This document shows positions 1 to 45,289 of a stretch of DNA of 45,289 bases, piece by piece (within the stretch, counting starts at the first letter, position 1; each line of letters begins with the position of its first letter). The stretch spans positions 1-45,289 of the forward strand of contig JAGLIO010000006.1 of assembly GCA_023142915.1 (NCBI GenBank), read 5' to 3'. The position numbers and the translations under genes are program-made. The notes under the pieces are model-generated. The model made no database searches. It saw nothing but the letters and a program-made list of their open reading frames with translations, and was not told the DNA's origin. The stretch is from Candidatus Parcubacteria bacterium (lineage in GTDB: Bacteria > Patescibacteriota > Patescibacteriia > Patescibacteriales > UBA12075).

Positions 1-28
1 GGTCAGTGAGGAGTTACATAAAAAATGC

Positions 29-57
29 TTGACAAAAATATAGCATTGTGCTATACT
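29..57 (+). promoter_or_regulatory. sigma70-like promoter TTGACA-17-TATACT with an inverted repeat overlapping the -10
   Basis: TTGACA at 29-34, TATACT at 52-57; TATAGCA-TTG-TGCTATA at 39-55. Confidence 0.7.
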
Positions 58-122
58 TTTTTGATGTTTAAGTCGTTCGTTAATAATTAAATGATAAATC
101 AAATATACAGGAGGATGATATC

Positions 123-488
123 ATGATAAATGAAGAACGCAAGGAAAAAATATTTAAAAACGCTAATCAAATATTTCGCGAATGTGGGTTCGATGTAGAG
201 GCAAAGGATGTCATTGACAGAAGATTTGTAGTATCTAGTAGTGTTGAAGGTGATTGGTATCCGATGTTTGGTACAATTTCTTCATTTAAACCTATGTACC
301 TATACAATGGTCCAAAGTTATACTATGAGGTATGGCTATACCCTAATTTCGAACAACACGCATTATGGGTAAAAAATATAGATTTTATAATTTTAAGTAG
401 TAGAGAAGATTTATATTCAGGTGAGTTTAATGCGATTTATATATTTCGCAATAACCCTGATTCAGAAACATTTTTTGATTTCATTTAA
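123..488 (+). CDS. hypothetical protein, 121 aa
   Basis: ORF with strong SD (AGGAGG ending about 8 nt before ATG) and an upstream promoter. Confidence 0.75.
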   Translation: MINEERKEKIFKNANQIFRECGFDVEAKDVIDRRFVVSSSVEGDWYPMFGTISSFKPMYLYNGPKLYYEVWLYPNFEQHALWVKNIDFIILSSREDLYSGEFNAIYIFRNNPDSETFFDFI

Positions 489-525
489 AAAAACCGTAAA
501 GGAGGGAATTATTTTATGCTCAAAA

Positions 526-558
526 CAAAAGGGCAACACCAAGTGTTACCCTTTTTTA
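526..558 (+). terminator. intrinsic terminator
   Basis: GGGcAACAC-CAA-GTGTTaCCC followed by T6. Confidence 0.7.
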
Positions 559-580
559 TTTTACCAAAATTCATTTCACC

Positions 581-3500
581 CTACTCAACCCCAAACCATC
601 CCCCTCTCGTCCTCCCAAAATTCTCTGGAAAATACATCTCAGAAGCAACAGCAGGCAGATGATGGAATTTGCCTGGAATCAAAATACGAACATAGTAATC
701 ATATTCATAGGTGCCTTCTGATAGTCTTTCTTTGAATAAAAACAAGCGGTCGTCGCGCATCTCTACGGCATCGGGACGGATTTGCCGGCTTCGCTGCCAG
801 TCGCGCCAGTTGCCGCCGCGGTACATATAGCCGTAGTTATCTTCAGGCTTTGTTTTGCCTGTTAAAGCCTCTTCATTCTCTGTATCTAAATTAAAATTAA
901 TCAGCTCAACTCCGGCTGGGATAAAGTCTTCTATTGCTACGAAGTTTCTTGCCTTGGGCGTGATTATTTTGATATGTCCGCGCAAAATATCTCCGACTTT
1001 GGCTGAGTTAATCGTGTATTTATACTCTTCGTCGTCAAGAGCGTACAGCTCCCGCGTGATAGTAAATCCTTCATCGCGCGGCGGAACAGTATCAATCGGA
1101 AGAAAATATTTAAGCGAAACATCATAGTAAAAATTATTATTAAGCTTATTGCGGTTAGTCCGGTTAAATGTTAGGGGAGTCATAGCTCCAAATCGCATTT
1201 CATCCAACGGCATCACAATAGTGTCCTGTTGCAGAATATTAGCCGGATCGTAGCCAAATTTCCCAATCTCTTTATTATCAAGCGCTACTTTAAGTTCAAA
1301 ATCGGATTTATTTTCTTCCTGCCAGAGAAGATAATCAGTAAAAGCGTCAACCACGCTTAAAGTGTTGTTGGTTGATCCCCACGCCCCGTCCTTGTTGCGG
1401 CTTCTAAGCAGCCAGCGCATTATGTTGTCTAAAATAGCATTGTCGCGTTTGTCTTTAACCAAAGCTTTAAGCAAAAGAGCGGTATTTTTAATCGGGGTTT
1501 CATAATACTGCCAAATCCATGTTTCATTTTTAGATAAATAAGATCCGCGGGAATCTATTTCAATGCGATTTTCCAAGGTATTATAAATCTTTTGCTTATA
1601 GCTATTAAAAATACTAGGATTGTCTGTGGCAAGCATAGCTAAACAAACAAGCGAAGTATTGCTTATGTCTTCTGAAATAAATTTTTCGTCCTGGATAAAT
1701 GTTTTAATTTTATTTGCTAATGCCGGGCTTAAATGTTTAATGCTTTTCCATTGGGATAAAGTGTAAGCCGTAAGAATAACAGTATTTTTATTATCATAAA
1801 GATTATGACCGTAGTTAATTCTATTTTCTAAAAAATTGTAAGCTTTTTTTATTTTTTCTTCGTCAACATTATAGCCCGCATCTTGTATTTGCTTAAAAGT
1901 ATTTACAATATGCAGGCTTAAATAGAAATTTGACTGCCCGTAAGCATAATAATTAAAACCGCCGTCATTTTTTTGATTTTGATATATCTTATTCAGTCCG
2001 ATTTCAACCAGTTCGTCAATGGTGTAAGTTTGGTCTTCGTATTCAATTTTTTTAAGCTCAAATTTATCGCCGATATTTTCCAAAGCCAAGCCTTTTTTGA
2101 TAACGGCAATTGTGCTTAATTTGCTGGCGATTTGTTCACTGCAGCCGTAAGGAAAGGAAAGCATATAATTTAAGGCGTCGCTTAAAAATACAGCAAGAGT
2201 GGCGCTGGTTTTGATGGTTAATTCGCCTTTATCTTTAATAATATTGTTTGGCAAAAATATATATTCGCTTGCCTTGTCGCCTTTTGTATAACCGGCTGTT
2301 GCAACAGCTTCATAAGTATCATTGCGCCTGATTTTTATTGTTTTCTCCACCGTGTCTTCATGAATATTATCTTGAGCTGAAACTGTAAACACATGAATAC
2401 CATCCTGCTTATCGTGAGGCGCGGATACATTAAAATATATCGTGTTTGACTCTTTGTCTTTTAAGGCAAGGCTTTTATTGGAATCATCTTCCAAATTAAA
2501 GCTTGAGTCTGCCAGCCTGACATCAAATCTTTGGTCTTGGCCGGTTTGGTTATAAACTTTAGCGCCGATTGAAAATTCATCGCCGGGAATAATAAAGCGC
2601 GGTTTTAAAGGTGTTAACATCAACTCTTTGCGGCTGGTTATTTCTTTATAGCCCACTCCCAGCCTAGTGTCTTTAGTCAGACCGATTGATTCTATTTGCC
2701 ATGTAGTCAAATTATCAGGCAAATTAAATTTTATATTTGCCTTGCCTTTGTCATCCGTAACTATAACCGCGCGCCAAAGGGCGGTGTCTTTAAATATTCC
2801 TCTTTTCTTTTTGGCCAAATCTTCAGACTCAGCTCCGCCTCCGCCCTTAGCACCCTCTGCCTTAGAGACACTATCATTTAATTCAATTTCATGCAGTACA
2901 CTTTTTAAATTAGCTGCTGTGGAAACGGTTAAAGGCAAGCCGCCGTAGAAAAACGTTACAGGATTTTTTTTCGGATTGCCTTTTAAGGCTAGTACGCTTA
3001 GATCCGCTACTGCTACTGATAATTCGGTTTTAACTCCTTTGCCTGAGCTGTTTTTAACTTCAAAATCAAGAATAACTTCTTCGCCAGGAAGATAATAATC
3101 TTTATTGGATTTAACTTGAATATCCAGCGTTTTCTTTTCAGTATTAATATTAAATTGAATTTTATTATATTTCACGTCCGGTTCGGGCGATACCAGTACA
3201 ACTGAAGCGTAAATATTCGGAATATATTCTTCAATTATATCAAAGCGATAATTATACAAGCCTTGGTTAACATCTATAATTTCATAGTCAAATATTTTAC
3301 CCCTCTCAATTGAAACCAAGGCCTTGGCGCTTTTGTAAGGAGATTTAATTATAAAACTGGCCTCGTCGTTGACATTCAAATTTGTTTTTTCAACCGCTAA
3401 GTCAAGAGTGTCGTCATTACTCGGCTCTATGTCAACTCGTTTTTCTCCGTAAACATAAAGATTATAATTGGCGTTAGCCATGTTGCCTCGCTTGTCCGCG

Positions 3501-6500
3501 GCCTTGATAACAATTTCAAATTGCCCTTCTTCTTTTATGGAAAAATCGCCGCGCCAATTGCCTTGTTTGTCTGTATTTATTTTCTTTTGCTCAATCGGCG
3601 TTAATTTTTTCTCCCATTTATAATAATAACCGCCGTCCACTTCTTTTCGCCTGTTTCTTACCCATTCCATTTTATTGATTGTTAAATCAATATTATTAAC
3701 GCTCAATTCATGGCCATTTGTGTCAACCGATTTGACTTTAAGTTCAAAAGATTCATTTTTTCCCAGAAAAGATTTGTCTGTTTTAAGCCCTAAATAAAAT
3801 TCCGCGTTATGCACAACAAAAGATTTTTGCGCGGAAACTGACTGGCCGTTTTCGTTCTTGATTGTCAGGTAAACAACAAAAATTTTGCTTTTTCGTTCTT
3901 CGTCTTGGCCGAATAATTTATTAAAATCAAGCTGGTGGCTGATTCGCGCTTTGCCGTTTGAATCTAATTTCGTCTTGTTTCTTAAAATAAATTTATCATT
4001 ATAATCGCAGCCCCAAAAGCATCGCTGCCAGCTGTTGCCAAAATTAAAATATTCGCCTTTGTATTTGTCAAAATGATAATTCTGGCTGCCGATGCTGTAA
4101 GTAACCTCTCCGCCGTCCAAAGGCACTCCAAAGTAATAGCCGGCTTTCATGTCAAGCGTAAAAGTATCGCCTGATATATATTCTTCCTTGTCAATTTTTG
4201 TTTCTATTTTAAACGGCGCTGGAATATATTCTTCTACGTCAAAATAGGCATACATATCTTTGGTTTTTATGCGGTATCTACCAAGCGGCGCTTCAGCGTC
4301 AAGTTCTATGTCGGCGCTAAAAGTGCCGAATTCATTAACTGTCAATTCTTCGTTATAAATTTCATTATTCCTGCTATCAGTAATAATCAGCGGTATTTTC
4401 TTTTCTCTGAATATTTCATAATCACCGTCAAAGCCGACGCGATAAAGCCCTTTTATATGCACCTTATGTCCAGGACGGTAAATCGGCCGGTCAGTATAGA
4501 CATAAATTTTTTGCGCGTTATATGCCGAACTGCTATATTCAAATTTATTATAATAAGCCATAACAATAGCGTCGTTTCCATTGTTGTCGCTCACTACGGC
4601 GCCTAAAAGATTGTTAATCGCTGTTGTCTCAGCTATGCCAAAATCATTAGTATAAAAAGTTGCCGCCCTAAGCGCCGCTTTATCTTTTTGCGTCTGATAT
4701 AATTCAACGCGCGCGTTTTTTATTGGGTTTAGTCCGTCCAAATCAGTAACCCAGTAAAGATTGTTAATTGAGGCTTTCTGTCCGCCGGTAAGATTTTTTT
4801 CCGTGCGGCTGTTTCTTGTGCCGCTATAATTTTCGTTAATATTGATCTTTTTTTCAACAACATTTAGGTTTGTTACGGTAATATATGTTCTTTCGTTTAC
4901 TTTTTTCCCATTATAGCGATGAACATAGTTGGGATGAGAAAAAGTCAAAATATAGTGTCCGCGCGTATCAGTAAAATAATCTTTTAAATTAACCTGAAAA
5001 TAATTTTTTATCCAAAAACGCTTGGGCAATTCAATTTTATCTTGCTGAATTGTAATACAGTTATTTATAATAGATGCCGGTTCCCAATACGCGGGTTTAT
5101 TGTCCAGATGGTTAAGCATGTCCTCTGCCGCTAATTTACAAATATGCAAATTTACAAATTCCATATTTTCAACAGCATAAGTAAGCTTTGTTTTGTCCGG
5201 AACTGTAACCGTATAATCTTTTTGAAAATGATAAAAATTCAGATATTTTTGCGGCATTGTGCCTGTTGTAAATTTAACAGCACGCGCGTCTTTATTATTA
5301 AAATGATCAACTATTTTAAGATTAACAGTATATTCAGTTTCAGGCATAAGCCCGTAATTAATTCTGCTTTCAAATGTTCCACGCGCGCATTTATAATAAT
5401 TTCCTGTATAATTTTTCGGCACTAACACCGGTCTGCTCCAGCTTTTATACTCATAATCAGGTCTAATTGTTAAATAATAGTCTATATCTTCTTTAGCCGG
5501 AGAATTAAGCGGACTATTGCTGCAAATTATAAGTAAAGTGAGCATATTGTTGCCGCTAATTGCGAGTTTGTGCTGACTACTGCCGGCATTATTCGCCGGA
5601 ATCGTGGAGAGAATTCGCAATTTCGGAATAACATTAGCATATTCAATAATTTTTTCTTTATTAATCTGCAAGCCGTCTGAATTGATAATTTTTTTAAATA
5701 TTATTTCCAAATTTTCAGAATAATTTATTTTATCGCTTTGAAATGTGAGACGTATTCGCGCTTTGTCTGGAATTTTTTCGCATTCATCCATTTTGGCGTA
5801 ATAATAATCGTTTTCCTGTTCCTTGCATTTTTCTCCATATTCAATTGAAACAAGTTTTTCAGATTCTATTTTGCTTTTATCAAGATTAATGTCTTCATAA
5901 AAATCAACTACCAATTTGCCTTGCGCGTCAAAAAAATCCTGAGCCGCGAAATTTGTTTGCTCTGATGTCGCGCTGATACTGCTGATAATATCACTGACAA
6001 TAAAGTTAATTTGTTTAGGCTCTTCAATAATAATATCGCCACGAGCTGGATAAGCTTTGTTGATGGTCAACTGATAATTATTCGTAAAATCCCAAAGTTT
6101 TTTCCGTCCATGCCGATCCTTTTTATTATAAATCAACAGCGTTGATTCGTCTTTCTCTTCTATATATTCTTTGTCTTTTGGATTGTAAATTTTTTTAACG
6201 CCGTACTCAACAATAAATTCAAGATTTTTATCAGTAGTATTATTATGCAATTTTATTGTTTCTCTTGTCTGATTAATATCTATCGGCTGGTTAAATTTAA
6301 CACCAATTGGCTGATTGTAAATAATTTTATCCTTATTTACGTATTCATAGCGAAGTTTTCTGGTAATAAAAGTATGGGATAGTTCATTGACCAAAAGTCC
6401 GTCCATGGAAGTGAAGCCGGGTTTTATAACAACGTTGTAATTAGAGGAAGGTATTAAGGTTTCGTTTGGTTGAAATTGCAAGGCCTTGGTGCTGATCCAT

Positions 6501-7060
6501 TTGAATTTTCCAAGAGTAGGCGGATTGATTTCTATCGGCACATCACTCTCATACATAACATCAAGGGTAGTCAAAGGTACCATCGGGCGGTTAAAAATTA
6601 TTGTAATATCGGATTTCTCATGGGTTTCAGAATCTTTTTTAGGAAAAATAGCTGTTATCTCAGGATTTTCGTCTATTAAAAAGTCCTTGCCGATTGTGCC
6701 GGCAGACGAATTTAAGGCAACTGAATAATATTTGCCTATTTTTAGCTTTGTTTCAGGTTTAAATACGATTTGTTGTTCTTCAACGCTATCCAGCCATTGC
6801 CCCTTAATTTCCGGAGTAAACACAATGTTCGTTTTAGCTTTCTCGCTGTTTATGTCTGGCGGCAGATTAATAGCTATATTCGCGTTTTGCGAAATTTTAT
6901 CATTCACCAAAGTATAAGCCTGAGCGTAGTTCGGCGCCGGCTTAAAATAATCGGAAAGTTTTCTCTTGCCAGTTTCCTTATCAAGCAAATAAAAAACGGC
7001 CATGCCGCCAATTAAAAAAATTAATAATACTCCAACAGCTATTATTATTTTATTTTTCAT
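581..7060 (-). CDS. alpha-2-macroglobulin family protein (membrane-anchored, thioester type), 2159 aa
   Basis: N-terminal TM; MG-like domains; 'FKDTALWRAVIVTDDKGKA'; thioester motif 'YGCSEQ'; A2M-like C-terminal helical toroid. Confidence 0.9.
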   Translation of the reverse strand: MKNKIIIAVGVLLIFLIGGMAVFYLLDKETGKRKLSDYFKPAPNYAQAYTLVNDKISQNANIAINLPPDINSEKAKTNIVFTPEIKGQWLDSVEEQQIVFKPETKLKIGKYYSVALNSSAGTIGKDFLIDENPEITAIFPKKDSETHEKSDITIIFNRPMVPLTTLDVMYESDVPIEINPPTLGKFKWISTKALQFQPNETLIPSSNYNVVIKPGFTSMDGLLVNELSHTFITRKLRYEYVNKDKIIYNQPIGVKFNQPIDINQTRETIKLHNNTTDKNLEFIVEYGVKKIYNPKDKEYIEEKDESTLLIYNKKDRHGRKKLWDFTNNYQLTINKAYPARGDIIIEEPKQINFIVSDIISSISATSEQTNFAAQDFFDAQGKLVVDFYEDINLDKSKIESEKLVSIEYGEKCKEQENDYYYAKMDECEKIPDKARIRLTFQSDKINYSENLEIIFKKIINSDGLQINKEKIIEYANVIPKLRILSTIPANNAGSSQHKLAISGNNMLTLLIICSNSPLNSPAKEDIDYYLTIRPDYEYKSWSRPVLVPKNYTGNYYKCARGTFESRINYGLMPETEYTVNLKIVDHFNNKDARAVKFTTGTMPQKYLNFYHFQKDYTVTVPDKTKLTYAVENMEFVNLHICKLAAEDMLNHLDNKPAYWEPASIINNCITIQQDKIELPKRFWIKNYFQVNLKDYFTDTRGHYILTFSHPNYVHRYNGKKVNERTYITVTNLNVVEKKININENYSGTRNSRTEKNLTGGQKASINNLYWVTDLDGLNPIKNARVELYQTQKDKAALRAATFYTNDFGIAETTAINNLLGAVVSDNNGNDAIVMAYYNKFEYSSSAYNAQKIYVYTDRPIYRPGHKVHIKGLYRVGFDGDYEIFREKKIPLIITDSRNNEIYNEELTVNEFGTFSADIELDAEAPLGRYRIKTKDMYAYFDVEEYIPAPFKIETKIDKEEYISGDTFTLDMKAGYYFGVPLDGGEVTYSIGSQNYHFDKYKGEYFNFGNSWQRCFWGCDYNDKFILRNKTKLDSNGKARISHQLDFNKLFGQDEERKSKIFVVYLTIKNENGQSVSAQKSFVVHNAEFYLGLKTDKSFLGKNESFELKVKSVDTNGHELSVNNIDLTINKMEWVRNRRKEVDGGYYYKWEKKLTPIEQKKINTDKQGNWRGDFSIKEEGQFEIVIKAADKRGNMANANYNLYVYGEKRVDIEPSNDDTLDLAVEKTNLNVNDEASFIIKSPYKSAKALVSIERGKIFDYEIIDVNQGLYNYRFDIIEEYIPNIYASVVLVSPEPDVKYNKIQFNINTEKKTLDIQVKSNKDYYLPGEEVILDFEVKNSSGKGVKTELSVAVADLSVLALKGNPKKNPVTFFYGGLPLTVSTAANLKSVLHEIELNDSVSKAEGAKGGGGAESEDLAKKKRGIFKDTALWRAVIVTDDKGKANIKFNLPDNLTTWQIESIGLTKDTRLGVGYKEITSRKELMLTPLKPRFIIPGDEFSIGAKVYNQTGQDQRFDVRLADSSFNLEDDSNKSLALKDKESNTIYFNVSAPHDKQDGIHVFTVSAQDNIHEDTVEKTIKIRRNDTYEAVATAGYTKGDKASEYIFLPNNIIKDKGELTIKTSATLAVFLSDALNYMLSFPYGCSEQIASKLSTIAVIKKGLALENIGDKFELKKIEYEDQTYTIDELVEIGLNKIYQNQKNDGGFNYYAYGQSNFYLSLHIVNTFKQIQDAGYNVDEEKIKKAYNFLENRINYGHNLYDNKNTVILTAYTLSQWKSIKHLSPALANKIKTFIQDEKFISEDISNTSLVCLAMLATDNPSIFNSYKQKIYNTLENRIEIDSRGSYLSKNETWIWQYYETPIKNTALLLKALVKDKRDNAILDNIMRWLLRSRNKDGAWGSTNNTLSVVDAFTDYLLWQEENKSDFELKVALDNKEIGKFGYDPANILQQDTIVMPLDEMRFGAMTPLTFNRTNRNKLNNNFYYDVSLKYFLPIDTVPPRDEGFTITRELYALDDEEYKYTINSAKVGDILRGHIKIITPKARNFVAIEDFIPAGVELINFNLDTENEEALTGKTKPEDNYGYMYRGGNWRDWQRSRQIRPDAVEMRDDRLFLFKERLSEGTYEYDYYVRILIPGKFHHLPAVASEMYFPENFGRTRGGWFGVE

Positions 7061-7238
7061 ATTTTTTAAAATTAACTTAAATTATGTTGTTTTCGCTTAA
7101 ATTATAACAGATTTTTGTGTTATGGACAAATTTAATAATTTTTTTAAAAAAAAGATGGTGACAATTGCACTTTTGCACTTTTTTTAATATTAATTTTTTG
7201 CTATAATGCAAGAAAGAATAATATAAGACATTTAAATT

Positions 7239-8738
7239 ATGATGCAATTAATTGAATTATCCGCTTTATCAAAACGGCTGTTTATTTTTTTATCTTCATT
7301 TTTAACCGTTTTAATTTTCGCGCTATTGTTAAAGTCATTAATAAATTCATTTTTGTTATTAGACGGATTTTGGGCGGAATTTGTTATTATAATTTTCGCG
7401 ATTTTAATTTTTCCGCTTGTAAAAATTTTTTATTCATGGATGGCAAAAGTTTTTATTTTTCCATACGGCCGCGACAGCATGAATGTTATTGCCGGATTAA
7501 ATAAGAGTTTAAAAAATACCTTGAATGTTGATGAAATATATATAAAATTGTCCGGCTTGCTCTGTGATGCCTTTAGGACTAAGTCTTTCGCCGTATTCAG
7601 CTATAATGAAAGCAATAATAGTTTTTCCATAGTATTCAACAATGGATTTGATATAAATTTCAGCGATAAAAAAAATATAGGTTGCGATTTAAATAAGAGT
7701 TGTTTTGCGGATGGCAAGGCTATGGCAATTAAAAGCCTGATTAATTGCTGTGAGAATTCAGATGAATTAGCCGGATTTTTAATTAAATTAAAAGCAGGCG
7801 CGCTTATGCCGGTAAATATAAAGAATAAGTTTGCCGGTTTTTTTATTTTGGGCAGGAAAGAAACCGTCGGTATTTATAATAAAAAAGATTTGCAGACTCT
7901 TGGAATAGCGGGCGCTCAGGCTTCAATGGCGATTGAAAACGCTTTAATGTATCAGGAAACAAAGAATTTTAATAACAAGCTTGAAGAGGAGGTGGCGATT
8001 GCGACAAAAGAATTAAGGGAAGCCAATGATGAGTTAATGAAATTGGACAAAGCGAAAAGTGAATTTATTTCCATTGCCTCTCATCAATTAAGAACGCCTT
8101 TAACGGTTATTAAGGGATATATTTCCATGATGATGGAGGGTAATTTTGGCAAGCTTCCGGAAAGCATAGCCGGTTCAATTAAAAAAGTTTATGATTCCAA
8201 TGAAAGATTAATATTACTGGTTGAAAATTTATTAAATATTTCACGCATTGAGTCCGGCAACTTGCAATTTAATTTAAAAGAGACAGATATAGAAGAGCTG
8301 GTGATTAGCGTTATAGATGAATTACAGGATACTGCTAAAAAGAATGGCAATGAGTTGATATATAAGCCATCTGCCGCGAAAATCCCTTGCGCGACAGTTG
8401 ATTCGGAAAAAATTCGCCATGTAATTTTAAATTATCTTGATAACGCGATTAAATATTCTGAAAAAGGAGAAATTATTATAAGATTAATACACAAAAACAA
8501 TAAAATAATTTTTAGCGTCCGCGATTCAGGCATCGGACTTTCCAATGAAGAGCTTACGAATTTATTTAGAAAATTTTACCGCGGATCATTAACGCCGCTG
8601 ATTCATACAGAAGGAACCGGACTTGGATTGTATGTGGCAAAACAGATGATGAAATTGCATAATGGCAGGGTATGGGCGGAAAGCAAAGGTAAAAACAAGG
8701 GCGCGATATTTTATTTTTCCCTGCCCTTGCCTAAATAG
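7239..8738 (+). CDS. sensor histidine kinase (2 TM, GAF-like, HisKA, HATPase_c)
   Basis: 'SHQLRTPLTVIKGYISMM' H-box, 'NYLDNAIKYS' N-box, 'DSGIGLS' and 'GTGLGLYVAK' G-boxes. Confidence 0.92.
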   Translation: MMQLIELSALSKRLFIFLSSFLTVLIFALLLKSLINSFLLLDGFWAEFVIIIFAILIFPLVKIFYSWMAKVFIFPYGRDSMNVIAGLNKSLKNTLNVDEIYIKLSGLLCDAFRTKSFAVFSYNESNNSFSIVFNNGFDINFSDKKNIGCDLNKSCFADGKAMAIKSLINCCENSDELAGFLIKLKAGALMPVNIKNKFAGFFILGRKETVGIYNKKDLQTLGIAGAQASMAIENALMYQETKNFNNKLEEEVAIATKELREANDELMKLDKAKSEFISIASHQLRTPLTVIKGYISMMMEGNFGKLPESIAGSIKKVYDSNERLILLVENLLNISRIESGNLQFNLKETDIEELVISVIDELQDTAKKNGNELIYKPSAAKIPCATVDSEKIRHVILNYLDNAIKYSEKGEIIIRLIHKNNKIIFSVRDSGIGLSNEELTNLFRKFYRGSLTPLIHTEGTGLGLYVAKQMMKLHNGRVWAESKGKNKGAIFYFSLPLPK

Positions 8739-8784
8739 TTGGTTTTGGGTTATTATATTAGTATTATTATTAAATTTATATTTT

Positions 8785-8961
8785 ATGGCAATTTCAGTAA
8801 ACAAAGATACTTGCATTGGCTGCGGCGCGTGCGCGGCAATATGTCCCAGTATTTTTAAAATGGATGACGACGGCAAAGCATCCGCGATTAACAAAGGCGA
8901 TTTGAGCTGCGCTAAAAACGCCGGTGAAAGCTGTCCTGTTCAAGCAATTAAAGTTGTATAA
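8785..8961 (+). CDS. ferredoxin, 4Fe-4S
   Basis: 'MAISVNKDTCIGCGACAAICPSIFKMDDDGKA...CPVQAIKVV'; internal ATG of the listed 8662 ORF. Confidence 0.9.
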   Translation: MAISVNKDTCIGCGACAAICPSIFKMDDDGKASAINKGDLSCAKNAGESCPVQAIKVV

Positions 8962-8974
8962 AATGTTTAAAGCC

Positions 8975-9010
8975 AGCCTTCCTCATTCGTTATGAGAGAG
9001 GCTTGTTTTT
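8975..9010 (+). terminator. intrinsic terminator after ferredoxin
   Basis: AGCCTTCCTCAT-TCGTT-ATGAGAGAGGCT hairpin followed by T-rich tract. Confidence 0.6.
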
Positions 9011-9016
9011 GTTTTA

Positions 9017-9072
9017 TAGTCAAGGAATTTCAATATTCCTGACTACTGTTAGTGCCCTTTGGGCATAACTTG
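9017..9072 (+). repeat. dispersed two-hairpin element, copy A (uvrC leader)
   Basis: TAGTCAAGGAATTTCAATATTCCTGACTACTGTTAGTGCCCTTTGGGCATAACTTG; near-identical to 38567-38622 and 40470-40525, inverted at 12373-12427. Confidence 0.9.
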
Positions 9073-9091
9073 AGAATATTTTTAATTTTTT

Positions 9092-10438
9092 ATGGATATA
9101 AAAAAAATACAAATTCCTCAGACTTCGGGCTGTTATTACTTTTTAAATAAACAAGGAAAAATAATTTATATAGGCAAAGCAACAAATTTAAAAAACCGTG
9201 TGTATTCGTATTGGCACAAAAGCGCTGGTTTGAGTGGCGCTAAACAAGAAATGATAAAAGAAACAGCAGATATAAAATACATTGAAACCGATTCGGAAAT
9301 AGAGGCTTTGCTTTTGGAGTCAAATTTAATAAAAAAGCATCAGCCAAAATACAATATTGACTTAAGAGATGACAAGCGTTTTGCTTATATTAAGATTTCA
9401 ACTGAGGACGAAATCCCGGGAGTTTTTATGACTCGTAAAATTGAAAAGCAAGGAAAATATTTCGGTCCCTTTACGTCCGCGCAAGCTGTTAGGGATACAT
9501 TAAAAGCAATTAGAAAAATATGGCCGTATTGCACAGAGCGGAAAATTAAAAATAAGCCTTGTTTTTACGCGCAAATAAACCGTTGTACGGGAGTATGCGG
9601 CGGCGATTTTAATTTAGCGAAATACAAGAGCAAGATTATTAAGCCTATTGAGATATTTTTAAGCGGTAAAAAGAATAAATTAATTTTTAATTACGAATTA
9701 CAAATTAAGAATTTAGAGAAAAAACTAAAAGACAATAAAGATGATGAAAAAATTATTGAAGAGATGATGTGGCTAAAACTAACATTATTGAATTTAAAAC
9801 ATGTGCTTGATTGCGTGAATATTATTGGAATTTCCGAAAAGTATGCGGCTGATGTGGTTGAGCTTGCGAAAATTTTAGCCTTACCAAAAGTTCCCGCGCG
9901 CATAGAAGGATATGATATATCAAATATTTTCGGGCGCGAGGCGGTTGGAGTAATGGTGGTTTTTTCCAATGGCGAAGCTGACAAAAGCGGATATCGCAAG
10001 TTTAAAATAAAAGTTTCAAGCGATCTAGGCGATACAGGGATGTTGCGAGAAGTGCTAGAGAGAAGACTTGGGCACATAACATATAATACGCGAGATATAA
10101 CAAAGAATATTCAAGAAAAACAGCTAGGCAAAAGAAAATTAACAGTTTGGCCTGATCCTGATTTGATTATTATTGACGGCGGCAAAGCACAGCTTAATTT
10201 AGCAGTAAGATTATTAAAAAAAGAAAAATTGGATATTCCAGTGATAGCCGTGTCAAAAGGCAAAGGGCTTCGCGGCGCCAACGCTCCTGATAAAATATTT
10301 TTTCCAGGAGAAAAAAAATCGCTTGAATTGCCTTTAGCGTCTCCGGCTTTGCATATCATAAAGCGCGTCCGCGATGAGGCGCATCGCTTCGCGATTAAGT
10401 ATCATAGGGAGTTAAGGAGGAAAAAATTTGTAAAATAA
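9092..10438 (+). CDS. uvrC: UvrC family excinuclease subunit, C-terminally short
   Basis: N-terminal GIY-YIG 'GCYYFLNKQGKIIYIGKATNLKNR'; UvrC RNaseH-like domain 'GYDISNIFGREAVGVMVVF', 'DLIIIDGGKAQL'. Confidence 0.92.
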   Translation: MDIKKIQIPQTSGCYYFLNKQGKIIYIGKATNLKNRVYSYWHKSAGLSGAKQEMIKETADIKYIETDSEIEALLLESNLIKKHQPKYNIDLRDDKRFAYIKISTEDEIPGVFMTRKIEKQGKYFGPFTSAQAVRDTLKAIRKIWPYCTERKIKNKPCFYAQINRCTGVCGGDFNLAKYKSKIIKPIEIFLSGKKNKLIFNYELQIKNLEKKLKDNKDDEKIIEEMMWLKLTLLNLKHVLDCVNIIGISEKYAADVVELAKILALPKVPARIEGYDISNIFGREAVGVMVVFSNGEADKSGYRKFKIKVSSDLGDTGMLREVLERRLGHITYNTRDITKNIQEKQLGKRKLTVWPDPDLIIIDGGKAQLNLAVRLLKKEKLDIPVIAVSKGKGLRGANAPDKIFFPGEKKSLELPLASPALHIIKRVRDEAHRFAIKYHRELRRKKFVK

Positions 10439-10531
10439 TTAACAATTGAATATTTATTAAATATATAATAGAAATATAATATCGAAATTATTTTATTTAT
10501 AAATTATTAAATAACATAAATAATTGTTCCC

Positions 10532-10560
10532 TTGACTAAAATAAAAATTTTGGCTAATAT
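10532..10560 (+). promoter_or_regulatory. promoter TTGACT-17-TAATAT upstream of tRNA-Thr
   Basis: -35 at 10532-10537, -10 at 10555-10560. Confidence 0.5.
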
Positions 10561-10613
10561 AGTAATATTAACACTAAACAATAGTTTAGTTTATTTTTTT
10601 TGCGCGTAAAAAT

Positions 10614-10686
10614 GCCGGCGTAACTCAGTTGGTAGAGTAGTGGTTTTGTAAACCATTTGTCGGGGGTTCGAGTCCCTTCGCCGGCT
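10614..10686 (+). tRNA. tRNA-Thr (anticodon TGT)
   Basis: GCCGGCG acceptor pairs with CGCCGGC; anticodon loop TTTGTAA; GGTTCGAGTCC T-arm. Confidence 0.95.
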
Positions 10687-10691
10687 CAAAT

Positions 10692-10737
10692 AAAAAAATC
10701 GTAGAGACGCGCCGTGGCGCGTCTCTACGATTTTTTT
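10692..10737. repeat. REP-like palindrome / terminator
   Basis: AAAAAAATCGTAGAGACGCGCC-GT-GGCGCGTCTCTACGATTTTTTT near-perfect inverted repeat. Confidence 0.85.
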
Positions 10738-10780
10738 ATTTTTTGTTTTATATTATGAAAATTTGTGTTAATATTAAAAT

Positions 10781-11878
10781 ATGAGGAAAATAATTATAAT
10801 TTCATTATTATTGCTAATATTGCCTTTGTTTGCTTTTGCGCAGTCAGACACGGAAAAAGATGTAGTTTTTAAAGCAAAAATTATTGAAATATTAGCGGAA
10901 AAAGAAAGCGTTTTAAGCGATGGGCGTATTGATTTGCAGCAACATTTAAAAATGCTGGGGCTTGAAGGCGATTTTAAGAATAAGGAGTTTGAATTTAACG
11001 GAATTGGCGAGATAAATGCTTTAAATAAACAGATATATGAGACTGGCGATAAGGTTTTTGTTGTTGAAAATAAAGGCGAAAATATAAATAATTATTATAT
11101 AGTTGATTACGCGCGAGCGGGAACGCTTTGGTTTTTAGCGGCGCTTTTTGTCGCGGTGTTATTATTTGTCGGAAGAATTAAGGGCCTTAGATCTTTGTTG
11201 TCGCTATTTTTATCTTTTGTAATTATAATAAAATTTATTATTCCGCAAATTATAAGTGGCGCCAATCCTTTGCTTATAACGATTCTAGGCTCAATCGCGA
11301 TTTTGCTGGTTATTATTTATTTTACAGAAGGATTTAAGCCTAAAGCGCATTTAGCTTTTGCCAGTATATTTGTAAGTTTGCTGTTAACAATAATAATTTC
11401 ACAATTATTTGTCAGCTTGGCGAAATTAACCGGAGCGGCTTCAGAGGACGTGCTTTTTCTTTTTAATATTGACGGTTTAAGCATTAATTTGCAAGGTTTG
11501 CTTTTGGCAGGAATTATAATCGGCGCCCTAGGAGTCTTGGATGATGTTGTAATCGCGCAAGTTTCCACGGTTAAAGAAATCGCTGCGATTGACAGGGGAT
11601 TAAACAGTAAAGAGATTTTTTCAAAAGCCTACAAAGTCGGAATATCGCATATCGCTTCAATGACAAATACGCTTTTTTTGGCTTACGCCGGCGTTTCTCT
11701 GCCTTTATTAATTCTATTTGTTTCCGGAGAAAGCGCTTTTGCTTCTTGGACGCAAGCCATTAACACGGAATTAATCGCCACAGAAATAATCCGCGCCCTA
11801 GCAGGCAGTATCGGCTTAATTTTATCAGTGCCAATATCAACTTATATTGCTAGTAGGTGGTTTTGTCGGAGGGGGTAG
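10781..11878 (+). CDS. YibE/F family membrane protein
   Basis: signal peptide, multi-TM, 'GALGVLDDVVIAQVSTVKE' family-like motif. Confidence 0.85.
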   Translation: MRKIIIISLLLLILPLFAFAQSDTEKDVVFKAKIIEILAEKESVLSDGRIDLQQHLKMLGLEGDFKNKEFEFNGIGEINALNKQIYETGDKVFVVENKGENINNYYIVDYARAGTLWFLAALFVAVLLFVGRIKGLRSLLSLFLSFVIIIKFIIPQIISGANPLLITILGSIAILLVIIYFTEGFKPKAHLAFASIFVSLLLTIIISQLFVSLAKLTGAASEDVLFLFNIDGLSINLQGLLLAGIIIGALGVLDDVVIAQVSTVKEIAAIDRGLNSKEIFSKAYKVGISHIASMTNTLFLAYAGVSLPLLILFVSGESAFASWTQAINTELIATEIIRALAGSIGLILSVPISTYIASRWFCRRG

Positions 11879-11897
11879 GTTTGATTTTTTGATTTGA

Positions 11898-11927
11898 AAA
11901 AAACTCCGCATATTTGCGAAGTTTTTT
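11898..11927. terminator. bidirectional intrinsic terminator
   Basis: AAAAAACTCCGCA-TATT-TGCGAAGTTTTTT between yibE/F-like gene and the opposite-strand tRNA-Glu. Confidence 0.7.
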
Positions 11928-11933
11928 GTTTTG

Positions 11934-12005
11934 TAGCCCGTAGGGGAATCGAACCCCTGTTTCTAGGATGAGAACCTAACGTCCTAGCCGTTAGACGAAC
12001 GGGCC
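11934..12005 (-). tRNA. tRNA-Glu (anticodon CTC)
   Basis: reverse complement folds as cloverleaf: GGCCCGT/ACGGGCT acceptor, TTAGG-TTCTCAT-CCTAG anticodon arm, GGGGTTCGATTCCCC. Confidence 0.88.
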
Positions 12006-12324
12006 CCACTACGCTAAAGCTTTGCGGGGCAAGCCCCACCTTACTAAGACTTCGCGGGGCAAGCCCCTTGAAGTTTTTTGATTAAATTAAAAAACAGCTT
12101 TTTGCTGATTTCTTTGGTTATCTTAGCATGGTTTTTTGTTTTTGTCATTAGTTTTTTGGAATTCAAAAAAGTGGATATGTTGATAAGTTTTTTGGCTTAT
12201 ATTAAATAATATATTTATGTTAAGCTAAATATTTTGGTTTTATTCATTTTTTGTTAACATATTTTTACACAAAAAATAGTTATTAATAAACAATTAATTA
12301 ACAAGAAATACACAAAAATAACCC

Positions 12325-12352
12325 TTGACAAATTTTTTATTTTTTGTATAAT
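12325..12352 (+). promoter_or_regulatory. consensus sigma70 promoter TTGACA-16-TATAAT
   Basis: exact -35 (12325-12330) and -10 (12347-12352) hexamers in a ~550 bp ORF-less intergenic region. Confidence 0.75.
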
Positions 12353-12372
12353 AATGGCACAGGAATTGGGGA

Positions 12373-12427
12373 CAAGCTATGCCAAAATGGCATAGCAGTA
12401 GTCGGGAATATTTAAATTCCTCGACTA
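12373..12427 (-). repeat. dispersed two-hairpin element, copy D (reverse orientation)
   Basis: reverse complement TAGTCGAGGAATTTAAATATTCCCGACTACTGCTATGCCATTTTGGCATAGCTTG aligns to copies A-C. Confidence 0.88.
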
Positions 12428-12508
12428 TAAATTATTTTAAAAATTTATCTGATTTCTTATTAAACTTTTTTTTCAAATTTTTGAACAAATAGTTTAAGCA
12501 TGGGGATT

Positions 12509-12545
12509 AAAGTACCCGCGTATTTATACGCGGGTACTTTTATTT
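12509..12545. terminator. intrinsic terminator
   Basis: AAAGTACCCGCGTAT-TT-ATACGCGGGTACTTT perfect 15-bp stem. Confidence 0.8.
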
Positions 12546-12556
12546 ACAGCAAGTTT

Positions 12557-13501
12557 TTATTCTAAAATTTTTCCAATATATTTTGAATATCCGTTAATAA
12601 ATTCCTGGGCTGTCATAATCTTTTTTCCTGATAACTGCAGTTTTTTGATTTCTAAAGAATCTTTGGCGCATTGGATAAATAATTTATTATCATCTAAAAA
12701 AATTGTTCCGGATTTGTGTTTGTTAATTAAGACCGGTTCATGCTTAACATTAATAATTTTGATTGTTTGGTTTTCTGTTTTTAATTCTCCAAAACTTCCC
12801 GGCCAAGGATGCATCGCGCGGATAAATTTTTCTTGGCTATAGGCGGATTTATTCCAGTCAATGCGTCCATCGGATTTTTTTAGAATTCCAACGTAGCTGG
12901 ATTTTACGTTGTTCTGCGCTACTGGCTTTATTTTATTATTAATATAATTTTTAATAACAGGAATTAAAATATCAGCGCCCAGTTGGGATAATTTATCAAA
13001 TAAAATTTCGGTCGTATCTATATTACTGATTTTAATTTTCGTCTGCGAAAGAATCGGACCTGTATCTAGACCTTCTTCCATTTTCATAATAGTGACACCT
13101 ATGGTTTTGTCGCCGTTAAGGATTGCCGCTTGAATACAGCTGGCTCCGCGGTATTTTGGCAAAAGCGAACCGTGAATATTTAGTACTCCGTATTTCGGGA
13201 TATTTAGAATTTGCTTTGGGATTATTTGAGAGTAGGCGATAACTATTATTAAATCCGGAGCAAATTGCTTTATTTTTTCCGCGATGTCGGAAATTTTTTT
13301 AGGCTGTAATACCGGTAAATTATATTTAAGAGCAGTTTGCTTTATAGCCGGCGCTTTTAATTTTTGTTTGCGCCCGACTTTTTTGTCTTCTTGCGTGATT
13401 ACCGAAACAATATCAAAATTTTCGTCATTAATTAATTTAACTAAAGACGGAACCCCGAAATCCGGAGTGCCGATGAATATTGTTTTTATTTTTTTTTGCA
13501 T
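12557..13501 (-). CDS. fmt: methionyl-tRNA formyltransferase
   Basis: 'IFIGTPDFGVPSLVKL', 'GVLNIHGSLLPKYRGASCIQAAILNGD', 'GLDTGPIL'. Confidence 0.97.
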   Translation of the reverse strand: MQKKIKTIFIGTPDFGVPSLVKLINDENFDIVSVITQEDKKVGRKQKLKAPAIKQTALKYNLPVLQPKKISDIAEKIKQFAPDLIIVIAYSQIIPKQILNIPKYGVLNIHGSLLPKYRGASCIQAAILNGDKTIGVTIMKMEEGLDTGPILSQTKIKISNIDTTEILFDKLSQLGADILIPVIKNYINNKIKPVAQNNVKSSYVGILKKSDGRIDWNKSAYSQEKFIRAMHPWPGSFGELKTENQTIKIINVKHEPVLINKHKSGTIFLDDNKLFIQCAKDSLEIKKLQLSGKKIMTAQEFINGYSKYIGKILE

Positions 13502-13508
13502 TGTTTTA

Positions 13509-15014
13509 TTACTTCAATTTTTCCTTCAATATCCCAACAACAATTTTCGGATTGGCTTTGCCTTTCGTGGCGGCCATTGTCTGACCCACAAAAAATTGCA
13601 AAATATTTTGTTTGCCGCTTTTATATTCCTCAACTTGTTTGGCGTTTTTTTCAATAATTTCCAAAACAATTTTTTTAAGTTCCGCGGTATCATCCATTTG
13701 CTCAAGCCCTAAATCTTTCATAATGCTTTTTGGTTCGCCGCCTTTTTCAATTAAAACTTCCAGTATTTTTTGTCCTGCGGAAGAATTTATTTTTTCAAGA
13801 TATACAAGCAGAATTAATTCCGCGAAGTTTTCCGCGGTCATTTTTAAATCAGATATTTTTGAGCCGTTTTTCAGATGTTTGAATAATTCGCTTAGAATCC
13901 AATTTGAAGCGGCGCGCGCCAATTTAATCTTTTGCCTTTCCCAATCGTCGCCGCTGGAATCAATCCACGCGCGAAGCTCTGAGATTACATGTTCCGTAAA
14001 ATCAGCTAATGACCTGTCGGCAACTAAAAGTTCCGCGTTTTCAGGCAAAAAGCTATATTGTTCAACAAAACGATTCTTTTTTTCAGGCGGCAATTCAATT
14101 AATCCTGATTTTATTTTTTCAATCATTTCAGAAGAAATATTAATCGGAGGAATGTCCGGCTCGGGAAAATAGCGGTAATCCGCGGAAGTTTCTTTAACGC
14201 GCTGACTGACGGTTACGCCCTTTTTTTCATCCCAGCCGCGGGTTTCCTGAATTAATTTTCCGCTGTTTTCAATCTCGTCAATTTGTCTCTTTATTTCGTA
14301 ATTAATCGCTTTTTCAATCGCTTTAAAAGAGTTGATATTTTTCAATTCCACTTTCGGGCTTAATTTATAATTACCCAAAGGCTTGATTTCGCAATTGCCA
14401 TTGTATTCCCATTTGCCTTTTTTCTGAACACTGACGTTGGCCTCGCAGCGCATTTCGCCTTTTTCCATATTGGCATCGCTAATATCCAGATATCGCAAAA
14501 TCTGCTGATAAGTCGCGCAGAATTTTTTGGCTTGTTCTGCCGATTTTAAAACCGGCTCGGTAACCAATTCCATTAAAGGCGTGCTCGCGCGGTTGTAGTC
14601 CACAAGAGTATAATTTTTGCCATTAGGATGAGTAAGTTTTCCGGTATCTTCTTCTAAGTGAATCCTCGTAATGGCGATTTTATCGCCGTCAATATCCAAA
14701 TATCCGTCAAAAACAAAAGGCAAGTCATATTGCGAAATTTGATAACCTTTTGGCAGGTCAGGATAAAAATAGTTTTTACGGTCAAATTTGCTTAAGCGGT
14801 TTACTTTGCAATGCAGAGCAAGACCGGTAAGAATCGTCCATTCAATGGCTTTTTTATTCGGAATCGGCAAAGTTCCGGGATGCCCCATGCAAATCGGACA
14901 AGTGTTTTGATTTGGTTTTTTGCTTTCTATATTATTATCGCACTCACAGAACATTTTTGATTTTGTTTTAAGCTCCGCGTGTATTTCCAAGCCGATTATT
15001 ATGTCGTATTTCAT
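13509..15014 (-). CDS. gatB: aspartyl/glutamyl-tRNA amidotransferase subunit B
   Basis: 'IIGLEIHAELKTKSKMFC', 'YFYPDLPKGYQISQYDLP', 'DYRYFPEPDIPP', GatB/YqeY C-terminus. Confidence 0.97.
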   Translation of the reverse strand: MKYDIIIGLEIHAELKTKSKMFCECDNNIESKKPNQNTCPICMGHPGTLPIPNKKAIEWTILTGLALHCKVNRLSKFDRKNYFYPDLPKGYQISQYDLPFVFDGYLDIDGDKIAITRIHLEEDTGKLTHPNGKNYTLVDYNRASTPLMELVTEPVLKSAEQAKKFCATYQQILRYLDISDANMEKGEMRCEANVSVQKKGKWEYNGNCEIKPLGNYKLSPKVELKNINSFKAIEKAINYEIKRQIDEIENSGKLIQETRGWDEKKGVTVSQRVKETSADYRYFPEPDIPPINISSEMIEKIKSGLIELPPEKKNRFVEQYSFLPENAELLVADRSLADFTEHVISELRAWIDSSGDDWERQKIKLARAASNWILSELFKHLKNGSKISDLKMTAENFAELILLVYLEKINSSAGQKILEVLIEKGGEPKSIMKDLGLEQMDDTAELKKIVLEIIEKNAKQVEEYKSGKQNILQFFVGQTMAATKGKANPKIVVGILKEKLK

Positions 15015-15018
15015 ATTT

Positions 15019-15576
15019 TTATATTTTTTTCATGACTTGTAATATTTTTTTTTCCAATTCTTTTTCATTTTCGTTGTTTTCAATTTTAAAATCAGCGGTT
15101 TTGCCTACTTCGCTGATATGCTTTTCAGTTTCTAGATTTTCTTTAGCGGTAAATTCTTCAAAGTCGGCATCGCTTTCGCCGACTTTTTCGCCTCTTTTTA
15201 CGCTGCGTTCATAGCGAATTTCTTGGCCGGCTGTAACATATATTAAATAAAAACTGTTGTCGTAAGCTTCCCTGAAAACATCAGGATCGCCGGGCATGCG
15301 AAATCCGTCCACAATTACCAAATCAGCATCTTCGTTTTCCACGTCATTAAGCATAGCTTTCATTAAAACGTCATCTCCAAAACCTTTTTTTAAAATTATT
15401 CCCAAGTTAACCAGATTATCGCGAGTAGAATCAAGACAAAGGCTGTCCAAAGTTCTCCTGAGCATATTTGAAACAGTTAATCTTGAACCGCCAAAATGTT
15501 TTCTGATAATATCAGCCGCTGCGCCTTTCCCTCCGGCTTGTTCCCCGATAATTCCAATAATTGTTTTTTTGTCCAT
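15019..15576 (-). CDS. P-loop nucleotide/CoA kinase-like protein
   Basis: N-terminal P-loop-like 'GIIGEQAGGKGAAADII'; dephospho-CoA / dNMP kinase-like layout. Confidence 0.6.
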   Translation of the reverse strand: MDKKTIIGIIGEQAGGKGAAADIIRKHFGGSRLTVSNMLRRTLDSLCLDSTRDNLVNLGIILKKGFGDDVLMKAMLNDVENEDADLVIVDGFRMPGDPDVFREAYDNSFYLIYVTAGQEIRYERSVKRGEKVGESDADFEEFTAKENLETEKHISEVGKTADFKIENNENEKELEKKILQVMKKI

Positions 15577-15584
15577 TTATTTGT

Positions 15585-16163
15585 TTAATTAATTTTTAAA
15601 ATTTTTTCAATAATATTATTAATTTGTTTTTTTAAATCATTAATATTGGTTTCATTATAAACTAAAAAATCAGCTCTGGCAATCGGACCGCCTTTTTCAG
15701 AATTTTCAATTTCAGTATAATCTCGCCGGATAAATTCTTCTTTTGAACTCATTGGTCTTTCATGTTTTCGGTTAGTCAGGCGCGCGAATCTTGTTGCGGG
15801 CGAGGCAAAAACCGCCAATGTGTAAAAATTATCGCCAAAATTATCTTTCATAATTTTATATTCCGACCAAGAGTATAAGCTTTCCGCTAAACAAATGTTA
15901 TTTTTTTCAAGATTTTTTTTAATTTTAGGCAAAGATAGCGTTGCGTACGCGCCCATGCCAAGCTCTTCGCGAATTTTTTCGCGGGTAATTTTTTCGTTTT
16001 CATAATTAATTTCAATGCCATCTTTTTTCATGCGATCAAAAGTTACATCCCCAAAATAAACATTCGGACAATTCAATTTTTCTTTCAAATAATTAACAGC
16101 CTCGGTTTTACCAGCGCCGCACATCCCGACTATTGCTATTATTTTTTTGTTGCTTGAATTCAT
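15585..16163 (-). CDS. P-loop nucleotide/CoA kinase-like protein
   Basis: Walker A 'GMCGAGKTEAV'; same size and layout as the neighbouring ORF. Confidence 0.65.
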   Translation of the reverse strand: MNSSNKKIIAIVGMCGAGKTEAVNYLKEKLNCPNVYFGDVTFDRMKKDGIEINYENEKITREKIREELGMGAYATLSLPKIKKNLEKNNICLAESLYSWSEYKIMKDNFGDNFYTLAVFASPATRFARLTNRKHERPMSSKEEFIRRDYTEIENSEKGGPIARADFLVYNETNINDLKKQINNIIEKILKIN

Positions 16164-16177
16164 ATTCGTTATATATT

Positions 16178-16336
16178 TTATTTTTTCAAGTGTTTCATTA
16201 ATTTTTTTAAAGAATTAAAAGAACCTGATAATCTGCCGTTTTTAATATCTTCGTCAGCCTCTTTTTCGTCTTGTTGCCATTCTTTTGTAAAAAAATATTT
16301 TTGTTCAGGACTAATTAATTGTATTTGTTTAATCAT
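16178..16336 (-). CDS. small antitoxin-like protein, 52 aa (not in ORF track)
   Basis: MIKQIQLISPEQKYFFTKEWQQDEKEADEDIKNGRLSGSFNSLKKLMKHLKK; resembles C-terminal tails of AbrB/MazE-type or RelB-like antitoxins. Confidence 0.6.
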   Translation of the reverse strand: MIKQIQLISPEQKYFFTKEWQQDEKEADEDIKNGRLSGSFNSLKKLMKHLKK

Positions 16337-16372
16337 AAATTTTAAATATTATAAAATTGTCAATTATTATTT

Positions 16373-16822
16373 TTAAAATCCATGTTCACTGTATATTTTA
16401 TTTTCCAAATATGCCTTTATTGCGAATTTAACATAAGGTAAAGTGTTTTCAGGCAAATTATCTATCGCAAACATTTTTATCTCACTGTGTTTATCAGGTT
16501 CATTATTGATTGGTTTTTGATTAAGATTTTTTGTATAAAAATAAGCATCCAGCCAATTATATTTATAATTTTTTTTATTGCCGTATTTTTGCAGGCGGCT
16601 ACAAATATGAACCAATTCTAAATCATTTGTTTTTAGTTTTAAATTCGCTTCTTCCTCAGCTTCTCTAATCATCGCTTCAAGTATGCTTTCGTTTTTTTCT
16701 ACTCTTCCGGCAATTAAACTCCAATATTCATCCATAAAACCGGTATTTTTTCGAAATAACATTGGAATTTTTCCATCATAATCCGCAATTAAACATATTG
16801 CCCTGCCTTGTTTAATTTTCAT
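16373..16822 (-). CDS. NUDIX hydrolase
   Basis: Nudix box-like 'GRVEKNESILEAMIREAEEEANLKL'. Confidence 0.93.
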   Translation of the reverse strand: MKIKQGRAICLIADYDGKIPMLFRKNTGFMDEYWSLIAGRVEKNESILEAMIREAEEEANLKLKTNDLELVHICSRLQKYGNKKNYKYNWLDAYFYTKNLNQKPINNEPDKHSEIKMFAIDNLPENTLPYVKFAIKAYLENKIYSEHGF

Positions 16823-16825
16823 AGT

Positions 16826-17305
16826 TTATCGTTTTAATTCTTTAAAAGTAAATTTTAAATCATCTGTTTCATGCGTTTCCTCAAAGATAATATTTTTAAA
16901 ATCAGAATAGTCAGGGAAAAAAGTGTCAGCCTCGGGGGCATCGTCAACTTCGGTTATGTAAAGTTTGTCAATTAACGGTAAAAATAATTTATAAATAGTA
17001 CCCCCGCCAATTATGAAAGTTTCGCCTTTTGTGTCAAGCTCTTTGGCTTTGGTTTTTACTTCTTCAATTGAATGCGCGACAAAACAACCCTCAGGGACTT
17101 TGTAATTTTTATCTTTTGTAATTATTATATTTATTCTGTTTGGCAGCGGTTTTCCGATTGATTCAAAAGTTTTATCGCCCATAGCAACCACATGTCCAGA
17201 TGTTAATTTCTTAAATCTTGCCATATCTTCGGGTATATCCCAAAGTAATTTATTTTTATAGCCAATTTCGCGATTTTTACCGACTATTACAATCATTGAA
17301 AGCAT
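16826..17305 (-). CDS. folA: dihydrofolate reductase
   Basis: 'MLSMIVIVGKNREIGYKNKLLWDIPEDMARFKKLTSGHVVAMGDKTFESIGKPLPNR', 'IIGGGTIYKLFLP'. Confidence 0.96.
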   Translation of the reverse strand: MLSMIVIVGKNREIGYKNKLLWDIPEDMARFKKLTSGHVVAMGDKTFESIGKPLPNRINIIITKDKNYKVPEGCFVAHSIEEVKTKAKELDTKGETFIIGGGTIYKLFLPLIDKLYITEVDDAPEADTFFPDYSDFKNIIFEETHETDDLKFTFKELKR

Positions 17306-17370
17306 AGGTTTGTGTATTTTTTAATAATTAACTTATTTTGCGCACCACGTCACAATTGTCTACTTTTAAT

Positions 17371-17546
17371 TTTTGTCATTTCGACCGGAGCGATAGCGAA
17401 GTGGAGAAATCTTTAATATATTTAAACCTCATCAAGGTTTGATTGGTTTAACATTCTTGAATATATTTTTATTTTTTTGTAGTTCACGTATTATAGATTT
17501 CTCCACTCCACTCCGCTAACGCTGCGTTCCGGTCGAAATGACAAAA
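17371..17546. mobile_element. MITE/REP-like inverted-repeat element
   Basis: TTTTGTCATTTCGACCGGAGCG...AGTGGAGAAATCT (17371-17412) mirrored by AGATTTCTCCACT...TTCCGGTCGAAATGACAAAA (17495-17546). Confidence 0.75.
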
Positions 17547-17606
17547 GTGAGGAAGCTGTCGCTCGTCGATGTGACAAAAATAAGGATATTTCGTAAAGTG
17601 AACTGA

Positions 17607-18599
17607 CTAAAACCCCCCAATATTCGCAATTTCACCCCTTAGAGGGGCATGTGATTGGTAATTTTCCAAAGTAATGTCTTCATATCTAAAATCATCAATA
17701 TTTTTAATTTCAGGATTTAATTTTAGGGTTGGGAGTGGGAAAGGTTTTCTGCTAATCTGTTCTTTGATCTGTTCAAAATGATTTGAGTAAATATGCACAT
17801 CGCCGAAAGTGTGGACAAATTCTCCTGGTTCAATGCCGACGACTTGCGCGATCATTAACAATAAAAGGGCGTAAGAAGCGATATTAAAAGGCACGCCTAG
17901 AAACAGATCGGCGCTTCTTTGATAAAGCCCTAAATTTAATTTATTATTTGTTACGGCAAGTTGAAAAGTCGTATGGCAAAGAGGCGGCACCTCGTTGGCA
18001 TTGCCTTTTGAAGCCATCGCGTAAATATAGTCGGGATTCCAGCCGGAAAGAACATAAGATTTTCTGTATGGCTTGTCTTTGAGGCCGTCAATAATCCAGC
18101 CAAGCTGGTCAATTTCCCGCCCGTCGGATGCCGGCCAGCGGCGCCACATTTTTCCATAAACTATTATTAAATCTCCCCATTCCACAACCCATGGATCATC
18201 CGCGGGCAATTCTTTTAATTTAGCGATAAAATCAATTTGCGCTAAATCGTTTTTCGGGTCATTTTTCAAACAATGCTTATGATACCTTTTCCACGCCCAT
18301 TCATCCCAAAGATGAACATTTTTATCAACTAACGGCTTAATATTTGAACTTCCGGACAAAAACCAAATTAACTCCTCGGCAATTCCCCGAAAAAAAGTTT
18401 TTTTAGTTGTGAGTAAAGGAAAACCTTGCGACAAATCATAGCGGGTCTGCCGACCAAAAACCGAACGAATAAAAGGCGGCTCTTCTCCCTTTTTTTTATA
18501 TTCATCCAAAATTTCCGGAGTAAAAAAAAGCTTTTTATCCGAGCCGTTATCTAGAATGTCTTGGGCTAGGTTTAGGTATTGATGTTCTGGGTGTTGCAT
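17607..18599 (-). CDS. thyA: thymidylate synthase
   Basis: 'PPLCHTTFQLAVTNNKLNLGLYQRSADLFLGVPFNIASYALLL', 'GEFVHTFGDVHIYSNH'. Confidence 0.97.
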   Translation of the reverse strand: MQHPEHQYLNLAQDILDNGSDKKLFFTPEILDEYKKKGEEPPFIRSVFGRQTRYDLSQGFPLLTTKKTFFRGIAEELIWFLSGSSNIKPLVDKNVHLWDEWAWKRYHKHCLKNDPKNDLAQIDFIAKLKELPADDPWVVEWGDLIIVYGKMWRRWPASDGREIDQLGWIIDGLKDKPYRKSYVLSGWNPDYIYAMASKGNANEVPPLCHTTFQLAVTNNKLNLGLYQRSADLFLGVPFNIASYALLLLMIAQVVGIEPGEFVHTFGDVHIYSNHFEQIKEQISRKPFPLPTLKLNPEIKNIDDFRYEDITLENYQSHAPLRGEIANIGGF

Positions 18600-18619
18600 A
18601 TAATTCAGATTTTAGTTTA

Positions 18620-19168
18620 TTAAATTTGCGTTTCTTCTCCATCAGTCGCCACTCTTCCACCTTGCCATTGGCCGCGGTATTGATTGCCTTCGCCAAGGAC
18701 TTCGTGGAAAGTAATGTGGACGATACGGGCGCCGAATGATATTTTGATATTTGATTTTCCTAAATTAGATAGTCCGAAAGTCAGTTCGCCGGAATATCCC
18801 GGTTGGACTATTCCGTTAAATAACGCAAGACCGGATCTGAACAGCGTGGTACGCGGAAAAATTATCCCTGACATTGTAGTCGGCAGATTAACTTTTTCCA
18901 TTGTTTTAATAAGATAATATTCTCCGGGCTTAAAAACATAAAAATTATCGCTTTCGTCTTTTTTTGAATCGTGCTTTGCCAATAATTCAATCTGAGGCGT
19001 TTCCCTGTTTTCAACGCCTAAAAAACCGGAGCCTTCTAAACTGTAAACCTCCGAAATCCTTAAATCAAATCCAGCTCCCTCTGGATTATTTTTTTCACGC
19101 TCGCATAGATTTTCCACTAAATTATTTTCTTTAACCAGTTGATGCAGTTTTTTAATTCCAATTATCAT
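18620..19168 (-). CDS. dcd: dCTP deaminase / dUTPase-like
   Basis: 'GAGFDLRISEVY', 'PRTTLFRSGLALFNGIVQPGYSGELTFGLSNLG'. Confidence 0.88.
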   Translation of the reverse strand: MIIGIKKLHQLVKENNLVENLCEREKNNPEGAGFDLRISEVYSLEGSGFLGVENRETPQIELLAKHDSKKDESDNFYVFKPGEYYLIKTMEKVNLPTTMSGIIFPRTTLFRSGLALFNGIVQPGYSGELTFGLSNLGKSNIKISFGARIVHITFHEVLGEGNQYRGQWQGGRVATDGEETQI

Positions 19169-19174
19169 ATTTTT

Positions 19175-19750
19175 TTAACATTTACATTTATTATTATTTT
19201 CTTGATTGTCTTGCGGCGTATTGAATTCATCTGGAAAATTACAGAATATTTTTCCTTCGTATTTGCGGATTAAAATATTGCGTTTTTGCGCTAATTCAGT
19301 TGACTCATCTTCTTCTTCAAATTGCTCTCCTCCTGTTTTAATCCGTTCATAGCCTTTGTGATAAACAATTTCAGCAATGCCTACATTGCTTAATGCTTTC
19401 ATGCAGTCATAACATGGGAAAAGCACTGAGTATAGCGTAGCTCCGCGCAATCTTTTTGTGTCTTGGCAGTTGATAATTCCGTTAATTTCAGCATGCGCGC
19501 CGCGACAGCGCTTTAATTTTCCGGTTTTTGGATCTCCGTCAATTTTAGCGCATCCGACATCAATACAGTGATAATCGCCGGAAGTGGGTCCGTTATAACC
19601 CATGGAAATGATTCGTTTATTTTTATCCACAAATACAGCTCCTGTTTCATGGAATTTGCATGCCGTCCGCTTTGAAACCATTACAGATAAATTCATTAAA
19701 GTTTCATCCCAGCTTAATCTTAATGTTTTCGGATTTGTTAGTTTTTTCAT
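19175..19750 (-). CDS. dCMP deaminase (ComEB-like)
   Basis: 'RCRGAHAEINGIINC' and 'LFPCYDCMKAL' zinc deaminase motifs; internal start at MKKLTNPK preferred. Confidence 0.92.
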   Translation of the reverse strand: MKKLTNPKTLRLSWDETLMNLSVMVSKRTACKFHETGAVFVDKNKRIISMGYNGPTSGDYHCIDVGCAKIDGDPKTGKLKRCRGAHAEINGIINCQDTKRLRGATLYSVLFPCYDCMKALSNVGIAEIVYHKGYERIKTGGEQFEEEDESTELAQKRNILIRKYEGKIFCNFPDEFNTPQDNQENNNKCKC

Positions 19751-19821
19751 AAAATAATAAGAATAAATATTTAATCGCTTTTTTATTTTAGCAAATAGCG
19801 CGCGCAAACGCAAATAAATAA

Positions 19822-19898
19822 AATAAAACCCTTTTTTTGTTATTCGTAGGAACAGGGCAATGCACTGTTCCTACGAATAACAAAAAAAGGGTTTTATT
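19822..19898. repeat. 34-bp perfect-stem palindrome (REP-like) downstream of rplA
   Basis: AATAAAACCCTTTTTTTGTTATTCGTAGGAACAG / CTGTTCCTACGAATAACAAAAAAAGGGTTTTATT with 9-nt loop. Confidence 0.9.
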
Positions 19899-19921
19899 CT
19901 CTATATAATTTTATATAAATT

Positions 19922-20644
19922 CTACTTAGGCACGACAATTTTAATTCCGGGTCCCATGCTTGAGCTAATACTGATGTTTCTAATATAAACGCCTTTGGCT
20001 TTGGCCGGTTTGACTTTCTTAATGGTATCAATCAAAACAGTAAAGTTTTCAATTAATTTTTTATCATCAAATGAAACTTTGCCAATTATTACGTGAATAT
20101 TGCCTGTATCATCGTTTTTAAAGCTTATTTTGCCCTTTTTTAGCTCTTCAACCGCTTTTGCCGGATTTGGAGTAACTGTTTCGTTTTTTGGCGATGGCAT
20201 AAGTCCGCGGGTTCCCAAAATTTTAGCGATTTTTGCCAAATGTCTCATCATTGCCGGTTCGGCAACGGCAACTTGAAAATCGGTTTTTTCAGTTTTTTTG
20301 ATTTCCGCAATCAAGTCTTCACTTCCGACAAAATCAGCGCCTGCGGCTTTTACTTCCTTTTCTTTTTCAGGACTGACAAAGGCGGCAACCTTAATTGTTT
20401 TTCCTGTTCCATGCGGCAAGCTGACAGCCGTTCTGATTTGCTGATCGCCTTTTTTAGCGTCAATTCCCAAACGGAAATGCGCCTCAACTGACGCGTCAAA
20501 TTTGGTTTTTGAAAGTTTTTTGGTTAGTTCAATTCCTTCTTCCAGTAAATAAACTTTTTGATTATCAAATTCAATAGCGCCAGGTTTAACTTCTTTGTTT
20601 TTCTTATCCGCCGAAATTTTGGCGGAGGTAGATTTTTTTGTCAT
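19922..20644 (-). CDS. rplA: 50S ribosomal protein L1
   Basis: 'KFDASVEAHFRLGIDAKKGDQQIRTAVSLPHGTGK', 'GLMPSPKNETVTPN'. Confidence 0.97.
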   Translation of the reverse strand: MTKKSTSAKISADKKNKEVKPGAIEFDNQKVYLLEEGIELTKKLSKTKFDASVEAHFRLGIDAKKGDQQIRTAVSLPHGTGKTIKVAAFVSPEKEKEVKAAGADFVGSEDLIAEIKKTEKTDFQVAVAEPAMMRHLAKIAKILGTRGLMPSPKNETVTPNPAKAVEELKKGKISFKNDDTGNIHVIIGKVSFDDKKLIENFTVLIDTIKKVKPAKAKGVYIRNISISSSMGPGIKIVVPK

Positions 20645-20707
20645 AAATTTTTTCGTGGTGAGGCGATTTGTTTAATTCTTAAATTGTAAAAATCTCCAAC
20701 AAATTAA

Positions 20708-21130
20708 TTATTTAATTTCAACACCCATTTGCCGCGCTGTGCCTGCGATAATTTTCATTGCTTGATTAACATCGTTAGTGTTAAGGTCGGGCATTTTAAT
20801 TTCAGCGATTTCTTTTAGCTGAGCTTGCGTAATTGAACCGATTTTTTCAGATAAAGCTTTACCAGAACCTTTTTTGAATTTTCCTATTTTTTTGATTAAT
20901 TCCGCTGCCGGAGTGGTTTTCATGATGAAGTCAAAAGTTCTGTCTTCATAAACGGTAATTTCAACCGGAACAATATCGCCCATGCGGTCTTTTGACGCAT
21001 TATTGAATTTTGTGCAAAAATCCTGAATCTGCAAGCCGTGCTGTCCTAAAGCCGGTCCGACCGGAGGAGCAGGGTTAGCCTGCCCGGCTGGAATTTGCAG
21101 TTTTATAACTGTTAATATTTTTTTAGCCAT
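20708..21130 (-). CDS. rplK: 50S ribosomal protein L11
   Basis: '[35 protein letters not shown]'. Confidence 0.98.
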
Positions 21131-21134
21131 ATTA

Positions 21135-21680
21135 TTATATTTTTTTAATTTGTAAAAAATCTAATTCTACCGGAGTTTCGCGGCCGAACATTGAAACCAA
21201 AACTTTAACCTTGCCTTTGGCCTCATCAATGTTGGTAACTTTTCCTTCCATATTTTTAAACGGTCCGTCTATAATTGTAACAGGTGAATTAACGGAAACA
21301 TCAATTTTAAATTTCGGCTCTTCAACGCCCATTCTTTTTTGCAGCGCTTTAATCTCTTGTTCGCTGATTGGCGTCGGTATAGTGCCTGTGCCGATAAAGC
21401 CGGTAACATTCGGAGTGTTGCGGACAACATACCAGGATTCGTCTGTTACAATCATTTCAACCATAACATATCCTGGAAATATCCTTTCTTCAACCACTTT
21501 TCTTTTTCCGTTTTTGATTTTGATTTTTTTCTCAGTTGGAATTAAAATATTAAAAATCTTATCTTCCATATCCATGGAATCAATTCTTTGTTTTAAATTT
21601 TTTTCAACATTATCCTCATAGCCGGAATAGGTATGAAGCACATACCAGCGCCTGCCTTGGTTTGATATTTGTTTAGCCAT
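21135..21680 (-). CDS. nusG: transcription termination/antitermination protein NusG
   Basis: '[24 protein letters not shown]', 'FPGYVMVEM', KOW '[15 protein letters not shown]'; internal Met preferred as start. Confidence 0.97.
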
Positions 21681-21689
21681 ATTTATAAA

Positions 21690-21765
21690 ATTCAAATCTA
21701 CAAATATATCCAAATACTACAAATTAATTTTGTAGCATTTGAATATTTTTTTGTAGTATTTGAAT
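21690..21765. repeat. nested inverted repeats in the nusG leader
   Basis: outer ATTCAAATCTACAAA / TTTGTAGTATTTGAAT, inner ATCCAAATACTACAAA / TTTGTAGCATTTGAAT. Confidence 0.7.
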
Positions 21766-21801
21766 TATATTCGCATTGTTAAGTATATTTGCGTTATGTA
21801 A

Positions 21802-21984
21802 TTATTTAAGAATCATTTCAAATCCAAAAGAAAATATATAATCCAGAGCTCCTAAAAAAGCGGCAACAGCCAAGGAAACGCCGATTACCAAATAAGTATA
21901 GTTTTGAGTTTCTTTTTTAGTCGGCCATGTTACTTTTTTCATTTCTTCAACCGAACCCTTTATATAATTTGCCAATTTTGACAT
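21802..21984 (-). CDS. secE: preprotein translocase subunit SecE
   Basis: 'NYIKGSVEEMKKVTWPTKKETQNYTYLVIGVSLAVAAFLGALDYIF', upstream of nusG. Confidence 0.95.
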   Translation of the reverse strand: MSKLANYIKGSVEEMKKVTWPTKKETQNYTYLVIGVSLAVAAFLGALDYIFSFGFEMILK

Positions 21985-22299
21985 AAATTTTAGCTAATAT
22001 TAAGTTAATTTTTGTATTTAAAAACAGCCCTTTTCAAGGCAGTTGTTTATATATTATTAATAATACAGAAAAATAAAATAAATGTCAAGAAAAAAATTTG
22101 ACAGATAAATAAAGAGTCAGGTCTAAAAATTTAAATAATATCTAAAAAAAATAAGTACGAATATGTTAATGAAATTTTTTGGAATATTAAGTTTCGCAGT
22201 TTGTCTAAGACGGACAAGCACACTGTTTTTAAATTTTTTCTAACTACTCACCCACCCCAATTATACAACAATCAAAAAAAGTAGTATAATTGAGATAAT

Positions 22300-23056
22300 A
22301 TGAGTAAGATAAAAACAAAAATAAAATTTATAAAATTTATAAAATTTTCAAAACTCAAATTGATAGAGTTAATTATTACTCAAATTGAACGGCTTGATAT
22401 TCAACAAAAACAAATTGACATCCAGCAAGCATTAATTGAAAAACTTGAATCCAAATTGAAAGCGCTTAACAAAGACAGTTCAAACAGCTCCAAGCCTCCG
22501 TCATCAGATAATAATAACTCTAAAAAGAATCAATCTCTACGCAAAAAAAGCGGAAAAAAATCAGGCGGACAAAAAGGGCGTATAGGCGTTACAAGAAAAC
22601 AAAACAATAAAATGTTCTTGCGGACATTGCAACAATGGCGTATTTCCCAACAATGTTAATTCTCAAATGCAATTTGGAATAAACATTAAAACAATACAAC
22701 AGCTAAACTTGGACATCAGCTCTGCCATCCTCATCTAATCAGGGATTTGAATTATCTGATTGATAGCCATAAAAATATTTGGTGCTATAAAATGAAACAA
22801 TTGCTTTTGGCTTCGCAAAGAGCCAGAGACCAAATATGGAAAAACAATTTTGACAGAAAAATACAAATCTTCAGAGCGAGTAATCAGAAACGCTAAAATC
22901 CACAAAAAAATATCAGGGGGATTTAGAAGCGTTGCAGGAGCTGAAAGGCATGCCGTTATTCTTTCTGTAATTGAAACTTGCAAGAAACGAGATTTAAACG
23001 TGCTTGATTCACTCCGTCAGATATTTTTAGGGACTTTTTCTTTGAAGGGTACCTGA
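22300..23056 (+). pseudogene. IS66-family transposase remnant (several internal deletions/frameshifts)
   Basis: N-term 'KALNKDSSNSSKPPSSDNNNSKKNQSLRKKSGKKSGGQKG'; middle 'LIRDLNYLIDSHKNIWCYKMKQLLLASQRARDQ'; C-term 'SGGFRSVAGAERHAVILSVIETCKKRDLNVLDSLRQIF'. Confidence 0.88.
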
Positions 23057-23066
23057 GTAGTTACAA

Positions 23067-23693
23067 ATAGTTCAACAGGGAATAAAGAAAATATTGGAAG
23101 CCATATATGAACCGCATTTCCTAAACAGCTCATACGGATTTAGACCAAACAGAAATTGCCACTAAGCATTAAAAGCAGTTCACAAAATGGTAATGACAAA
23201 ACCGATAAACTGGATAATAGACGTAGATATTAAAGGATTTTTTGATAATGTTGACCACCATTGGATGATAGAATGCCTAGAACAAAGAATTAGCGACCCA
23301 AGGTTTAAAACATTGATAATTAAATTTCTAAAAGCAGGAGCGATAAGCGAGGGTAAATACAATAAAACGGAAAAAGGCACTCCGCAAGGAGGCATATTAA
23401 GCCCGCTATTGGCTAATATATATCTGCACTACGCATTAGACCTATGGTTTGAAAAGATTGAAAAGAAGAAAATAAAAGGTTATACTCAAATAATCAGATA
23501 CGCAGATGATTTTATAATCGGAGCGCAAACAAAAGAAGAAGCCAAAAACAAAGTTTTAATTGGGATGAATTTAACAGATATACAAAATTATACCCCCTGC
23601 CAAAACCGTCTCTTGCGTTTAATATGTATGACATTTGGTAAATATATTGACGGAGAGCCGTGTGCGGGAAAACCGCCTGCACGGTTCAACTAG
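23067..23693 (+). pseudogene. group II intron reverse transcriptase/maturase remnant
   Basis: 'IVQQGIKKILEAIYEPHFLNSSYGFRPNRNCH*ALKAVHKM' (stop at 23163-23165) then 'INWIIDVDIKGFFDNVDHHWM...GTPQGGILSPLLANIYLHYALDLWF...IIRYADDFIIGAQT'; C-terminus deleted. Confidence 0.92.
23655..23687 (+). ncRNA. group II intron domain V-like hairpin
   Basis: GAGCCGTGTGCGGGAAAACCGCCTGCACGGTTC, 33 nt, GAAA-type apical loop, just after the RT remnant. Confidence 0.75.
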
Positions 23694-23726
23694 GGGTTTC
23701 AATTAATTATTAATTAGAAATCTACT

Positions 23727-24101
23727 ATGACCTTATATATAGATACAAGTAAAAACAATTTAATATATTTGGCTTTAAAAAAAGACAACGAATTAATTTT
23801 GGAAAAGAAAATTACCGCGCAATATAGCCAAGCGGAAAAATTATTGCCGGGAATTGATAAGCTTTTAAAATCAGCAAATAGCGATATAACAAAAATTAAA
23901 AAAATTATAGTGGTCAATTCAGGCGAAGGTTTTACCGCCTTAAGAGTTGGCATAATTACGGCAAACGCGCTTAGTTTTGCTTTAAATATTTCGGTTTTTA
24001 GCAGTGATGACAAGCAGATAAAAAGCGATTATGATTTTAACATTATTAAGCCAAAATACAAAAAAGAGCCTAATATTACAGTTCCTAAAAATAATAATTG
24101 A
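23727..24101 (+). CDS. tsaB: short TsaB-like protein (tRNA t6A biosynthesis), 124 aa
   Basis: 'LYIDTSKNNLIYLAL', 'IIVVNSGEGFTALRVGIITANALSFALNISVF'. Confidence 0.75.
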   Translation: MTLYIDTSKNNLIYLALKKDNELILEKKITAQYSQAEKLLPGIDKLLKSANSDITKIKKIIVVNSGEGFTALRVGIITANALSFALNISVFSSDDKQIKSDYDFNIIKPKYKKEPNITVPKNNN

Positions 24102-24257
24102 CAAACACTAATAAATATTATAACTTATATATGTGGCGTAAAGCCATTTTTTGTTTAAAAATTTAAAAACTAACTTCCAATTACTTATTATTTTCCTTGA
24201 TAATTTATTTTTTATAAATTATTAAATAATAAGAAAATGGATCTAAAGGAAAAAATT

Positions 24258-24950
24258 ATGTCAACAATTCCAACAATTGAACAGATGCTTAAAGCAGGAA
24301 TGCATTTTGGGCATCGCACCAGCAAATGGCATCCTAAATGCGAGCCGTTTATTTTTGGCGCGCGCAACGGAGTGCATATTATTGATTTGGTAAAATCAAA
24401 AAAAATGCTGGAAGAAGCGCTTGATTTTATTAAAAAATTAGTGTCTGAAGGCAAAATAATTATGTTTGTCGGCACAAAAATTCAGGCAAAAAAAACGCTT
24501 GAAAAAATTGCCAAAGAATGCGAAATGCCCTACGCGCATGAAAAATGGATGGGCGGATGCTTAACTAATTTCTTGGTGATTAAAAAAGTTATTAAAAAAT
24601 ATAATGACTTGACCCGCGATAAGGCTGCCGGAAAATTGGAAAAATATACCAAAAAAGAAAGAGTTGATATTGATAAGGATTTGGCAAAATTAAAATTAAA
24701 AGTCGGCGGTCTTACTGATTTAAATCGTTTGCCGGACACGTTATTTATTTGGGATATTAACGAAGAAAAAACCGCTGTTACAGAAGCTAAAAAGAAGAAT
24801 ATTCCAATAATCGCGGTTTGCGATACCAATGCCAATCCGCAGAGTATAAACTATGTTATTCCGGCCAATGATGACGCCACTAAAACAATAAAATTGATTT
24901 TAAATACAGTAAAAGATGCCATTATTGAGGCCAAGAAAATAAAAAAATAA
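24258..24950 (+). CDS. rpsB: 30S ribosomal protein S2
   Basis: 'IPTIEQMLKAGMHFGHRTSKWHPKCEPFIFGARNGVHIIDL'; ATG at 24258 preceded by AAAGGA (track start 24237). Confidence 0.97.
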   Translation: MSTIPTIEQMLKAGMHFGHRTSKWHPKCEPFIFGARNGVHIIDLVKSKKMLEEALDFIKKLVSEGKIIMFVGTKIQAKKTLEKIAKECEMPYAHEKWMGGCLTNFLVIKKVIKKYNDLTRDKAAGKLEKYTKKERVDIDKDLAKLKLKVGGLTDLNRLPDTLFIWDINEEKTAVTEAKKKNIPIIAVCDTNANPQSINYVIPANDDATKTIKLILNTVKDAIIEAKKIKK

Positions 24951-24963
24951 TTATAACAAATAT

Positions 24964-25758
24964 ATGGAAAAAATTAAAAAATTACGAACACAAACCGGAG
25001 CCGGAATGGTTGATTGTAAAAAAGCATTGGACGAAGCTAATGGCGATATTGAAAAGGCAACTGAAATTCTGCGAAAAAAAGGCATTGCAAAAGCTGCCAA
25101 GCGCGGAGAAAGAGAAGCGGCCGAAGGGGTTATCAAGGCCGCTGTTAGCGATGACAAAAGAGAGGGTTATATTTTAGAGATAAACGCGGAAACTGATTTT
25201 GTCGTCCGCAATGAAAAATTTCAGGATTTTAGCGATAAAGTTTTACAAATCATTAAAGATAAAAAACCGTCCAATTTGGATGAGCTTTTCAGTTTGGAAA
25301 TGGATGGAGCAACAGTTAAGGAAACACTTGATAATTTAAGCGGAACAATCGGAGAAAAAATTAATATCAGCCGTTTTGATATTTTAAGCGGCGCAACCGT
25401 TGCCAATTACAGCCATTCAAACGGCAGAATCGGCGTTTTATTGTCATTAGATAGCGCAAGTAAAAATGAATTGGCTTATGATTTGGCTATGCATACCGCC
25501 GCCGCTGATCCGCGCTATTTGAAACCTGAAGATGTTGGGATAGAAGAAATAAATAAAGAAAAAGAAATTTATCGTGAACAATTAAAAAAGGAAGGCAAGC
25601 CGGAGCAGATTATTGATAAGATTTTAGCTGGCAAAATAAATAAATTTTACGAAGAAGTTTGCTTGTTAAACCAGGAATATATTAAAGATGATAAAAAGAA
25701 AGTATTGGAAATTTTGGAAGGCGCGAACATAGAAAAATATATCCGTTATAGCTTGTAA
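24964..25758 (+). CDS. tsf: elongation factor Ts
   Basis: 'IKKLRTQTGAGMVDCKKALDEANGDIEKATEILRKKG', 'EINAETDFVVRNEKFQDF'. Confidence 0.98.
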   Translation: MEKIKKLRTQTGAGMVDCKKALDEANGDIEKATEILRKKGIAKAAKRGEREAAEGVIKAAVSDDKREGYILEINAETDFVVRNEKFQDFSDKVLQIIKDKKPSNLDELFSLEMDGATVKETLDNLSGTIGEKINISRFDILSGATVANYSHSNGRIGVLLSLDSASKNELAYDLAMHTAAADPRYLKPEDVGIEEINKEKEIYREQLKKEGKPEQIIDKILAGKINKFYEEVCLLNQEYIKDDKKKVLEILEGANIEKYIRYSL

Positions 25759-25769
25759 AATATTGTTTT

Positions 25770-26627
25770 ATGAAAATCGCTAAAATAAAATTTATTGACT
25801 GGGATAAAGAATATAATTTTTCTCTGAATAATTTGGAATTAAAAGAAGATGACAAGGTGGTTGTTAAAACCGAATTGGGCTTTGAGCTGGGCGGCATTGT
25901 CGGTTTTGATGATTTGGATGACAGCAAATATGTTTTGGAAGGCAAGGAACATGAGGCAGATAAAAACGGAGAGCAGACAGAAAAAAATATTATAAAACCT
26001 ATATTAAGAAAGGCAACATTAAGCGATTTGGAAAAAATGGCGCCTTTTAGCGAGAAGAAAGAGGCTTTGGAGTTTTGTCGTAAAACCAAAGATCGTCATA
26101 ATTTGCCCATGAAATTTGTTGACGTTCATTATTCCTTTGACGGTTCTCGCGTTACTTTTGCTTTTATTGCGGACGGTCGGGTTGATTTTCGCGAGTTAGT
26201 TAAAGATTTAACCAGGCATTTCGGAAAAACAATCCGCTTACAGCAAATTGGAATTCGGGATGAAGCGAAAATAACGGGCGATGTCGGCCATTGCGGACAA
26301 AGGCTTTGCTGCCAAGGCCATTTAAAAAATTTGGAATCAATAACATCGGAAATGGCGGAAATTCAGGGCTGCGCCCATCGCGGTTCAGACAGGATTTCCG
26401 GAGTATGCGGGCGGTTGATGTGCTGTTTGGCTTATGAACAGCGAGGGTATGAGGAATTGGCAAAAAATTTGCCGCCAATCGGCGCAAAAGTTAATGTTGA
26501 CGGCAAGCGCGGAGTCGTAGTCGGGCATAACCCCTTAAAGCAAGCGGTTAAGGTTGCTTTTTCCAATGATAGTGAGAACAACGGCAGGGTTATTGTGGAA
26601 GTTGATTTGAATCGGCATAAAAAATAA
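25770..26627 (+). CDS. ricT: PSP1 domain protein (RicT/YaaT family)
   Basis: 'TGDVGHCGQRLCCQGHLKNLESIT' and 'SGVCGRLMCCLAYE' Cys motifs. Confidence 0.88.
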   Translation: MKIAKIKFIDWDKEYNFSLNNLELKEDDKVVVKTELGFELGGIVGFDDLDDSKYVLEGKEHEADKNGEQTEKNIIKPILRKATLSDLEKMAPFSEKKEALEFCRKTKDRHNLPMKFVDVHYSFDGSRVTFAFIADGRVDFRELVKDLTRHFGKTIRLQQIGIRDEAKITGDVGHCGQRLCCQGHLKNLESITSEMAEIQGCAHRGSDRISGVCGRLMCCLAYEQRGYEELAKNLPPIGAKVNVDGKRGVVVGHNPLKQAVKVAFSNDSENNGRVIVEVDLNRHKK

Positions 26628-26638
26628 AATAAAAAAAT

Positions 26639-27943
26639 CGTAGGAACAGGGCACTGCCCTGTTCTGTCCGTGAAATTGCCTTATTTTTTTGTAATTACAG
26701 CATCGTTTTTGCCTGTTGTTGTATAATTTTTATTATAATGTTTATAATTTTTTCGTTTTTCACGCGCCGAACAGGGCGGTGCCCTGTTCCTACGGGTTTA
26801 TACTGTTTAAAAAAATCATTTCGCCTCCACCGCCTAGGCATAGAATGCCCAGGCTACATTTTTTTTAATCCCGCTAAAAGCGGGATATTTTATTATTGAT
26901 GTTTTTATATATAGCCCGATTTATCGGGTTTATAAAATTATCAAATTAGCCCTGGCATTCATGCCTGGGCGGCGGGTGGATGAATGGAGATGATTATTTT
27001 TTATTATCCGCGTAGGAACCCGCAAAATTTTTGTTTGCCGCGCATATCGTAGGAACGCGCCGCGGCGCGTTCGGTTCAACGGTTTGCGTGTTTTTTTAAA
27101 TATATAATGCCGGTTTGTTTATTATTCGTAGGAACAGGGCATTGCCCTGTTCTATCCGTGGCATTACACTATCTTTGCCACATTATTTTTATCTGCGATT
27201 TTATGATTTTGTTATAATGTTTATAATTTTTTCGTTTTTCACGCGCCGAACAGGGCAGTGCCCTGTTCCTACGGGTTTATATTGTTTAAAAAAATCATTT
27301 CGCCTCTACCGCCTAGGCATGAATGCCTAGGCTACATTTTTTTAATCCAGCTAAAGCTTGGATATTTTTATTGACGTTTTTACACATAGCCCGATTTATC
27401 GGGCTTATAAAATTATCAGATTAGCCCTGGCATTCATGCCTGGGCGGCGGGTGGATGAGCGGGGCTGATTATTTTTTATTATTCGCGTAGAAACCGCAAA
27501 ATTTTTGTTTGCCGCGCATATCGTAGGAACGCGCCGCGGCGCGTTCGTTTCAACGGTTTGCGTGTTTTTTTAAATATATAATGCCGGTTTGTTTATTATT
27601 CGTAGGAACAGGGCACTGCCCTGTTCTGTCCGTGAAATTGCCTTATTTTTTTTGGTAATTACCGCATCGTTTTTGCCTGCGGTTGTATAATTTTTGTTAT
27701 AATATTTATAATTTTTTCGTTTTTCACGCGCCGAACAGGGCAGTGCCCTGTTCCTACGGGTTGGTGTTGTCTAAAAAAATAATTTCGCCTCCACCGCCTA
27801 GGCATAGAATGCCTAGGCTACATTTTTTAAATCCCGCTAAAAGCGGGATATTTTTTTATTGGTGTTTTTTTGTATATAGCCCGATTTATCGGGCTTATAA
27901 AATTATCAAATTAGCCCTGGCATTCATGCCTGGGCGGCGGCGG
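26639..27943. repeat. tandem array of palindrome-rich units (2 full of 488 and 474 bp, 1 partial)
   Basis: unit starts CGTAGGAACAGGGCA(C/T)TGCCCTGTTC at 26639, 27127, 27601; each full unit has about 7 palindromes in the same order. Confidence 0.92.
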
Positions 27944-28107
27944 ATAATTTTTGCGCGGTTTTTTCAAATTTGACTTTTGCCGTATTTTTTGCTAATTTAT
28001 AATCAATAATAAAACAATTCAATTAACCTAACCCTTGGATTTTTTGTTTGAGGTATGGTTAAAATCCACATACATAAAGGCGGTTTTCTGATCGGTACTA
28101 TGTGTGT

Positions 28108-28170
28108 GGTCTTTGCCCGAAAGGGCATTGGGTAATCCGAAAGGGTTGTCGCCGACGGGAGACCTTTTTT
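28108..28170 (+). ncRNA. candidate structured RNA / attenuator
   Basis: GGTCT...AGACC closing stem around GCCC-GAAA-GGGC, AATCC-GAAA-GGGTT and GTC-GCC-GAC, then T6; 24 nt before the next ATG. Confidence 0.5.
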
Positions 28171-28193
28171 GTAAAAAATATAAAATAACAACT

Positions 28194-28409
28194 ATGGCAA
28201 GATCGGAAGGAGGCCTAGGTTCAAAAGACGCACAGGCCATACATAAAACCGCGAATGCAACACAACAACTAGTTAGATTAAATAAAGAAACTGGCAAACA
28301 GACAAAATGGATGATTGCATTAACGATTATCATCGCGATTCTTACTTTAATAATGGCAATTCCAGTTGTTAGAGATGTATGGAATTACATGAGCCAAAAG
28401 TTCACTTAA
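28194..28409 (+). CDS. small single-TM hypothetical protein (71 aa)
   Basis: 'MARSEGGLGSKDAQAIHKTANATQQLVRLNKETGKQTKWMIALTIIIAILTLIMAIPVVRDVWNYM'; internal ATG of listed ORF. Confidence 0.65.
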   Translation: MARSEGGLGSKDAQAIHKTANATQQLVRLNKETGKQTKWMIALTIIIAILTLIMAIPVVRDVWNYMSQKFT

Positions 28410-28459
28410 CACCGAATATATGACTACATAAAATTAAATAATTTTATTTTTTAAATTAT

Positions 28460-28786
28460 ATGGAATCAGAAAAACCAAATGCTCCAAACGAAAATACAAT
28501 AAAAAAGTGCGAAAATATATTGGCTGAACTACTAAAAGCGCATAATTTTTTATCTATAAAAATTATTATTCGTGAAAGACCTCGCCGAACGCTAATTAAA
28601 CTCAGACATTTCCCTTTGTGGATTAATGGTGTTACACTAACAACTAAAGATAATGAAAAAATTATTATACCCTGCTGGAATTCATTCACAAAAGATATAA
28701 CTAATAAAACCAATGAATCCGAATTGTGGGAAGTGGCACATTCGATTCAAGAAGCCTTTTATCGTAAAAAGAATATTAATCAATGA
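28460..28786 (+). CDS. hypothetical protein
   Basis: 108-aa ORF in same orientation as neighbours. Confidence 0.6.
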   Translation: MESEKPNAPNENTIKKCENILAELLKAHNFLSIKIIIRERPRRTLIKLRHFPLWINGVTLTTKDNEKIIIPCWNSFTKDITNKTNESELWEVAHSIQEAFYRKKNINQ

Positions 28787-28842
28787 AAGCAAAAAGATTC
28801 ATCAAAATTGGAAATCATGGAATTATAGAAAATAATTAAAAT

Positions 28843-29322
28843 ATGAGCTCTAAAGAAAAAATATATAGTATTCTATATAGACTAAAAGAAGAAAATGAAT
28901 TAAGTCCAACTAATGATTTTTTTGTTTATAAATTTACCACATCAAATTTTATAGGAACATGCCCTACAAAAGGAGAAGAAATAAATATTTTGCTTAAATT
29001 AAAAAAAGAAAAAATAATTAAAATAATTATCCCGGATGAATTGAAAGAAGGGATTATCCGAAACAAAAAATCTTTGTTGAGATCACTAAAAGGAATTCAG
29101 ATTGAATTGCTTAGCGATTTTGATAAATATTATAGAAGATGTAAAAAAGATATTAGCCAAGGCAACAAAAGTCAAGAGCGGTGGAATTATGTTAATCCGT
29201 TTTGGTGCTTTTGGCAATTATTGATTCTAGCATGGAAACACAAAATTATTTCAGGAATTATTACTGTAGTGGTAGGCGGATTAATTGTTCATTATTTATG
29301 TTTTAAGTTGGGTATAATTTAA
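28843..29322 (+). CDS. hypothetical protein with C-terminal TM helix
   Basis: 159-aa ORF; 'IISGIITVVVGGLIVHYLCF'. Confidence 0.65.
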   Translation: MSSKEKIYSILYRLKEENELSPTNDFFVYKFTTSNFIGTCPTKGEEINILLKLKKEKIIKIIIPDELKEGIIRNKKSLLRSLKGIQIELLSDFDKYYRRCKKDISQGNKSQERWNYVNPFWCFWQLLILAWKHKIISGIITVVVGGLIVHYLCFKLGII

Positions 29323-29337
29323 AATTACGTAAGATCT

Positions 29338-31218
29338 ATGAAAAAATTATTTAAAAATTATTTTATTTTTACCTTATTATTATTTTTATTCTTTATAATA
29401 ACTATCAACATAACACAAGCGGAAGAATGTACTTCCTGGACTTATACTGATTGGCCAGAATGTGAGTACGGAAAAACGCAAAGTCGATCCATTATATCTT
29501 CATTCCCAAGTGGTTGCGAAGGAGGATTGCCATTTTTATATAAAGGGTGCGATTATGGTAGCACATTTTGTCAGGCTGAAGATTGGTCTTGCTCGGAATG
29601 GTCAATCTGTTCTTCCATCGGTAGCCAATCAAGAACATGTGATAGAAACAATAACGATACAGAATGTCATAGTGATATACATAAACCAAAAATTACCCAA
29701 TCTTGTTCTTATATCCCCTCTTGTACGCTAAATGATTGGTCCTGCAGTTCTTGGGGCGCGTGTTCTTCAAATAGCACAGAATCTCGAACTTGTAGCAAAG
29801 TTTCAAACTGCGAAAGCGGGACACCATCCCCAGCAACCACCCAATCCTGCACCTACACCCCATCTTGCACGCAAGACACATGGCAATGCGGAAACTGGAG
29901 TACTTGCTCCCCGCAAGGAATCCAGACAAGAAGCTGTAATAAAACTTATGACTGCTCATCCGCGGAAACCGCCTCGCCTGCGACATCCCAATACTGCCAA
30001 GCACCAAACCAGCCCCAACCTCAAACCCCGTCAGATGATTTAGAAATTATTAATCAATCCTCAATTATAAAAGCAACAGTTAAACTTTTATGCCCTGTTA
30101 GCCAAACAATGGCAAGCCAAGGTTCAGGAACAATTATTGATTCAGACGGAACAATATTAACAAACAAGCATGTTGTGGACGGCACGGCAGGATGCCTTGT
30201 TGGATTTATAGACAATTATAATGACGAGCCGTATTTTGCCGACAGGCACATAGCTGATATTTATAAAGTATCAAACGACGCTGATGTCGCTATCTTGAAA
30301 TTAAGAAATCCTTATAGCAAAAATCTTACTGCGATAAACATTGCGGGAAGCAATAGTAATAATCTTAGCCTAGGAGACCAAATTACAACTTACGGCTATC
30401 CGGGAAAATTCGGCACAAAAATAACATATACCAGCGGAGATTTTAGCGGAGTTGACGGCAATTATTTAAAGACAACCGCTATTATTGAATACGGAAATTC
30501 AGGTGGCGGAGCGTATCTTAAAAACGGAACATTCATCGGAATACCGTCTGCTGTGATGAAAGGCGATTTGAATTCTATGGGCTATATATTATCCGTAAAT
30601 AAAATTAATAGCTGGCTTAACGGTTCGCCAATGGCGTATAATAATGATGGCGATAATAATTACGCAAGAGTATCAATTTTAGAGGATATTGATTTAAACA
30701 CGCTTGATTCTTTGGATTTATTTATTTTTAGTGAAGATGAAAATAATAACGATAACGCTGATAATTCCAACAATCAAAACAATTCAAACAGCCAAAATCT
30801 AATTCAAGAAGAAAAAGAAGCGATAACAAAAATAGACAGTGCTTTATCAAAAAGAACAAGCGGCAACATTTTATTGCAAGTGGAAAAGAACGGCGAAGGG
30901 TGGTATGTTTATCCTGACAATGAAAAAAAATATTATTTAGGGCGACCCGCGGATGCTTTTAATATCATGAAAAATTTAGGTTTAGGAATTAAGCACGGCG
31001 AACTTAACGGCTATCTTAATTCAAAATTCCCAATCGGATTATCAGGAAAAATAATGCTGGATGTTGAGCAAAACGGCGAAGCGTATTATGTTAATCCAAA
31101 TGATTTAAAAGGCTATTATCTCAACAGGCCGGATGATGCGTTTAAAATTATGCGGGAACTCGGGCTTGGAATTACGAACAGCGATATAAGGAAAATTGAT
31201 GTTGGGGAAATTGAATAA
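29338..31218 (+). CDS. secreted trypsin-like serine protease with thrombospondin type 1-like repeats
   Basis: signal peptide; repeats 'DWSCSSWGACSSNSTESRTC'; triad contexts 'LTNKHVVDG', 'DADVAILKL', 'GNSGGGAYL'; duplicated C-terminal module 'GWYVYPDNEKKYYLGRPADAFNIMKNLGLGI'. Confidence 0.9.
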   Translation: MKKLFKNYFIFTLLLFLFFIITINITQAEECTSWTYTDWPECEYGKTQSRSIISSFPSGCEGGLPFLYKGCDYGSTFCQAEDWSCSEWSICSSIGSQSRTCDRNNNDTECHSDIHKPKITQSCSYIPSCTLNDWSCSSWGACSSNSTESRTCSKVSNCESGTPSPATTQSCTYTPSCTQDTWQCGNWSTCSPQGIQTRSCNKTYDCSSAETASPATSQYCQAPNQPQPQTPSDDLEIINQSSIIKATVKLLCPVSQTMASQGSGTIIDSDGTILTNKHVVDGTAGCLVGFIDNYNDEPYFADRHIADIYKVSNDADVAILKLRNPYSKNLTAINIAGSNSNNLSLGDQITTYGYPGKFGTKITYTSGDFSGVDGNYLKTTAIIEYGNSGGGAYLKNGTFIGIPSAVMKGDLNSMGYILSVNKINSWLNGSPMAYNNDGDNNYARVSILEDIDLNTLDSLDLFIFSEDENNNDNADNSNNQNNSNSQNLIQEEKEAITKIDSALSKRTSGNILLQVEKNGEGWYVYPDNEKKYYLGRPADAFNIMKNLGLGIKHGELNGYLNSKFPIGLSGKIMLDVEQNGEAYYVNPNDLKGYYLNRPDDAFKIMRELGLGITNSDIRKIDVGEIE

Positions 31219-31304
31219 AATTTTGAATAAATTTTTTTGACAGATTTTTATCCTCATGATAAATTAAAATAGAAATTTATTAAAAATATGTTAGATAAAA
31301 AAAT

Positions 31305-31958
31305 ATGATGAATAAAAAAATAATGATTTTAATTTTATGTTTAGCCGTGATGGTGGTTGTTTCTGGGTGTTGGAGAAAAGAAAAAAAACAGCCGATTATT
31401 GTTAATAATGAACAAAAGATTGAAGAAATTGAACAAGAAAAGGCAGAAAAGATAGGAACTTCAACTGAGAAATCATCACCTACCGAAGCTATAAATAATA
31501 ATATTAACAATTGGCAAATCTTTAAAGAGCAAAATGTTAATTTTACATTTGAATATCCTAAAAAATGGACATATTCAATAAAAAAATATGAATTTGGAAC
31601 TAAACGCATAATTTTTAGTAGTGAAATTAGGGACAATGAAATAATTGTTGAAATGCCGATACCTGCTGTTGGTTTGGAGACTTGGGAGCCAATTGAAAAA
31701 AAGATATATCAAACTAATGATGCAAATACGGATTTATTATTAACCTATATGGAATCAAGATATGAGGACAAAAAATTATTATTTGATATATTAAAATGGC
31801 AAGAAGGAATAAAAGGAGATGAATTACAAAAGGGATTTAAAGAATGGGATGATGAATCGGTATGGCTGTATATTGTTAGATATGATGAAAAATATGATAA
31901 ATATTACAGAAGTATTATTGAAAAAATAGCAAACTCAATAAAATTTATATTGCAATAA
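31305..31958 (+). CDS. putative lipoprotein
   Basis: lipobox-like signal 'ILILCLAVMVVVSGCWRKEK'. Confidence 0.75.
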   Translation: MMNKKIMILILCLAVMVVVSGCWRKEKKQPIIVNNEQKIEEIEQEKAEKIGTSTEKSSPTEAINNNINNWQIFKEQNVNFTFEYPKKWTYSIKKYEFGTKRIIFSSEIRDNEIIVEMPIPAVGLETWEPIEKKIYQTNDANTDLLLTYMESRYEDKKLLFDILKWQEGIKGDELQKGFKEWDDESVWLYIVRYDEKYDKYYRSIIEKIANSIKFILQ

Positions 31959-32070
31959 ATTTAAAACAAATTAAAACTATTCTTACTGGAAATATAATAA
32001 AAAATTGTATTTCTAAAAGAGCAATTTTAGTTGTTCTAAAATACAAAAATAAATTAAAGGAGGGCAAAAA

Positions 32071-32088
32071 ATGTTCATTGAAAATTAA
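32071..32088 (+). other. possible micro-uORF (MFIEN*) with consensus SD
   Basis: AAAGGAGGG at 32056-32064, ATG TTC ATT GAA AAT TAA upstream of the M23 gene. Confidence 0.3.
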
Positions 32089-32153
32089 ATATAAAAGTGG
32101 AAAATCTGAAAAAAAATTGATAATTACCTTAAACAGAAAAAGGAGATTAAGTC

Positions 32154-34880
32154 ATGAAAAAGAAAATTATTATTTTTACAGTTCTGTGGCTGATTGTATG
32201 TTTTAGTAATGCAAATGCTGTTCAACAGATGTTGCCATTTCCTGGCGGTGAAACGTGGATATGTACACAAGGATGGGATGGTACCACCTCTCATTTTGGA
32301 GAATGGAAATATTCTTGGGATTTTGCTACTCCTTCGGGAAATCCTATTTCTGCTTCTGCTGAAGGCACTATTGTATATGCAGGCTATAATTCCATATTAG
32401 GTAATACGGTTATTATTGATTATGGTAACAGTGAGTATGGGAAATATTGTCATTTATTAAATACGGATAATCATCCGCTAGAAGTTAGTGTTGGTGACAT
32501 CGTTTCACAAGGTCAAATTATTGGTTATTGTGGAAATACTGGCTCAAGTAGTGAGGGTGCTCATATTCATTATAATGTACAAGACAGCAGTAGTCTCTGG
32601 GGTCAATCCATTATATCGTCATTTATCGATGTTGCGGAGAATAACGGTGTTCCGCTGGAATGGAAAAGTTACACTTCTTTTAACTACTACAATCCAATGA
32701 CCAATTTCAAAATCGGACGTTATATTGATGGATATGTGTTAGAAAATATGAGCGATTACCGCCCATATTCTCGGCCATTTGTCACAACATATTGCTATAA
32801 CGGCGATTCAGACATGCTTGGATACCCAATAAGCAATGTTTATTTGTTGGAAAATTGCGTTGGTTGTATCAACTCTTGGGCAGAGCATGTTTATGTTCAG
32901 GATTTTCAAGGCGGTGCCTGCGGATCGGCAACGTTGGTAATGAATATGCTTACCCACAATATTAGATTTGATTATTCCGGAGTTGCTTATCCGATTCATG
33001 GTCAAATGAGAAATTATTGGTATTGGAATTTTTCATCACTTGGCGCGCCGGTTTCCAATGAGCATAGCTACGATGGGTTTGGTTATTCCTCGGATCCTGG
33101 TTGTGATTATGTTGTTCAATGGTTTGAACCGAGTGAAAATAATTTTGTAGCAGTTGTGTACGATGTTAATAATGGCACTTTTCAGCAATATAACGAATCA
33201 AGTTCTGGAGCTCCACCATGTACCGTATTGGATCAAGCTATTTGGGACAACCTCGGCTGTCCGAATGGCGACTGCGGTGTTGGCGGCGGAGAAGATCCAC
33301 TGCCCCCAAGCGACGACTACGCTTTTAACCGCTCCACAACCTGCAAAGATGCCCAGTCATATAGTCCGTATAATCCGATAGATGAAACGACATTATTCTA
33401 TAATACGGATAATTATGTTTGCTCATGGATTCAATTGGATAATATTTACAAATCATTAAATATTAATTGGAAATGGTATAATCCTGATAACGTTCTTGTT
33501 GACGAATCCGGCTATACGACTGATGATCCGGCAAGCCATGGTTATGAATATTGGGATTGGTATAGAAGCTGGAGTTGGCTGAACATTGCTAACGCAAATA
33601 ATTACGGTCAATGGCGCGTTGATATTTATGTTGACGGGCAAAAAATAACCACTGATTATTTTACCTTGGAATGCGACACCTTGCCTGATTTTCTCTATAT
33701 CGCCTCGTATATTTGCGACTCTTGGCAGCACGGCTTAAATGATGAATATTGGAACTTGCAGCCGGTTAATATCAGAAGTGAGTTTACTTCCGGCGATACC
33801 GCTCAATTTTTAGTTAAATTGGAAGATGTTTATACTAATCATCGTTTCCGCATGCGCCTTTACCGCAACGACTCGCTTTTGCGCGAACAGACTGATGCTT
33901 GGTTGTATCCGGATACGAATCAAGGCTGGGGATATTCCAGTTTTGCTCCTTATCAAGAAAATTTAATGCCCGGCAGCTATGAAGCTGTTTTTTATTTGGA
34001 TACAGGCAGTGATTTTTTTGTTTTGGATTCAAAACAATTCAGCGTAGGCGGTCCGGATTATACTTATGCCGGAGCAACAGTATGCGAAGGATGGGAGCAC
34101 GGAGTCGGAGATGACTATTGGAACTTACAGCCGGTTAATCCAAGAACGGAATTTTACGCTGGTGAAACCGTTCAACTGCTTGCTCAGCTAAAAGATGTCT
34201 TTATTGACCATGAGTGGAAAATGGAACTTTGGAAATACGGTGTTTTTCAATGGCATTGGCCATCAGGCTGGATTGACGTAGATGATGTTAACGGTTGGGG
34301 ATATTCCAATTTTCCGCCTTATGTTGAAAATGCTTCAGCCGGAGATTATGAATTTAAGCTTTATCTGGATACCGGAAACGGATTTTTCCTTATAGATACA
34401 AAGCCGTTTACCGTCGCGGCAAACAATGAAAACATCCCGTATTTTGAGGATTTTTCATATGATAATCACGGTTTTATTTTAGAAGACCATCTTTCCACCG
34501 CTTCTCTTTATATTAGTGAAAACGAAGGAATAAGCGGAAGCCGCTGTTTGGTGCTAAACAACACGCAAACTGTTTCATCATGGCAAGTCCAAGCCAAAAA
34601 GATTGGATTTAATATTTCTAATAATACCCATTACAACGGACAAATTTATTTAAAGTCCGATAACCCCGGAATAATATATATCGCTATTCAAAGAGAAATA
34701 GAACCATGGGATAATATGGGCTTATGGAAAGTCGTCAGTGTAACAACAAATTGGCAAGCGATTGATATAGGTTTTACCGCAGCAAGCGAACTTGGAATTA
34801 ATCCTGACAATGTCAGGTTTGCTATTCAAGCCGGAGAATTAACCGGAAAACTTTATGTTGACGATATAAGCTTGAATTGA
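32154..34880 (+). CDS. secreted M23 (LytM-like) metallopeptidase with C-terminal duplicated domains
   Basis: signal peptide; 'SHFGEWKYSWDFATPSGNPISASAEGTIVYAG', 'GNTGSSSEGAHIHYNV'; two homologous 'DYWNLQPVNPRTEF...GWGYSNFPPY' domains. Confidence 0.88.
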   Translation: MKKKIIIFTVLWLIVCFSNANAVQQMLPFPGGETWICTQGWDGTTSHFGEWKYSWDFATPSGNPISASAEGTIVYAGYNSILGNTVIIDYGNSEYGKYCHLLNTDNHPLEVSVGDIVSQGQIIGYCGNTGSSSEGAHIHYNVQDSSSLWGQSIISSFIDVAENNGVPLEWKSYTSFNYYNPMTNFKIGRYIDGYVLENMSDYRPYSRPFVTTYCYNGDSDMLGYPISNVYLLENCVGCINSWAEHVYVQDFQGGACGSATLVMNMLTHNIRFDYSGVAYPIHGQMRNYWYWNFSSLGAPVSNEHSYDGFGYSSDPGCDYVVQWFEPSENNFVAVVYDVNNGTFQQYNESSSGAPPCTVLDQAIWDNLGCPNGDCGVGGGEDPLPPSDDYAFNRSTTCKDAQSYSPYNPIDETTLFYNTDNYVCSWIQLDNIYKSLNINWKWYNPDNVLVDESGYTTDDPASHGYEYWDWYRSWSWLNIANANNYGQWRVDIYVDGQKITTDYFTLECDTLPDFLYIASYICDSWQHGLNDEYWNLQPVNIRSEFTSGDTAQFLVKLEDVYTNHRFRMRLYRNDSLLREQTDAWLYPDTNQGWGYSSFAPYQENLMPGSYEAVFYLDTGSDFFVLDSKQFSVGGPDYTYAGATVCEGWEHGVGDDYWNLQPVNPRTEFYAGETVQLLAQLKDVFIDHEWKMELWKYGVFQWHWPSGWIDVDDVNGWGYSNFPPYVENASAGDYEFKLYLDTGNGFFLIDTKPFTVAANNENIPYFEDFSYDNHGFILEDHLSTASLYISENEGISGSRCLVLNNTQTVSSWQVQAKKIGFNISNNTHYNGQIYLKSDNPGIIYIAIQREIEPWDNMGLWKVVSVTTNWQAIDIGFTAASELGINPDNVRFAIQAGELTGKLYVDDISLN

Positions 34881-34921
34881 TTATCGTTTATTATTAATTT
34901 TAATTTTACAAAAATTCTTAC

Positions 34922-34962
34922 TCCGGCAAATTTGATTTTTTCAGATTTGCCGGATTTTTTTT
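34922..34962. terminator. intrinsic terminator between convergent genes
   Basis: TCCGGCAAAT...ATTTGCCGGA followed by T8. Confidence 0.75.
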
Positions 34963-36904
34963 ATTTGATTTTTTTAAATTCAAAAATATAAACCTCTCCA
35001 TTATCAATTTCCTGCCAGGAATCTGCCTCAAGTTTTGCTTCAGCTAAGATTTTATCAAAGGCCCACCAGTATTTGTTTAAAACAAAGTATCCTGTATTAA
35101 CTCCGGCTAAATTCATAGCCAACCCAATCGTTTTTCTGCTTGGTTTTTCGTAAACCATATCTAAATAATATTGGTAAAGGCTTCCACCGGTTGGAATCGG
35201 ATAATAAAAAATTTCTTCTTTATCTGTTTTATAATATTTTTTAAAGCCAAAACTGCAAAGGCTTGCAACGCTGGTTTGCTGGTTGGCTAAAACAATAAAA
35301 TTTTTTGGCGCGTTATTTTCTATCCACTTTACCGCGTTTAAATCGCTTTTACTCACTGAGTAGCCGTGTGAATTAAAATAATGATCATAACGCGGGTAAG
35401 AAGAGTATAGCGAAACAGATATTAAAAAACAAAAAAAGATTAAAAGCGAATATTTAATAATCTTATTTTGAGCGAATATTTTTATTATTAATTGATAAAA
35501 AGCGATTATAATAAACGGCAGCAGAAAAAAGCAGGCTAAACTTAAAATTCTGTTGCTATAATTCGCTTGTTCATAATTAATAAGAAAAGCAAAGGGAAGT
35601 TTCGCGCTTAAAAAATAGGAAAAAAATAGCGCCAAAGATGAAAAAAAATATAGTGATAATATTTTGCATTTTTTTCTGCGTTTTATGGCGATAATTATTC
35701 CGCTGACAGCAAGAAGTATTAATATATATTTTATATTAAATATAAAAAAATACACTGTATTTAAAATAACATTTTCTTTGTCTGGAAGAGAAATATTTAA
35801 AAAGCTAAAAGAAAAAGTTTCAGAGTTTGATGAAATGCCAGAGGCGCTTTTTGTGTTTTTTTCAAAAAAGAAAAAAGCAACAGGAAGAGCCAGTGCCATA
35901 CTTGAGTAAATTATAAAATATCCGATTTTTTTAATTTTTATTTTACCGTTATAAATTATAATCAGGCACGCGAAAAGCAAAGCAGGGATACCCGCCAGAG
36001 GATGGATAAAAAAAGCGGCCAAAGATAATAAAAAAATATTTATATAATCAAGAGTGTTTTTGCAATTAAGCGAGTAAATTAAAGTTGAAATTAAAAAAAT
36101 ATAAGCTAAATTTTGCGGAGTGGTAACAATTAAAAAAGAAAAAGGCAATATTAATAAAAAAAGGATTGTTATTTGAACAATTTTTTTGCTTTCCAGCCAT
36201 TTTGTCAGAACCGCAAGCATGGCGGCCGGTAAGACTATCCCGCCGAAAAAAAGAACTAGAATTTTATCTAAATAAATAATTGGAATTAAGGTGATTTTAT
36301 TCAGCAGCACCACTAAAGCGTATTGTCCTAAATAATAAAACGGCTTAGGGTTGACTTCGCCGGTTTTGGCGATTAATTCTTCGGTTGCCTGATGAATGAA
36401 AGGATCAAAGCCATAGCCGATTTTGTATATTATCAAAGCAATTGAAAAACTTAAAGCATAATGCAGGATTATTAAAAGATTTGCCAATGGTTTTTTTTGC
36501 GCGATTATAAATAATAAGCAAGCGGTAAGTAAAAAGTATAGAGCGTAAAAAAATGGGTGAATTGTCTGCCAGGGCGAAATAATAGCCTCAGATGTTCTTG
36601 CGGTAAATAATATATAAATAGATGCGGCAAATAAAAACAGATATATAACCGGAACAAAAAACGCGAAAAAAGGTTTTTTGTGTTTTTGTCTTTTCGCAAT
36701 TTTCTCTGGCTTGATTATTGTTTGCTTGTTGAACTTTTTTGCAAATCGGAGTATAATTATAAATGATAAAGATGCTAATATTAAAATAATAATTACGCCA
36801 ATATAATCTAATTTATACAGGCGATAGACAATTGCCCCCCAAGAAATTAAAAGGCTTGCGGCAATTAAAAAATATTTTAAATTTTTATCAAGTTTAATCG
36901 GCAT
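34961..36904 (-). CDS. polytopic membrane protein (glycosyltransferase-like)
   Basis: 647 aa, many TM segments, soluble C-terminal domain 'AVKWIENNAPKNFIVLANQQTS'. Confidence 0.7.
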   Translation of the reverse strand: MPIKLDKNLKYFLIAASLLISWGAIVYRLYKLDYIGVIIILILASLSFIIILRFAKKFNKQTIIKPEKIAKRQKHKKPFFAFFVPVIYLFLFAASIYILFTARTSEAIISPWQTIHPFFYALYFLLTACLLFIIAQKKPLANLLIILHYALSFSIALIIYKIGYGFDPFIHQATEELIAKTGEVNPKPFYYLGQYALVVLLNKITLIPIIYLDKILVLFFGGIVLPAAMLAVLTKWLESKKIVQITILFLLILPFSFLIVTTPQNLAYIFLISTLIYSLNCKNTLDYINIFLLSLAAFFIHPLAGIPALLFACLIIIYNGKIKIKKIGYFIIYSSMALALPVAFFFFEKNTKSASGISSNSETFSFSFLNISLPDKENVILNTVYFFIFNIKYILILLAVSGIIIAIKRRKKCKILSLYFFSSLALFFSYFLSAKLPFAFLINYEQANYSNRILSLACFFLLPFIIIAFYQLIIKIFAQNKIIKYSLLIFFCFLISVSLYSSYPRYDHYFNSHGYSVSKSDLNAVKWIENNAPKNFIVLANQQTSVASLCSFGFKKYYKTDKEEIFYYPIPTGGSLYQYYLDMVYEKPSRKTIGLAMNLAGVNTGYFVLNKYWWAFDKILAEAKLEADSWQEIDNGEVYIFEFKKIK

Positions 36905-36967
36905 TTTTTTAATTATTTTAATATTCTTAATTATATAATATTTTTCGTAACTTTACTAATAATATAA

Positions 36968-37555
36968 ATGCTTGATAGAAATTTTGAAAAAGCTGACAAA
37001 ATATTTTTTCATGATAAAATATTGGCGGCTACGATTTTGAAATTAATTCCAACGCGCGTTTTACCGAATCATATAACAATATTGCGTTTTATGGCTACGC
37101 CAATGGTAATATTTTTAATGATTTCCGAAAAATATTATATCGGCTTGTGGGCGTTTTTGCTAACCGCTTTTACTGACGCGATTGACGGATCTTTGGCAAG
37201 AACCAGAAATCAGATAACTGACTGGGGCAAGATATATGATCCGCTGGCTGATAAAATTTTAATCGGCAGCATGGTTTTTGTTATTGTTTTAAGATATATT
37301 GATTTTTGGACGGCAATAATCATTATCAGCATTGAAATAATTTTTATTATTGCCGCTTGCATAAGAAAGAGAAGCGGGCGGGAAGTACACGCGAATATTT
37401 GGGGCAAAATTAAAATGATGCTGCAAGTCGCTGGCGTGGCAATACTGCTTTTGGCGGTCGTGTTTGATTGGGCAAATCTTCTGCCACTAGCCTCAAAAAC
37501 GCTTTATTTGGCAATCGCTTTCGCGATTGTGAGCTTGCTGACGCATGGGGCGTAG
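36968..37555 (+). CDS. CDP-alcohol phosphatidyltransferase family protein
   Basis: 'DAIDGSLARTRNQITDWGKIYDPLADK' matches DG(x)2AR(x)8G(x)3D(x)3D. Confidence 0.93.
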   Translation: MLDRNFEKADKIFFHDKILAATILKLIPTRVLPNHITILRFMATPMVIFLMISEKYYIGLWAFLLTAFTDAIDGSLARTRNQITDWGKIYDPLADKILIGSMVFVIVLRYIDFWTAIIIISIEIIFIIAACIRKRSGREVHANIWGKIKMMLQVAGVAILLLAVVFDWANLLPLASKTLYLAIAFAIVSLLTHGA

Positions 37556-37598
37556 TTATTTTATTGTTTATGAATTTTGAATATAAAAAAACACAGAT

Positions 37599-38531
37599 AT
37601 GTATTTATCCGCGGTAGTTCCGATATATAATGAAGAGGGCGCGATTAAAAATCTTCATAAAAAAATTGTTAATGTTTTGGAAAAAATTAACAAGCCTTTT
37701 GAAATTATTTTTGTTAATGACGGTTCAGCTGACAGGACTTTGGAAATAATGAAAAAATTAAAGCCGTTGACAATAATAAATTTTAGAAAAAATTTTGGCC
37801 AAACAGCGGCAATGGACGCGGGTATTAAGCAAGCTAAAGGCAAATATATTATCATTATGGACGGCGACGGGCAGAATGATCCTGAAGATATTCCAAAGCT
37901 GATTGAAAAATTAAAATTAGACGGCATGGATGTTCTTTCCGGATGGAGGAAAAATAGAAAAGATCATTTTTTAAAAAAGTTTTCATCCAAATGCGCTGCC
38001 GTTTTAAGGCGTATATTAATTAATGACGGCATTCATGACAGCGGCTGTTCTTTAAAAATTTATAAGAGAGAATGCTTTAAACGCGTTGATCTATACGGCG
38101 AGATGCATCGTTTTATTCCGGCAATTTTAAAAATAAAGGGTTTTAAAATAGGAGAGGTTGAGATTAGTCATAATCCGCGAATTACAGGCAAGACAAAATA
38201 TAATTGGAAAAGGGGAGTGAAAGGCATTCTTGATATATTTGCTGTCTGGTTTTGGAAAAAATATTCTAATCGTCCGCTTCATTTTTTTGGCGGATTAGGC
38301 ATTCTTTTAATGCTTGTTTCCGTCATTTCCGGTGCGTGGGCGATTTACAAAAAGATTTTTTCAAACATTGATTTATCTGATACTTCTTTAACGATATTAA
38401 GCATGGGCGGTTTTTTTATGGGTATTTTATTTTTTATTTTCGGACTTTTAGCGGATATTCTTTCAAAAATTTATTATTCTTCAAGCAAGGACATGCCATA
38501 TAATATAAAAGATATTATTAATAATGATTAA
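37599..38531 (+). CDS. glycosyltransferase family 2 (DPM1/GtrB-like) with C-terminal TMs
   Basis: 'SAVVPIYNEEGAIKNL', 'FVNDGSADRTLEIM', 'IIIMDGDGQNDPEDIPKLIEKL'. Confidence 0.95.
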   Translation: MYLSAVVPIYNEEGAIKNLHKKIVNVLEKINKPFEIIFVNDGSADRTLEIMKKLKPLTIINFRKNFGQTAAMDAGIKQAKGKYIIIMDGDGQNDPEDIPKLIEKLKLDGMDVLSGWRKNRKDHFLKKFSSKCAAVLRRILINDGIHDSGCSLKIYKRECFKRVDLYGEMHRFIPAILKIKGFKIGEVEISHNPRITGKTKYNWKRGVKGILDIFAVWFWKKYSNRPLHFFGGLGILLMLVSVISGAWAIYKKIFSNIDLSDTSLTILSMGGFFMGILFFIFGLLADILSKIYYSSSKDMPYNIKDIINND

Positions 38532-38566
38532 ATAGAATTATAGAGGCGATTGTGTAAGTTAATTTA

Positions 38567-38622
38567 TGGTCAAGGAGTTTGAATATTCCCGACTACTGTT
38601 AGTGCCCTTTGGGCATAATTTG
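38567..38622 (+). repeat. dispersed two-hairpin element, copy B (dnaG leader)
   Basis: TGGTCAAGGAGTTTGAATATTCCCGACTACTGTTAGTGCCCTTTGGGCATAATTTG. Confidence 0.9.
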
Positions 38623-38639
38623 TTAAATATGTCAACAGA

Positions 38640-40469
38640 ATGCAACCATCAGAAGAAATAAAATCAAGATTGGATATTGTGGATGTGATTCGCGAGTACA
38701 TTCAGCTTCAGGCTGCTGGTGTGAATTTTCGCGCTAAGTGTCCGTTTCATAGGGAAAAAACTCCTTCTTTTGTCGTTAGTCCGGAAAAGCAGATTTATCA
38801 TTGCTTTGGCTGCGGGGAGGGCGGGGATTTGTTTTCTTTTGTAATGAAAATGGAAGGAATAGAATTTGTTGAAGCGTTGCGCCTGTTGGCGCCCAAGGCC
38901 GGAGTAGCTTTGAAAAAACAAAATCCCGAAGCCGCTTCAAAACGAAATAAAATTTTAGATATACTGGAGTTATCCCGCCGATATTATCATAAAATATTTT
39001 TGGAAGAAGCAAGCGCGCGCAATGCCAGAGAATATATTAAAAAGCGCGAGCTAAGCGCGGATACAATAGAAGAGTGGCAGATTGGCTATAGTCCGGATTC
39101 GTGGGATACGGTCGGTAAATTATTAAGAGCAAAAGGCTATAAAGAAAATGAAATATTTGTCGCAGGATTAATTGTTAAAAGTAATAAGAATAATAGATTT
39201 TATGATAGGTTTCGCAGCCGCATAATGTTTCCAATCAATGATATTAACGGCAATACTGTTGCTTTTTCCGCCCGAGTAAGTCCTGAAAAAGAAGCTACTG
39301 AGCAAATGGGAAAATATATAAACAGCCCTCAAACTCCTGTGTATGACAAAAGCAAGATATTATTCGGGCTGGATAAGGCAAAGCTGGAAATTAAAAAAGA
39401 AGATTTGGCAATAGTGGTTGAAGGGCAAATGGATGCGATTAGCGCGCATCAAGCAGGGTTTAAAAATGTAGTGGCTTCATCTGGGACAGCCTTGACTACC
39501 GAACAAATTCAACTTTTAAAACGTTTTTCAAATAATATCGCCCTGGCCTTTGATATGGACGCGGCAGGAGAAATGGCTACTGAACGCGGAATTCGCGAGG
39601 CAATGCGCCTTGAAATGAATATTAAAATTATTGAAGTGCCAAACGGGAAAGATCCTGATGACTGCATTCGCGAAAATCCGAATGATTGGGTATTGGCCGT
39701 AAAAAACGCGAAATCAATGATGGAATATTATTTTGCTAAAACTTTTGCAGGACTGGATATGTTAAAGCTTGACGATAAAAGAGGGGCGGCAAAAATATTA
39801 TTGCCGATTATTGCCGGATTAAAAAATGTTGTTGAAAAAGACCATTGGTTAAAAGAGTTAAGCAATAGAATTGATGTTGGCGAACCGTTGCTAAGGGAGT
39901 CAATCACGACAGCTAAACCTCGTGTTGAGCGGACATACGGGCAGAAAAAAGAAGCAAAAATTAAAATACAAAAGCAAGCCAGGGAAGAAAAGATAAGCGA
40001 GTATTTTTTAGCCTTGCTTTTAAAATTTAATTCTTATTTGGGTTACGCGATTAATTATTTACAGGTTGAACAAATATTCGGACAAAATAATCAAGAATTT
40101 TACAAAAATTTAATAATATATTATAATAATAGTGTTAATATTAATCTGGATGACTACAAAGAATGGTTGAAAAATATTGACAATAATAACGGAACAAATA
40201 CTAAAACAATAAACCAGTTAAAATTATTAAATAAACTGGTTATTTTAGTTGATGAAGAGTTTAGCGATATAGATGAGGTTGGCGCTAAAAGCGAAATTAT
40301 AAGTTTAGCGCTAGCGTTAAAAAAACAATATTACTTGGAAAAAATGAAAGGAGTGGAAAAATTAATAATTGAAGCTGAAAAACAGGGAGATGAAAATAAG
40401 GTTAGAATTTTAATGGAAGATTTTAAATCTTTTTCAGAAGAAGTAAAAGAATTAAAAAATAGTATTTAA
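38640..40469 (+). CDS. dnaG: DNA primase
   Basis: zinc finger 'CPFHREKTPSFVVSPEKQIYHCFGCGEGGDLF'; TOPRIM 'VVEGQMDAISAHQAG'. Confidence 0.97.
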   Translation: MQPSEEIKSRLDIVDVIREYIQLQAAGVNFRAKCPFHREKTPSFVVSPEKQIYHCFGCGEGGDLFSFVMKMEGIEFVEALRLLAPKAGVALKKQNPEAASKRNKILDILELSRRYYHKIFLEEASARNAREYIKKRELSADTIEEWQIGYSPDSWDTVGKLLRAKGYKENEIFVAGLIVKSNKNNRFYDRFRSRIMFPINDINGNTVAFSARVSPEKEATEQMGKYINSPQTPVYDKSKILFGLDKAKLEIKKEDLAIVVEGQMDAISAHQAGFKNVVASSGTALTTEQIQLLKRFSNNIALAFDMDAAGEMATERGIREAMRLEMNIKIIEVPNGKDPDDCIRENPNDWVLAVKNAKSMMEYYFAKTFAGLDMLKLDDKRGAAKILLPIIAGLKNVVEKDHWLKELSNRIDVGEPLLRESITTAKPRVERTYGQKKEAKIKIQKQAREEKISEYFLALLLKFNSYLGYAINYLQVEQIFGQNNQEFYKNLIIYYNNSVNINLDDYKEWLKNIDNNNGTNTKTINQLKLLNKLVILVDEEFSDIDEVGAKSEIISLALALKKQYYLEKMKGVEKLIIEAEKQGDENKVRILMEDFKSFSEEVKELKNSI

Positions 40470-40525
40470 CAGTCAAGGAATTTAAATATTCCTGACTACT
40501 GTTAGTGCCCTTTGGGCATAACTTG
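40470..40525 (+). repeat. dispersed two-hairpin element, copy C (rpoD leader)
   Basis: CAGTCAAGGAATTTAAATATTCCTGACTACTGTTAGTGCCCTTTGGGCATAACTTG. Confidence 0.9.
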
Positions 40526-40537
40526 TAATTTTAAATA

Positions 40538-41812
40538 ATGGCAGCTAAAAAAAAGACAATTAAAAAAATCATGAAAAAAGCCGTAAAGAAGCCTATTGCA
40601 AAAAAAGTTATAAAGAGAAAAAAGCTTGCTCCTAAAAAAATTGCGAAAAAAACTGTTGTTAAAAAAACCTCCGCGAATAAAAAAAGGGCTGTAAAAGCAG
40701 TTGCCAAGAAAAGGGAGATAGTAATTCCGACAGAAGAGCAGATAAAAAATTTGATTGAAAAAGGCAGGTCGCGTGATTTTGTGACTGAGACAGAATTGTT
40801 ATATGTTTTTCCAGAAGTAGAAGAATATATTTTTGATTATGAAATATTTTTGGAAGTTTTGCAAAAAAACGGAATAAATATTATTGAAGATACTGGCAGG
40901 ATTCTTGATTTTGATGAACAAAAAGATGAAAGGGAAGCAGCCGGAAAATTGCCTATTACCGGCAATATTACGGATTTGTCAAAGTTAAGCGCGGATTCCA
41001 TTCAAATGTATTTAAAAGAGATTGGAAAAGTGCCTTTGCTTTCAGGGGCTGAAGAAGTTGAATTGGCAAAACGCAAGGAAAAAGGAGACAGGGAAGCGGA
41101 AAAGAAAATCATTGAAGCTAATTTGCGTTTAGTTGTTTCAATTGCCAAAAAATTTACCGGCGCCAAGGGCTTATCTCTTTTGGATTTAATTCAAGAAGGG
41201 AATATCGGCTTATTTCGGGCGGTTGAAAAATTTGAATACCGCAAAGGCTATAAATTTTCAACTTACGCGACTTGGTGGATACGGCAGGCGATTACACGCG
41301 CCCTTGCCGACCAGTCGCGCACTATCAGAATTCCCGTGCATATGGTGGAGACTATTAATAAATTTCAGCAAATACAAAGACAATTAATTCAGGATTTAGG
41401 GCGAGAACCATTGCCGGAAGAAATTTCCGCCGAGATGGGAGAGGAAATTGACAAAGTCCGCCACATCATTAAAATTTCCCAAGATACGATTTCTTTGGAA
41501 ACGACAGTAGGGGATGATGAAGAAGATTCAACCTTGGAAGATTTTATAGAAGACGTAAAAAATGTTACTCCTGACAGAAGCGCGGCCTTGCAATTATTAA
41601 AAGATTATGTAAAAGAAGTTATAATTCAGCTTAGCCCGCGCGAGCAAAAAATTCTGGAAATGCGCTTCGGTTTGGAGGACGGTGTGGCGCATACGCTTGA
41701 AGAAGTAGGCAGGGAATTTGATGTTACGCGCGAGCGTATCCGCCAAATTGAAGCCAAAGCTTTGGAAAAAATTCAAAAACACGAAGGAATCCAAAAGCTA
41801 AGAGATTATTGA
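40538..41812 (+). CDS. rpoD: RNA polymerase sigma factor RpoD/SigA with Lys-rich N-terminus
   Basis: '[59 protein letters not shown]', '[26 protein letters not shown]'. Confidence 0.98.
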
Positions 41813-41994
41813 TGTTATTTTTTAGCTAATTTTAGTAAGTTTATATTTATTGACGAAACTTAAAAAATAATTTATTATATTATTACTATCAAATTAACAG
41901 TTAACATATCAACTTTTAACATTTAATCTTTATTTGTTGATGGTTGATTTGTTGGCTGTTAATTGTTTTCTAAATAGTTAATTGTTATTAACAT

Positions 41995-42069
41995 TCCCGG
42001 GTGGCGCAGCGGTAGCGCAGTTGACTGTTAATCAATTGGTCGTCGGTTCGAATCCGACCCCGGGAGCCA
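41995..42069 (+). tRNA. tRNA-Asn (anticodon GTT) with encoded CCA
   Basis: TCCCGGG/CCCGGGA acceptor, GTTGA-CTGTTAA-TCAAT anticodon arm, GTCGGTTCGAATCCGAC T-arm, then GCCA. Confidence 0.95.
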
Positions 42070-42128
42070 CGAAAAATGGCTTCGCCATCTCGTGGCAGGT
42101 CACGAAAAATGCCCAAGGGCATCTCGTG
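42066..42128. repeat. two tandem bipartite hairpins abutting the tRNA-Asn 3' end
   Basis: CACGAaaaATGGC-TTC-GCCATcTCGTG and CACGAaaaATGCCC-AA-GGGCATcTCGTG. Confidence 0.85.
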
Positions 42129-42260
42129 GCACGCCACATCAAAAATTGGCATGTCACAACATTATAAGGTGAAAATTCAGAAAGCATTTTTACGTGAGCC
42201 ACGTGGCGACGAAGTCGCTTTACGTGGCCCGTGAATTACATATGAGCTTGCCACAACACA

Positions 42261-42290
42261 AAAACACGTCTTTATTTGACGTGTTTTATA
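42261..42290 (+). terminator. intrinsic terminator
   Basis: AAAACACGTC-TTTATTT-GACGTGTTTT. Confidence 0.6.
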
Positions 42291-42325
42291 TTATATTTGA
42301 ATAGTTAATTATAATAAGGAGAAAT

Positions 42326-42583
42326 ATGTTTTACGTTTATTTACTAGAATGCCAGCAAGACAAATCTTGGTATATTGGTTATACTTCTGACTTAAAACGG
42401 AGGATAAACGATCATCAAAGAGGTTGTGGCTGTCGCACTACTTTTTTGAAAAAAAATTGGAAATTAATTTATTACGAAGCATATATAGAAAAGCGGGATG
42501 CGATTGGCAGAGAAAAATTCTTAAAAAGCGGATCTGGTAGGAAATATTTGAATAAGCAGTTAAGGAATTATTTATTAAAGTAG
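42326..42583 (+). CDS. GIY-YIG nuclease family protein
   Basis: 'FYVYLLECQQDKSWYIGYTSDLKRRINDHQRG'; SD AAGGAG. Confidence 0.95.
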   Translation: MFYVYLLECQQDKSWYIGYTSDLKRRINDHQRGCGCRTTFLKKNWKLIYYEAYIEKRDAIGREKFLKSGSGRKYLNKQLRNYLLK

Positions 42584-42776
42584 GTATAATTTTTATTTGA
42601 AATTTGCTAAATAGTTTTTTAGTTTTTGTTTTATTTGTTGTTTTCTCATATTTTTATTTTTTTAATGAATAATATCATTATATCATGATGGAATGGTGTT
42701 GGAAAAATTGTTTGATTTTTCTTTATATATAATGTATTATAATATTCAGATAAAGAAAATAAAAGTACAGAATATT

Positions 42777-43514
42777 ATGTCAACAACAACTGATTTACAA
42801 GCGGTAACAACTGATATTTTTTTAAAAATATCAGATTTATATTCAAAAGTAGATTATTTAGAAAAAACAATATCTGAATATACAATATCTGAAAAATATT
42901 TTTCTCATATTTTATATACTCAGTTAACAATATTTTCTATAATGGTTGGAGCTTTAGTGGCTTTATATTTTTTCTTTTCTTGGAGAGTGAATAATGGAAA
43001 AATTAAAAAATTAGTTGATGAAATGAAAAATGAACTGAAAAAAGATATTCAGGAATTAACTAGCAAAGAGAAAATTTTAATTAATTCAGATATAGATAGA
43101 TTTAAAGTAGAAATAAAAACTATTGTTGATACCAAAAATAAAGAAACGGAAACAAAACTAAATGAACTTACATTACAAAACAAATTAGATGTTACTATAT
43201 TACGAGGAGAAATTTATAGAACACTCGGTGAATATTGGAATAGTCAAAAAAATTTTGAGACGTCTTTCCTTTGGTGGGTAAGGTCTTCCGAACAGTTTAA
43301 TAGAGGAGGGGACGCAAAGATGGTAAGAATTGCGTTGGGTAGCGCAAAAGATGTTGTTAGTAAAGTTGACTACGGAGTTTCTTTGTCGCCAAGTATTATT
43401 GGTGAATATCAAAGGTTAATGACATTAATTAGTGATAATTTTTATAAAATTGAAAAAGATTTATTGGAAAGCGAGCTAAAAAATGCTTTAAACAGAAAAT
43501 ATGAACAAAATTAA
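42777..43514 (+). CDS. hypothetical protein with TM and coiled-coil
   Basis: internal Met start 'MSTTTDLQAVTTDIFLKISDLYSKVDYLEKTI', TM 'LTIFSIMVGALVALYFFFSW'. Confidence 0.65.
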   Translation: MSTTTDLQAVTTDIFLKISDLYSKVDYLEKTISEYTISEKYFSHILYTQLTIFSIMVGALVALYFFFSWRVNNGKIKKLVDEMKNELKKDIQELTSKEKILINSDIDRFKVEIKTIVDTKNKETETKLNELTLQNKLDVTILRGEIYRTLGEYWNSQKNFETSFLWWVRSSEQFNRGGDAKMVRIALGSAKDVVSKVDYGVSLSPSIIGEYQRLMTLISDNFYKIEKDLLESELKNALNRKYEQN

Positions 43515-43980
43515 TATAGCAACAAACATATTTAAAAAATTAAAACAGAAAGAAAAGGACAGTATAAAAAATGATTTTAAAGAACATTTTGATATAGATA
43601 TTAAAGAGTTGGTTTTTAAAGAAGAAGATAATATTGACTCTGCAAGACTGGTGTTAAAAGACATTGATCTAAAGACATTTATTAGTGAAATTATTTTGTG
43701 GGATAAATTTTTTGATATAATAAAATTGTTAAAAAATATTTCAGCTATTAGGTGTAAAAACAATGATTATCAATATTGGTTAATAGATACATCTAACAAT
43801 TCAGCTATAAATATTGCTTTTGCAGTAAACGAAAAAATCACTATCGATTTATTAGCAAGTAGTTTAAAAACATTTTTAAATGGAGAAATATTTGAAAAGA
43901 AAGTTGAAGAAAAAAAAGATAAAATAATTTTAGTAGGTTGGGACACTGAGAATTTAAGGTGGATGTCTGATATAATTTAA
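43501..43980 (+). CDS. hypothetical protein
   Basis: 159-aa ORF overlapping the previous gene by 14 nt (translational coupling likely). Confidence 0.65.
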   Translation: MNKINIATNIFKKLKQKEKDSIKNDFKEHFDIDIKELVFKEEDNIDSARLVLKDIDLKTFISEIILWDKFFDIIKLLKNISAIRCKNNDYQYWLIDTSNNSAINIAFAVNEKITIDLLASSLKTFLNGEIFEKKVEEKKDKIILVGWDTENLRWMSDII

Positions 43981-43995
43981 TCTAGGTTACATTTA

Positions 43996-44024
43996 TTGAC
44001 AAATTGCTCTTGAAATAATACTAT
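43996..44024 (+). promoter_or_regulatory. promoter TTGACA-17-TACTAT
   Basis: -35 at 43996-44001, -10 at 44019-44024. Confidence 0.5.
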
Positions 44025-44124
44025 TTTAATGTTATTCTAAAAATAATTTGACAGACATTTTGCTCAACTGTAAAAATATTTTCCAGATTTAGTATAAATT
44101 TAATAATTATTTAAATAAAATTAT

Positions 44125-44376
44125 ATGGAAAAAAACATTAAATTTGAAAAAGCGCTTAATAAAGAGAGAAGCGAAGAACTTAATCGGGTAATCATGATTC
44201 ACAATGAATATATTGGAGAATTTGCTATGGCAGATAATAAAGAGATGCAAAGATTGCAGGAATTATTTACTAACGAGGTAGCAAAATTAAGTCCAGAAGA
44301 TAGAAAAGCTCTTGATGATTTTTTCGATAACCTTCCTGAGTCCGAAAGACCCCAAAATATTGCCCTTGATTATTAA
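44125..44376 (+). CDS. hypothetical small acidic protein (83 aa)
   Basis: ORF downstream of the promoter at 43996. Confidence 0.65.
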   Translation: MEKNIKFEKALNKERSEELNRVIMIHNEYIGEFAMADNKEMQRLQELFTNEVAKLSPEDRKALDDFFDNLPESERPQNIALDY

Positions 44377-44402
44377 ATTGAATTTTATATTTGAATACGA
44401 AC

Positions 44403-44420
44403 TTGTTGCAATTGCAACAA
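44403..44420. promoter_or_regulatory. perfect 18-bp palindrome, possible operator
   Basis: TTGTTGCAATTGCAACAA equals its own reverse complement. Confidence 0.5.
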
Positions 44421-44578
44421 TTAGTATGGTATGGCGGTAGAATTATTTATTAATTCAATAAATGATGATTTGTTGACTGACAATATTTTTTAAGTATTGT
44501 AAATTAGAGGCAGAAAATTTTAAATTATCCAACACTTCCACCCAGTCCATAGTTCTAAAGTCGTCAACCAAACCGAGC

Positions 44579-44619
44579 AAATAAAAATGTACGTACAATG
44601 TATACGTACATTTTTATTT
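44579..44619. terminator. 17-bp hairpin terminator
   Basis: AAATAAAAATGTACGTA-CAATGTA-TACGTACATTTTTATTT. Confidence 0.75.
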
Positions 44620-44763
44620 TGAACAAAAATCAATTTTAGCCAGCGTATCAAAAATATCTACAAGGTCATTTCCTGTTTTGCTTGCTTCTTCAAAATTCAA
44701 ATCAAGCCCATATTCGGCTTTTACAATGTCTCTGAATTCTTGTATTAATTCTTTGCTGACCAT
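44614..44763 (-). CDS. small hypothetical protein, 49 aa (not in ORF track)
   Basis: MVSKELIQEFRDIVKAEYGLDLNFEEASKTGNDLVDIFDTLAKIDFCSK; stop codon lies in the terminator hairpin. Confidence 0.6.
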   Translation of the reverse strand: MVSKELIQEFRDIVKAEYGLDLNFEEASKTGNDLVDIFDTLAKIDFCSK

Positions 44764-45140
44764 ATGTAAAAATAATTTTTTTTATATTAAGTTATTTAAT
44801 CCAGACGCAACGATTAAAATTACTCCGCCTATAAGGCGGTAGCGCTCCGCGCCTCTCTCTATCAAACGCTTCGCCCTAATATTTACACTCGTGCTTCCTA
44901 ACCGCTAGAGCCGCGTCCACGCTCCGCTATTCGCTCCGCGCGGCCGCGTCTCCAGCTACATTCTTTTTATCTTTAAAATAAGCGCGGATTAAACCAATAA
45001 TGATGTCGTTTCGTTCCGCTCGTGAATTTTCCGCGAGATCCTCCGCTCCGCTCCGGAACTCACGGAAAATCCCCAAGCTCCACTCCACTTCAATTATTAA
45101 AGAACTTACAAAGCGGATGTCATTCCGCTGCGGCGCGAGC

Positions 45141-45197
45141 CGGACTGGCGACCAGGGCAATTATAACTTAAAAAGGTATGCCCTCGTCGCCAGTCCG
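45141..45197. repeat. inverted repeat (19-bp arms, 1 mismatch)
   Basis: CGGACTGGCGACCAGGGCA ... TGCCCTCGTCGCCAGTCCG. Confidence 0.8.
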
Positions 45198-45289
45198 TCT
45201 CCCGCCTCCGCTCCATTCTCATATTTTAAATATCTGGAATTCACGAACGATGCGGCGAAAGGGAAAAAGTCCGCTCCGATAAAAAAAGC

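Follow-up and report, generated by a model that had tools for sequence, protein, structure and literature searches.

A conserved small RNA gene beside fmt in Candidatus Falkowbacteria-related Patescibacteria, its putative start-codon targets and a mobile repeat inserted in one species

Main finding

The window analysed here, a stretch of 45,289 nt from a Candidatus Parcubacteria bacterium, contains at 12325-12545 a transcription unit that genome comparison shows well to be a conserved single-copy small-RNA gene of the order of Candidatus Falkowbacteria-related Patescibacteria. The most probable reading, to which we give a probability of roughly three in four, is that the gene encodes a conserved trans-acting sRNA whose linker blocks AUCCCC-AUG-C starts, chiefly that of a secreted protein, and that the complementarity of the RNA to the leaders of uvrC, dnaG and rpoD is accidental.

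A conserved gene convergent with fmt

The first-pass annotation had described an ORF-less unit with its own promoter and terminator, and all three features are present (Table 1). The promoter is the sole match to the full 12-base consensus in the 7 kb scanned, and the terminator stem is followed by a U tail; the same stem may also end fmt transcripts coming from the opposite strand. The unit combines an independent promoter and terminator with the lack of a conserved ORF, as expected of a trans-acting antisense sRNA. The ORFs of at least 20 aa in 12325-12545 measure 23, 37 and 21 aa and none is credible, the longest on the + strand (37 aa) having its start within an inserted element that is described below. 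The predicted RNA measures 187 nt with this insert and about 132 nt without it.

When this genome is aligned with those of its two congeners, G001 and G002, 26 of the 29 promoter columns (90%) and 122 of the 140 RNA columns (87%, insert excluded) are identical, as opposed to 22% identity in the flanks on either side of the promoter and RNA. A covariance model of the linker and terminator (R1) gave one clear match (at least 47 bits) per genome in 17 of the 111 genomes of the order, and in all of these the RNA gene lies beside fmt and is convergent with it. The core, searched as an exact pattern, was found in nine GTDB contigs titled Candidatus Falkowbacteria, Parcubacteria or Patescibacteria, plus one titled 'uncultured bacterium'. 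Scanning the class with a broader model (R2) returned, outside the order, only terminator-like scores of 35 bits or less. No Rfam 15 family reached its gathering cut-off at the locus, where the sub-threshold matches were terminator-like only, and our literature searches found no description of this RNA.

Members of the family share two 5′ hairpins (P1 and P2), a near-invariant linker, GCAUGGGGAU, and a terminator hairpin. In the 5′ domain the two hairpins are kept while their sequence and length vary (mean fold z of -4.4 over 16 genomes); in the linker, GCATGGGGA is identical in 18 of 18 aligned sequences and the T that follows is present in all but one. The terminator stem covaries (Table 1). 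Of the promoter-element-terminator arrangement proposed by the earlier annotation, the two congeners keep the promoter, the RNA and the terminator beside fmt and lack the element.

Table 1. Features of the small RNA locus, copies of the mobile repeat and loci of the sibling RNA (positions are those of the window)
Feature	Position	Strand	Evidence
Sigma-70 promoter of the small RNA (TTGACA 12325-12330, 16-nt spacer, TATAAT 12347-12352)	12325-12352	+	12/12 consensus; conserved in congeners; TTGACA-type promoter in most other family members
Small RNA transcript, predicted start	12359-12545	+	conserved body; R1 match of 65 bits; fold z = -9.0
5′ hairpin P1, interrupted by the insert in this species	12361-12457	+	intact hairpin in G001 and G002
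Second hairpin P2	12459-12497	+	folds in every member despite sequence change
Linker, proposed seed	12498-12507	+	near-invariant; complement covers start codons
Intrinsic terminator hairpin and U tail (stem 12509-12522/12527-12540)	12509-12545	+	6 of 16 pairs changed on both sides in 11 sequences
fmt, constant convergent neighbour of the RNA gene	12557-13501	-	adjacent and convergent in 17/17 genomes with a model score of at least 47 bits
Mobile two-hairpin repeat in the RNA gene	12373-12427	-	empty site GGGGA/TAAATT in G001 and G002; about 20 genome copies
Mobile repeat upstream of uvrC	9017-9072	+	100%, query copy; missing from both congeners
Mobile repeat upstream of dnaG	38567-38622	+	92%; missing from both congeners
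Mobile repeat upstream of rpoD	40470-40525	+	95%; clean empty site in G001
Sibling RNA: L229, L231, L234, L238, L240, L120, L121, L125, L127			nine genomes

Complementarity between the linker and start codons

We searched 12 genomes with a single 13-mer pattern, the linker complement TTAATCCCCATGC with one mismatch allowed, and the sites whose surrounding sequence was retrieved were read individually. The complement, AUCCCC-AUG-C, spans the start codon of a ~340-aa secreted protein, with a signal-peptide-like N terminus, in five species, and those of three other genes. The ~340-aa gene starts with UUUAUCCCC-AUG-C in this genome (contig C16), G001, G002 and G006, and with UUCAUCCCC-AUG-C in G005. 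In the five aligned leaders the longest invariant block is ATCCCCATGC, and the second codon of the gene varies (CAA to CUA) while its first C is retained. A tandem paralogue adjoining the ~340-aa gene starts without the site in 5 of 5 genomes. The other start-codon matches are on contig C79 of this genome, where 16 contiguous bases of the gene are complementary to the RNA, and on contigs C3 and C40 of G003; besides the RNA itself, the remaining matches of the search fall in a sibling RNA and at dispersed sites, coding or not, murG codons among them.

Given the base frequencies of 313 starts, 0.015 matching starts would be expected per genome and about 0.18 over the 12 genomes, against the 8 seen in four gene families. 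The duplex of the linker with its targets is likewise stable (-20 to -26 kcal/mol, against a background of -8.4 ± 2.6 kcal/mol at the 313 starts), and the only three of the 313 background values at or below -19 kcal/mol are all these same targets in other loci. A conserved seed is thus found together with conserved complementary sites in mRNA leaders, as in trans-acting antisense sRNAs, and sequence comparison lends good support to pairing of the linker across the start codon. Among the 12 genomes searched, genome-wide totals of the complement showed no clear difference according to whether the RNA is present. In G005 the target site is present while both RNA1 and fmt went undetected, and in G012 and G014 the start of the secreted protein was not among the matches of the 13-mer search. 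Some of the predicted folds leave the linker only partly unpaired (mean 0.37-0.98). We also noticed TAAATCCCCATGC in a 5′ leader of G014 (contig C36, L246), about 21 nt upstream of the start of a small gene that looks HU-like by eye.

The RNA consists of the two variable 5′ hairpins, the invariant linker and the terminator hairpin. We propose that the linker would base-pair with mRNAs carrying AUCCCC-AUG-C, and that such pairing, by covering the start codon, would block translation initiation, with the secreted ~340-aa protein as the chief target. Expression of the RNA, its pairing in the cell and repression as the outcome are what we infer from these sequences. The idea of a trans-acting sRNA at translation starts, put forward in the first-pass annotation, thus probably holds, but with the linker as the acting part and with targets other than those it named.

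A conserved and expressed RNA might instead work by way of a protein bound to its linker and terminator (as a sponge or scaffold, e.g. through a GGGGA motif), the start-codon matches being secondary. The linker would suit such a role, being a short, invariant, single-stranded-looking block with a GGA amid hairpins that vary freely. However, this leaves unexplained why the exact complement is placed in register with the start codon in four gene families and why, in five genomes, only one member of the tandem pair has it, and we consider it unlikely.

A mobile repeat interrupts the first hairpin

The element inserted in P1 belongs to a dispersed repeat of 55-60 nt made up, in each copy, of two adjacent hairpins, both near-palindromic. 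With a 61-nt probe, about 20 copies were detected in this 1.3-Mb genome, and one congener has at least 15; the repeat search of the window gave 3 matches, compared with none in 100 shuffles. The RNA locus reads GGGGATAAATT in G001 and G002 and GGGGA-(55 nt)-TAAATT in this genome; similarly, the rpoD leader reads GTATTTAATAATTTT in G001 as against GTATTTAA-(element)-TAATTTT here. The uvrC, dnaG and rpoD leaders are free of the repeat in both congeners. Empty sites were found at the sRNA locus, at uvrC, rpoD and dnaG and at others, with no base duplicated at the clean sites, and the insertion target resembles TTTA/T or TTAA/T. The alignments therefore show well that the repeat was inserted recently into the first hairpin of the RNA gene, in this species alone, and indicate that the gene is older than the insert. 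As the insert leaves P2, the linker and the terminator intact, the RNA of this species probably still works.

A target preference without duplication is suggestive of HUH-type transposition. Like REP/REPIN elements, the GTAG-tagged palindromes associated with RAYT (TnpA_REP), and IS200/IS605-type mobility, the repeat is a short dispersed hairpin pair that leaves precise empty sites without target duplication and prefers TTTA or TTAA before the insertion and T after it. It differs in having only about 20 copies and in that none was found beside Y1 transposase genes. The Y1 loci of this genome and its relatives were examined for a companion (RAYT) transposase with the repeat on its flanks, and they carry no copy of it; a link between the repeat and a Y1 transposase was consequently rejected. 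A single Y1 (RAYT-like) transposase, at L048 (G000, contig C74) and L148 (G001), has a flanking palindrome of its own, CCTAGGCAT..ATGCCTAGG, whose family differs from the inserted repeat. At L133 (G002, contig C24), the orthologue of the L003 repeat copy holds a second, nested palindrome in its loop.

The first-pass annotation had assigned the acting role to this element, as an antisense copy that would pair with its counterparts in the leaders of uvrC, dnaG and rpoD and so co-regulate the three genes. The reversed copy lies exactly where it was described, and its complementarity to the three leaders is real: the duplex is thermodynamically favourable, with a cofold gain of -21 to -34 kcal/mol compared with -2 to -5 kcal/mol for a same-orientation control. 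However, neither congener has the element in the RNA gene or in any of the three leaders, and the nearest gene starts run in the same direction as the repeat in 11 cases and in the opposite direction in 11, a random orientation, so that neither 'leader' nor 'antisense' describes the element as such. Moreover, hairpin 2 of the copy at 12373 has diverged with compensating changes inside its own stem, meaning that the stem and not the complementarity has been kept. Co-regulation through the element is therefore very improbable and, judging from these comparisons, already largely refuted. The repeat entered the first hairpin of the RNA gene in this species alone, separately from the insertions at uvrC, dnaG and rpoD, and since the insertions were separate, the complementarity between sRNA and leaders is best seen as accidental. 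The RNA of this species could stick to transcripts that carry the repeat in the opposite orientation, as an accident peculiar to the lineage.

A sibling RNA away from fmt

Nine genomes encode a second RNA with GCATGGGGA-W between a hairpin and a terminator. It lies on the same strand as, and downstream of, a conserved ORF of ~100 aa with the motif GWKYYNxIKKKAMEQEFSW, and the model matches away from fmt (G030, G017, G060 contig C31 and G028 contig C77) correspond to it. Its seed can fold against an upstream pyrimidine stretch. Two RNAs per genome that share a seed, the second located 3′ of a small ORF, recall sibling sRNAs and 3′-UTR-derived sRNAs.

The sibling also bears on whether the unit could be a mere fmt terminator accompanied by a chance promoter. 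With T after it on the + strand, the hairpin could act bidirectionally, and the RNA is always beside fmt; yet the + strand promoter and the internal linker are conserved, there are two extra hairpins, identity is lost outside the unit, and the sibling has the same linker away from fmt, which makes this explanation hardly credible. Even less credence can be given to a divergent 6S RNA, for although the RNA is free-standing, single-copy and strongly promoted and canonical 6S was not found in 19 genomes of the group (RF00013 covariance-model search, 0 of 19, controls detected), it has no RF00013 match and consists of short hairpins and a linker, not of one long rod with a central bubble.

Returning to the start-codon-pairing sRNA, we lean slightly towards an order-wide Patescibacteria regulon, in which two RNAs, one by fmt and the other behind the small membrane-protein-like ORF, would share an invariant 10-nt seed that silences AUCCCC-AUG-C genes.

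Other features of the neighbourhood

The region 12100-12324 and the same place in relatives contain DnaA-box-like words (TTTTCCACA, TTATACACA and TTTTACACA), which most family members have 130-200 nt 5′ of the linker, in only modest excess over shuffles. In some genomes the RNA gene has parAB, gyrB or dnaB as a neighbour. An oriC at the locus was considered and rejected, as the excess of DnaA-box-like TTWTNCACA over shuffles is small and the GC skew of the window follows gene direction. Elsewhere in the window, LOOT RNA (RF03000), a known orphan sRNA family, was matched at 28025-28150 on the + strand (64.8 bits), and directly upstream of it, at 26609-27996, a unit of ~480 bp is present in three tandem copies with the palindromes GAACAGGGCA.TGCCCTGTTC. 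A group II intron domain was matched at 23653-23731 on the + strand (46 bits, cut-off 40), where no intron protein was noticed.

Relation to known sRNAs and implications

The enterobacterial RybB and MicA are trans-encoded sRNAs that base-pair with mRNAs of envelope proteins around the start codon. The RNA described here resembles them in being free-standing, with a sigma-70 promoter, a 3′ intrinsic terminator and a short conserved seed, and in that this seed is complementary to the start-codon site of a secreted-protein gene. It differs from them in showing no sequence relation and no Rfam match, in belonging to a different phylum, and in having its seed between the second hairpin and the terminator. 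Many, but not all, trans-acting antisense sRNAs depend on Hfq or ProQ.

Our literature searches found no base-pairing sRNA described in Patescibacteria. The case of this species illustrates how a mobile hairpin can give an RNA the appearance of regulating rpoD and dnaG, an appearance that comparison with relatives dispels. What emerges is an RNA family whose probable seed and probable target are both maintained from genus to genus, and, if the order-wide regulon is true, it would control secreted and membrane proteins of these ultrasmall bacteria.

Follow-up and report, generated by a model that had tools for sequence, protein, structure and literature searches.

REPs are regarded as miniature elements mobilised by RAYTs, and clusters of REPs as BIMEs (PMC3116915, PMC3733652, PMC2817692). 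For subclass 2.4 of TnpA-REP, reported to be abundant in the Cyanobacteria and Bacteroidetes, the insertion of REPs within the tnpA-REP genes has already been published, and in-gene REPs together with double-foot REPs are hallmarks of this subclass (PMC6006769).

Here, we analysed an array of palindromes on a 45-kb contig (45,289 nucleotides, hereafter the window), which is part of a 1.32-Mb MAG of a Candidatus Parcubacteria bacterium that comprises 99 contigs and is 93% complete. We consider it very probable that three non-autonomous palindromic elements, termed A, B and C, each dispersed by a Y1/HUH transposase acting on ssDNA, make up the array as a BIME-like mosaic, and that this mosaic was tandemly duplicated. 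In common with the REPIN/RAYT systems (PMC6006769, PMC3116915, PMC3733652), it displays the GTAG foot tag, inverted and double-foot REPs, dispersed intergenic copies and a cognate Y1 transposase with the motif order NH[IV]H..WQ..Y; as in subclass 2.4, REPs are placed in frame between HuH and Y of the transposase gene. In contrast to the known systems, however, the host belongs to a Parcubacteria lineage, the copy number is in the tens rather than the hundreds, and the array combines an IS200-type element with REPs of two families. Like the enterobacterial BIMEs (PMC2817692), it is a mosaic cluster in which inverted REPs alternate, partly in tandem, but its unit is longer and includes the IS200-type miniature element; the likeness is one of arrangement, and no sequence relation is expected. 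Element B resembles the PATE/MITE elements derived from IS200/IS605 (PMC3119063) in being non-coding, in its preferred flank and in sharing hairpin ends with IS200-type tnpA loci, but differs by two extra inner hairpins. Thus, the array can be placed in an established class of selfish repeats of bacteria, and what makes it unusual is that REPs of two families are combined with an IS200-type miniature element. A limited literature search found no papers on such repeats in Patescibacteria, which is weak evidence of absence.

Results

The array consists of three tandem units

A repeat search of the window placed the unit starts at 26638, 27126 and 27600, with a spacing of 488 and 474 bp, and recovered the inverted pairs within the units. 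This confirms the three tandem units of approximately 480 bp, the third being partial, that had been noted in a preliminary description of this DNA. A full unit has the order A-B-C, and the whole array reads A-B-C-A-B-C-A-B (Table 1). Reading the sequence and aligning the units likewise bore out the fixed order of about seven palindromes per full unit (seven in unit 1, seven in unit 2 and six in unit 3), with two corrections for unit 1, in which the third palindrome is imperfect (GCCTAGGCAT/ATGCCCAGGC) and the AGCCCGATTTATCGGGCT palindrome reads AGCCCGATTTATCGGGTT. Unit 3 stops after the fourth hairpin of B at approximately position 27937. The compensatory change proposed for the helix CCAGCT/AGCTTGG of unit 2 holds in part: there is one A-T double change, but also one G-T and one mismatch, and the helix therefore pairs only partly. 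In agreement with the earlier statement that no convincing ORF spans the array, the sole ORF of at least 80 aa is a 96-aa frame with a TTG start that runs through the palindromes. This frame is spurious and no credible gene, and the array is non-coding.

Table 1. Features of the array, its surroundings and the RAYT-like genes. Coordinates refer to the window, except for the loci L113, L146 and L147, which are given with genome and contig (G000, own genome; G001 and G002, congeners).
Feature	Coordinates	Strand	Remarks
Group II intron RNA domain (RF00029)	23653-23731
Element A, unit 1	26639..26794	+	REPIN; inverted GTAGGAAC-hairpins 26640-26664 (+) and 26769-26793 (-), GTAG outward
Element B, unit 1	26830..26972	+	hairpin ends CCGCCTAGGCAT..GGCTAC / TTAGCCCTGGCATTCATGCCTGGGCGG plus two inner hairpins
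Element C, unit 1	27012..27126	+	left half of second REPIN family; REP hairpin 27049-27072, GTAGGAACGCGCCGCGGCGCGTTC
Element A, unit 2	27127..27273	+	REPs 27128-27152 (+) and 27248-27272 (-)
Element B, unit 2	27309..27447	+	genome copies, aligned copies
Element C, unit 2	27487..27600	+	REP hairpin 27523-27546
Element A, unit 3	27601..27758	+	REPs 27602-27626 (+) and 27733-27757 (-)
Element B, unit 3	27794..27937	+	last array element, no C after it
Segment D	27941..28024	+	repeated, promoter-like (TTGACT..TATAAT by eye)
LOOT RNA (RF03000)	28025..28150	+	directly after the array, outside the repeat unit; 64.8 bits, cut-off 46.4
RAYT-like gene with in-frame C REPIN	L147:1415-2083 (G000:C39)		translation reads NHVHGIIIIENNRRNAPRRV...NAPRRVPTG
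RAYT-like gene with in-frame A REPIN, 226 aa	L146:1465-2142 (G002:C9)
RAYT-like gene with in-frame A REPIN	L113:508-1020 (G001:C14)

Element A is a REPIN, element C is half a REPIN, and element B is a miniature element

Element A is a REPIN of 156 bp (unit 1), in which an inverted pair of GTAGGAACAGGGCANTGCCCTGTTC hairpins, separated by a short spacer, carries its GTAG tags outward. In A as well as in C, every REP carries a GTAG/GTGG tetranucleotide at its 5′ foot. As ssDNA, element A folds as one hairpin with a z-score of -9.4 relative to dinucleotide shuffles, none of 200 folding as well. The pattern GTAGGAACN{4,24}GTTC yielded 42 matches in the genome, while the reversed-pattern control yielded 0. 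Elsewhere in the window, at 19846-19874, there is an A-type double-foot REP (GTAGGAACAGGGCAATGCACTGTTCCTAC) that stands alone.

The hairpin of element C consists of GTAGGAACGCGCCGCGGCGCGTTC plus a tail. On contigs C39 and C71 of the own genome it occurs as full inverted pairs approximately 140 bp apart, which indicates that the copy of C in the array is half a REPIN abutting the next A.

Element B comprises approximately 143 bp of non-coding DNA that starts with CCGCCTAGGCAT and ends with ATGCCTGGGCGG; both ends lie in hairpins, and two further hairpins are located between them. The unit-3 copy folds as ssDNA at a z-score of -7.7 (again 0 of 200 dinucleotide shuffles fold as well), and together with the folding of A and the 42 hairpin matches against 0 in the control this places the array far beyond chance. 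When 26 copies of B were aligned, the ends were sharp and the outer flanks unrelated, except for shared segments such as D. The left flank is pyrimidine-rich and favours TT[TC]A(C), with a T at position -4 in 21 of the 26 copies; the sites with and without B have diverged too far to prove the lack of a target duplication. Moreover, double changes were counted in 8, 15 and 13 cells of the hairpins H2, H3 and H4, respectively, where the paired cells exceed every shuffle; this is our own count on a MAFFT alignment in which related copies are not independent, and hairpin H1 hardly varies and is thus uninformative.

The elements are dispersed and recur in composite orders

Searching the own genome with the whole unit yielded 83 matches. 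A and C are present in many dispersed copies, and B alone accounts for approximately 20 substantial ones. The joined flanks of nine B copies were then searched in the congeners, that is, in MAGs named Candidatus Parcubacteria. At the site of contig C12, B is absent from G001 and an A-type REP is found in its place; at the sites of C62 and C15, B is absent from G002. These differences are presence/absence polymorphisms at orthologous intergenic sites.

The preliminary description had regarded many single palindromes with no conserved order outside this locus as evidence against its view. Single palindromes are indeed common, but order is not lost elsewhere, as the composites A-B and B-C-A recur outside the array. 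On contig C70, an A-B-D block shares 90.6% identity with unit 3 and its flanks, and G001 contains B-C-A on contigs C16 and C156, followed at C16 by B-D-LOOT. Other mixtures of the elements are found at C45, G001:C16 and G002:C9. Given the recurrence of these orders, the mosaic block either predates the tandem array or was copied more than once, and with regard to the congener the block could move or be copied as a unit.

RAYT-like genes contain REPINs, and an IS200-type tnpA gene is flanked by B-type ends

The only Pfam Y1_Tnp match in the genome (C74:11148-11489) was considered as a RAYT and rejected, because NCBIfam assigns it to the IS200-type TnpA: it scores 76.5 bits with NF033573 (cut-off 55) and 24.6 with the RAYT model. 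Its sequence is related to those of transposases with solved structures, among them that of ISHp608. Hairpin ends of the B type are located on both sides of this tnpA gene, with more B copies nearby, and B-type hairpins likewise accompany tnpA at G001:C3 and G002:C7 in congeners and at G044:C12 in another family. Thus, B has its ends in common with elements that encode an IS200-type TnpA. The tnpA-linked copies constitute a divergent subfamily only 77-81% identical to the B of the array, and for this reason the pairing of tnpA and B is put forward as presumable: B would have been derived, as a miniature form, from an IS200-type element of which the tnpA is preserved on C74.

The RAYT model yielded split matches on contigs C39 and C3 of the own genome and in congeners, which is explained by ORFs that read through REPINs inside the gene. 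The ORF on C39 encodes 223 aa and scores 65.8 bits with NF047646 compared to 13.7 with the IS200 model. As the scores of this protein and of a second one (65.8 and 67.5 bits, each in two stretches) do not reach the curated cut-off of 80 bits, we term these proteins RAYT-like; the in-gene insert probably lowers the scores by splitting the match. In 18 of the 18 RAYT ORFs across the taxonomic order that pass the motif filter, a hairpin lies in the loop between HuH and Y, mostly with a GTAG foot. Such in-frame insertion of a REP is as found in subclass 2.4, and REPs inside RAYT genes can therefore not be regarded as a new phenomenon (PMC6006769). Compared by motif with this subclass (NH[IFV]H, WQ, YIxNNP), the HuH and WQ motifs of the C39 protein (NHVH, WQ, YMTNNP) and of its G002 counterpart (NHIH, WQ, YIMDNP) agree, while the Y motif is one residue off in each.

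The cognate genes are tied to the same REP types as the array, namely C on C39 and A on G002:C9, and half of an A resides in a broken RAYT gene on C3. A and C are very probably mobile copies of REPINs with counterparts inside RAYT-like genes. Since the A-type RAYT of the own genome is broken, the copies of A may have been orphaned, unless an intact RAYT is missing from the 93%-complete MAG.

The array is located at the edge of an 8.3-kb insertion

Segment D, which separates the array from the LOOT RNA, also follows B at C70, C14, C78 and G001:C16. B-D-LOOT, whole or partial, was observed at C14, C78, G001:C16 and G002:C9, and the genes downstream of these copies resemble the trypsin-like protein at 29338-31218 in their C-terminal region. 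In G002 and G006, the PSP1 gene adjoins a relative of the gene at 34961, indicating that the window holds approximately 8.3 kb extra at this place, with the array at the left edge. This segment (26628-34960) comprises the array, LOOT, small ORFs, the trypsin-like protein and a secreted-looking protein of 908 aa.

We also considered the array as a conserved orthologous feature behind the PSP1 gene and rejected this idea: G002 lacks the array, and G001 has a truncated LOOT and one B at the end of a contig. In the latter genome (L208:3790-4012), the truncated LOOT that directly follows the PSP1-family gene is interrupted by B, and a short way beyond that B the contig ends, probably at the repeat. 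At G001:C16, the genes downstream of the composite are related to those 3′ of the array, but the PSP1 gene is not adjacent.

Discussion

Three other readings of the array have to be weighed. Given that the genome is a MAG of 99 contigs, and that the congener contigs G001:C144 and C156 break within these repeats, a repeat collapsed or falsely expanded during assembly or binning has to be considered. Yet the units with their flanks are only 82.8-86.7% identical in pairwise comparison, i.e., 13-17% of the aligned positions differ, and this divergence argues against an assembly duplicate. As, moreover, both flanks are unique on the 45-kb contig and the junction types of the array are found again in other genomes, an artefact is extremely improbable. 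The strong hairpins and the covariation in the helices of B would also befit a dedicated long non-coding RNA, highly structured and specified by the tandem units, as had been envisaged at the outset. However, covariation is to be expected just as much for hairpins that HUH transposases read as ssDNA; a search of Rfam gave no match in the array, single hairpins occur all over the genome as well as beside or inside transposase genes, and neither number nor order of the units is kept in congeners. We therefore find no support for such an RNA and judge it very improbable.

The neighbourhood brings a further reading into play, namely a binding or recombination platform maintained by the host and tied to the D-LOOT cassette, for instance for the recruitment of proteins or the shuffling of cassettes. 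In the window as well as at C14, C78 (where LOOT is partial) and G001:C16, D and LOOT are closely preceded by B, and the array borders the insertion between the PSP1 gene and the 34961 gene. On the other hand, most copies of A, B and C elsewhere are without D or LOOT, the repeated B-D-LOOT is explicable by copying of a segment that happened to hold B, and the copy of B inside the truncated LOOT of G001 looks disruptive. Taken together, this renders a platform quite unlikely. It is likewise unlikely, if conceivable, that A-B-D and B-C-A travel or are copied as whole blocks and constitute with D-LOOT a shuffling cassette, which would spread a regulatory RNA and secreted-protein genes through Parcubacteria genomes. 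In contrast, the GTAG-tagged hairpins, the inverted REP pairs, the many dispersed copies and the matching Y1/HUH transposases speak for the tandemly duplicated nest of REP palindromes that the preliminary description had listed among its options.

The BIME-like mosaic could have arisen as follows. RAYT and TnpA would recognise the hairpins in ssDNA, cleave at the tag and insert copies into intergenic DNA, where the copies are observed; presumably, the RAYT-like and TnpA proteins described above carried out this transposition. Insertions side by side may then have given rise to an A-B-C block, with the PSP1-family gene on one side and the D-LOOT cassette on the other. As the alignment of the units suggests, recombination between near-identical copies would finally have duplicated the block of approximately 480 bp, and it was probably such recombination between copies that made the array. 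Side effects of the palindromes as a terminator or as an mRNA-end hairpin are possible.

These data reveal that small Parcubacteria genomes carry active-looking populations of REPINs and of an IS200-type miniature element along with plausible mobilising transposases. The Parcubacteria RAYT genes with their own in-frame REPIN are examples worth listing of a phenomenon known for subclass 2.4. In addition, mosaics of this kind are a possible cause of the contig breaks in these MAGs, and there is a risk of taking them for structured RNAs. Apart from the array, the window contains a remnant-looking stretch at 22300-23731 that comprises a fragment of DUF6444, 168 aa of a reverse transcriptase and a group II intron RNA domain.
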